The position numbers and the translations under genes were made by a program. A DNA stretch of 32,688 bases from an uncultured Pseudomonadota bacterium (GTDB lineage Bacteria > Bdellovibrionota_B > Oligoflexia > Oligoflexales > CAIYRB01), in the NCBI GenBank assembly GCA_903915625.1, contig CAIWTN010000158.1, forward strand, positions 1 to 32,688. Reading direction: 5' to 3'. Positions 1 to 32,688 of the stretch are shown piece by piece. Position 1 is the first letter of the stretch, and every line of letters begins with the position of its first letter. The notes under the pieces are model-generated. The model searched no databases and had not been told where the DNA came from. It was given only the letters and a program-made list of their open reading frames with translations.

Positions 1-16
1 AAAAAGAGGCTTTTTT
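1..16 (+). terminator. Possible 3' half of a terminator cut by the window edge
   Basis: The first bases carry GAGGC followed by six T (positions 6-16), which looks like the 3' arm and U-tract of an intrinsic terminator whose 5' arm would lie just outside the window. Within the window only a weak A/T stem (1-6 with 10-15) can form. If real, it ends an upstream + strand gene and makes the lol/bam/lpx cluster the start of a new transcript. Confidence 0.3.
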
Positions 17-97
17 CACCTGCGCGGATCGCCGTCCTGAAGCTTGTGTAAATACTGGGCCCTGCCAAAAATCCGTAAAAAACCTAAGATGGCGCTC

Positions 98-125
98 TTG
101 GTCTGAAAAATTGGGCTGTTATACC
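98..125 (+). promoter_or_regulatory. Weak sigma70-like promoter candidate for the lolC/E-lpxK cluster
   Basis: TTGGTC (98-103) and TATACC (120-125) are separated by 16 bases. The predicted start would leave a leader of about 65 bases before the ATG at 196. Each hexamer has only about four matches to consensus, so this is a candidate only. Nothing else stands out in bases 17-195. Confidence 0.28.
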
Positions 126-195
126 GAACGCATTAGGCTATGGTAGGAAACTATTTGAGTGCAATTAGCCTGTAACCGTAGTGGGTGGGTGAAGA

Positions 196-1536
196 ATGGC
201 CTTGGGCCGCGCCAAACCTAAGTTTTATATTGCGTGGATCGCATGGCGCAATTTAGTGCCTCGGGGACGGCGTGGCGGACTTTCCGTTATGACGCTCGTA
301 TCCATTTTAGGCATTGCCATTGGGGTTGCTGCACTCATCATCGTTTTGTCGGTGATGGGCGGATTCGAACAGGATCTACGCGGTAAGATGCTACGCGGGC
401 AACCAAATCTCGAGGTCATGAACAAGAACGCGGTCGCCGGCTTTGGTTTAAAGCAGCATCCAGTTGAGGATTTCGAACGTCTATTTCCTGAGGCGACTGC
501 AGTAGAGCCTTACACCGAGGCCGATGTAGTGCTGAAGCAGCGTTCGCACTTAACGTCCGCCACACTCTTCGGGGTGGATCCTAACCGAAAAGGGCATTTG
601 TGGGGGTTTGGTGGGGCGATCGTCGAAGGCGAGATGAGCGGGATAGGCGCCATCCAGCCGGCCGGTGGTGGCGATTTTCCAGGGAATAAACGTCATCCAG
701 GCATCGTGTTGGGTCAACAACTGGCCGAGCAATTAGGCGCAGACTTGGGTGACGAAGTCGTGGTGCTTTCGCCCCAGACTAATGTTGGTACGGCGCTAGC
801 GGGCGGCACAGTGTCGCGCACCTATGTAGTGTGCGGCAAATTTAGGACTGGGCTATTCAATTATGATGCGCGCTGGGCAGTCGTGAGTCTGAACGAGGGC
901 CGCAAGTTCATGGCGGACTATGATGAGTCGCTAGATCAAGACGAATACGTTTCTGGTGTTGCTGTGAATGTTGCCGATCCATTGGCGATTCAGAAGACTG
1001 TCGATCGCGTGTTTGGTCGCGCTGGCGCTCCAGGAACTATGCCACAGTCATTTGGTGACCTTGTTCCATTAACTTGGGAGAAGGCAAATCTTTCGTTGCT
1101 CTTTGCCTTAAAATTAGAAAAATTTGCGATGGGCTCGATTTTGATGCTGATCGTGATTGTAGCGGCCTTCTCCATTAGTGGCACTATGATGATGACGGTG
1201 TTTCATAAGCGTGGGCAGGTAAGCTTGTTGCGATCTTTAGGTATGAGCAGGGGAGACATTGCTAAATTATACCTAACGCACGGATTTACCATCGGTACCG
1301 TAGGCATCCTGATGGGGCTCCTGATTGGGTTGAGTATTTGCGCTCTGATTAAGAGTTTTGCCGTGATTCCATTGCCGGCCGGCGTTTACCATCTCAGGTC
1401 GCTACCCTGCAAATGGCTGTGGATGGACTATACGATTATTTGTTTGTGTGCTTGGGGCTTCAGTTTGGTGGCCTCGACTTATCCAGCGTTGACAGCGGCG
1501 AGGCAAGACCCTGGCCAGGGCTTACGCTATCTCTGA
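196..1536 (+). CDS. lolC: LolC/LolE-family lipoprotein-releasing ABC transporter permease
   Basis: This inner-membrane permease subunit takes mature lipoproteins out of the inner membrane and hands them to the periplasmic carrier LolA. The 446-residue protein has the family layout. A first membrane helix spans about residues 29-55 (LSVMTLVSILGIAIGVAALI). A large periplasmic domain follows (about 56-310). Three more helices lie near 313-335, 360-388 and 405-435, the FtsX-type permease core. The next gene encodes the matching LolD ATPase. Only one permease gene is present, so the complex may be a homodimer rather than the LolC/LolE heterodimer of E. coli; that is an inference. The start is ATG with only a G-rich weak ribosome site upstream. 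The call to the LolC/E family is firm; the choice between C and E is arbitrary. Confidence 0.9.
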   Translation: MALGRAKPKFYIAWIAWRNLVPRGRRGGLSVMTLVSILGIAIGVAALIIVLSVMGGFEQDLRGKMLRGQPNLEVMNKNAVAGFGLKQHPVEDFERLFPEATAVEPYTEADVVLKQRSHLTSATLFGVDPNRKGHLWGFGGAIVEGEMSGIGAIQPAGGGDFPGNKRHPGIVLGQQLAEQLGADLGDEVVVLSPQTNVGTALAGGTVSRTYVVCGKFRTGLFNYDARWAVVSLNEGRKFMADYDESLDQDEYVSGVAVNVADPLAIQKTVDRVFGRAGAPGTMPQSFGDLVPLTWEKANLSLLFALKLEKFAMGSILMLIVIVAAFSISGTMMMTVFHKRGQVSLLRSLGMSRGDIAKLYLTHGFTIGTVGILMGLLIGLSICALIKSFAVIPLPAGVYHLRSLPCKWLWMDYTIICLCAWGFSLVASTYPALTAARQDPGQGLRYL

Positions 1537-1554
1537 TACAGACTGAGGTGTTAT

Positions 1555-2289
1555 TTGGCCGAGCATGAGCAGGAAAATCAGCCGCTAAAGGTGCCGACCG
1601 GTGGGTACAGTATCGACCTGCGAGACGTTCGTAAGGTTTATCGCATCGGTCACGAAGACGTGGAAGCGTTGCGTGGTGTGAACCTGCAAATTCCACACGG
1701 TAGCATCGTGGCCGTTACCGGTAAGTCCGGGGCCGGCAAGAGTACGTTGCTGCATATCATTGGCACCTTAGACAGACCGTCATCTGGGACTGTGGTTCTT
1801 AACGGCACCGACGTGTCGCAGATGAGTGACCAAGCGGCTTCGCATTTCCGCAATGGATCGGTGGGATTTGTTTTTCAAATGAATAACCTGTTGGGTGAAT
1901 TCTCAGCTTTAGAGAACGTCATGCTGCCTGGTCTTATCGCTGGTGCACCGCGTGCGCCAGTAGCTGAGAGGGCGAGCAAATTATTACAGGCCGTTGGTCT
2001 TGGATCACGCTTACAGCATCGTCCTGGTGAGCTATCTGGGGGGGAGCAGCAGCGCGTGGCGATTGCCCGAGCGCTGGTGATGGCGCCGCCAATTTTATTG
2101 GCCGATGAACCTACCGGTAATTTAGATCAACGGACCAGTCATGAAGTCAGAGAATTGTTGATCAGCGTCTGTGAGGCTAATAAGGTCACAATGATACTAG
2201 TCACCCATGACCTTGATTTGGCGCGGCGCTTGCCCTCGCAAGTCGTGATGGAAGACGGTCGCGTTGTTGAGGGAGGCGGGTTCGCTTGA
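1555..2289 (+). CDS. lolD: LolD lipoprotein-releasing ABC transporter ATP-binding protein
   Basis: This cytoplasmic ATPase powers lipoprotein release by the LolC/E permease just upstream. It has 244 residues. Visible motifs are Walker A GKSGAGKST, a Q-loop region GFVFQMNNLL followed by the LolD-typical SALENVMLPG, the signature LSGGEQQRVAIARAL, Walker B ILLADEPTGNLD and the switch His in LVTHD. The start is TTG at 1555, 18 bases after the permease stop, with GAGGTG at 1544-1549 as ribosome site. No in-frame ATG lies nearby that would keep the N-terminal strand. Its stop overlaps the start of bamA, which implies translational coupling. Confidence 0.93.
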   Translation: MAEHEQENQPLKVPTGGYSIDLRDVRKVYRIGHEDVEALRGVNLQIPHGSIVAVTGKSGAGKSTLLHIIGTLDRPSSGTVVLNGTDVSQMSDQAASHFRNGSVGFVFQMNNLLGEFSALENVMLPGLIAGAPRAPVAERASKLLQAVGLGSRLQHRPGELSGGEQQRVAIARALVMAPPILLADEPTGNLDQRTSHEVRELLISVCEANKVTMILVTHDLDLARRLPSQVVMEDGRVVEGGGFA

Positions 2290-4676
2290 AGATTCCAGCC
2301 TTTAACAGGTTTTTCTATCTGCTCGTGGGCGCTCTCGTTCATTGCAGCTTTTTAGCCACTAGCGTCACGGCGCAAGTGTTGGCGCCTCAAGCGCAGCCCA
2401 CTTCAATAGGGGGCGGCGAGCTAGTTGAGGAAGTGGTGGTGCGCGGCAACGCCAAGGTTGAGAGTGATGCCATCTTAGGCCTACTTAAGACCCACAAGGG
2501 CGGCGCTATCCAAAGAGACGCTATTCAATCTGACATCAGAACGCTATTTGACTTGGGCTACTTCTCTAGTGTGCGCGTGTATAAACGCGCTGGCACTGCT
2601 GGCCGAGTGGTGCTGATCGTTGAGGTGAAAGAAAAGCCGGCGATCACCAGTGTTTCATACGAAGGCAACCACGAAGTCACGGATGATAATATCAAGGATA
2701 AGCTTGAGACCAAGCTTTACACGATTGTAAATGAAGCGGCAATCACCGCTGATGTCCGGATGATTGAGAAGCAATATGCCGAAAAGGGCTACTACCTTGC
2801 CAAGGTGACTTACACCCTTGACCCCAAGGGTGCCAACGATGTCGGGCTAACGTTTCACGTCGATGAAGGTGGGAAGCTCCTGGTTGGGTCCGTCGAGATC
2901 CTTGGCGCGCGCTATTTTTCTCCCGCCGAGATCATTAACGGCACACCTGGGTTGGCTTCCAAGCCGTACACGCGGTCCACTGCACTTGGCTCAGCATCGC
3001 TCTATCAAGAAGATTTTGTTAAACGAGATCTAGAGTACATTGCCTACATTTACCGTGACCAAGGGTTTGCGGAGGTCAAGACTTCCAAGCCGTTTCAATT
3101 CTTGGATGTCGATCGTGATTTTGTCCGGCTAACATTCCAGGTTGAAGAGGGCCTGCAATATAACGTTGGCTCACTCGAAGTCAGCGGTGATCTGCTCTTC
3201 ACCAAGGAAGAGCTCCTTGAGGCGATGAAGCTGAAATCTAATGGTCTATTCCGCTACTCGAAGTTCACCAAAGACATCGAGATGCTGACCGACAAATATG
3301 GCGACCTGGGCTTTGCCTATGCCGATGTGAATCCCAAGACGACCTTTGATCGCGACAAGCGCTTAGTTCACATCAACTATGAAATCACCAAAGGCGAAAA
3401 AATCTATTTTGGTAAGATGACGATCAGCGGCAATACCAAGACTAGGGACAATGTAATTCGTCGCGAGTTTCAGGTTGCCGATAGCGAGCTTTACAGTGGC
3501 ACCAAGCTCAATACTTCTAAGGCTAACGTGGGTCGCCTTGGTTTTTTTGAAGAAGTGCAGGTGGTTAAGGAGCGGGATGAGCAGCAGCAGAACATGCTCA
3601 ACCTAAACATTAAGGTGAAGGAAAAACCTACCGGTCAGCTGCAAGCTGCCGTTGGTTTTACACCTAATGCATCGACCGGCCAGGAAGGTTCGCAATTATT
3701 CGGCCAAGGTCGTTATGATGAAAAGAATCAATCGGGTAGGGGGTGGGCGACCAACCTGACCGCAAAATGGAACGGCGAACGCAACTACTCGTTCGACTTA
3801 GGGTTCTCTGACCCCTATGTCAATGACAGTGCGTGGAATGCCGGCACCAACCTGTTCATGAGTAACAATCAGGTGCGCTATCTGGACGAAAGTTTAGTCA
3901 ACGAGCGGCGTGTTGGGGGCTCAGTTTTTGTCGGTCGTCAGCTGTTTGAGCTGGTTCGGGCGCGGGCAACTTACAAGTTGCAAAGGATTACGAGGGACCA
4001 GGAAAATAGTTACATTCTTCCTGCTTTCCTACAGCAGGGTCTGGTATCGAGTGCGATCTTTAGTTTGTTGCGTATCGATGTGGATAATTATCTCGATCCA
4101 ACCTCCGGTTCTGATGTGAACTTAAGCCAGAATTTTACTGGTGGCCCCCTACTTGGTGGCGATTGGAAATATCTAGAATCGAGTGCTGACGCGACGGCAT
4201 TTTTGCCGATCGACTTCTCTGAAACCTACCGTACTTACTTTAAGTTGCACGGGACTGTTTCCTATATTTATCCGCTCTTCGGCGCGCCAGTCCCCTTTCC
4301 AGACCGCTACCGGTTAGGTGGATTTAATGACATGCGGGGGTGGAACTATTACGACCTCGGTCCAAGGTTCTCACTGCTACAAGCTCCCGGCGGCAGTCGC
4401 ACTTTGATCAACAAGGGTGGCGATAAGAAGGTGGTTTTCCAACTAGAATACTTTATGCCTCTGATCCCTGAAGCTGGTATCAAGTCATTGGTATTTACGG
4501 ATATCGGTCGTGTTTATGATGACGAGGAACCGCTCACTCTGACGAGCATGAATCGTGACGTTGGTTTTGGCTTCCGTTGGATTACACCTATCGCACCGTT
4601 CCGGTTTGAATGGGCTTATCCGATTAAGGACGGTAAGCTTGGTGATATGCAGATCATCTTCTATATTGGCTATTGA
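2286..4676 (+). CDS. bamA: BamA, outer-membrane protein assembly factor (Omp85 family)
   Basis: BamA folds and inserts beta-barrel proteins in the outer membrane. The 796-residue protein begins with a signal peptide (residues 1 to about 30, cleavage near SVTAQ). Five POTRA domains follow, at about 47-117, 118-194, 195-287, 288-370 and 371-448. Each shows the recurring G-N/S-strand and the GYF/GFA..V pattern. The 16-strand barrel fills the rest and ends in an aromatic Tyr (FYIGY). The loop-6 motif is MRGW in NDMRGWNYYDLGPR, where VRGF is usual; the Arg is kept. The start is TTG at 2286, inside the lolD stop (TTGA overlap), with GGGAGG at 2271-2276 as ribosome site. Skp follows directly, the order seen in many proteobacteria. 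Confidence 0.96.
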   Translation: MKIPAFNRFFYLLVGALVHCSFLATSVTAQVLAPQAQPTSIGGGELVEEVVVRGNAKVESDAILGLLKTHKGGAIQRDAIQSDIRTLFDLGYFSSVRVYKRAGTAGRVVLIVEVKEKPAITSVSYEGNHEVTDDNIKDKLETKLYTIVNEAAITADVRMIEKQYAEKGYYLAKVTYTLDPKGANDVGLTFHVDEGGKLLVGSVEILGARYFSPAEIINGTPGLASKPYTRSTALGSASLYQEDFVKRDLEYIAYIYRDQGFAEVKTSKPFQFLDVDRDFVRLTFQVEEGLQYNVGSLEVSGDLLFTKEELLEAMKLKSNGLFRYSKFTKDIEMLTDKYGDLGFAYADVNPKTTFDRDKRLVHINYEITKGEKIYFGKMTISGNTKTRDNVIRREFQVADSELYSGTKLNTSKANVGRLGFFEEVQVVKERDEQQQNMLNLNIKVKEKPTGQLQAAVGFTPNASTGQEGSQLFGQGRYDEKNQSGRGWATNLTAKWNGERNYSFDLGFSDPYVNDSAWNAGTNLFMSNNQVRYLDESLVNERRVGGSVFVGRQLFELVRARATYKLQRITRDQENSYILPAFLQQGLVSSAIFSLLRIDVDNYLDPTSGSDVNLSQNFTGGPLLGGDWKYLESSADATAFLPIDFSETYRTYFKLHGTVSYIYPLFGAPVPFPDRYRLGGFNDMRGWNYYDLGPRFSLLQAPGGSRTLINKGGDKKVVFQLEYFMPLIPEAGIKSLVFTDIGRVYDDEEPLTLTSMNRDVGFGFRWITPIAPFRFEWAYPIKDGKLGDMQIIFYIGY

Positions 4677-4695
4677 ATTAACAAGGAGGTTCTCT

Positions 4696-5271
4696 ATGGG
4701 CAAGTGGTCGACACTGAAGCACACGGCGGTCTTGGGAGCTATTTTACTGGCAGCGTCACCGGCCAAGGCACAAGCAAGCCAGGGCAAGTTTGGCGTGGTG
4801 GATATGCAGCAAGTCATTCTGAGCGTTGAAGAGGGCAAAACTGCTCGCTCCCAGCTCGAAGCAGAAATTAAGGCCAAAGAGTCTGAGCTCGGTAAGCAGA
4901 AGGAAGAGCTCGACAAGATGAACAATGAATGGAAGAACCAGGCCGCCTTGCTTAGCGAGGATGCACGCATGAAAAAGCAGCAGGAGTTTCAAGAGAAATT
5001 CATGACACTGCGGAATGCGGAAATGGAGTTCCAAGCCAATATCAAGCGCAAGGAACAAAAGGCAACTCAGCAAATTGCTATGAAAGTGGCCCAAGTCGTA
5101 GATCAAATTGCCAAGCAAAAGAAGCTAGTCGCGGTCTTCGAAACCAACAGCGCTGGTTTGCTTTATCTAGAGTCACCAGTCGACCTAACGCAAGAAGTCA
5201 TCAGCGAGTATGCCAAGCGTCCGAAAGATAAGGCTGCGTCAGATAGTTCAAGCGGTGACAAAAAGAAGTAA
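4696..5271 (+). CDS. skp: Skp/OmpH-family periplasmic chaperone
   Basis: Skp-type chaperones form trimers that hold unfolded outer-membrane proteins in the periplasm and deliver them to BamA. This 191-residue protein has a signal peptide (MGKWSTLKHTAVLGAILLAA, cleavage near AKA-QA), then a strand GKFGVVDMQQV typical of the OmpH family. A long charged coiled-coil stretch rich in Lys, Glu and Gln follows (about residues 50-145), then a closing beta segment near KKLVAVFETNSAGLLYL. The tail is Lys/Asp/Ser-rich. I chose the ATG at 4696 because AAGGAGG (4683-4689) lies six bases upstream and the signal peptide starts there. A longer in-frame reading from 4555 would overlap bamA and bury the signal peptide. 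Confidence 0.92.
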   Translation: MGKWSTLKHTAVLGAILLAASPAKAQASQGKFGVVDMQQVILSVEEGKTARSQLEAEIKAKESELGKQKEELDKMNNEWKNQAALLSEDARMKKQQEFQEKFMTLRNAEMEFQANIKRKEQKATQQIAMKVAQVVDQIAKQKKLVAVFETNSAGLLYLESPVDLTQEVISEYAKRPKDKAASDSSSGDKKK

Positions 5272-5308
5272 ATCCGACTAAAATTTGAAATATCGATAGA
5301 GGCTATTT

Positions 5309-5755
5309 ATGAATGGCGAAGTGCCAACTATGCCGATGGATATTCGGGCGATAGAAAAGTGTATTCCGCATCGTTATCCGTTCTTGCTGGTTGACCGCGT
5401 CTTGGAGCTAGTTCCAGACGACTACATCATTGCAGTCAAGAATGTCTCGATTTCAGACCCGTTTTTGGCTGGGCATTTTCCCGGCCACCCGGTTATGCCG
5501 GGAGTGTTGTTGATCGAAGGCTTGGCCCAGGCCGCAGGGATTTTAGGTCATTTGTATGTCAATGGTGGCCTGAGTCAGTGTTTGCTGACTGAGATCTCCG
5601 AGGCAAGGTTTCGCCGACCGGTGGTTCCTGGTGACGTTGTCACTTACGATGTCCGAGTGAAAAAACGCCGAGCTCCCTTTTTCTGGTTTGAAGCCAAATG
5701 TATGGTCGGCTCCGACACTGTGGTTGATGTTAAGCTTTCGGCATATATCAAGTAG
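5309..5755 (+). CDS. fabZ: FabZ, 3-hydroxyacyl-[acyl-carrier-protein] dehydratase
   Basis: FabZ dehydrates 3-hydroxyacyl-ACP in fatty acid synthesis. It competes with LpxA for 3-hydroxyacyl-ACP, so its place beside lpxA fits control of the balance between phospholipid and lipid A. The 148-residue hot-dog fold protein shows PHRYPFLLVDRV near the N-terminus, the catalytic His in AGHFPGHPVMPG, and the catalytic Glu in LLIEGLAQAAG. ATG 5309 has AGAGG six bases upstream (5298-5302). A second ATG at 5333 would also give a normal-length protein. The gap after skp is only 37 bases, where many genomes carry lpxD. Confidence 0.96.
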   Translation: MNGEVPTMPMDIRAIEKCIPHRYPFLLVDRVLELVPDDYIIAVKNVSISDPFLAGHFPGHPVMPGVLLIEGLAQAAGILGHLYVNGGLSQCLLTEISEARFRRPVVPGDVVTYDVRVKKRRAPFFWFEAKCMVGSDTVVDVKLSAYIK

Positions 5756-5768
5756 ATGAAATTACAGC

Positions 5769-5786
5769 GGGGGCTAGTCCCCCCCC
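5769..5786 (+). other. G5/C8 hairpin in the fabZ-lpxA gap
   Basis: Five G (5769-5773), a five-base spacer and a run of eight C (5779-5786) form a short GC-only hairpin 16 bases before the lpxA start. No T-run follows, so it is not a standard terminator. It could slow ribosomes, protect an mRNA end, or vary in length by slippage in the C tract. Confidence 0.45.
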
Positions 5787-5802
5787 TTGTCAGACAGGTG
5801 CT

Positions 5803-6633
5803 ATGTTGGAAACAGATAATAGCTTGTTCGATGTTCCCTCATCCAACCTGCAAGCTCCTGTAGAGGTGCATCCGACGGCCATTGTTGCGCCAGGTGCGCA
5901 ACTCGGCCGCGGTGTCAAAATTGGTCCCTATAGTATCATCGGACCGAAAGTGACGATTGGTGACAATGTTCACATTGGTCCGCACGTAACTGTGGAAAAT
6001 CGGACCACTATCGGCGCACGTACGATTGTGTATCAGTTCGCGACCCTTGGCGTTGTGCCTCAAGATCTGAAGTTTCACGGCGAAGACGCGGAATTGATCA
6101 TCGGCGAAGAAAACTCCATTCGTCAGTACGTGAATATTTCGATTGGTTCCGACAGTGGCGGGGGAGTCACTCGCATTGGTCGGCGTAACCTCCTCATGGT
6201 CTATTGCCACATTGCTCATGACTGTCAGGTCGGTGACAATATTGTCATCGTCAATGGCGTTGCTTTGGCTGGGCATGTGATTATCCAAGATCGCGCCTTT
6301 ATCGGCGGCTTGTCCGCGGTGCACCAGTTTTGTCGTATTGGCACCCGGGCCATGATCGGTGGTGGCAGTATGGTCGTACAAGACGTTCCTCCGTACTGCA
6401 TGGTGCAAGGGGATAGGGCTGCTCCCGTGGGACTTAATGTGGTCGGTTTGCGGCGTGCAGGATTCTCAACAGAGATACTCCGCGATCTCAAAACTATGTA
6501 TCGACTCTTGTATAGTGAAGGCTTGACCCTAGACGATTCGATTGCACGGATTGAGACACAAACAGAAGATAGCTTAGAGCGTCGGACCTTCGTAGAATTT
6601 CTGCGCAAAAGTGCACGGGGAGTTTGTCGCTGA
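5803..6633 (+). CDS. lpxA: LpxA, UDP-N-acetylglucosamine acyltransferase
   Basis: LpxA carries out the first step of lipid A synthesis, moving a 3-hydroxyacyl chain from ACP to UDP-GlcNAc in the cytoplasm. The 276-residue protein is a left-handed beta-helix built of hexapeptide repeats (for example GRGVKIGPYSIIG), about 14 residues longer than E. coli LpxA at the N-terminus. Aligned by eye, the catalytic His125 is His139 in CHIAHDC, His144 is His158 in LAGH, and His160 is His174 in VHQF. The residue matching the E. coli acyl-length ruler Gly173 is Gly187, in AMIGGG. The C-terminal helical part has the usual PPY...QGDRA...GLNVVGLRRAGFS pattern. The end overlaps lpxB by ten bases. Confidence 0.96.
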   Translation: MLETDNSLFDVPSSNLQAPVEVHPTAIVAPGAQLGRGVKIGPYSIIGPKVTIGDNVHIGPHVTVENRTTIGARTIVYQFATLGVVPQDLKFHGEDAELIIGEENSIRQYVNISIGSDSGGGVTRIGRRNLLMVYCHIAHDCQVGDNIVIVNGVALAGHVIIQDRAFIGGLSAVHQFCRIGTRAMIGGGSMVVQDVPPYCMVQGDRAAPVGLNVVGLRRAGFSTEILRDLKTMYRLLYSEGLTLDDSIARIETQTEDSLERRTFVEFLRKSARGVCR

Positions 6634-7853
6634 GTAAGAGGTCAAATAGCTATTTTATCGCTGCAGGCGAGCACTCAGGCGACTTAATTGGTGCTGACCT
6701 AGTCATGGCACTGCGCGAAAAGCTGCCGAAGTACACCGCTTTTGGTGTTGCCGGCTCTGCTATGATCGAGACCCAAGTGGAGGCGGTGGCAACCACCGAA
6801 GACTTGAGCGTCATGGGAGTGACTGAGGTCCTGGCCCGTGTGCCTGCCCTCCGCATGCTGGAGTCACGGCTTTTATCATGGGTTGATAAAATGCAGCCCA
6901 GTTTTGCCGTGCTGATCGACAATCCAGGCTTCAATTTGCGCTTAGCTGAACAGCTAAAGCTGCGCGGTGTCACTGTATTTCAGTATGTCGCCCCCAAGGT
7001 CTGGGCTTGGGGAGAGGGGCGTGTTGCTCGGCTCAAGCGCGATATTGATATGATTCTCGGGATCTTACCCTTCGAGGAAGAGTTCTTTAAGAGCCGCGGA
7101 GTGAACTATGTATACGTAGGCTCCCCGCTCAAGGATCGCATTAATAAAATTATTATTAGGCGGGAAACACTCGGTCTATCACCGACCCGTCCGATCATCG
7201 CCTGTCTACCCGGTAGTCGTCCGTCTGAAATCGCGCTGAATCTGCCGACTTTAGTGGGCGTGCGCGATATGGTCTCAAAAGAGTTGCCTGATGCGTTGTT
7301 TGTGGTGCCAATTGCGCCAAATATTTCGATCGATTTGGTAGACCAAACGTTGCGCTCACGATTTGGTATGGGTCTGACACCGTATCAGCCAGGAAAGTTA
7401 GGCGACCTTCAAGTCGAGTCTTGGACTTGTGGTGGCCTTCGTTTCGTCCGCGGTATGAGTCTAGAGATGATGGCCATTGCAGATGCCGCGGTGGTGGCGT
7501 CGGGTACGGCAACACTTGAGTGCGCTTTACTCGGCACACCGATGGTAGTGGTGTATACGATGAGCTCCCTGTCCTATGAAATTGCAAAGAGAGTGGTGAA
7601 GCTACCCTATGTCAGCTTAGTCAACCTCATCTTCGGCCGTAAAGTAGTGCAGGAATATATTCAGGAATTTTCTTTGGCAGACGTTGGTGCTGAAGTTCTG
7701 AGCCTGCTGCGTGACCAAGAACGCAGGCAAGATCTCGACTTTCTCTTCGGTGATTTGCGGGACAAATTACCCGGATTTGCTGCATCCACTGCAGCAGACA
7801 TCATCGCTCGCGCAGTGACTAGCCCCGGCGGCGCTTCTTCCAGGTCTATATGA
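6624..7853 (+). CDS. lpxB: LpxB, lipid-A-disaccharide synthase
   Basis: LpxB joins UDP-diacylglucosamine and lipid X into the beta-1,6 disaccharide at the inner face of the inner membrane. The 409-residue GT19 enzyme shows GEHSGDLIGADL, IDNPGFNLRLAE, PKVWAWGEGRV, ILPFEEEFF, CLPGSRPSEI and the sugar-nucleotide segment VASGTATLECALLGTPMVV followed by VNLIFGRKVVQEYIQ. It is about 25 residues longer than E. coli LpxB. The start is uncertain. TTG at 6624 lies inside the lpxA end but sits only one base after GGGGAG (6617-6622). An in-frame CTG at 6630 has better spacing but is a rare start codon. The stop overlaps the next ATG. Confidence 0.94.
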   Translation: MSLSKRSNSYFIAAGEHSGDLIGADLVMALREKLPKYTAFGVAGSAMIETQVEAVATTEDLSVMGVTEVLARVPALRMLESRLLSWVDKMQPSFAVLIDNPGFNLRLAEQLKLRGVTVFQYVAPKVWAWGEGRVARLKRDIDMILGILPFEEEFFKSRGVNYVYVGSPLKDRINKIIIRRETLGLSPTRPIIACLPGSRPSEIALNLPTLVGVRDMVSKELPDALFVVPIAPNISIDLVDQTLRSRFGMGLTPYQPGKLGDLQVESWTCGGLRFVRGMSLEMMAIADAAVVASGTATLECALLGTPMVVVYTMSSLSYEIAKRVVKLPYVSLVNLIFGRKVVQEYIQEFSLADVGAEVLSLLRDQERRQDLDFLFGDLRDKLPGFAASTAADIIARAVTSPGGASSRSI

Positions 7854-9670
7854 AACATCGGCCTCTCATCCGAGAGCTATTTGTAAGGCCCCTGCTCGAG
7901 CAACGTAGGCGGCTCTATGGAATTGCGATATCGCTGATCGTATTGGCACTGTCGCAAGCGCTGTTTTTACTTATGGTTAAAGGTTTTATTAAGGCACTTT
8001 TTCAAGGACGCGGTGTCGCGACTGTGCCGTTGATTGACTTGCTTCCGCCAAAGTCTGCGAGCTGGTTTCCTGCCCTGACTAATCTAACGTTGACCACGGA
8101 TAGTTTGGCAATCATTGTCCCCGTTATCATTCTAATCGCTGGCTGGTCGAAGTCACTGGCTAGCTATCTCTATCAGCTAAATCAGCAAGCTCTGGCTCTG
8201 TATTTGGCAAAGTCTTACCGGGAAAAATTATTTCGCGCTCTTATTAGTTTGCCCTATACAGATATAGTCAAGCGGCCTGTCGGCGTATGGATGTCTTTGA
8301 TTATGAACGACGTGATGCTGCTGCAAAGTCGCTTCACGGATATCATGACCAGCTTAATCCGCGATAGCGTAGCGGTGATTGCTTGCTTTTCTGTGCTCAC
8401 TGTCGTGCATTGGCCCTCGGCTCTAGTCTTGTTTTTAATGTCGCCCATCATTGCCTTTGGTATGGGCCGAACTGGCAAGCGCATCGCCCTTTTTGCTGAG
8501 ATCTATCAACGCGAACTCGGACGCATTGCGGCATGTGTATTAGACATGCGAGCGCGGTTTGATTTTATTAGGGCGCAGCAAGGCGAGACTTTTGAGCGGT
8601 CTCGATTCACTGAGCTCAATCAGAATTATTACTCCATGATACGGCAGTCGATTTTAATCAGATCGGCCTTTGCGCCCATGTTGGAGTTTTTTGGATTCGG
8701 TGTTTTTGCGTTAGCTGTTTATGCGATCGGCAACGGCTTATGGGGCGATTTTCCGCCGGCATTAATGCTGCAGTTCTTTGTTGCCCTTGGTCTCCTGCTA
8801 AGACCGCTTAGGGAAATGGGCGAGCAACTCTCTAGATATCACGAGACGCGCGGCACATTATTAAACAGCCTCGGAGTTTTTGAGCTGTTGGCAAAAAAGG
8901 CGCAAGAGAGTGAAGCCCATAAGATGTTGCCGATAGGTCAGCAGGATTTGGCTTCGCGCGGCATCAATATTCGTCAGATTCGTGCGGGCATGGCAGAAGA
9001 GGTGCGGTTTTCCGCCTCCAACCTTAATTTAATTCCGGGTAAGGCGGTCGCAATTATTGGTCCAAGCGGTGCCGGGAAGTCAACGCTACTTAAGACCCTT
9101 GCTGGATTAGTCGCACCAATAGCATGGGATGGTGATTTTGATTGGCGTCACACTATAGATTTGGTGTCTATGGTGAGTCAGGAGCCTTTCCTTTTTGATG
9201 ATACGATTGAGGCCAATTTGCTCTATGGGCTTGAAGCTGAAGTACGCCCATCGACGGCTGAGCTTTGGGCTGCACTTGCTACAGTGAATATTGCTGACGA
9301 AGTTAAGTCATGGCCAGAGGGCTTGAATACTAGACTTAGGGCGATCGGCAGCAACGTCTCGGGTGGACAATTGCAGCGCCTTGTCATCGCCAGAGGGTTA
9401 TTGAGGCGCAAGCCGATTTGGCTGCTGGATGAGGCGACTGCGGCTATTGATGCGAAAAGTGAAAGGGACATCACCTTGCGCCTGACTGCAGCTTGCCGTG
9501 AGACTGGTCATGCATTGCTAGCCGTAACTCATCGACTGACCTGGCTCGGTGCCTTTGATGAAGTATGGTTTGTCGAGAAGGGTGAGTTGGCTCTTGTTGG
9601 GTCGCACGAAGACCTTCTAAAAGATCCGCGTTATCGTTCTTATTGCGCCAGTGCCGGAGGCGTGCATTGA
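7850..9670 (+). CDS. MsbA-like ABC exporter (fused membrane and ATPase domains)
   Basis: This half-transporter most likely flips lipid A-core across the inner membrane, judged from its place between lpxB and lpxK. Of 606 residues, the first 330 or so hold the membrane helices (clear ones near 20-45, 80-105, 165-200 and 275-320). The ATPase domain shows Walker A GPSGAGKST (404-412), Q-loop Gln444 in VSQEPFLF, signature VSGGQ (503-507), Walker B IWLLDEATAAID and the switch His in AVTHRL. The stretch from the Walker A Lys to the Q-loop Gln is about eight residues shorter than in E. coli MsbA. The start ATG overlaps the lpxB stop (ATGA). Without a search I cannot separate MsbA from related lipid or peptide exporters, so I give no symbol. 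Confidence 0.85.
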   Translation: MKHRPLIRELFVRPLLEQRRRLYGIAISLIVLALSQALFLLMVKGFIKALFQGRGVATVPLIDLLPPKSASWFPALTNLTLTTDSLAIIVPVIILIAGWSKSLASYLYQLNQQALALYLAKSYREKLFRALISLPYTDIVKRPVGVWMSLIMNDVMLLQSRFTDIMTSLIRDSVAVIACFSVLTVVHWPSALVLFLMSPIIAFGMGRTGKRIALFAEIYQRELGRIAACVLDMRARFDFIRAQQGETFERSRFTELNQNYYSMIRQSILIRSAFAPMLEFFGFGVFALAVYAIGNGLWGDFPPALMLQFFVALGLLLRPLREMGEQLSRYHETRGTLLNSLGVFELLAKKAQESEAHKMLPIGQQDLASRGINIRQIRAGMAEEVRFSASNLNLIPGKAVAIIGPSGAGKSTLLKTLAGLVAPIAWDGDFDWRHTIDLVSMVSQEPFLFDDTIEANLLYGLEAEVRPSTAELWAALATVNIADEVKSWPEGLNTRLRAIGSNVSGGQLQRLVIARGLLRRKPIWLLDEATAAIDAKSERDITLRLTAACRETGHALLAVTHRLTWLGAFDEVWFVEKGELALVGSHEDLLKDPRYRSYCASAGGVH

Positions 9671-10701
9671 GGGCGCTGCTTACGCCGCTAGCGTATATTT
9701 TAAGCTGTTTATATGGTGCATTGAGTGCCATCCACAGATGGACTTTTCAAAGCGGACTTCGTCACCGCCAGCGCCTGCCAGGCATAACCTGGTCGGTTGG
9801 TAATATAGCGGTTGGCGGCACAGGCAAGTCGCCAGTGACTGTGGCATTGGCAAAAATTCTGATTGAATCCGGTGCTCGGCCCGCGATTTTGACCCGGGGC
9901 TACGGGGTTCCTCTGAAGCGGGGAGACAGTGTCGTATTGCTGGCTGGAGACGTGCTCAGTGCGGCTACAAGTACTCAGCGCATTCCTGATGAAGCCAGAA
10001 TGCAGTCTGCCTCACTGCCCAGTGTTCCTGTCGTTGTTGGGCCGGATCGCCACGCTGCTGCAATGCGGTATTTACGCGAGCTAAAAGGCCAGGCTCCTAC
10101 TCACTGGTTATTAGATGACGGCTTTCAGCATTGGCGACTTGAGCGTGATTTAGATTTCGTCTTACTAGATGCGCACAACCCGCTGCCAGCATTATTGCCT
10201 CTGGGACGAGCGCGCGAGTGTCCTGCGGCCATTTCTCGGGCAGATATCGTGCTATTTACCCGCTGTGAAGCGGGGATTCCGACGACCGCCGACTTAAGTG
10301 AAGTCACGCCGCACCTGAAGCCTGGTGCATATGTGCTTACATCGACTATGGAGACACCAGCTCCAGCCGAGACTACTGACGGTCGCATTGCATTTAGCCT
10401 CAAGGAACACTCACCAGTATGCTTGGTAAGTGGCATCGCTCAACCTGCAGCATTGCATCAGAGTGTAGTTCAGCTTGGCTTGGCAATCGGCACTGAGCTG
10501 AGACTGCGAGATCATCAGCCTATCGATGCAGCAAGGCTTACATTAAAATGCCAAGGTCAGCGCTCAATCTTGACGACGGCAAAGGACTATTGGCGTGACC
10601 CTAAGGTTTTTGAGCAGTTGCCACTGCCTGTTTTTGTTCTCGATCTAGACGTGAATTGGGATGCGACGGAAATGCGAAAAGCATTGAGGCCATTCATTTA
10701 G
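9667..10701 (+). CDS. lpxK: LpxK, tetraacyldisaccharide 4'-kinase
   Basis: LpxK phosphorylates the 4' position of the lipid A disaccharide at the inner membrane. The protein has a short N-terminal membrane-anchoring helix (LLTPLAYILSCLYGALS). Next come the P-loop VGGTGKSP, the ILTRGYG motif, DEARMQSASLPSVPVVVGPDR, the DDGFQHWRLERDLDFVLLDA region and LPLGRARE, all as in the LpxK family. I place the start at TTG 9667, which overlaps the stop of the preceding gene (TTGA), has GGAGG (9656-9660) as ribosome site and gives 344 residues. An ATG at 9643 would add eight Arg-rich residues read from inside the previous gene. No terminator is visible after the stop, and the next gene converges 51 bases on. 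Confidence 0.94.
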   Translation: MRALLTPLAYILSCLYGALSAIHRWTFQSGLRHRQRLPGITWSVGNIAVGGTGKSPVTVALAKILIESGARPAILTRGYGVPLKRGDSVVLLAGDVLSAATSTQRIPDEARMQSASLPSVPVVVGPDRHAAAMRYLRELKGQAPTHWLLDDGFQHWRLERDLDFVLLDAHNPLPALLPLGRARECPAAISRADIVLFTRCEAGIPTTADLSEVTPHLKPGAYVLTSTMETPAPAETTDGRIAFSLKEHSPVCLVSGIAQPAALHQSVVQLGLAIGTELRLRDHQPIDAARLTLKCQGQRSILTTAKDYWRDPKVFEQLPLPVFVLDLDVNWDATEMRKALRPFI

Positions 10702-10752
10702 AATACTTGGTCTCTTCATTTCCATTTAAAAGTGCCGGTTAAAGGCTGGGTT

Positions 10753-13700
10753 CTAGCGAGTCGAGGTATTTTTCATTTCTGGCATTGCCGTGGCTGCTTC
10801 AAGGGCGTTGCGGAGATTCTCGGCCAAACGTAGTTTCGCCGGGCTACTGCGGACGACAGAAGCATAAATATCTACTTGCTCGAGTGCCTCACCGTATTCA
10901 CCGCGCTTGAAATCCGTTACCGCCAAGTTAAAGTGGACTAGCTCTGGGTCGCCGTGGTGGGTTTGGGCCTCGTCCAGAAGTTTAGCGGCATTTTTGTGAT
11001 TGCCGCGCATCGACTCGGTGACGGCTAGATGAAGTGCTGCGTTTGGATCCTCGGGCATTAATTCGTGAGCCTTAGCGAATGCGGCCCTTGCAGATTTTAA
11101 GTCGTGGAACTGCAGGGAGAGGATGCCTTTATTTAGGTATGCTGCGGTATCGCTTGGATTTAGTTGGATGGCACTATTGAATAAGTCGCGCGCAAGGGTC
11201 ACCTCATCACGCATTAGCGCCGACATGGCGAGGATGTTGTAGGCGTCACTATCAGATGGTCCGCGTGGAACAAAATTGCTGAGAATCACATCGACCTGGT
11301 CGGGGCGACCGCGCGCCAAACTTACCTTTGCCAAAATTTTCCTAGCTTCTTGATTCTTCGGCTCTTGAGTGATGACGGCCCTTGCATCTTGTTCGGCTTC
11401 TTTGATCCTGCCGAGCAGAATGTATGCGCGCGCTCGCATGAGGCGAGTGCTGCTATCATGCGGGAGATTGGCTAAAGTTTCCTTGGCCTGGTAGATGTCA
11501 TGACCAGCTAACTCGACTAGGTGCGCGGGGCGAGGGAATTTACTCATTGAATAGATATAGCCAGTTCCCGACGCACCAGTAGACTTCCCTCCGGCTTGAC
11601 CTGGCTGGGTCATAAAATACGGACTGGCGAACGCTTCGTTTACCTGATCGTAGTGACCAAACCCAGAGGCGCCTAGACGCTGCAGTGCTAGTGCTGCCCA
11701 AAGGGACTGATTCTTCTCGGTTTGGGCTTTTTGCGCCGCAATCTCGTAATGATGCTGGGCTAGTGCCTGAGTAGCAAGGGCACGTCGTTCCCAAGTAGCT
11801 GCTTCGTTACCATGATCAGGCACAGCAAATAGTGTGGCAGCCAGTGATTCATTTAGAGCAGCTATCACCAAGTGGGCGGCTAAGGTGAATTCAGTATCAT
11901 CGATTTTCATAACCTGATCGAGCTGGCGAGTTAGCTGCTCTACACGCTGAGCTTTTAGTTTAGGATCGCCTTCGTAGCGGCTCTCAGTCCCTGCTCTACT
12001 GGCAAGAATCGGCTTGCTTTCATGGTACGCTAGCTGAAATAATTTGGCGGCAAGTTCATGATTCGCTGAATTGTCATCACTGCGCCGTTGGAACAGCGGA
12101 TTGGACTGGAAGCTGGCTAGAGTATCCCAAAGTCGACGTTTACTTTGGATACGTTCCAACTGGTTGCCTCCATCGTCACGTGTCAAATCATAGTATCTTG
12201 GGTGCAGTAGGTCATCGCTAACACTGCGGTCTAGCTCTATCCTGTAAAGATCATCTTTGCTTTTAGTAGCAGTCTTTTGGACCGAATTTTCGATTAGTGC
12301 GAGTCCGACGCGTGAATCTTTTGGATAAGACTGGCTAAACCTAGCGAATGTAAATGCTGCTTCCTCGTGATTACCGAAGCATCCTTGGATCATTCCCGCA
12401 TCAAACAGAGCATCAGCGGCTCGCGTGTCTGATGGAAAATTGGTTGCCAATTGCATGTTGTGGCGAGCGGATTCAGTGAAGTTGAGTGATTCGCTATAGG
12501 CAGTGGCTAAATTTGCCAGCGAGTCGGCTAAGTATCGCGATTTTGGATAGTTTTTTACGAGACGCAGATTCGCTTGAATACCCTTAGCCAGCAGCCCGGC
12601 GCGAAAAAAAGCCACGCTGGCATTATAAAGCGCGCTTTCCGCGCGCATATCGCTGGGGAATCTGTCGACAAAGCTAAGATAATATTTGGCAGCCTCAGGA
12701 AAGTTACTCCGTACAGCCTCCTGGCTGGCAAGGCCGAGCAATGCTTGCTGCAAGCTACGTCCGACAACACCAGCTATTGGATTTCCTAGATTCGGTGCCT
12801 TTCGCTCAAAAGTTTCGCACCATTGCAGAACATCGGACCAGGATGATCTCGTGACATGATAAACAAGTATCCGCTGTATCGCCTGCTGACCTGGTGTTGT
12901 TTCGGGAAACTCTCGAGCTAGTGTGGCGTAGGCATTTTCAGCAGCCTCGACGTTCCCATATGATCTCAATAATTCCGCCGCGCGCAATCTAGCGCTAGCT
13001 TGTGCGACTTCGTGCGGAGTGAAGATAGGCGCCGTGGCAATTATTTCTATTAATAGGCTGATTTCTTTAGGAAGTTCTTGCGGTGTCGGTGGTTCAGTCA
13101 AAGTTGGTGGCTTAGGTGGATTCGTCGAGATTACTAGTTCTTGTTCAGCGGTCGCTCTTAGCCAAGAGTCTTTGAGGTGGGTGCCGTCGCTCGGTTTTGA
13201 TTTTGCTGTTTTCAAATACTGCTGTACTGCCTGTGCATGATTTCCGAGTTTGGCCAGGACGTTGGCATAGGCAAAACGGACGTCGTAGGCAGCATTCTGA
13301 TTGGGGAATTGGGCTAGATATAAACCTAATATCTCGGTTGCCGCGCTTAGCTGGACGGGGTCCGCTGTGGCTGTTCCGTCGCGCTCTAGGGCTAATCCGT
13401 AGGTTCGAAGTGAACGCTCAACGACAATATCAGCGAATCTCAGTCGATCCTGATTCTCGCTGTTGATTTGCCGCCAAGGACTATTGCCATGGAGGTTGAC
13501 AACCATGGCGCGTATGGCTTCGACGAGTTTTGAAGTGTCTTTAGCGTAATACAGGAGATTCAGAGTTTTTTCGAAGATTTCAGGGTTATCGCTCTGCAGT
13601 GGCACTTCACCGAGTAACTTCATTAACGCCGTGGCCGATCCGCCAAAGTCCCGATGAGCCGCTAGGCGTGAAGCAAGTCGATTCAAATTCAGTTTGATTG

Positions 13701-14703
13701 CACTCTTCGCACCGATTGATTTGAAATAATTCGCCGGTGCATCGAAATCGTTTTGTTCAGCCCAGATGAGAGCTAAGTCCTGAATGGCCTCTTTTTTAAG
13801 GTCAAAGCGACTGGTGCGTGCTGGTAACTTGCCAATTACATTGATGACGATTTTCAGTTCTTCGATTGTTTGCTGGAGTTCTGTGTTGTATTCGGAATTA
13901 TTTTCAGCGTTATAAGACTGATTTTTCTTTTCAGGCAGATTTGGTGATCGGCTCGTCGCCTGCATGAAGCGTAGCCAGGCTAGTTTATAATACGCGAATG
14001 GCATAGCCACTGGATCCTGGGTCGCAATTGCTTGGCGGTAATATTCATAGGCATTTGCATAGTCATGATGATGGAAGGCATATTCTCCGAGGCTCAGATG
14101 AACTGCCGGTAGCCATTTAGAATTAGGGTATTGCCGTAAAAAAATCTGATAGTACTGTGCCGCCATATCGCTGTTTGAGCGTACCTGACCGACAATTAGG
14201 CCATACATTGCCCCATCGGTCGCCGGTAGTGTCGGGAAATCGGCTACCGCTTTGCGGAACAAATTTAATGCATTTTTGAGTTCTTTGTTATTTGTGCTTG
14301 CATCCTGAACAGCGGGCATGGACGACTTAGTGCAGCGTGTCAGCCGTAGGTTCCCTGCAGTTTTTTGATCGCGCATGAGAGTCGATTTTTGCAGGTATTT
14401 TTGGCCTATTCTTACTAATCCGAGGTAGCGTTTTGCGTCATTCAGTTTCCGATCTGAGAATTTATTCTCGTCGTCACGGATATCTTCACTAATTTTTGTC
14501 AGTTCTTTATTTAGATCATCAGAAGATGCACTAGCTTTTAACTGGTTTTGATATTCAGCGAAGTCGTCGAGTGTTGGTGCACATTTGCTGAGAGGCTGAT
14601 AGGTCAATTCGGCATCCGAAGCGGCGAAGGCGTGGGTCATAAGCGGAAACAGGAAGATTGCGCCACTTAGAATGAATTTGGAACTGCCGAAGCGGAGAGT
14701 CAC
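10753..14703 (-). CDS. Giant exported tetratricopeptide-repeat protein
   Basis: The 1316-residue protein begins with a signal peptide (residues 1 to about 27, FILSGAIFLFPLMTHAFA) and is almost all alpha-helical repeats. Residues near 185-250 have the BamD/CpoB-like pattern (YPNSKWLPAVHLSLGEYAF, then FAYYKLAWLRFM). Canonical TPRs fill the C-terminal part (about 1080-1290), for example SDTAAYLNKGILSLQFHDLK and PEDPNAALHLAVTESMRGN. It should sit in the periplasm or at the outer-membrane inner face as a protein-binding scaffold. GTG start 14703 overlaps the stop of the OmpA-type lipoprotein gene, so the two are translationally coupled and probably work together. Large TPR proteins of this type occur in deltaproteobacteria, some tied to gliding motility (AglT-like); that link is only a suggestion here. 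No enzyme motif was seen. Confidence 0.88.
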   Translation of the reverse strand: MTLRFGSSKFILSGAIFLFPLMTHAFAASDAELTYQPLSKCAPTLDDFAEYQNQLKASASSDDLNKELTKISEDIRDDENKFSDRKLNDAKRYLGLVRIGQKYLQKSTLMRDQKTAGNLRLTRCTKSSMPAVQDASTNNKELKNALNLFRKAVADFPTLPATDGAMYGLIVGQVRSNSDMAAQYYQIFLRQYPNSKWLPAVHLSLGEYAFHHHDYANAYEYYRQAIATQDPVAMPFAYYKLAWLRFMQATSRSPNLPEKKNQSYNAENNSEYNTELQQTIEELKIVINVIGKLPARTSRFDLKKEAIQDLALIWAEQNDFDAPANYFKSIGAKSAIKLNLNRLASRLAAHRDFGGSATALMKLLGEVPLQSDNPEIFEKTLNLLYYAKDTSKLVEAIRAMVVNLHGNSPWRQINSENQDRLRFADIVVERSLRTYGLALERDGTATADPVQLSAATEILGLYLAQFPNQNAAYDVRFAYANVLAKLGNHAQAVQQYLKTAKSKPSDGTHLKDSWLRATAEQELVISTNPPKPPTLTEPPTPQELPKEISLLIEIIATAPIFTPHEVAQASARLRAAELLRSYGNVEAAENAYATLAREFPETTPGQQAIQRILVYHVTRSSWSDVLQWCETFERKAPNLGNPIAGVVGRSLQQALLGLASQEAVRSNFPEAAKYYLSFVDRFPSDMRAESALYNASVAFFRAGLLAKGIQANLRLVKNYPKSRYLADSLANLATAYSESLNFTESARHNMQLATNFPSDTRAADALFDAGMIQGCFGNHEEAAFTFARFSQSYPKDSRVGLALIENSVQKTATKSKDDLYRIELDRSVSDDLLHPRYYDLTRDDGGNQLERIQSKRRLWDTLASFQSNPLFQRRSDDNSANHELAAKLFQLAYHESKPILASRAGTESRYEGDPKLKAQRVEQLTRQLDQVMKIDDTEFTLAAHLVIAALNESLAATLFAVPDHGNEAATWERRALATQALAQHHYEIAAQKAQTEKNQSLWAALALQRLGASGFGHYDQVNEAFASPYFMTQPGQAGGKSTGASGTGYIYSMSKFPRPAHLVELAGHDIYQAKETLANLPHDSSTRLMRARAYILLGRIKEAEQDARAVITQEPKNQEARKILAKVSLARGRPDQVDVILSNFVPRGPSDSDAYNILAMSALMRDEVTLARDLFNSAIQLNPSDTAAYLNKGILSLQFHDLKSARAAFAKAHELMPEDPNAALHLAVTESMRGNHKNAAKLLDEAQTHHGDPELVHFNLAVTDFKRGEYGEALEQVDIYASVVRSSPAKLRLAENLRNALEAATAMPEMKNTSTR

Positions 14704-16013
14704 TTGATCGTTGCCTCCAACTCGATGCGGCGACTGCGTTCGCAGTCATAGATGCCGCAAGGTCCAACTTGGTTACCTTCTCTGGAAATTGGGTTCTCCT
14801 CACCACGCCCATCGATGGAAAGATTAGAATTCGGCCAAATTTTCGAGTCGTTGAGGATGCTTCGGATCATGGCAGCGCGTTTGCGACTGATGCGGCGGTT
14901 GGCATTATGAGTCAAAGTATTGTTCGAATCCGGCCTGGGATTTGTATAACCTTTGATGGCGATGTGAATGGTGTGGTATTCATCATTCAGCTCAACCAGT
15001 AGGGTTTCCGCATATAATTTCGCCAATTTCTGCACCATTACCCGACTGGATTTAGTCATTTCTGCGGATCCGGACGCAAAGTTGACGCCGCTATCAGAAT
15101 TCAAGATGAGATGGCCGTAATTATCAATGGCATGCAGATAGCCAGAGTTATCAAATGCTAGTCGCAAGGCTTGGATGTACTTGTCCGGTAAAGATCCGCT
15201 GCGGATGACCTTCTTGCGCTCCATCGAAGCCGTCGTAGCGACCCGGTTTATAAGGTTGGGCATTGTAGGTGTACGATCAGTAGGAAATCCAGAATTGCTA
15301 GGCGGATACTCTAGGGTTGGGACCACAGTATTATCTGCGATGTGAGCAACCGATTTCTTGTTGATTATAGGTTGCCCAGTAGGTTTAGCGGCGCTGATTT
15401 TACTTTGCTGGGGATAAGAGGATGGCTGGTCTGCCTGCTTATTATTTCTATTTAGGGATGGCGCGGTTACCAAGATCGGTGATTGATTGGGAGTCACTGC
15501 AGGAACTGAGTCGATCGGCACAAAAGCTAAGCGATTAAGTTCGGTATGAGCAGCGAGCCCCCACTGAGGCTGTATTGCTTTACCGTTGATGCCGCCAGGT
15601 GTGACAACGTCTGCCGGAGTTATCGCGGTGTCGGTGAAGCTACTGTTTGATAATGGAGCGGCACTCGATGGCTTTGCGAGTGGCGTGGACATCGATTCGG
15701 TTTTGGATGGATTGAATAATGGAAATTTGCCTTGTTGAGCATTTGGGTTAACACCGGTGTTTGTAGATGCGCGACCGACCGCATTCGCTTTCTGGCGTCT
15801 CAAGGTTGTGTCCTCTTGGACGCCTTGTGTACTAGATGAAATAGCACTGTGTTTGCATGAGCTGATGATGCTCGGAGTGGCGCATGCAGCTATCGCCAGC
15901 AGCTGATAAAAAACAGCCAAACGAGAGGCGGGCAAAATCGGCAAGGATGTATGCCGCCGATAGCACGATCGGTGCTCAAAGCATGTCTGTTTCGCCAGGC
16001 CCCTGGCTGCCAT
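14700..16013 (-). CDS. OmpA-family C-terminal domain protein, probable lipoprotein
   Basis: The 437-residue protein has a long basic N-terminal region, then a short hydrophobic stretch ending in a lipobox-like LAIAAC (Cys44). A Ser/Thr/Asn/Pro-rich linker runs to about residue 300, and an OmpA-like peptidoglycan-binding domain forms the C-terminus (about 315-437). In the domain, IKGYTN sits where GYTD is normal, so the Asp that holds diaminopimelate is Asn. The partner Arg in SRKRAAMI is kept. I start at ATG 16013 because GAGGG lies five bases upstream and a good promoter lies at 16047-16075. A longer in-frame reading from 16133 would begin upstream of that promoter. It is the first gene of an operon with the giant TPR protein. 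Confidence 0.8.
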   Translation of the reverse strand: MAARGLAKQTCFEHRSCYRRHTSLPILPASRLAVFYQLLAIAACATPSIISSCKHSAISSSTQGVQEDTTLRRQKANAVGRASTNTGVNPNAQQGKFPLFNPSKTESMSTPLAKPSSAAPLSNSSFTDTAITPADVVTPGGINGKAIQPQWGLAAHTELNRLAFVPIDSVPAVTPNQSPILVTAPSLNRNNKQADQPSSYPQQSKISAAKPTGQPIINKKSVAHIADNTVVPTLEYPPSNSGFPTDRTPTMPNLINRVATTASMERKKVIRSGSLPDKYIQALRLAFDNSGYLHAIDNYGHLILNSDSGVNFASGSAEMTKSSRVMVQKLAKLYAETLLVELNDEYHTIHIAIKGYTNPRPDSNNTLTHNANRRISRKRAAMIRSILNDSKIWPNSNLSIDGRGEENPISREGNQVGPCGIYDCERSRRIELEATIK

Positions 16014-16046
16014 GACTGCCCTCGTTTGTATGATTAAATTTACTTT

Positions 16047-16075
16047 ATTGTATGTTTTACGATTAGTTGGGGCAA
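16047..16075 (-). promoter_or_regulatory. Sigma70-type promoter for the OmpA-lipoprotein/TPR operon
   Basis: Read on the - strand, TTGCCC (16070-16075) and TACAAT (16047-16052) are 17 bases apart, an ideal spacing with good hexamers. Transcription should begin near 16040, giving a leader of about 27 bases with GAGGG before the ATG at 16013. This supports the shorter start of the OmpA-type gene. Confidence 0.65.
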
Positions 16076-16227
16076 CAGCGCCAAGACGCTGGCGAAGGCC
16101 TCGTCTGCGCTTGGACTCGACTCGAAATTGCAAGCGGCCGATTAAATTGAATATTTGTTTGCCTTAGGCCGCAGAAACAGTCGGATGAAACGGAATTATC
16201 TCGATCAAAATGGGAGGATACAGCGCT

Positions 16228-16272
16228 ATGAGCACTGTTCTAAGCACCGCAAAAAAAGTAGTATTTTTTTGA
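16228..16272 (+). CDS. Possible 14-residue leader peptide ahead of copA
   Basis: A short frame reads MSTVLSTAKKVVFF. Its ATG has a strong ribosome site GGGAGGA (16212-16218) nine bases upstream, and its stop lies 52 bases before the copA ATG. The 3' half contains A7 and T7 tracts (16251-16257 and 16264-16270), and its end overlaps an inverted repeat. It could be a regulatory leader for copA or a chance frame. No Cys, His or Met-rich metal-sensing pattern is present in the peptide. Bases 16076-16211 hold no other feature that I can support, and no CueR- or CsoR-type palindrome was recognised. Confidence 0.3.
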   Translation: MSTVLSTAKKVVFF

Positions 16273-16279
16273 AACTACT
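16257..16279 (+). repeat. Inverted repeat AGTAGT/ACTACT in the copA leader
   Basis: AGTAGT (16257-16262) pairs perfectly with ACTACT (16274-16279) across an 11-base loop that includes the T7 tract. It overlaps the end of the putative leader ORF and lies 45 bases before copA. In RNA an alternative A7/T7 stem (16251-16257 with 16264-16270) competes with it, so two exclusive folds are possible. Confidence 0.4.
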
Positions 16280-16324
16280 GACCATAGTTGCCGGTCTCTT
16301 AATAGCCCGGGAAGGATAGGATTC

Positions 16325-18514
16325 ATGTCCAAACAAAAAATTCAAAACTATCAGTTCACTATTGACGGTATGACCTGTGCCGGCTGTGCAGCGAGGATCG
16401 AGAAGACGCTTGCTGCCGATGCGGAGACTACTCGCGCCGTGGTCAACTTTGCGGCAAAAACGGCGACAGTTGTCAGCAGTCGCTCGCCTGATGAGCTCAA
16501 ATCTATGGTTGGTGCGATCGGTTACTCCGCAACCGAGGCATTAAACATTGAATCTTTAGAGCGCAAGGAAAACACACAGATGAAACGGGCGCAGCGTGAA
16601 CTCGTGCTTGCTGCGTCATTGGCGCTGCCCGTTGTTGTCCTTGGTATGTTTGCGCCTGAATTTAAAGGGTCTGGCATCATTCAGATGATACTGACTGCCA
16701 TTATTCTAATAGTGCCCGGACGCGGATTTTTTATTCGTGCCGCAAAATTATTGCGTCACGGCGATTTGAGTATGGATTCCCTAGTTAGTTTGGGCACGGC
16801 CACGACATTTATTTTCTCAGTTTATCTATTGAGCGTGGGGCATCAGCACCTATATTTTGAGTCCGCTGCAGTGATCATTGGGTTTATTTTAACGGGCAAG
16901 TATTTAGAGGAGCGGGCGCGTCAGGCCATATCGCAGGCTCTGCGACAGCTACTTAAATTGCAGCCATCTGAGGCTACTTTGCTTGTTGGTACATTCGCGG
17001 CAGAGGAAAAAGAGCAGCGCGTACCGATTGCCAACATCACGCCAGGTTCGTTGCTGTTGGTTCGTCCGGGTGACCGATTTCCAGTTGATGGCGTGGTAAG
17101 GCGTGGCGGCTCGTCGGTCGATGTATCAATGCTGACGGGGGAAAATCAGCCAATCGAGGTGGAAGTCGGAGCCAAAGTCGCTGCTGGCACGCAAAATCTG
17201 ACCGGACCTTTGGTAGTCGAAACGACAGGGGTAGGTGCCGCGACGGAATTGGCGCGGATTATATCTATGGTTGAGTCGGCGCAAGGAACCAAAGCGCCGA
17301 TTCAAAAACTTGCGGATCAAGTAGCTGCTTGGTTTGTGCCTGTTGCTGTTGTTGTCGCGTTTATGACTTTTCTAACCTGGTGGGTGTTGGGCCAAAATTT
17401 GAATCTATCCCTGACGGCTGCGGTAGCAGTATTAGTTGTGGCTTGTCCATGCGCACTGGGCCTGGCGACACCTGTAGCTCTAATGGCTGGCACCGGGGTT
17501 GCCGCGCGTCGCGGTATCCTGATACGTGATGCTGCTGCTTTAGAGGTCCTGCATAAGGTTAGCACAATCATTTTTGATAAGACCGGTACCCTGACTTTGG
17601 GCAGACCAGAGGTCAAGGACCTACGCGTGTTTAGTTCGGAAGGTGTTTCGCGCGAAATGGTTCTGAACTGGGCTAGGAGCCTTGAGTCAGGTTCAAATCA
17701 TCCGTCTGCACAGGCAATCGTGAGGTATGCGGAGCATTATCTATCGCCTGAACAAAGTCCAATTTCGTTGCAAAATATCCGTGAGACTGCCGGGATTGGT
17801 GTGGTAGCCGAAGCTAAGGCCGACGGCACTACCCATCAAATTCGTATCGGTAGTCTTAATTCTTTGCAGGACCTCACCAATCTAGAGCAGGCGCATGCAT
17901 TGGCTGCAGCTAGTCGATTTCCGGATGCCAGCTACGTTGGCTTGGGATGTGATCAAAAAATCGTCGCTATCTTTGCCCTGGCTGATCAATTGCGCCCTGA
18001 AGCTGCAGAAAGTATCGAAGGCTTGGTGAAGATGGGTATCAAGCCAATCATGGCTACTGGTGACGGTGAGGGTGCGGCATCGGTCGTATCGAAAGCACTT
18101 GGCGGCTTGGAGTTTCGCTATGGCCAATCTCCAGCAGATAAAGCATCGCTGGTCCAGCAGCTACGCGCTCGCGGTGAGGTAGTAGCCATGGCTGGCGACG
18201 GGGTCAACGATGCTCCGGCCTTAGCCGCTGCAGATGTCGGCATAGCCATGGCAAGTGGCACCGATGCTGCGATGGCAGCTGCAGGGGTAACACTTAAAGA
18301 CAGCTCCATCCAAAAGCTAGTAGAGGCGGTACATCTATCGCGAATAACCTTTCGCAATATTAAAGAAAATTTGTTTTGGGCCTTCGCCTACAACATCTTA
18401 CTCATTCCTGCGGCAGCACTAGGGCACCTATCTCCTATGTTAGCTGGGGGTGCTATGGCACTCTCCAGTCTGTTTGTAGTCGGGAATGCGCTGAGGTTAA
18501 AACTGAGGCTGTGA
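16325..18514 (+). CDS. copA: CopA-type Cu(I)-exporting P1B ATPase
   Basis: This inner-membrane ATPase pumps Cu(I) out of the cytoplasm. The 729-residue protein has one N-terminal metal-binding domain with GMTCAGCA (Cys18, Cys21). It then has membrane helices including the CPC ion motif (Cys374-Pro-Cys376 in ACPCALGLATP), the phosphorylated Asp418 in DKTGTLT, the HP motif in SNHPSAQA and the hinge MAGDGVNDAPAL. TM7 carries YN (AFAYNILLIP) and TM8 carries MALSS...NALRL, the pattern linked to Cu(I) specificity in this family. ATG 16325 has AGGATAGG just upstream. No copZ or cueR/csoR gene lies beside it in the window, so its control is not evident apart from the possible leader. Confidence 0.95.
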   Translation: MSKQKIQNYQFTIDGMTCAGCAARIEKTLAADAETTRAVVNFAAKTATVVSSRSPDELKSMVGAIGYSATEALNIESLERKENTQMKRAQRELVLAASLALPVVVLGMFAPEFKGSGIIQMILTAIILIVPGRGFFIRAAKLLRHGDLSMDSLVSLGTATTFIFSVYLLSVGHQHLYFESAAVIIGFILTGKYLEERARQAISQALRQLLKLQPSEATLLVGTFAAEEKEQRVPIANITPGSLLLVRPGDRFPVDGVVRRGGSSVDVSMLTGENQPIEVEVGAKVAAGTQNLTGPLVVETTGVGAATELARIISMVESAQGTKAPIQKLADQVAAWFVPVAVVVAFMTFLTWWVLGQNLNLSLTAAVAVLVVACPCALGLATPVALMAGTGVAARRGILIRDAAALEVLHKVSTIIFDKTGTLTLGRPEVKDLRVFSSEGVSREMVLNWARSLESGSNHPSAQAIVRYAEHYLSPEQSPISLQNIRETAGIGVVAEAKADGTTHQIRIGSLNSLQDLTNLEQAHALAAASRFPDASYVGLGCDQKIVAIFALADQLRPEAAESIEGLVKMGIKPIMATGDGEGAASVVSKALGGLEFRYGQSPADKASLVQQLRARGEVVAMAGDGVNDAPALAAADVGIAMASGTDAAMAAAGVTLKDSSIQKLVEAVHLSRITFRNIKENLFWAFAYNILLIPAAALGHLSPMLAGGAMALSSLFVVGNALRLKLRL

Positions 18515-18549
18515 CCCTATATGGCTGCCAGGGGGTAAAATTGAAGACC

Positions 18550-18577
18550 TATAAATCACAGTAATTATTGATTTATA
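18550..18577. repeat. AT-rich perfect inverted repeat between copA and the zinc-ribbon gene
   Basis: TATAAATCA (18550-18558) and TGATTTATA (18569-18577) form a perfect 9-bp inverted repeat with a 10-base spacer. On the + strand it is followed by A's rather than T's, so it does not fit a + strand terminator. It may be a protein-binding site for the next gene or a weak stem. I see no convincing -35/-10 pair in the rest of 18515-18649. Confidence 0.45.
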
Positions 18578-18664
18578 AAAAAAAGCAAAAGTTTTTCCCA
18601 AAAGTGACGATGAGCTTCTTATCTAGGCAAGGTGACCATTACCTCGTCGAAAGGAGGTTCGTGT

Positions 18665-18997
18665 ATGGCGATAAAGCATCCTCGGGAAGATTTTCGTGCA
18701 AATGAGGAAAACTACTTTCATAAGTTGGATTCCGAGTTAATCGAGCAGATTCGTGAGCGGGAAAAAGCTAAGGCCGAGGAAGCTGAGCGAGCTGCTCATC
18801 GCGGTCATTGCGCTGATTGCGGTGGGAACATGGTGTCGTGGTCGCTGTATGGCATGCAGGGATTTGTCTGCACTGACTGCGAGCAGGTAGAAATGCAGCT
18901 GCAAACTCTTAAGGTTCTTGTGATGAGCAGTGATGGTAAAGAAGTGCTCAAACAGATTACCCAGGCTGTTGGTAAGGCCATACTGAAGACAGCCTAG
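18665..18997 (+). CDS. Small zinc-ribbon protein (zf-TFIIB-like)
   Basis: The 110-residue cytoplasmic protein has a charged helical N-terminal half (EQIREREKAKAEEAERAAHR) that may form a coiled coil. A treble of CxxC pairs follows: Cys49 and Cys52 in CADCGG, and Cys69 and Cys72 in CTDC. This spacing suits one bound zinc ion, as in zf-TFIIB small proteins. A helical C-terminal tail follows. Its function is not known to me; such proteins are often guessed to act in RNA or protein binding. The start ATG 18665 is decided by a near-perfect ribosome site AAGGAGG (18651-18657), seven bases upstream, which suggests strong translation. It stands alone between copA and a structured hairpin. Confidence 0.8.
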   Translation: MAIKHPREDFRANEENYFHKLDSELIEQIREREKAKAEEAERAAHRGHCADCGGNMVSWSLYGMQGFVCTDCEQVEMQLQTLKVLVMSSDGKEVLKQITQAVGKAILKTA

Positions 18998-19010
18998 GTT
19001 GAATGAGGCC

Positions 19011-19092
19011 AATAAACCCCGGGGAACGGCGTAAAGCTGGAGAGCTTTTTGCCTGGTTTCCCGTGGTTATTGCATTTTCTGGATTTTTTTTT
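19011..19092 (+). terminator. Long imperfect hairpin with T-run after the zinc-ribbon gene
   Basis: Bases 19011-19071 fold into one long hairpin. The outer arm AATAAACC pairs with GGTTATT (one bulge), the middle GGGGAAC with GTTTCCC, and the inner GGC.TAAAGCT with AGCTTTTTGCC around a GGAG loop. A run of nine T follows at 19084-19092, about 12 bases beyond the stem. The inner AAAGCT-GGAG-AGCTTTTT alone resembles an intrinsic terminator. It most likely ends the zinc-ribbon transcript; a structured small RNA cannot be excluded. Confidence 0.5.
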
Positions 19093-19145
19093 CTAATTTA
19101 CTACTTTTAGTAGCAGCTTTAACTGGTTGCCTACCCGTGCACAAC

Positions 19146-19175
19146 TTGCTTCGACCGTCCGTGAAACTTTATAAT
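19146..19175 (+). promoter_or_regulatory. Sigma70-type promoter for the two-domain envelope protein
   Basis: TTGCTT (19146-19151) and a perfect TATAAT (19170-19175) are 18 bases apart. Transcription should begin near 19182, leaving a leader of about 144 bases before the preferred ATG at 19326. Confidence 0.6.
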
Positions 19176-19181
19176 AAAAAC

Positions 19182-19325
19182 AGAGGTTAGCAATAACCGC
19201 CCTACCACTTCTCGCGACTCCCACTAAAGTTTCACCAGCACCTGTCGATCAAACGACGTAGAAGTCTAATTAAACCGTAAAACGTTTTTTTTGCATCTTA
19301 TACCTCGAGCATGGAGACCAAGGCA
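19182..19325 (+). other. Long 5' leader with a GNRA-capped 5' stem-loop
   Basis: Right at the predicted RNA 5' end, GGTTA (19185-19189), loop GCAA and TAACC (19194-19198) form a short perfect hairpin with a GNRA tetraloop, the kind that can protect an mRNA end. Further on there is a palindrome AAAACGTTTT (19279-19288) running into extra T's. I recognise no known riboswitch class in the leader. Confidence 0.35.
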
Positions 19326-20333
19326 ATGAACGAAGCGCCTAACAGCAATGCGGGATTGAACGATACGTTCTCTTCCCAATCAGCCCCCCAGTCGAATCCG
19401 TTTACGGCGGATCTCAAAGGTGAATTCACCAGCAACTTCGGCACCAATACCAATGCGGTGTCGCAGATTTTTAAAGAAGGTGGATTCGCAAGCAACAACA
19501 AAACTAAGTACATGGTCTATGGTGGCTTGTTTATAGTCGCTATGGGTCTTGGCTTATTATATTTCATGAGCGATGACGAAAGTAGCACCTCTGGTGACGA
19601 TGTCGCCGGAGAAACTGAATCAGAAGGTGCGACAGACGATGCTGACGAAGATGCTACTGCCACTGCTAGTACAGATGGCGATAAAACTAAGTCACCAGCT
19701 GTAGACACTGCGAAAGTAGCTGCGCCAGCTGTCGCTGCAACGCCGGCTCCGGCTGTAGCACGCAGCGCTAAAAGCAGTTTTTCGGGTGGTAGCGGCCAGA
19801 TCTCTCTCGGCGAACCCGCTGATGGATCGAGCCTAACTTACGACGAAACTCAAGGTCCAGCTGTGTTCTCGTGGACCGGTGGTGGTGGCTACATCGTGTT
19901 TTCGCGGAACTCTAGCATGAGTCCGGCGACCATGCGTGTGCCTGTCAGTGGTAACTCATATAACTTCAAGCATCCATGGCCAGGTACCTGGTATTGGAAG
20001 GTTGAGAATAATACAGGAGCGACCGAGGTCCGGTCCTTTAAAGTGATGGCTGCACCGCGGCGTAACATTGCACTGCAAGAGCCAGCAAGTGGTGGCAGTG
20101 TTGCGGGTACCGGTGGTACCGTCTCGTGGCAAGGCGACTCTAAAGTAGCGCACTACCGCGTCGAGTTTACTTCTGGCAGCTGGGCAAATCCTCAGTACCG
20201 GTTTGCGTCGTCTGGTAATTCCTTGCAACTGCAAGGAGTACCAGCTGGTCAGTTCCAAATGCGTGTAGGCGCATTCTCGGAAATTGCTGGTCGCTGGGAA
20301 TACACAGCACCCGTAAGCGTTACGGTCAAATAA
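19326..20333 (+). CDS. Single-pass envelope protein with two beta-sandwich-like domains
   Basis: I do not recognise a named family. The 335-residue protein has about 60 polar residues, then one membrane helix (63-81, MVYGGLFIVAMGLGLLYFM). A very acidic linker (82-120) and an Ala/Pro-rich linker (121-148) follow. Last come two related domains, about 157-241 and 246-335. Both open with a similar phrase (LGEPADGSS...FSW and LQEPASGGS...VSW) and have Tyr/Trp-rich strands, suggesting Ig- or fibronectin-III-like folds in the periplasm. I prefer ATG 19326, with GGAG (19313-19316) nine bases upstream; an in-frame ATG at 19311 would add five residues. It has its own promoter and a strong terminator, so it is a one-gene transcript. 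Confidence 0.75.
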   Translation: MNEAPNSNAGLNDTFSSQSAPQSNPFTADLKGEFTSNFGTNTNAVSQIFKEGGFASNNKTKYMVYGGLFIVAMGLGLLYFMSDDESSTSGDDVAGETESEGATDDADEDATATASTDGDKTKSPAVDTAKVAAPAVAATPAPAVARSAKSSFSGGSGQISLGEPADGSSLTYDETQGPAVFSWTGGGGYIVFSRNSSMSPATMRVPVSGNSYNFKHPWPGTWYWKVENNTGATEVRSFKVMAAPRRNIALQEPASGGSVAGTGGTVSWQGDSKVAHYRVEFTSGSWANPQYRFASSGNSLQLQGVPAGQFQMRVGAFSEIAGRWEYTAPVSVTVK

Positions 20334-20379
20334 GTAGCTATTTGCTTTGCGAAGTTTCCAGTTTTAGAGGTATTAAACG

Positions 20380-20422
20380 AGAGCCCACTCAAGAATTTTG
20401 AGTAGGCTCTTTTTGTTTTTTT
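20380..20422 (+). terminator. Intrinsic terminator of the envelope-protein gene
   Basis: AGAGCC-C-ACTCAA (20380-20392) pairs with TTGAGT-A-GGCTCT (20398-20410) with a single mismatch and a five-base loop, followed by TTTTGTTTTTTT. This is a strong + strand terminator 46 bases after the stop codon. Confidence 0.9.
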
Positions 20423-20432
20423 AGCATATCGC

Positions 20433-20460
20433 TTGGATGCTTTTTCCCTTGCCATATAAT
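20433..20460 (+). promoter_or_regulatory. Promoter abutting the 5-formyl-THF cyclo-ligase start
   Basis: TTGGAT (20433-20438) and a perfect TATAAT (20455-20460) are 16 bases apart. The -10 box ends four bases before the ATG at 20465, so the expected RNA start falls at or just inside the first codon. Confidence 0.5.
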
Positions 20461-20464
20461 TGGA

Positions 20465-21046
20465 ATGAAAGTTGCGGCGTTGAATACAGATAAGCAAATG
20501 CTGCGAACACGTTTGTTGCAAAAGCGGGCCGCGCTGAGCCACGACGAGCTTAATGCGACTAGCGAAGCCATTTGTCGACACTTAGAAATTTGGCTGTCAT
20601 CGCAAAAGATTAGTGAGGTATTCACCTATATTCCTGTGCGAGGCGAGGTGGACCTTCGAGCATTGAAACAAAGCTTGCCCCAAGTTGCGTTTGCCCTGCC
20701 AGTGACGGACGAGAAGCAGATGAACTTCTTCCGCTGGTATGATGATGATCCTCTTAAAACCGGTAGGTTTGGTATTCCAGAGCCCACCATATTGCGATCT
20801 CCGATGCTGCCTAACCAGAACACGGCTATCCTTGTCCCCTGTTTAGCGGCATCGCTATCTGGCGTTCGCTTGGGCTACGGCGGTGGTTTTTTCGATAGAT
20901 ATCTTGCAAGACACAAGGCAGTCACAGTAGGTGTACTATCAGATGCGTTTGTTAAAACCGATCTGCCTAGAGAGTCTCACGATCGCTTGCTAGATTGGTT
21001 GGTGACTAATTCAGGAATTAAATCTGTCCAAGTTACTTCGATCTGA
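20465..21046 (+). CDS. 5-formyltetrahydrofolate cyclo-ligase (MTHFS family)
   Basis: This cytoplasmic enzyme uses ATP to turn 5-formyl-THF into 5,10-methenyl-THF, returning a storage folate to one-carbon metabolism. The 193-residue protein shows the family's basic N-terminal pattern (LRTRLLQKRAALS), TYIPVRGEVDL, the substrate segment GRFGIPEP and the ATP-binding motif LGYGGGFFDRY (136-146), then TVGVLSDAF. In many proteobacteria 6S RNA lies upstream of this gene. Here only 131 bases separate it from the previous stop and they hold a terminator and promoter. The start is open: ATG 20465 has almost no leader, and an in-frame ATG at 20498 would remove 11 residues ahead of the conserved LRTRLL. 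Confidence 0.92.
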   Translation: MKVAALNTDKQMLRTRLLQKRAALSHDELNATSEAICRHLEIWLSSQKISEVFTYIPVRGEVDLRALKQSLPQVAFALPVTDEKQMNFFRWYDDDPLKTGRFGIPEPTILRSPMLPNQNTAILVPCLAASLSGVRLGYGGGFFDRYLARHKAVTVGVLSDAFVKTDLPRESHDRLLDWLVTNSGIKSVQVTSI

Positions 21047-21071
21047 ATATTTATCGTGAACCTGGAAGAGA

Positions 21072-22037
21072 TCACGCCTGCATATTTTTTAGAATGTCAT
21101 CAAACTCATGTAAAGTTTTTAGGTACCGTATCTTATGACTTAGTTTAGCGCCATTTAAGTCGATGATAGGACCGCCGACCCATATCTCGCAGAATGTTGG
21201 TAATTTTTTATCAAGATCTAGTAGGTATGCTTGTTCACTCACCGGTAAAGTTCCGGGTGGTAAAGCATTTAATCCGACGACCACATACTTGGATTTGAAT
21301 GCCAATACCGCCTCGGCAAGTGCTACTACTGGCATATTGGGGCCTAGGAAATAATTCGTAATGCCCCTCAGAGAGCAAAGTACGCTTGCAATCAGAATAC
21401 CAATCTCATGGAAGTTTCCTTCCATAGTGGTGACAGCAAAATTTAATTCTTCATCATTTTTATCGGATATGCGTCGAGGAATCTCTAGCATCATAATAGA
21501 CAGATGAGCTCTTACGATAGCGCTGAGAGCATGTTCGTGACCAATAGTGGTGCGGCCCGAAAGAGTCATCCAGCCGACTGATTCCATAAGCGGTGATATT
21601 AGATTAAGGACAAATGAGCGCGCGCCCATTATGTAGCGTGATTCCGTCAGGGTGGATTGAATCGTTGTTAAGTCGTAGCGCAAAAGTGCCTCTTGGATTT
21701 TGTCCAATTGACTCTGGACTTGCGCCACCTCTGGATTACTTAGTGATTGCTGTTTGGTTCTGGGGCTGCTGGCCTGATCTAATTGCAGATTTTCTGCTAG
21801 CAGCTGCGCGAGGTCGAGGTCTGGAAGTTTGGCGATGCGGCCGATAGCAAAACCGCGTTCAACTAATGCGGCTATGTTGCGCAATCTTTCAACATCGAGG
21901 CGCGAATAGACGCGTCTTCCATTTTCACCGCGTTTCGGCGTGACGGCTCCGTAGCGGCGCTCCCAAGCTCGCAAAGTGTGCTCATTCAGCCCGGTGAGCC
22001 TAGTCATGGCTTTTACGCTAAAACTGTCTTCCGACAT
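21072..22037 (-). CDS. MerR-family regulator with cobalamin-binding domain (CarH/LitR-like)
   Basis: The protein has a MerR-type winged helix at residues 5-73 (SVKAMTRLTGLNEHTLRAWE, then RRVYSRLDVERL). A helical B12-cap domain follows (about 105-190), then a B12-binding Rossmann domain (about 197-318). The cap carries the Trp and Glu-His pair of CarH-type light sensors (Trp156; Glu168-His169), but two residues further apart than the usual W-x9-EH. The Rossmann part has NFHEIG, matching the lower-ligand motif with His210, then VVVGLNALPPG and WVGGPII. It may sense adenosylcobalamin and light. I take ATG 22037, just after GGAG (spacing three). A GTG at 22046 would add three residues. It is divergent from the pseudo-metzincin lipoprotein gene. 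Confidence 0.88.
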   Translation of the reverse strand: MSEDSFSVKAMTRLTGLNEHTLRAWERRYGAVTPKRGENGRRVYSRLDVERLRNIAALVERGFAIGRIAKLPDLDLAQLLAENLQLDQASSPRTKQQSLSNPEVAQVQSQLDKIQEALLRYDLTTIQSTLTESRYIMGARSFVLNLISPLMESVGWMTLSGRTTIGHEHALSAIVRAHLSIMMLEIPRRISDKNDEELNFAVTTMEGNFHEIGILIASVLCSLRGITNYFLGPNMPVVALAEAVLAFKSKYVVVGLNALPPGTLPVSEQAYLLDLDKKLPTFCEIWVGGPIIDLNGAKLSHKIRYLKTLHEFDDILKNMQA

Positions 22038-22164
22038 AAGCTCCACAAAAAACTTTAAAGGTTAGGTGGGACCCTCGAATGTCACTGCGCTAAAAACCAG
22101 CGCCACCATAACATAATACAAAGCTTGCTCCCAGAGATCCACCAAGCCAAATCGGATTAAGTTC

Positions 22165-22200
22165 TGCGACTCGCAGTTAAAATGCAACGGAATGAGTCGC
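22165..22200. promoter_or_regulatory. Inverted repeat, candidate operator in the divergent merR/lipoprotein region
   Basis: GCGACTC (22166-22172) and GAGTCGC (22194-22200) are a perfect 7-bp inverted repeat with a 21-base spacer, and the left arm lies inside a smaller palindrome TGCGACTCGCA (22165-22175). It sits near the middle of the 298-base gap between the divergent starts at 22037 and 22336. It could be a site for the MerR/B12 regulator. I found no strong -35/-10 pair elsewhere in this gap. Confidence 0.4.
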
Positions 22201-22335
22201 GCAACCCACTGAAAAGACGAGGTTCATAATGTTTTTCTTAAGGTTTTACCAACTCTGACCGAATCACTCTTCGTTGATTTCGTCGGTGGTCTTGGCTGCC
22301 GGCAACCAATGCACACCGTATGGAGGAATATGATT

Positions 22336-23952
22336 ATGTTTCACGATTGGGCAAAAATTTCGCGCGGCACTGTCGTTATGGCGACAGTGACTGCTCTGAC
22401 TGGCTGCGGCGGTCTCGTCCGTAAAGGCCAGACAGGCAAAGGCGCTGGCAACGAGGTTACTACGGCGCCACCGCGCGCTTATTACGATCAGTTGTTCGCT
22501 ACAAAGTTAGCTTTACTCGATGATAGTGCGACTGCTGCATCAGCACCCGCCACTTCATCAGCACCAGCGACTGATGTACCAGCGACAACTGTGTCGGGTT
22601 CAACAGCACCCGATGCAGCTCAACCAGCAGCGTCAACCACAACTCCGACCACTGCCTCAGCGCCATCGCTAGGCAAGGCCGAAGTCATGTGGCTGAACTT
22701 TGGTGGTGCAACTGTCGAGCGTGGGTACTTAAAAGGTCAGTCCTTCCTGGTATGCTCTGAAAAAGCAACGATCGCGGCTTCGGCAGCCTTGACCAGTGCT
22801 AGCCAAGAGGAAATCGTTAAAAACGTCCAGGGTTTCTACACTGCCGCAGGAGCCAACCTGACAGTCACCGGCACGAAGCCGGTTAGCGGTGACTATACCA
22901 CCGTGATTGTCGGCGGCTCGCTGACTGATCTAGGGTGCAGTGATGCAGGTGAGTTTGGCGCGGCGCCGCTTGATATCGGCAACGCTAACCATAACGACAT
23001 TGCTTTTGTTTTCGCTGCTAGTGGAATTAGCGACAAACAACTAGCTGTCAACATCGCGCATGTATCTGCTCATACATACGGCTTAGGAAATGTTAGCGAT
23101 ACTACTGACATCATGGCCGAGAGTCCTTTGGACACCGCTGTCGGCTTCGCTGTCGGCAAACTTGTGGCTACCGGTGCTGAGCAAAATAGCCCAGCACTTC
23201 TCGCAGAAGCTACCGGTGTAGCAGTTTCGTCACGTGATGGTTCTGGCAGCGCTGACGCAACTAGTTCAGGCAGCAGCGGTACCGCTGCTCCTGCTACAGA
23301 TGCGTCATCAACAGTACCTGCAACGCCAGCCCCTGTGGTTCCGGCTAAGCGCGGCGAACTATTGGTCGAGGAGCTTATTTCATTCTTGCCACGCAACCCG
23401 ACTGCTAGCAGCCAAATCATTCCGCTGCTTAAGGCTTTATTGCCAGTAGCTGCGAAGCTCGACCCTGCAGCGGTAGGCGAGTTGGTTAAGGCTTCTGGTT
23501 TGGGCGGTGGTGCAGGTTCAACCACGACCTCCACGACGACGACTAGGAGTGATGGCACCACGGTTACCTCTACCACCACGATCAACGTGAACGTCAACAT
23601 TAACATCAGCAATGTCTGGAATGGTGGGAGCGGTAAATGGAGCCAAGAAGGTAACGATGCCAAGAAGGAACAGCCGAAAATTTGTTTAACGGGTGACCGT
23701 TGTGCAGACGCGACAGTCAAGCCATTGCCGCCAGTAGCAGCAGTACCGGCCGAAAATACCGTTGCTAGCACGCCAGAGAAATCTGCGTCCGAACCACCAG
23801 CGAATCCAGCAGAAACAGCGAAAGTGATCAACAGCGTTCAGCCCATCGTTAATATCATCAATATTAACTTCAACCATTATGAGGGAGCAAAGCTACGTCC
23901 GATGATGAAGATGGGATGTCTGCAGAAATACTTGGCCGCTCGCGGCAAGTAA
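22336..23952 (+). CDS. Lipoprotein with degenerate metzincin (metalloprotease-like) domain
   Basis: The 538-residue protein has a signal peptide with lipobox ALTGC (Cys24). An Ala/Thr/Pro-rich linker (about 65-112) leads to a domain (113-265) resembling myxobacterial zinc metalloprotease-like proteins: VMWLNFGGATVERG, VIVGGSLTDLG and APLDIGNANHNDIAFVF. It ends in HVSAHTYGLGN...DIM, where metzincins have HExxHxxGxxH and a Met-turn. His242, His246, Gly249 and Met260 are kept, but the catalytic Glu is Val243 and the third zinc His is Asn252, so protease activity is unlikely. A second low-complexity linker and a helical segment (338-390) lead to a Thr-rich tract and two alternating Asn/Val-Ile strands. 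ATG 22336 lies eight bases after GGAGGA (22322-22327); an ATG at 22330 is too close. Confidence 0.82.
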   Translation: MFHDWAKISRGTVVMATVTALTGCGGLVRKGQTGKGAGNEVTTAPPRAYYDQLFATKLALLDDSATAASAPATSSAPATDVPATTVSGSTAPDAAQPAASTTTPTTASAPSLGKAEVMWLNFGGATVERGYLKGQSFLVCSEKATIAASAALTSASQEEIVKNVQGFYTAAGANLTVTGTKPVSGDYTTVIVGGSLTDLGCSDAGEFGAAPLDIGNANHNDIAFVFAASGISDKQLAVNIAHVSAHTYGLGNVSDTTDIMAESPLDTAVGFAVGKLVATGAEQNSPALLAEATGVAVSSRDGSGSADATSSGSSGTAAPATDASSTVPATPAPVVPAKRGELLVEELISFLPRNPTASSQIIPLLKALLPVAAKLDPAAVGELVKASGLGGGAGSTTTSTTTTRSDGTTVTSTTTINVNVNINISNVWNGGSGKWSQEGNDAKKEQPKICLTGDRCADATVKPLPPVAAVPAENTVASTPEKSASEPPANPAETAKVINSVQPIVNIININFNHYEGAKLRPMMKMGCLQKYLAARGK

Positions 23953-23986
23953 GAAAATTAAGATCTGAAAATTATTAGAGGAAAGG

Positions 23987-24024
23987 TTATGCCCAGCCTG
24001 GTAACAGGCTGGGCATAAATTTTT
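23987..24024 (+). terminator. Strong intrinsic terminator between the lipoprotein gene and clpB
   Basis: A perfect 14-bp stem, TTATGCCCAGCCTG (23987-24000) with CAGGCTGGGCATAA (24005-24018), closed by a GTAA tetraloop and followed by TTTTT, ends the + strand lipoprotein transcript. It also lies ten bases past the clpB stop on the other strand and may stop both, though the - strand side has only a poor T-run. Confidence 0.93.
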
Positions 24025-24027
24025 ACG

Positions 24028-26637
24028 TTAGAGCGATTGATCAGCGCTTACATTTAATGCACCGTTAACTACATCCACAATTAGCCGAGATCCTTCCATG
24101 ACGCTTCCGGCTATTAGTTGGCGACCTAGTTGAGTCTCCAGTTCACGCTGAATATAGCGTTTGAGCGGCCGGGCTCCGTAGACCGGATCATAGGCAGATC
24201 GTGCGATGAACGCTTTGGCTTCAGGCTTAAGTTCAAGCTTGATCTGCCGCTCTGCTAGTCGCTGTTTCAGTCCATCAACGAGTAGCTCGACTATATTTTC
24301 AACTTCACTTTGAGTCAGTGGTTTGAACAAGATGACATCGTCTACTCGATTAAGAAACTCGGGGCGGAAATGCCCTTTCAATTCCTGATCAACCTGTTTT
24401 GTTGCGCGCTCAGAAATCACTCCATTCTTATCTATACCGTCCAGCAAGTATTGAGCGCCTAAGTTGCTCGTCATGATGATGATCGTATTCTTGAAATTGA
24501 TCACCCGACCTTGATTGTCGGTGGCTCTACCATCATCCAGGATCTGCAATAAAACATTAAAGACGTCTGCGTGAGCTTTCTCGATTTCATCAAAAAGGAG
24601 AACCGAATAGGGTTTGCGCCTGACCGCTTCCGTTAGCTGGCCCCCTTCCTCGTAGCCAACGTACCCCGGAGGAGCTCCGATTAAACGCGAGACGGAGTGC
24701 TTTTCCATGTATTCCGACATGTCGAGCCGTATGACCGCGTCCTTGCTGTCAAAGAGTGATTCTGCAAGGGCTTTCGCTAGTTCTGTCTTCCCGACCCCGG
24801 TGGGGCCGAGGAATATAAAGGAACCAATCGGACGGTTGGGATCTTTGATACCGGAGCGAGCACGTATGACCGCATCTGCTACGTGCTTCACGGCGACTTC
24901 CTGGCCGATCACTCTCTTATGTAGAATAGAGTCGAGATTTAGCAATTTGTCGCGCTCGCCCTCGACCAGTTTAGTGATAGGGATGCCCGTCCATTGGCTC
25001 ACAATGGCAGCAATCTCATCGGCTGTAACGTCCTCACTCAGGAGTGAATCTCCACCACTTTTGGCGGCAAGTTTCTTCTCTTCCCTATCTAGCTCTGCGG
25101 TAAGTTGAGGTAACTTACCGTGCCGTAGTTCGGCGGCGCGGTCGAGGTTGTAGTCACGTTCGGCAGCACTTATTTGCTGCTTGGTTTCTTCTACTTTCTC
25201 GCGTAGCTCAGAAACTTTATGCAGTTCTTGCTTCTCTGTCTGGTAGCGAGCACGCATGATGTCGGCACTGCTTTTCGCCTCTTGTAGCTCTTTCTGCAGT
25301 TCGCTAAGGCGAGTTTTGCTAGCAGCATCTTTTTCTTTTTTGAGGGCGGCCTCTTCGATTTCTAATCGCATCACCCGTCTTTGGGCCGTATCTAGCTCTG
25401 CTGGTAGCGAATCGATTTCGGTGCGTAACTTAGCGCAGGCCTCGTCAACTAAGTCGATAGCTTTGTCCGGCAAGAAACGGTCGGTGATATAACGATGCGA
25501 AAGCATCGCTGCTGCAACTAGTGAGCCATCGGCAATCTTAACGCCGTGGTGCACTTCGAAGCGTTCCTTGAGCCCACGTAGGATTGAGATCGTGTCTTCA
25601 ACCGTGGGTTGGTCCACCGTGACCGGCTGGAAGCGGCGTTCTAGGGCCGCATCTTTTTCAATATATTTTCGGTACTCATCGAGAGTAGTCGCTCCGATAC
25701 AGTGCAATTCACCGCGTGCTAGCATAGGCTTCAGCATATTGCCGGCGTCCATGGCACCTTCGGCTTTGCCTGCGCCAACGATGGTGTGTAGCTCGTCGAT
25801 AAATAAAATCGTCCGGCCTTCAGCCTGTTTTACTTCGTTGAGGACGGCTTTCAGGCGTTCTTCGAACTCGCCACGGTACTTGGCCCCAGCGACGAGCGAG
25901 CCCATGTCCAGGGCGAATACCGTCTTGTTTTTTAAACCTTCAGGTACGTCGCCACGAACTATGCGATGGGCAAGGCCTTCGACGATTGCCGTCTTACCGA
26001 CTCCTGGTTCACCGATAAGCACGGGGTTGTTTTTGGTCTTGCGACTGAGAATACGGATGACGCGACGGATCTCTTCATCGCGTCCGATCACAGGATCAAG
26101 TTTACCGTCACGCGCCGCTTGAACTAAGTCTCGGCCATATCTTGTCAGGGCTTCATAAGTGTCCTCTGGGTTGGCACTCTCAACTCTCTGATTGCCCCTT
26201 ACCGAGGTCAATGCCTGCAAAAATCCTTGGCGATTGAGGCCAAAGCTGGTGAGTAGCTGTCCGACTTTGCCCTTGTCGGCTAGCATTTCGATGAAGACGT
26301 GTTCAACCGAGACATAGGCATCTTTTAGACGCTTTGCCTCCTTCTCCGCGCTCACTAGGAGTTGTGACAATTGTTGCGTGATGGTGATTCGGTCTGGGCT
26401 AAAGCCTGGTCCCGAGACACTTGGCTTCTTCGCTAAAAGCGCCTGTGCATCGGTGAGCACAGCTTTATTCTCAATATCCATTTTATCGAGCAGGCGAGGA
26501 ATAAGTCCTTGCTCCTGGGCAAGTAAGGCGCAGAGCAAATGCTCGATGCCCACCTCGGTGTGGCCATGCTCTACCGCTAAATTTTGTGCGGCTAGCAAAG
26601 CTTCTTGGGTCTTTTGCGTGAGTCGTTGCATATCCAT
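24028..26637 (-). CDS. clpB: ClpB, ATP-dependent disaggregase
   Basis: ClpB is a hexameric AAA+ machine that, with DnaK, pulls proteins out of aggregates after heat or other stress. The 869-residue protein is full length. It has the N domain (1 to about 145, [17 protein letters not shown]), NBD1 with Walker A GEPGVGKT (209-216) and Walker [10 protein letters not shown], and the coiled-coil middle domain (about 405-525, rich in Glu, Lys and Arg). NBD2 follows with [10 protein letters not shown] and [10 protein letters not shown], then the C-terminal domain with [15 protein letters not shown]. The pore loop GAKYRGEFE is present. ATG 26637 has CCGGAG nine bases upstream. A heat-shock-like promoter precedes it. 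Confidence 0.97.
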
Positions 26638-26698
26638 AGAGTTTTACTCCGGTAATAGAAAGTCAGGGCAAATCAGAGGCGATTGCCTTCTATTGCAA

Positions 26699-26725
26699 AA
26701 GTGTGGCCAAATGAGAGCATGTCAA
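26699..26725 (-). promoter_or_regulatory. Heat-shock (sigma32-like) promoter candidate for clpB
   Basis: On the - strand, TTGACA (26720-26725) is followed after 13 bases by CCACACTT (26699-26706), close to the sigma32 pattern TTGAAA-N13-CCCCATNT (six of eight in the -10 part). At sigma70 spacing there is no good -10. The placement about 60 bases before clpB fits the known stress control of this gene. Confidence 0.45.
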
Positions 26726-26744
26726 GGCGGGCTCATCTGCAGTC

Positions 26745-27851
26745 TTAGCTAAGGCTGCGCGCAATCTCCTGGTATATCTCGAGGTTGCCGCCAACCATGC
26801 TGCCTATGGAAAATTCTTCGGCAATGTGAGAACGACCCGCCGCATTAAGCATCTGTCTTAAGGCTGGGTCGCGGATGAGGCGTGTTAAATTTAATGCTAA
26901 TCCATCGGCGTCGCCGTCAGCGCTGAGCAGTCCGGTTCGATCAGCCTGGATCACTTCCGGAATGCCGCCCACAGCAGTGGCTGCGACGGCCAAACCTGCA
27001 GCTAAGCCGTCGAGTAGTATCGTGCCTAGACCTTCGAAGTGAGAGGATACGGCGAGGATATCTAGGGCGCTGAGGAATGTCGGCACTTCCTTGATGAAGC
27101 CAAGAAAGGTGACATGGTGCTCAAGACCGAGTGCCTGGCGTTGTTGTTCTAGGCTCAATTGCAGGGGGCCATCACCCGCAATAAAGATGTGAAAGTTTTC
27201 GCCTTGGCGTTTCAAAATGGCGGCGGCGTTGATGAGGACTTCATAACCCTTTTGGTGGGTCAGCGCAGAGGCGTTCCCAATAAAGGCAGCCGCAGGGTCG
27301 ATGCCAAAGTTTCGCGCCAGTTCGGCGCGCGCGTCGGCCCGTCTTGAGTCGTCGTAGCCATTTGTTTTAATTGCACTTCGAACTACGCTAATGCGCGCCG
27401 ACGGGACGCCGTAGGTGGTCAACACGCCAGCGATCGCATGCGATATAGCAACGTATCGGTCCACTTTGGGTGATAGATACTTGCGCTGATTCAGCCAGCC
27501 CCCGTGGGGTGCATAGTCTACCCGGCGATGGACGACCAGACGCGGTCGCGCGTAAAAACGGCGGATCAAAAGCCCGAGCATGTGGGCGTTGGCAGTGTGA
27601 GCATCAATGATATCGATCTTATGTAAGCGGCAGTAATCCGCCAGGCGCCAGGCAGCTATTGGGTCAAAGCCTCCTCGCATCGGGACTAACACTTGCTGGG
27701 CCAGGCCCTTAAGGCGGTCTGCCGCTAGGCTGCCAGGACGCAGGGCGACGAAGTTCTCGATGTCGCTCGTGGCCAGGCCCTCTAGCAGCAGGCGGAGCTG
27801 ATTTTCACCGCCACGCCAGGTCATCTCAGTATCTATATGTAAGATCCGCAT
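26745..27851 (-). CDS. GT4-family glycosyltransferase
   Basis: The 368-residue protein is a GT-B fold, family 4 retaining glycosyltransferase, likely acting on a lipid-linked or surface glycan at the inner face of the inner membrane. The N-terminal half opens with MRILHIDTEMTWRGGENQLR. The C-terminal half has IGNASALTHQKGYEVLINA, FIAGDGPL, VTFLGFIKEVP and the donor-binding segment SSHFEGLGTILLDGLAAGLA...GGIPEVI. In that last motif (EX7E) the second Glu is Asp. ATG 27851 has GGGAG five bases upstream; an in-frame ATG at 27881 would add ten residues with a poorer site. The sugar and acceptor cannot be read from the sequence. It is divergent from hemL and upstream of clpB, which has its own promoter. 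Confidence 0.87.
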   Translation of the reverse strand: MRILHIDTEMTWRGGENQLRLLLEGLATSDIENFVALRPGSLAADRLKGLAQQVLVPMRGGFDPIAAWRLADYCRLHKIDIIDAHTANAHMLGLLIRRFYARPRLVVHRRVDYAPHGGWLNQRKYLSPKVDRYVAISHAIAGVLTTYGVPSARISVVRSAIKTNGYDDSRRADARAELARNFGIDPAAAFIGNASALTHQKGYEVLINAAAILKRQGENFHIFIAGDGPLQLSLEQQRQALGLEHHVTFLGFIKEVPTFLSALDILAVSSHFEGLGTILLDGLAAGLAVAATAVGGIPEVIQADRTGLLSADGDADGLALNLTRLIRDPALRQMLNAAGRSHIAEEFSIGSMVGGNLEIYQEIARSLS

Positions 27852-27974
27852 TCCGGCTCCCTTAGTTGAAGCCACCGTCATTAGGGACTCTTTTGTAGGT
27901 GCAGCTACCGCAAAAACATTCTATCGTCGCATGTCCAGGCAGTTGCTGGCAAAGAGACTTCATAAGGACAGCCC

Positions 27975-29258
27975 ATGAACAGCGAAAAATCGCGCTTAGC
28001 TATGCGTGCAGCGCGGGCGGTGATTCCAGGCGGCGTCAATTCGCCCGTACGAGCATTCGGGTCAGTAGGGGGCGATGCTCTCTTCATCGATCGGGCTAAA
28101 GGCGCCTACATCTACGACATTGATGGCAATAAATACGTCGATTATGTGGGTAGTTGGGGCCCGGCGATTGCTGGTCATGCGCACCCAGAGGTGCTCGAGG
28201 CTCTAGGCCAGGTTATGCAGCGTGGGCTTACTTTTGGGGCTCCGACCGAGGGCGAGACGAGATTAGCGACGGAAATTCGCGACCTGTATCCGTCGATGGA
28301 GCGGGTCCGCTTGGTCTCCAGTGGCACCGAGGCCTGTATGGCTGCATTACGGGTCGCCCGAGCATTTACCAAGCGCGATAAGATTTTGAAATTCACGGGC
28401 TGTTACCATGGCCACGCCGACATGCTGCTAGTGAAGGCTGGGTCTGGTGCCCTGACTCTAGGCCTACCTGATAGCCCCGGTGTTACCTCCGCGGCGACAC
28501 AAAATACCCTAGTGGCACCTTACAACGACCTCGATGCGGTCAAGGCCGTATTTGCTGCTAATCCAAATGAAATTGCGGTCATTATCCTTGAGCCTATCGT
28601 CGGTAACGCTGGCTTTATCAAACCGTTACCTGGCTTCCTCGAAGGACTCCGTGAACTGTGCAGTAGCGCCGGAACCCTCTTGTTATTTGACGAAGTCATG
28701 ACGGGATGCCGGGTGGCGTTAGGCGGCATGCAGGCGCTGACGGGTATCAAGCCTGATTTGACTACACTCGGCAAAGTTATTGGTGGTGGTTTACCTTTGG
28801 CAGCCTATGGTGGTCGGCAGGACATCATGAGCATGATTGCGCCAGAGGGACCAGTTTACCAGGCTGGGACTTTGTCCGGTAATCCGCTAGCGGTCACTAC
28901 GGGTCTTAAGACCCTTGAAATTATTAGTAGACCCGGGGCTTTCGCGGCTTTGGCCGCACAGACAGCCAAGCTAGTCTCTGGTCTGAAAGCAGTGATGGCA
29001 AGTCGCGACATTCCGTTCACGGCGGACAGCGAAGGCGGCATGTTTGGCTTCTTTTTCCATCCCGGACCAGTGGCCTCGTTAGAGCAGGCTAAAGGTGCCG
29101 ACACCGCTCGATTTAAGAAGTTCTTTCACGCGATGTTGCAACGTGGCATTTATCTGGCTCCCTCCGCTTTTGAGGCGGGATTTGTCTCGATGGCGCACAG
29201 CGATACTGATATTAGTCGCACCTTGGAATGCGCCGAAGAAGCGGTGAAGGAGTCGTAG
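27975..29258 (+). CDS. hemL: HemL, glutamate-1-semialdehyde 2,1-aminomutase
   Basis: HemL turns glutamate-1-semialdehyde into 5-aminolevulinate, the second step of the C5 route to haem and other tetrapyrroles, in the cytoplasm. The 427-residue PLP enzyme has the usual N-terminus ([16 protein letters not shown]), [36 protein letters not shown] and [10 protein letters not shown]. The cofactor Asp239 lies in LLFDEVMTG, and the PLP Lys267 in [19 protein letters not shown] small change is GCRV where GFRV is usual. ATG 27975 has AAGGA six bases upstream. The mqnA stop-to-start gap of only four bases suggests that the two are cotranscribed. Confidence 0.96.
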
Positions 29259-29262
29259 CAGC

Positions 29263-30288
29263 ATGGTCCAGTCTTTCAAAATCACGCCGAGTCTGCCTCT
29301 GCGACTTGGCTGGATTCCCTACTGGAACCTTTTGCCTTTGCGGCATGAGCTGGAGCGGGCTTCTGGTCACGAGATTGAGTTCCATCGCGGGCATCCAGCA
29401 CAAGTGAACCGCTGGCTTGCCGAGGGCAAAGTACAGCTCGCGCCTAGCTCGAGCGTATGTTTGGTAAAGAACAGCCAGATGGAGATTGCGTTCCCTCTCG
29501 GCATTGCGTCCACCGGTGCCGTGCACAGTGTTTATCTAGGCTTCAGTCATGAAGAAAGTGGACTCATCGAAGTCATCAAGCAGCGGCAGTTGTTACTGCG
29601 CGAGATCATTCGCACAGGGATGAGTCGCTTTGAGACCGATGCTCGTAAAGCAGCCAGTTTTATCTACAAAGCTGCAGATCAGCTGCCACCTCTAGATCCT
29701 GAACTGGCCGCACCTTTAGCAGTGACGCCGGCGTCTGCGACTAGTACTCAATTGGCGCGGATCCTATATCGTTTGTGGTTTGGCGAAGCTGCCTATGAAC
29801 AACGGGCGTCCGGTACGAATCCACTAGGCGCGGCCTTGTCGCCGCGGCGGCCGATGGAATTACTGATTGGTGATGAGGCTCTAGTTAAGCGGCCGAATTA
29901 TCGGGCAATCATCGACCTTGGTGATGCTTGGCGTGAGCTGACGGACTTACCTTTTGTTTTTGCCGTCTGGCAGACATCACGCAAGACCATGAGTCCTTAC
30001 TGGCGGCAGAAGATTATCGAAGCTGCTGAACTGGCTCAGGCGCGTATGCGGGTCGAGCCCAGCCACTACTATCCAGATCCAATGGTGACTGATGTCCATG
30101 ACCGACCTATAGACCTGGCTGGATATTGGCGCTGTATTCAGTATCGCCTTGGGCCCGCTCACTTTCGTGGCCTAGCTTTGTTCCTAGCGATGACGCGTTG
30201 CCTGCAGCCCGAAGCCGTTGACGATCAAGCGATCGTTAATATCATGCGCTGGGAATCTTTGGGTCAGGCCTCCTCTGGATCGCGCTGA
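29263..30288 (+). CDS. mqnA: MqnA-like chorismate dehydratase (futalosine menaquinone pathway)
   Basis: MqnA turns chorismate into 3-enolpyruvyl-benzoate, the first step of the futalosine route to menaquinone. The protein has the periplasmic-binding-protein-like fold of the family: LRLGWIPYWNLLPLRHELE, VQLAPSSSVCLVKN, STGAVHSVYLGFS, LLIGDEALVK and ELTDLPFVFAVWQTSR. At 341 residues it is about 50 longer than usual. The extra part lies in the middle, roughly residues 100-185, rich in Ala, Pro and Gln. MqnA and MqnD share this fold, but the N-terminal and GDEAL patterns fit MqnA better. The start ATG lies ten bases after AAGGAG. No other mqn genes are in the window. Confidence 0.82.
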   Translation: MVQSFKITPSLPLRLGWIPYWNLLPLRHELERASGHEIEFHRGHPAQVNRWLAEGKVQLAPSSSVCLVKNSQMEIAFPLGIASTGAVHSVYLGFSHEESGLIEVIKQRQLLLREIIRTGMSRFETDARKAASFIYKAADQLPPLDPELAAPLAVTPASATSTQLARILYRLWFGEAAYEQRASGTNPLGAALSPRRPMELLIGDEALVKRPNYRAIIDLGDAWRELTDLPFVFAVWQTSRKTMSPYWRQKIIEAAELAQARMRVEPSHYYPDPMVTDVHDRPIDLAGYWRCIQYRLGPAHFRGLALFLAMTRCLQPEAVDDQAIVNIMRWESLGQASSGSR

Positions 30289-30289
30289 A

Positions 30290-30315
30290 TGTCCGGCGCT
30301 GTCCGATGCTGTCCG
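30290..30315 (+). repeat. Three TGTCCG repeats at exact 10-base period
   Basis: TGTCCG occurs at 30290-30295, 30300-30305 and 30310-30315, just after the mqnA stop. The period of one helical turn could suit a protein-binding site, but the array is short and may be chance. Confidence 0.35.
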
Positions 30316-30382
30316 TGGCTTTTAGTCAGCCATTAAGTCTAGGTTGATCCCGCTGTTCCAGTGCTGTTGCGGGAGTCTAAAG

Positions 30383-31177
30383 ATGGTGGCTGTGATTTTA
30401 TTCTGTTCGGCTTGGCTGTTGATGTGGCCCCGCCGTGGTGCCTTTGGTGCGACCGAACTCACTGATCTTGCGGACTCGGTGAGTCGGATCCAGCAGCATT
30501 TGCGTATGGGGCATCATCACTGGTGCCCCGACTCTGCGCCTGTGTCACAGGCAGCACTGCGTGAGTGCCTTGACTATGCTTGGCGGGATGGCTTGCCTAT
30601 AGTTCCTAGTTTGGCTGCATTAACTGAGGCCGTGAGTTCCGCATTAGAACTTAGTCTTGGGTGCAGGGCATTATGTGTACTGCTCTGGGGCCGAGTTGGG
30701 ATAGCTATTGCGACTGCTGCTCTAGCTTGCTGGTTCTTGGTACCACTAACGGATATTTTTGTATTTAAGACTGAGCAGGTTACTGCGGCATTCTTTGCTG
30801 CTGCCGTCTACCTGACAGCGCAGTTGATACTGCAAAAGATAATGCCAAGGCCGTGGCTATTATGTGGTGGGCACTTGAGCGCGCAGATGCCGCTTTGGTT
30901 AAAGGCTCATATTGCTAGCCAAGCGAGCACTGGACTTAGCGTGGACTCAGATCTTCGTGCTCTAACTGAGCGAGAATTTAAGTTTGGCATCAGTTTACTA
31001 CAAGAGAAGCGGACTTTAATCGCCTCCTGGAGTCAGGGACAGCTTGCTGCTAGTAGACTCAAGCTGCAACGAATTCAGGATTTTTTACCTATCATTGAGT
31101 TATTCGGTGTTGGGCTGCCTTTAACCATCCTGATCTCACTGCCAACCAAGACGTTTTTAGCGACTGTTCTGGTCTGA
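30383..31177 (+). CDS. Unrecognised membrane protein
   Basis: I cannot assign a family. The 264-residue protein starts with a hydrophobic segment (MVAVILFCSAWLLMW) followed by RR and a possible signal-peptide end near GAFGA. It has two adjacent membrane helices in the middle (about 105-160, WGRVGIAIATAALACWFLVP and AAFFAAAVYLTAQLILQK), and ends with a hydrophobic segment (FLPIIELFGVGLPLTILISL). Between these lies a charged helical stretch. The layout recalls, weakly, T2SF/TadC-type pilus platform proteins, but I see no decisive motif. ATG 30383 has GGGAG seven bases upstream. A TTG at 30344 would add 13 residues without a proper ribosome site. It lies 94 bases after mqnA and may share its transcript. 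Confidence 0.6.
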   Translation: MVAVILFCSAWLLMWPRRGAFGATELTDLADSVSRIQQHLRMGHHHWCPDSAPVSQAALRECLDYAWRDGLPIVPSLAALTEAVSSALELSLGCRALCVLLWGRVGIAIATAALACWFLVPLTDIFVFKTEQVTAAFFAAAVYLTAQLILQKIMPRPWLLCGGHLSAQMPLWLKAHIASQASTGLSVDSDLRALTEREFKFGISLLQEKRTLIASWSQGQLAASRLKLQRIQDFLPIIELFGVGLPLTILISLPTKTFLATVLV

Positions 31178-31236
31178 GTTTGCGTTCTGATGTTGGGGCG
31201 GCGCTACAATGTAAAGTTATTGTTTGTTACAACGCA

Positions 31237-31265
31237 TTGAATCACTCCTAAACTAGTTCTATATC
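31237..31265 (+). promoter_or_regulatory. Promoter candidate for the catalase-like gene
   Basis: TTGAAT (31237-31242) and TATATC (31260-31265) are 17 bases apart, giving a leader of about 45 bases that ends in AAGGAG before the ATG at 31316. A short inverted repeat, TGTAA (31210-31214) and TTACA (31227-31231), lies just upstream and could be an operator. Confidence 0.38.
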
Positions 31266-31315
31266 CCCTCTGTTACCAATTTTTAGAGATCTCTCGTCAT
31301 AAAAGGAGTCTTCTT

Positions 31316-32263
31316 ATGACGCATCGTCACTTAGGTGCTTTAGCTCTTATAACAGCCACGCTCGCATCTGCCTCGTCAGCATTAGCTTATGAGGGCTCTT
31401 CGGTAGACCAGGTTTGGGGTCAAGTGACTTCGGATCCTTACGAAAAACCGCATTACACTGTAACACTTAAGTCATTGTTCTCGTGGGGCCGCAACCTCAT
31501 TTTGGACGCGGGCCAGCGTACAGTGTCAGATCGAGAGGACCTGCTGCCTCGCTTCAATAAGTTAGTCCATAGTAACGGCATCTGTCTCAAAGGTGAGTGG
31601 AATGTCACTGAGGATTCTCAGTACACAGGACTCTTCACTAAAGGTGCGCGCGCTCTAATCATTGCGCGTGCCTCCACTGCTTTTGGTGATACCGAAGTGG
31701 GTAAATACCGCGGCTTCGGCTTAGCAGGTAAGTTGTATCCCACGTTGAATCCAAATGAGGTCGTAAAGACGGCTAACTTCTTTGCGATCGACGACTTGAC
31801 GGGAACGCTGACGCCACACTTTCTCGATGCAGCATTGACCAATGAGCCGGCGCTTTCGTTACGTCCTGACTTAATTAAGTTGGCTCCAATAGCGGCAGCA
31901 GTGGGTTCAGCATTCGCGCGGGCAGATGTAAATCCGAATATTAGGCAAGTATATGAGCTATCTGAAGCTGGACTAGCAGCTGGAGAAACTGCCGTAACGC
32001 CTCAGTGGATGCAGGTAGTTGGCAGTGTAGATCAGCCGCGAGTCGACGCTGCTGACTTCCGTGATGAACTTTTAGTGAACAACTACCCTGAACAAAAAGT
32101 TCGGTTTGATATCTCGGTAGCATCAGAAAAAGATGCAGCAGGCAAAAAGAATTGGCAGACCATTGGATACATTGAGTTTACGGAATCAGTGGTGTCTGAC
32201 AGTTGCGATCATGCATTGCACTTCCATCATCCGCGCTTTAAGGGGGTCAGGCACTCACGCTAA
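31316..32263 (+). CDS. Exported catalase-fold protein with altered haem pocket
   Basis: The 315-residue protein has a signal peptide (1-24, cleavage after SSALA). Residues 80-160 follow the catalase core by eye: KLVHSNGICLKGEWNVTED matches the catalase VVHAKGAGAFGEFEVT segment and keeps the distal His (His85). ALIIARAST matches VLARFST and keeps Arg118. YRGFGLAGKLY matches RGFALKFY. Where catalases have the active-site Asn (NNTPVFFIRD), this protein has VVKTANFFAIDD, and I find no proximal-Tyr segment (RxFSYxDT). The C-terminus ends in a WQTIGYIEF...CDHALHFHHPR segment. It may be a small catalase-like haem or peroxide-handling protein of the periplasm, or one that has lost catalysis. AAGGAG lies eight bases before the ATG. 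Confidence 0.6.
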   Translation: MTHRHLGALALITATLASASSALAYEGSSVDQVWGQVTSDPYEKPHYTVTLKSLFSWGRNLILDAGQRTVSDREDLLPRFNKLVHSNGICLKGEWNVTEDSQYTGLFTKGARALIIARASTAFGDTEVGKYRGFGLAGKLYPTLNPNEVVKTANFFAIDDLTGTLTPHFLDAALTNEPALSLRPDLIKLAPIAAAVGSAFARADVNPNIRQVYELSEAGLAAGETAVTPQWMQVVGSVDQPRVDAADFRDELLVNNYPEQKVRFDISVASEKDAAGKKNWQTIGYIEFTESVVSDSCDHALHFHHPRFKGVRHSR

Positions 32264-32319
32264 GTGCTTGAATGCTCGTCATTTGAGCTTCGTGCCCGTG
32301 TCGCGAGCTAGGAATTCAC

Positions 32320-32346
32320 GGGGGACTGTGGCTTTTGCCCACCCCC
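32320..32346. terminator. GC-rich hairpin between convergent genes
   Basis: GGGGG (32320-32324) pairs with CCCCC (32342-32346), with an inner GTGG/CCAC stem, between the stop of the catalase-like gene and the stop of the convergent partial gene. No T-run follows on either strand, so a terminator role is only possible. Confidence 0.3.
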
Positions 32347-32362
32347 TGTCCCTCCCTAACCG

Positions 32363-32688
32363 TCAATCTACCGTAGCGACTTCACATTTAGCATCCTCTA
32401 CACGTTCGTAGGTATTCCAGCCAATCTCGACGGAGTAGACGCTATTGTCTTCGCGGAGTTTATGGTTTGTCTGGACATGCACCCAGCGCTCTGCGTTGAC
32501 TTGCAGGGTATTAGCTCGCGATAAATGATCGTACGGACGATCTTCATCTCGCCGCGGTTTTGCTGCCTGGGGCGTGGTGCAGCTCCACTGATTCTGCACC
32601 CATAAACCGCTGCATGTGTATCTATGGTCTCCGTATGGTCCTTCAACTTTTTGCTGCCATTGGCCATCATCAAGCGGTGTCCATTCCT
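32363..32688 (-). CDS. C-terminal part of an unidentified protein, cut by the window edge
   Basis: On the - strand a frame enters at the right edge (first whole codon ends at 32686) and reads 107 residues to a stop at 32363-32365. It begins EWTPLDDGQWQQKVEG and continues through a segment rich in Trp and Cys (YTCSGLWVQNQWSCTT), a basic stretch (KPRRDEDR), and WVHVQTNHKLREDNSVYSVEIGWNTYERVED. The even spread of Trp, Tyr and Cys suggests a secreted or envelope beta-rich domain. The 5' end is outside the window, so its start, signal peptide and family are unknown. Overlapping Met-started frames at 32599 and 32673 are, respectively, an internal part of this frame and a shadow. Confidence 0.6.
   Translation of the reverse strand, partial: EWTPLDDGQWQQKVEGPYGDHRYTCSGLWVQNQWSCTTPQAAKPRRDEDRPYDHLSRANTLQVNAERWVHVQTNHKLREDNSVYSVEIGWNTYERVEDAKCEVATVD

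Follow-up and report, generated by a model that had tools for sequence, protein, structure and literature searches.

Can a protein that carries the signatures of a secreted metzincin, and has lost residues on which metzincin catalysis depends, still serve the bacterium that makes it, and if so, in what way? This question is raised by one gene in the window, by which we mean the whole stretch of DNA that was analyzed, 32,688 nucleotides of contig CAIWTN010000158.1. In metzincins, a Glu acts as the general base, and three His residues hold the zinc. The preliminary description of this gene held that both the catalytic Glu and the third zinc His have been lost from its product, and this is confirmed here: the protein reads HVSAHTYGLGN...DIM where HExxHxxGxxH...M is expected. 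With Glu243 and His252 gone, peptide hydrolysis is therefore not expected from the metzincin mechanism.

Results

The gene was confirmed as an open reading frame at 22336–23952 (+), encoding 538 aa. Although the frame can be extended back to 22309, it is the ATG at 22336 that yields the signal peptide MFHDWAKISRGTVVMATVTALTG followed by Cys. The residue numbers given previously, H242, V243, H246, G249, N252, and D258-I259-M260, agree with ours. The lipobox signal peptide and the invariant Cys mark the product as a lipoprotein, with predicted export and lipidation at Cys24, and the other features are collected in Table 1. We take the N-terminal PPxxYYD motif to be reminiscent of propeptide Asp latency (the aspartate switch) in bacterial metzincins. 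The tail beyond the pseudo-metzincin domain is long and variable; it contains two Ile/Val-Asn segments and ends in a conserved stretch. Homology of this stretch, residues 496–538, with the C-terminus of the intact family members was not established by profile–profile alignment. The second alternating Ile/Val-Asn segment of the tail, PIVNIININFNHY at 23842–23880, stands beside INVNVNINISNVW (23581–23619). Like patterns are seen in several congeners, and the two segments may form paired β-strands.

Table 1. Positions in the window of the features of the pseudo-metzincin gene, with the evidence for each. G000 is the window's own genome, and G000–G005 are the six genomes of its genus.
Feature	Position	Strand	Evidence
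Lipoprotein signal peptide, residues 1–23, ending LTG before Cys	22336..22404	+	Sequence; lipobox-like site in 18/18 family members
Cys24, predicted lipidated residue	22405..22407	+	Invariant, 18/18
PPRAYYD, residues 45–51, N-terminal motif common to the family	22468..22488	+	P45, P46, Y49 in 18/18; D51 in 17/18
Ala/Thr/Pro-rich linker, residues 52–112	22489..22671	+	Length varies among species; 83% identity, G000 vs G005
Pseudo-metzincin domain, residues 113–295	22672..23220	+	hhalign vs intact family, probability 100, E 5.6e-61; dN/dS 0.099 at residues 113–275
Cys140, possible disulphide partner of Cys201	22753..22755	+	Invariant, 18/18; pairing presumed
Cys201, possible disulphide partner of Cys140	22936..22938	+	Invariant, 18/18; pairing presumed
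Remodelled former active-site segment, residues 231–264	23026..23127	+	8/9 of the clade-specific fixed residues of 113–300
HVSAHTYGLGN, residues 242–252, replacing HExxHxxGxxH	23059..23091	+	Sequence, family alignment
Asp255, fixed in the altered clade; Asn in 8/10 intact members	23098..23100	+	Alignment
Met-turn motif DIM, residues 258–260	23107..23115	+	Met260 in 6/6 of the genus and 10/10 intact members
Alternating Ile/Val-Asn segment INVNVNINISNVW, residues 416–428, possible β-strand	23581..23619	+	Sequence; residues 401–430 100% identical, G000/G005
Conserved C-terminal segment, residues 496–538	23821..23949	+	100% identical, G000/G005; 62.8%, G000/G003

The window protein alone gave no Pfam family at E ≤ 10. 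No NCBIfam model came close to its cut-off, and there was no PADLOC match and no relevant PDB sequence for this protein. Matches to NCBIfam LenA/LenB (17.5 bits against a cut-off of 300) and to the GABA receptor and mucin in the PDB lie in or near the low-complexity parts and were rejected. Ten members of the family have the full HExxHxxGLxH, and seven of these ten intact members were scanned against Pfam together with three altered proteins. Six of the seven reached the cut-off for PF00413 or PF13582. The gathering cut-off of PF00413 (Matrixin), which the window protein fails, is passed by three of the seven (L007, L008, and L010), and that of PF13582 (Reprolysin_3) by L010, L012, L013, and L015; the intact L018 falls narrowly below both, and the three altered proteins gave no match. 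Metzincin families are thus matched by intact relatives (Matrixin and Reprolysin_3) and not by the window protein itself.

Fragilysin and matrix metalloproteases were retrieved from the PDB when a profile built from the ten intact members was used, with a best E = 1.1e-4 for fragilysin. The profile of the six congeners aligned with this intact profile over 237 columns (hhalign, probability 100%, E = 5.6e-61). When it was searched alone against the PDB, it found only a fragilysin-type chain at E 2.1, so that metzincin descent is visible only by way of the intact relatives. Judged from these profile comparisons, the window domain is a metzincin relative by descent, and we infer its metzincin fold from this homology. 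AlphaFold2, run on the core from just two sequences, the second being L021, gave a pLDDT of 44.6 and a pTM of 0.42, and the helix that it places at the motif was given no weight. Foldseek found no match at E ≤ 0.001 with this low-confidence model.

The altered copy is carried by all six genomes of the genus. Listed in the order G000, G005, G003, G004, G001, G002, the position of Glu243 is V, V, V, V, L, L and that of His252 is N, N, T, N, T, T; His242, His246, Gly249, Leu250, and Met260 are constant in all six. The loss is common to all six, and the replacing residues vary between V and L and between N and T. Within alignment region 40–300, 37 columns are invariant in the ten intact members, and 33 of them are unchanged in all six congeners. 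The four changed columns are Glu243, His252, Ala210, and Gly294, the last two having become Ser in G001 and G002 only. The chance that two named positions would both be found among four of 37 is 6/666, about 0.009 by hand calculation. Because 33 of the 37 family-invariant columns are kept, the keeping of His242 and His246 is not special. The retained His242, His246, Gly249, and DIM Met-turn of the preliminary description are all present, but the retention of the His residues stands out in no way from the background.

An intact copy at the same gene, as might be seen in sister species after a recent decay, was found in none of the five congeners, and the second, intact paralogue of G001 (L018) is of different architecture. 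Outside the genus, the proteins of G009 and G010 are more degraded and illustrate weaker constraint. Between them they have changes at 17 of the 37 invariant columns, and these changes affect one or both of the first two His. Both substitutions in the window protein are, on the evidence of the alignment, ancient and common to the whole genus. Metzincin catalysis would have been lost on the stem of the genus or earlier.

Nei–Gojobori dN/dS values were obtained for core residues 113–275. They are 0.099 for G000/G005 and 0.198 for G001/G002; for G003/G004, with 89% amino-acid identity, the synonymous sites are saturated. There is no internal stop in any congener frame, although that of G002 runs off the contig end. 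The gene is evolving under purifying selection. Among the intact pairs only G020/G026 is unsaturated, with a dN/dS of 0.023, and the altered domain, at 0.10 and 0.20, is thus somewhat less constrained than the intact one. Beyond residue 275, identity between G000 and G003 is 40.7–62.8%, compared with 70% for the core. The earlier proposal of selection for a non-proteolytic role is well supported as far as that role is concerned, through the shared old losses and the purifying selection.

Residues were called clade-specific if they are identical in the six altered proteins and absent from the ten intact ones, in 183 alignable columns of residues 113–300. Nine were found, T169, I231, D233, Q235, V238, N239, D255, A261, and P264, eight of them within the 34 columns of 231–264 (hypergeometric P 5e-6). 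As this segment was chosen after seeing the data, a scan-corrected value is also given, P 1.7e-4, and sampling only the 73 columns that are invariant among the altered proteins gives P 0.002. Two intact control clades show no such clustering in the same segment, with 2/28 and 1/6 of their residues there. In the narrower segment 236–262 the clustering is weak (P 0.03), and 242–260 shows no enrichment of clade-specific residues. The signal therefore comes from just before the first His and from around the Met-turn, not from the motif itself. The clustering rests on six species that form three deep pairs, and relief from catalytic constraint together with lineage history could explain part of it. 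By itself, it is no proof of binding in the cleft, since sites released from the demands of catalysis may be substituted early on and appear fixed afterwards.

Family matches were present in 17 of the 56 genomes searched, the window's own and 55 relatives. Profile searches of the order (43 genomes) and of the whole phylum set (58 genomes) gave 18 genomes with a match at E ≤ 0.001. G008, with short partial matches only, was left out of the count, and the family comprises 18 genes in 17 of the 58 phylum genomes, with two in G001. All of the family genomes are in the window's own order, and the profile search gave no family match in the 15 phylum genomes outside it. All 18 members have a lipobox-like site. 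From viral contigs there were 153 pattern matches, none of which was confirmed as a relative, and a query of plasmids with the intact L007 protein gave no relatives. Among 19 candidate stretches from a search of general genome contigs, one is a family locus. This is a lineage-specific family. The fold signatures had been ascribed to myxobacterial proteins, and this attribution is not supported, the family having been found, among the 58 genomes, in the window's order only. The window's phylum, with 58 genomes in one class, also does not fit what we take to be the size of Myxococcota. Its small size and its make-up would tentatively suit class Oligoflexia, whose phylum is split in GTDB (PMC13200544).

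In the tree, the altered genes of the genus form one branch with support of 100/100, or 92/98 when the active-site columns are removed. G009 and G010 have long branches in the latter tree, and their joining the genus clade is not rejected there (AU p = 0.535), so that independent losses are not claimed. The genes that flank the altered gene in G000, G003, G004, and G005 are a MerR-type regulator and a presumed ClpB-like gene. In G006, G020, G029, and G032, the intact gene lies next to a presumed FAD-linked dehydrogenase (D-lactate type), as does the degraded gene of G009. As this dehydrogenase-like gene stands without an adjoining family member in G000, G001, G003, and G005, the altered gene occupies a different locus. 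Neighbors in the window include a heavy-metal ATPase, 5-formyltetrahydrofolate cyclo-ligase, a glycosyltransferase, an aminotransferase, and menaquinone genes. The adjoining genes look like housekeeping genes, and no conserved neighbor that would suggest a partner was seen among them.

The MerR-type regulator, at 21072–22046 (−), has a B12-binding-like C-terminal part, with scores of 21.9 bits for PF02607 (cut-off 23) and 18.3 bits for PF02310 (cut-off 32.1). The His of the B12 motif is seemingly kept (GNFHEIG), and the order of this gene and the pseudo-metzincin gene is preserved in G000, G003, G004, and G005. We presume that it is CarH/LitR-like in make-up.

Several other lipoproteins and metalloproteases were noticed in the relatives. 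The C-terminus of the intact metzincin L018 (G001:C240, 1216–2814) matches GH134 (PF21087, 21.2 bits, cut-off 27), and L018 is possibly a metzincin fused to a glycan-cutting domain. L062 (G000:C77, 1150–2235) and L061 (G003:C9, 1294–2241) are secreted or lipoprotein-like and have an L018-like C-terminal part without the metzincin part. A short Cys-rich module, NGYPYCTNGSNTGGGYGWD...SHSCLV, occurs in L061, L043, and L018, and at 29 places in all, in 6/6 genomes of the genus. It recurs within and between different lipoproteins and looks like a mobile binding module. Adjoining the degraded member of G010, L093 (G010:C85, 2383–3183) is secreted and has HELGHGYGS (VLCHELGHGYGS); it is possibly an unrelated metalloprotease.

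Discussion

As read from its sequence and those of its relatives, the window protein is a pseudo-metalloprotease: it descends from an active family, has lost essential catalytic residues, is conserved across species in this state, and is presumably inactive. A disabled form that is kept throughout the genus, with a rebuilt former active site, probably works by binding and not by cutting. We suggest, with somewhat better than even confidence, that it is a non-proteolytic envelope lipoprotein in which the old substrate cleft has become a binding surface. The protein would be exported and lipidated at Cys24, as predicted, and would probably reside at the outer membrane, with the pseudo-domain displayed on the low-complexity Ala/Thr/Pro linkers. 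The positions specific to the fold were kept, and the segment ISDxQLAVNIAH...D255...A261 changed and then became fixed in all six species. At the envelope, the former cleft may now bind a ligand, be it a protein, a peptide, or a glycan.

It is conceivable, although unlikely, that the altered domain is only a structural spacer, a stable folded module whose old cleft has no role, and that the linkers or the C-terminal segment do the work. The linkers do look like display stalks, and the C-terminal and Ile/Val-Asn segments are 100% identical in G000 and G005. However, the clade-specific residues gather round the old active site and are not spread evenly over the domain, and divergence between G000 and G003 is faster beyond residue 275 than in the core.

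We rate as rather improbable a regulatory or decoy role, in which the protein would act on an active secreted metzincin by binding a live relative's substrate, inhibitor, or partner. Such a role is possible because the window's genome carries further metzincin-type genes with complete motifs. Three of them exceed the PF00413 cut-off, and the motifs read in two of these are HELGHFLGLNH, from a protein that has a lipobox-like site, and HELGHAVGLGH. Furthermore, G001 has the live paralogue L018 besides the altered gene, and inactive subunits with roles of this kind are described for some peptidase families in a review of pseudopeptidases (PMC11266112). Against it, neither the window's own genome nor G002–G005 yielded a live member of the family itself, and the housekeeping-like neighborhood holds no conserved gene that points to a partner.

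Binding in the cleft might also involve a metal. In this version, which we regard as doubtful, His242, His246, and the newly fixed Asp255 would hold a metal without the catalytic Glu and, together with the remodelled ISDxQLAVNIAH helix, would bind a ligand and not cut it. Even less can be said for a protein that is still an enzyme, with the metal on His242, His246, and a further residue, for instance Asp255, and with some residue other than Glu243 as its base. It is true that both His residues and Met260 are invariant and that Asp255 is newly fixed in 6/6, but Val or Leu at the position of the base cannot serve as a base, the His are retained no more than expected (33/37 invariant columns kept), and Asp255 lies three residues past the normal ligand position. 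We know of no active metzincin without the Glu. A decaying gene, through recent loss of function in a single strain or an assembly error, is barely credible: G009 and G010 have lost more, on long branches outside the genus, but the same losses occur in six separately assembled genomes without an internal stop, and the 33/37 columns kept and the low core dN/dS (0.10 and 0.20) lead us to reject recent decay.

The window protein may be compared with known metalloproteases and their inactive homologs. It resembles the metzincins of clan MA(M) (PF00413; PF13582/PF13583/PF13688; fragilysin) through the ten relatives from the same order with HExxHxxGLxH and the Met, and differs from them in having neither Glu243 nor His252 and no Pfam model at E ≤ 10. 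The inactive ADAMs (ADAM2, 7, 11, 18, 22, and others) are described as having lost the base and zinc ligands, kept the Met-turn, and taken on binding roles (PMC11266112). These ADAMs belong to the cell surface of animals; the window protein, by contrast, comes from a different metzincin family, is a bacterial lipoprotein, and keeps the first two His. In CLCA and other zincin families, including bacterial ones, substituted HExxH sites are conserved and non-random, with a role given as unknown, and Gln is the commonest replacement of Glu, according to another article (PMC3650047). The window family is a different one, with Val or Leu in place of the Glu. A secreted metzincin of Listeria is reportedly linked to a TIMP-like lipoprotein (PMC8235301); there the lipoprotein is inhibitor-like, and no such pairing was seen around the genes of the window family. 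A search of the literature, largely of papers outside subscription, found neither a bacterial pseudo-metzincin lipoprotein of this kind nor the family itself.

Conclusions

Inactive metallopeptidase homologs are already recognized, and the window protein adds a new member with unusually clear comparative evidence. The case also carries a warning for annotation, because Pfam yields no match for the gene and metzincin ancestry becomes visible only through the intact relatives. The nine fixed residues are a short list of sites at which to study the recruitment of an inactivated active site for another purpose. The protein is a clear-cut natural example of a secreted bacterial metzincin that is presumably without catalysis and yet is kept throughout a genus, and the intact relatives from its own order serve for comparison.
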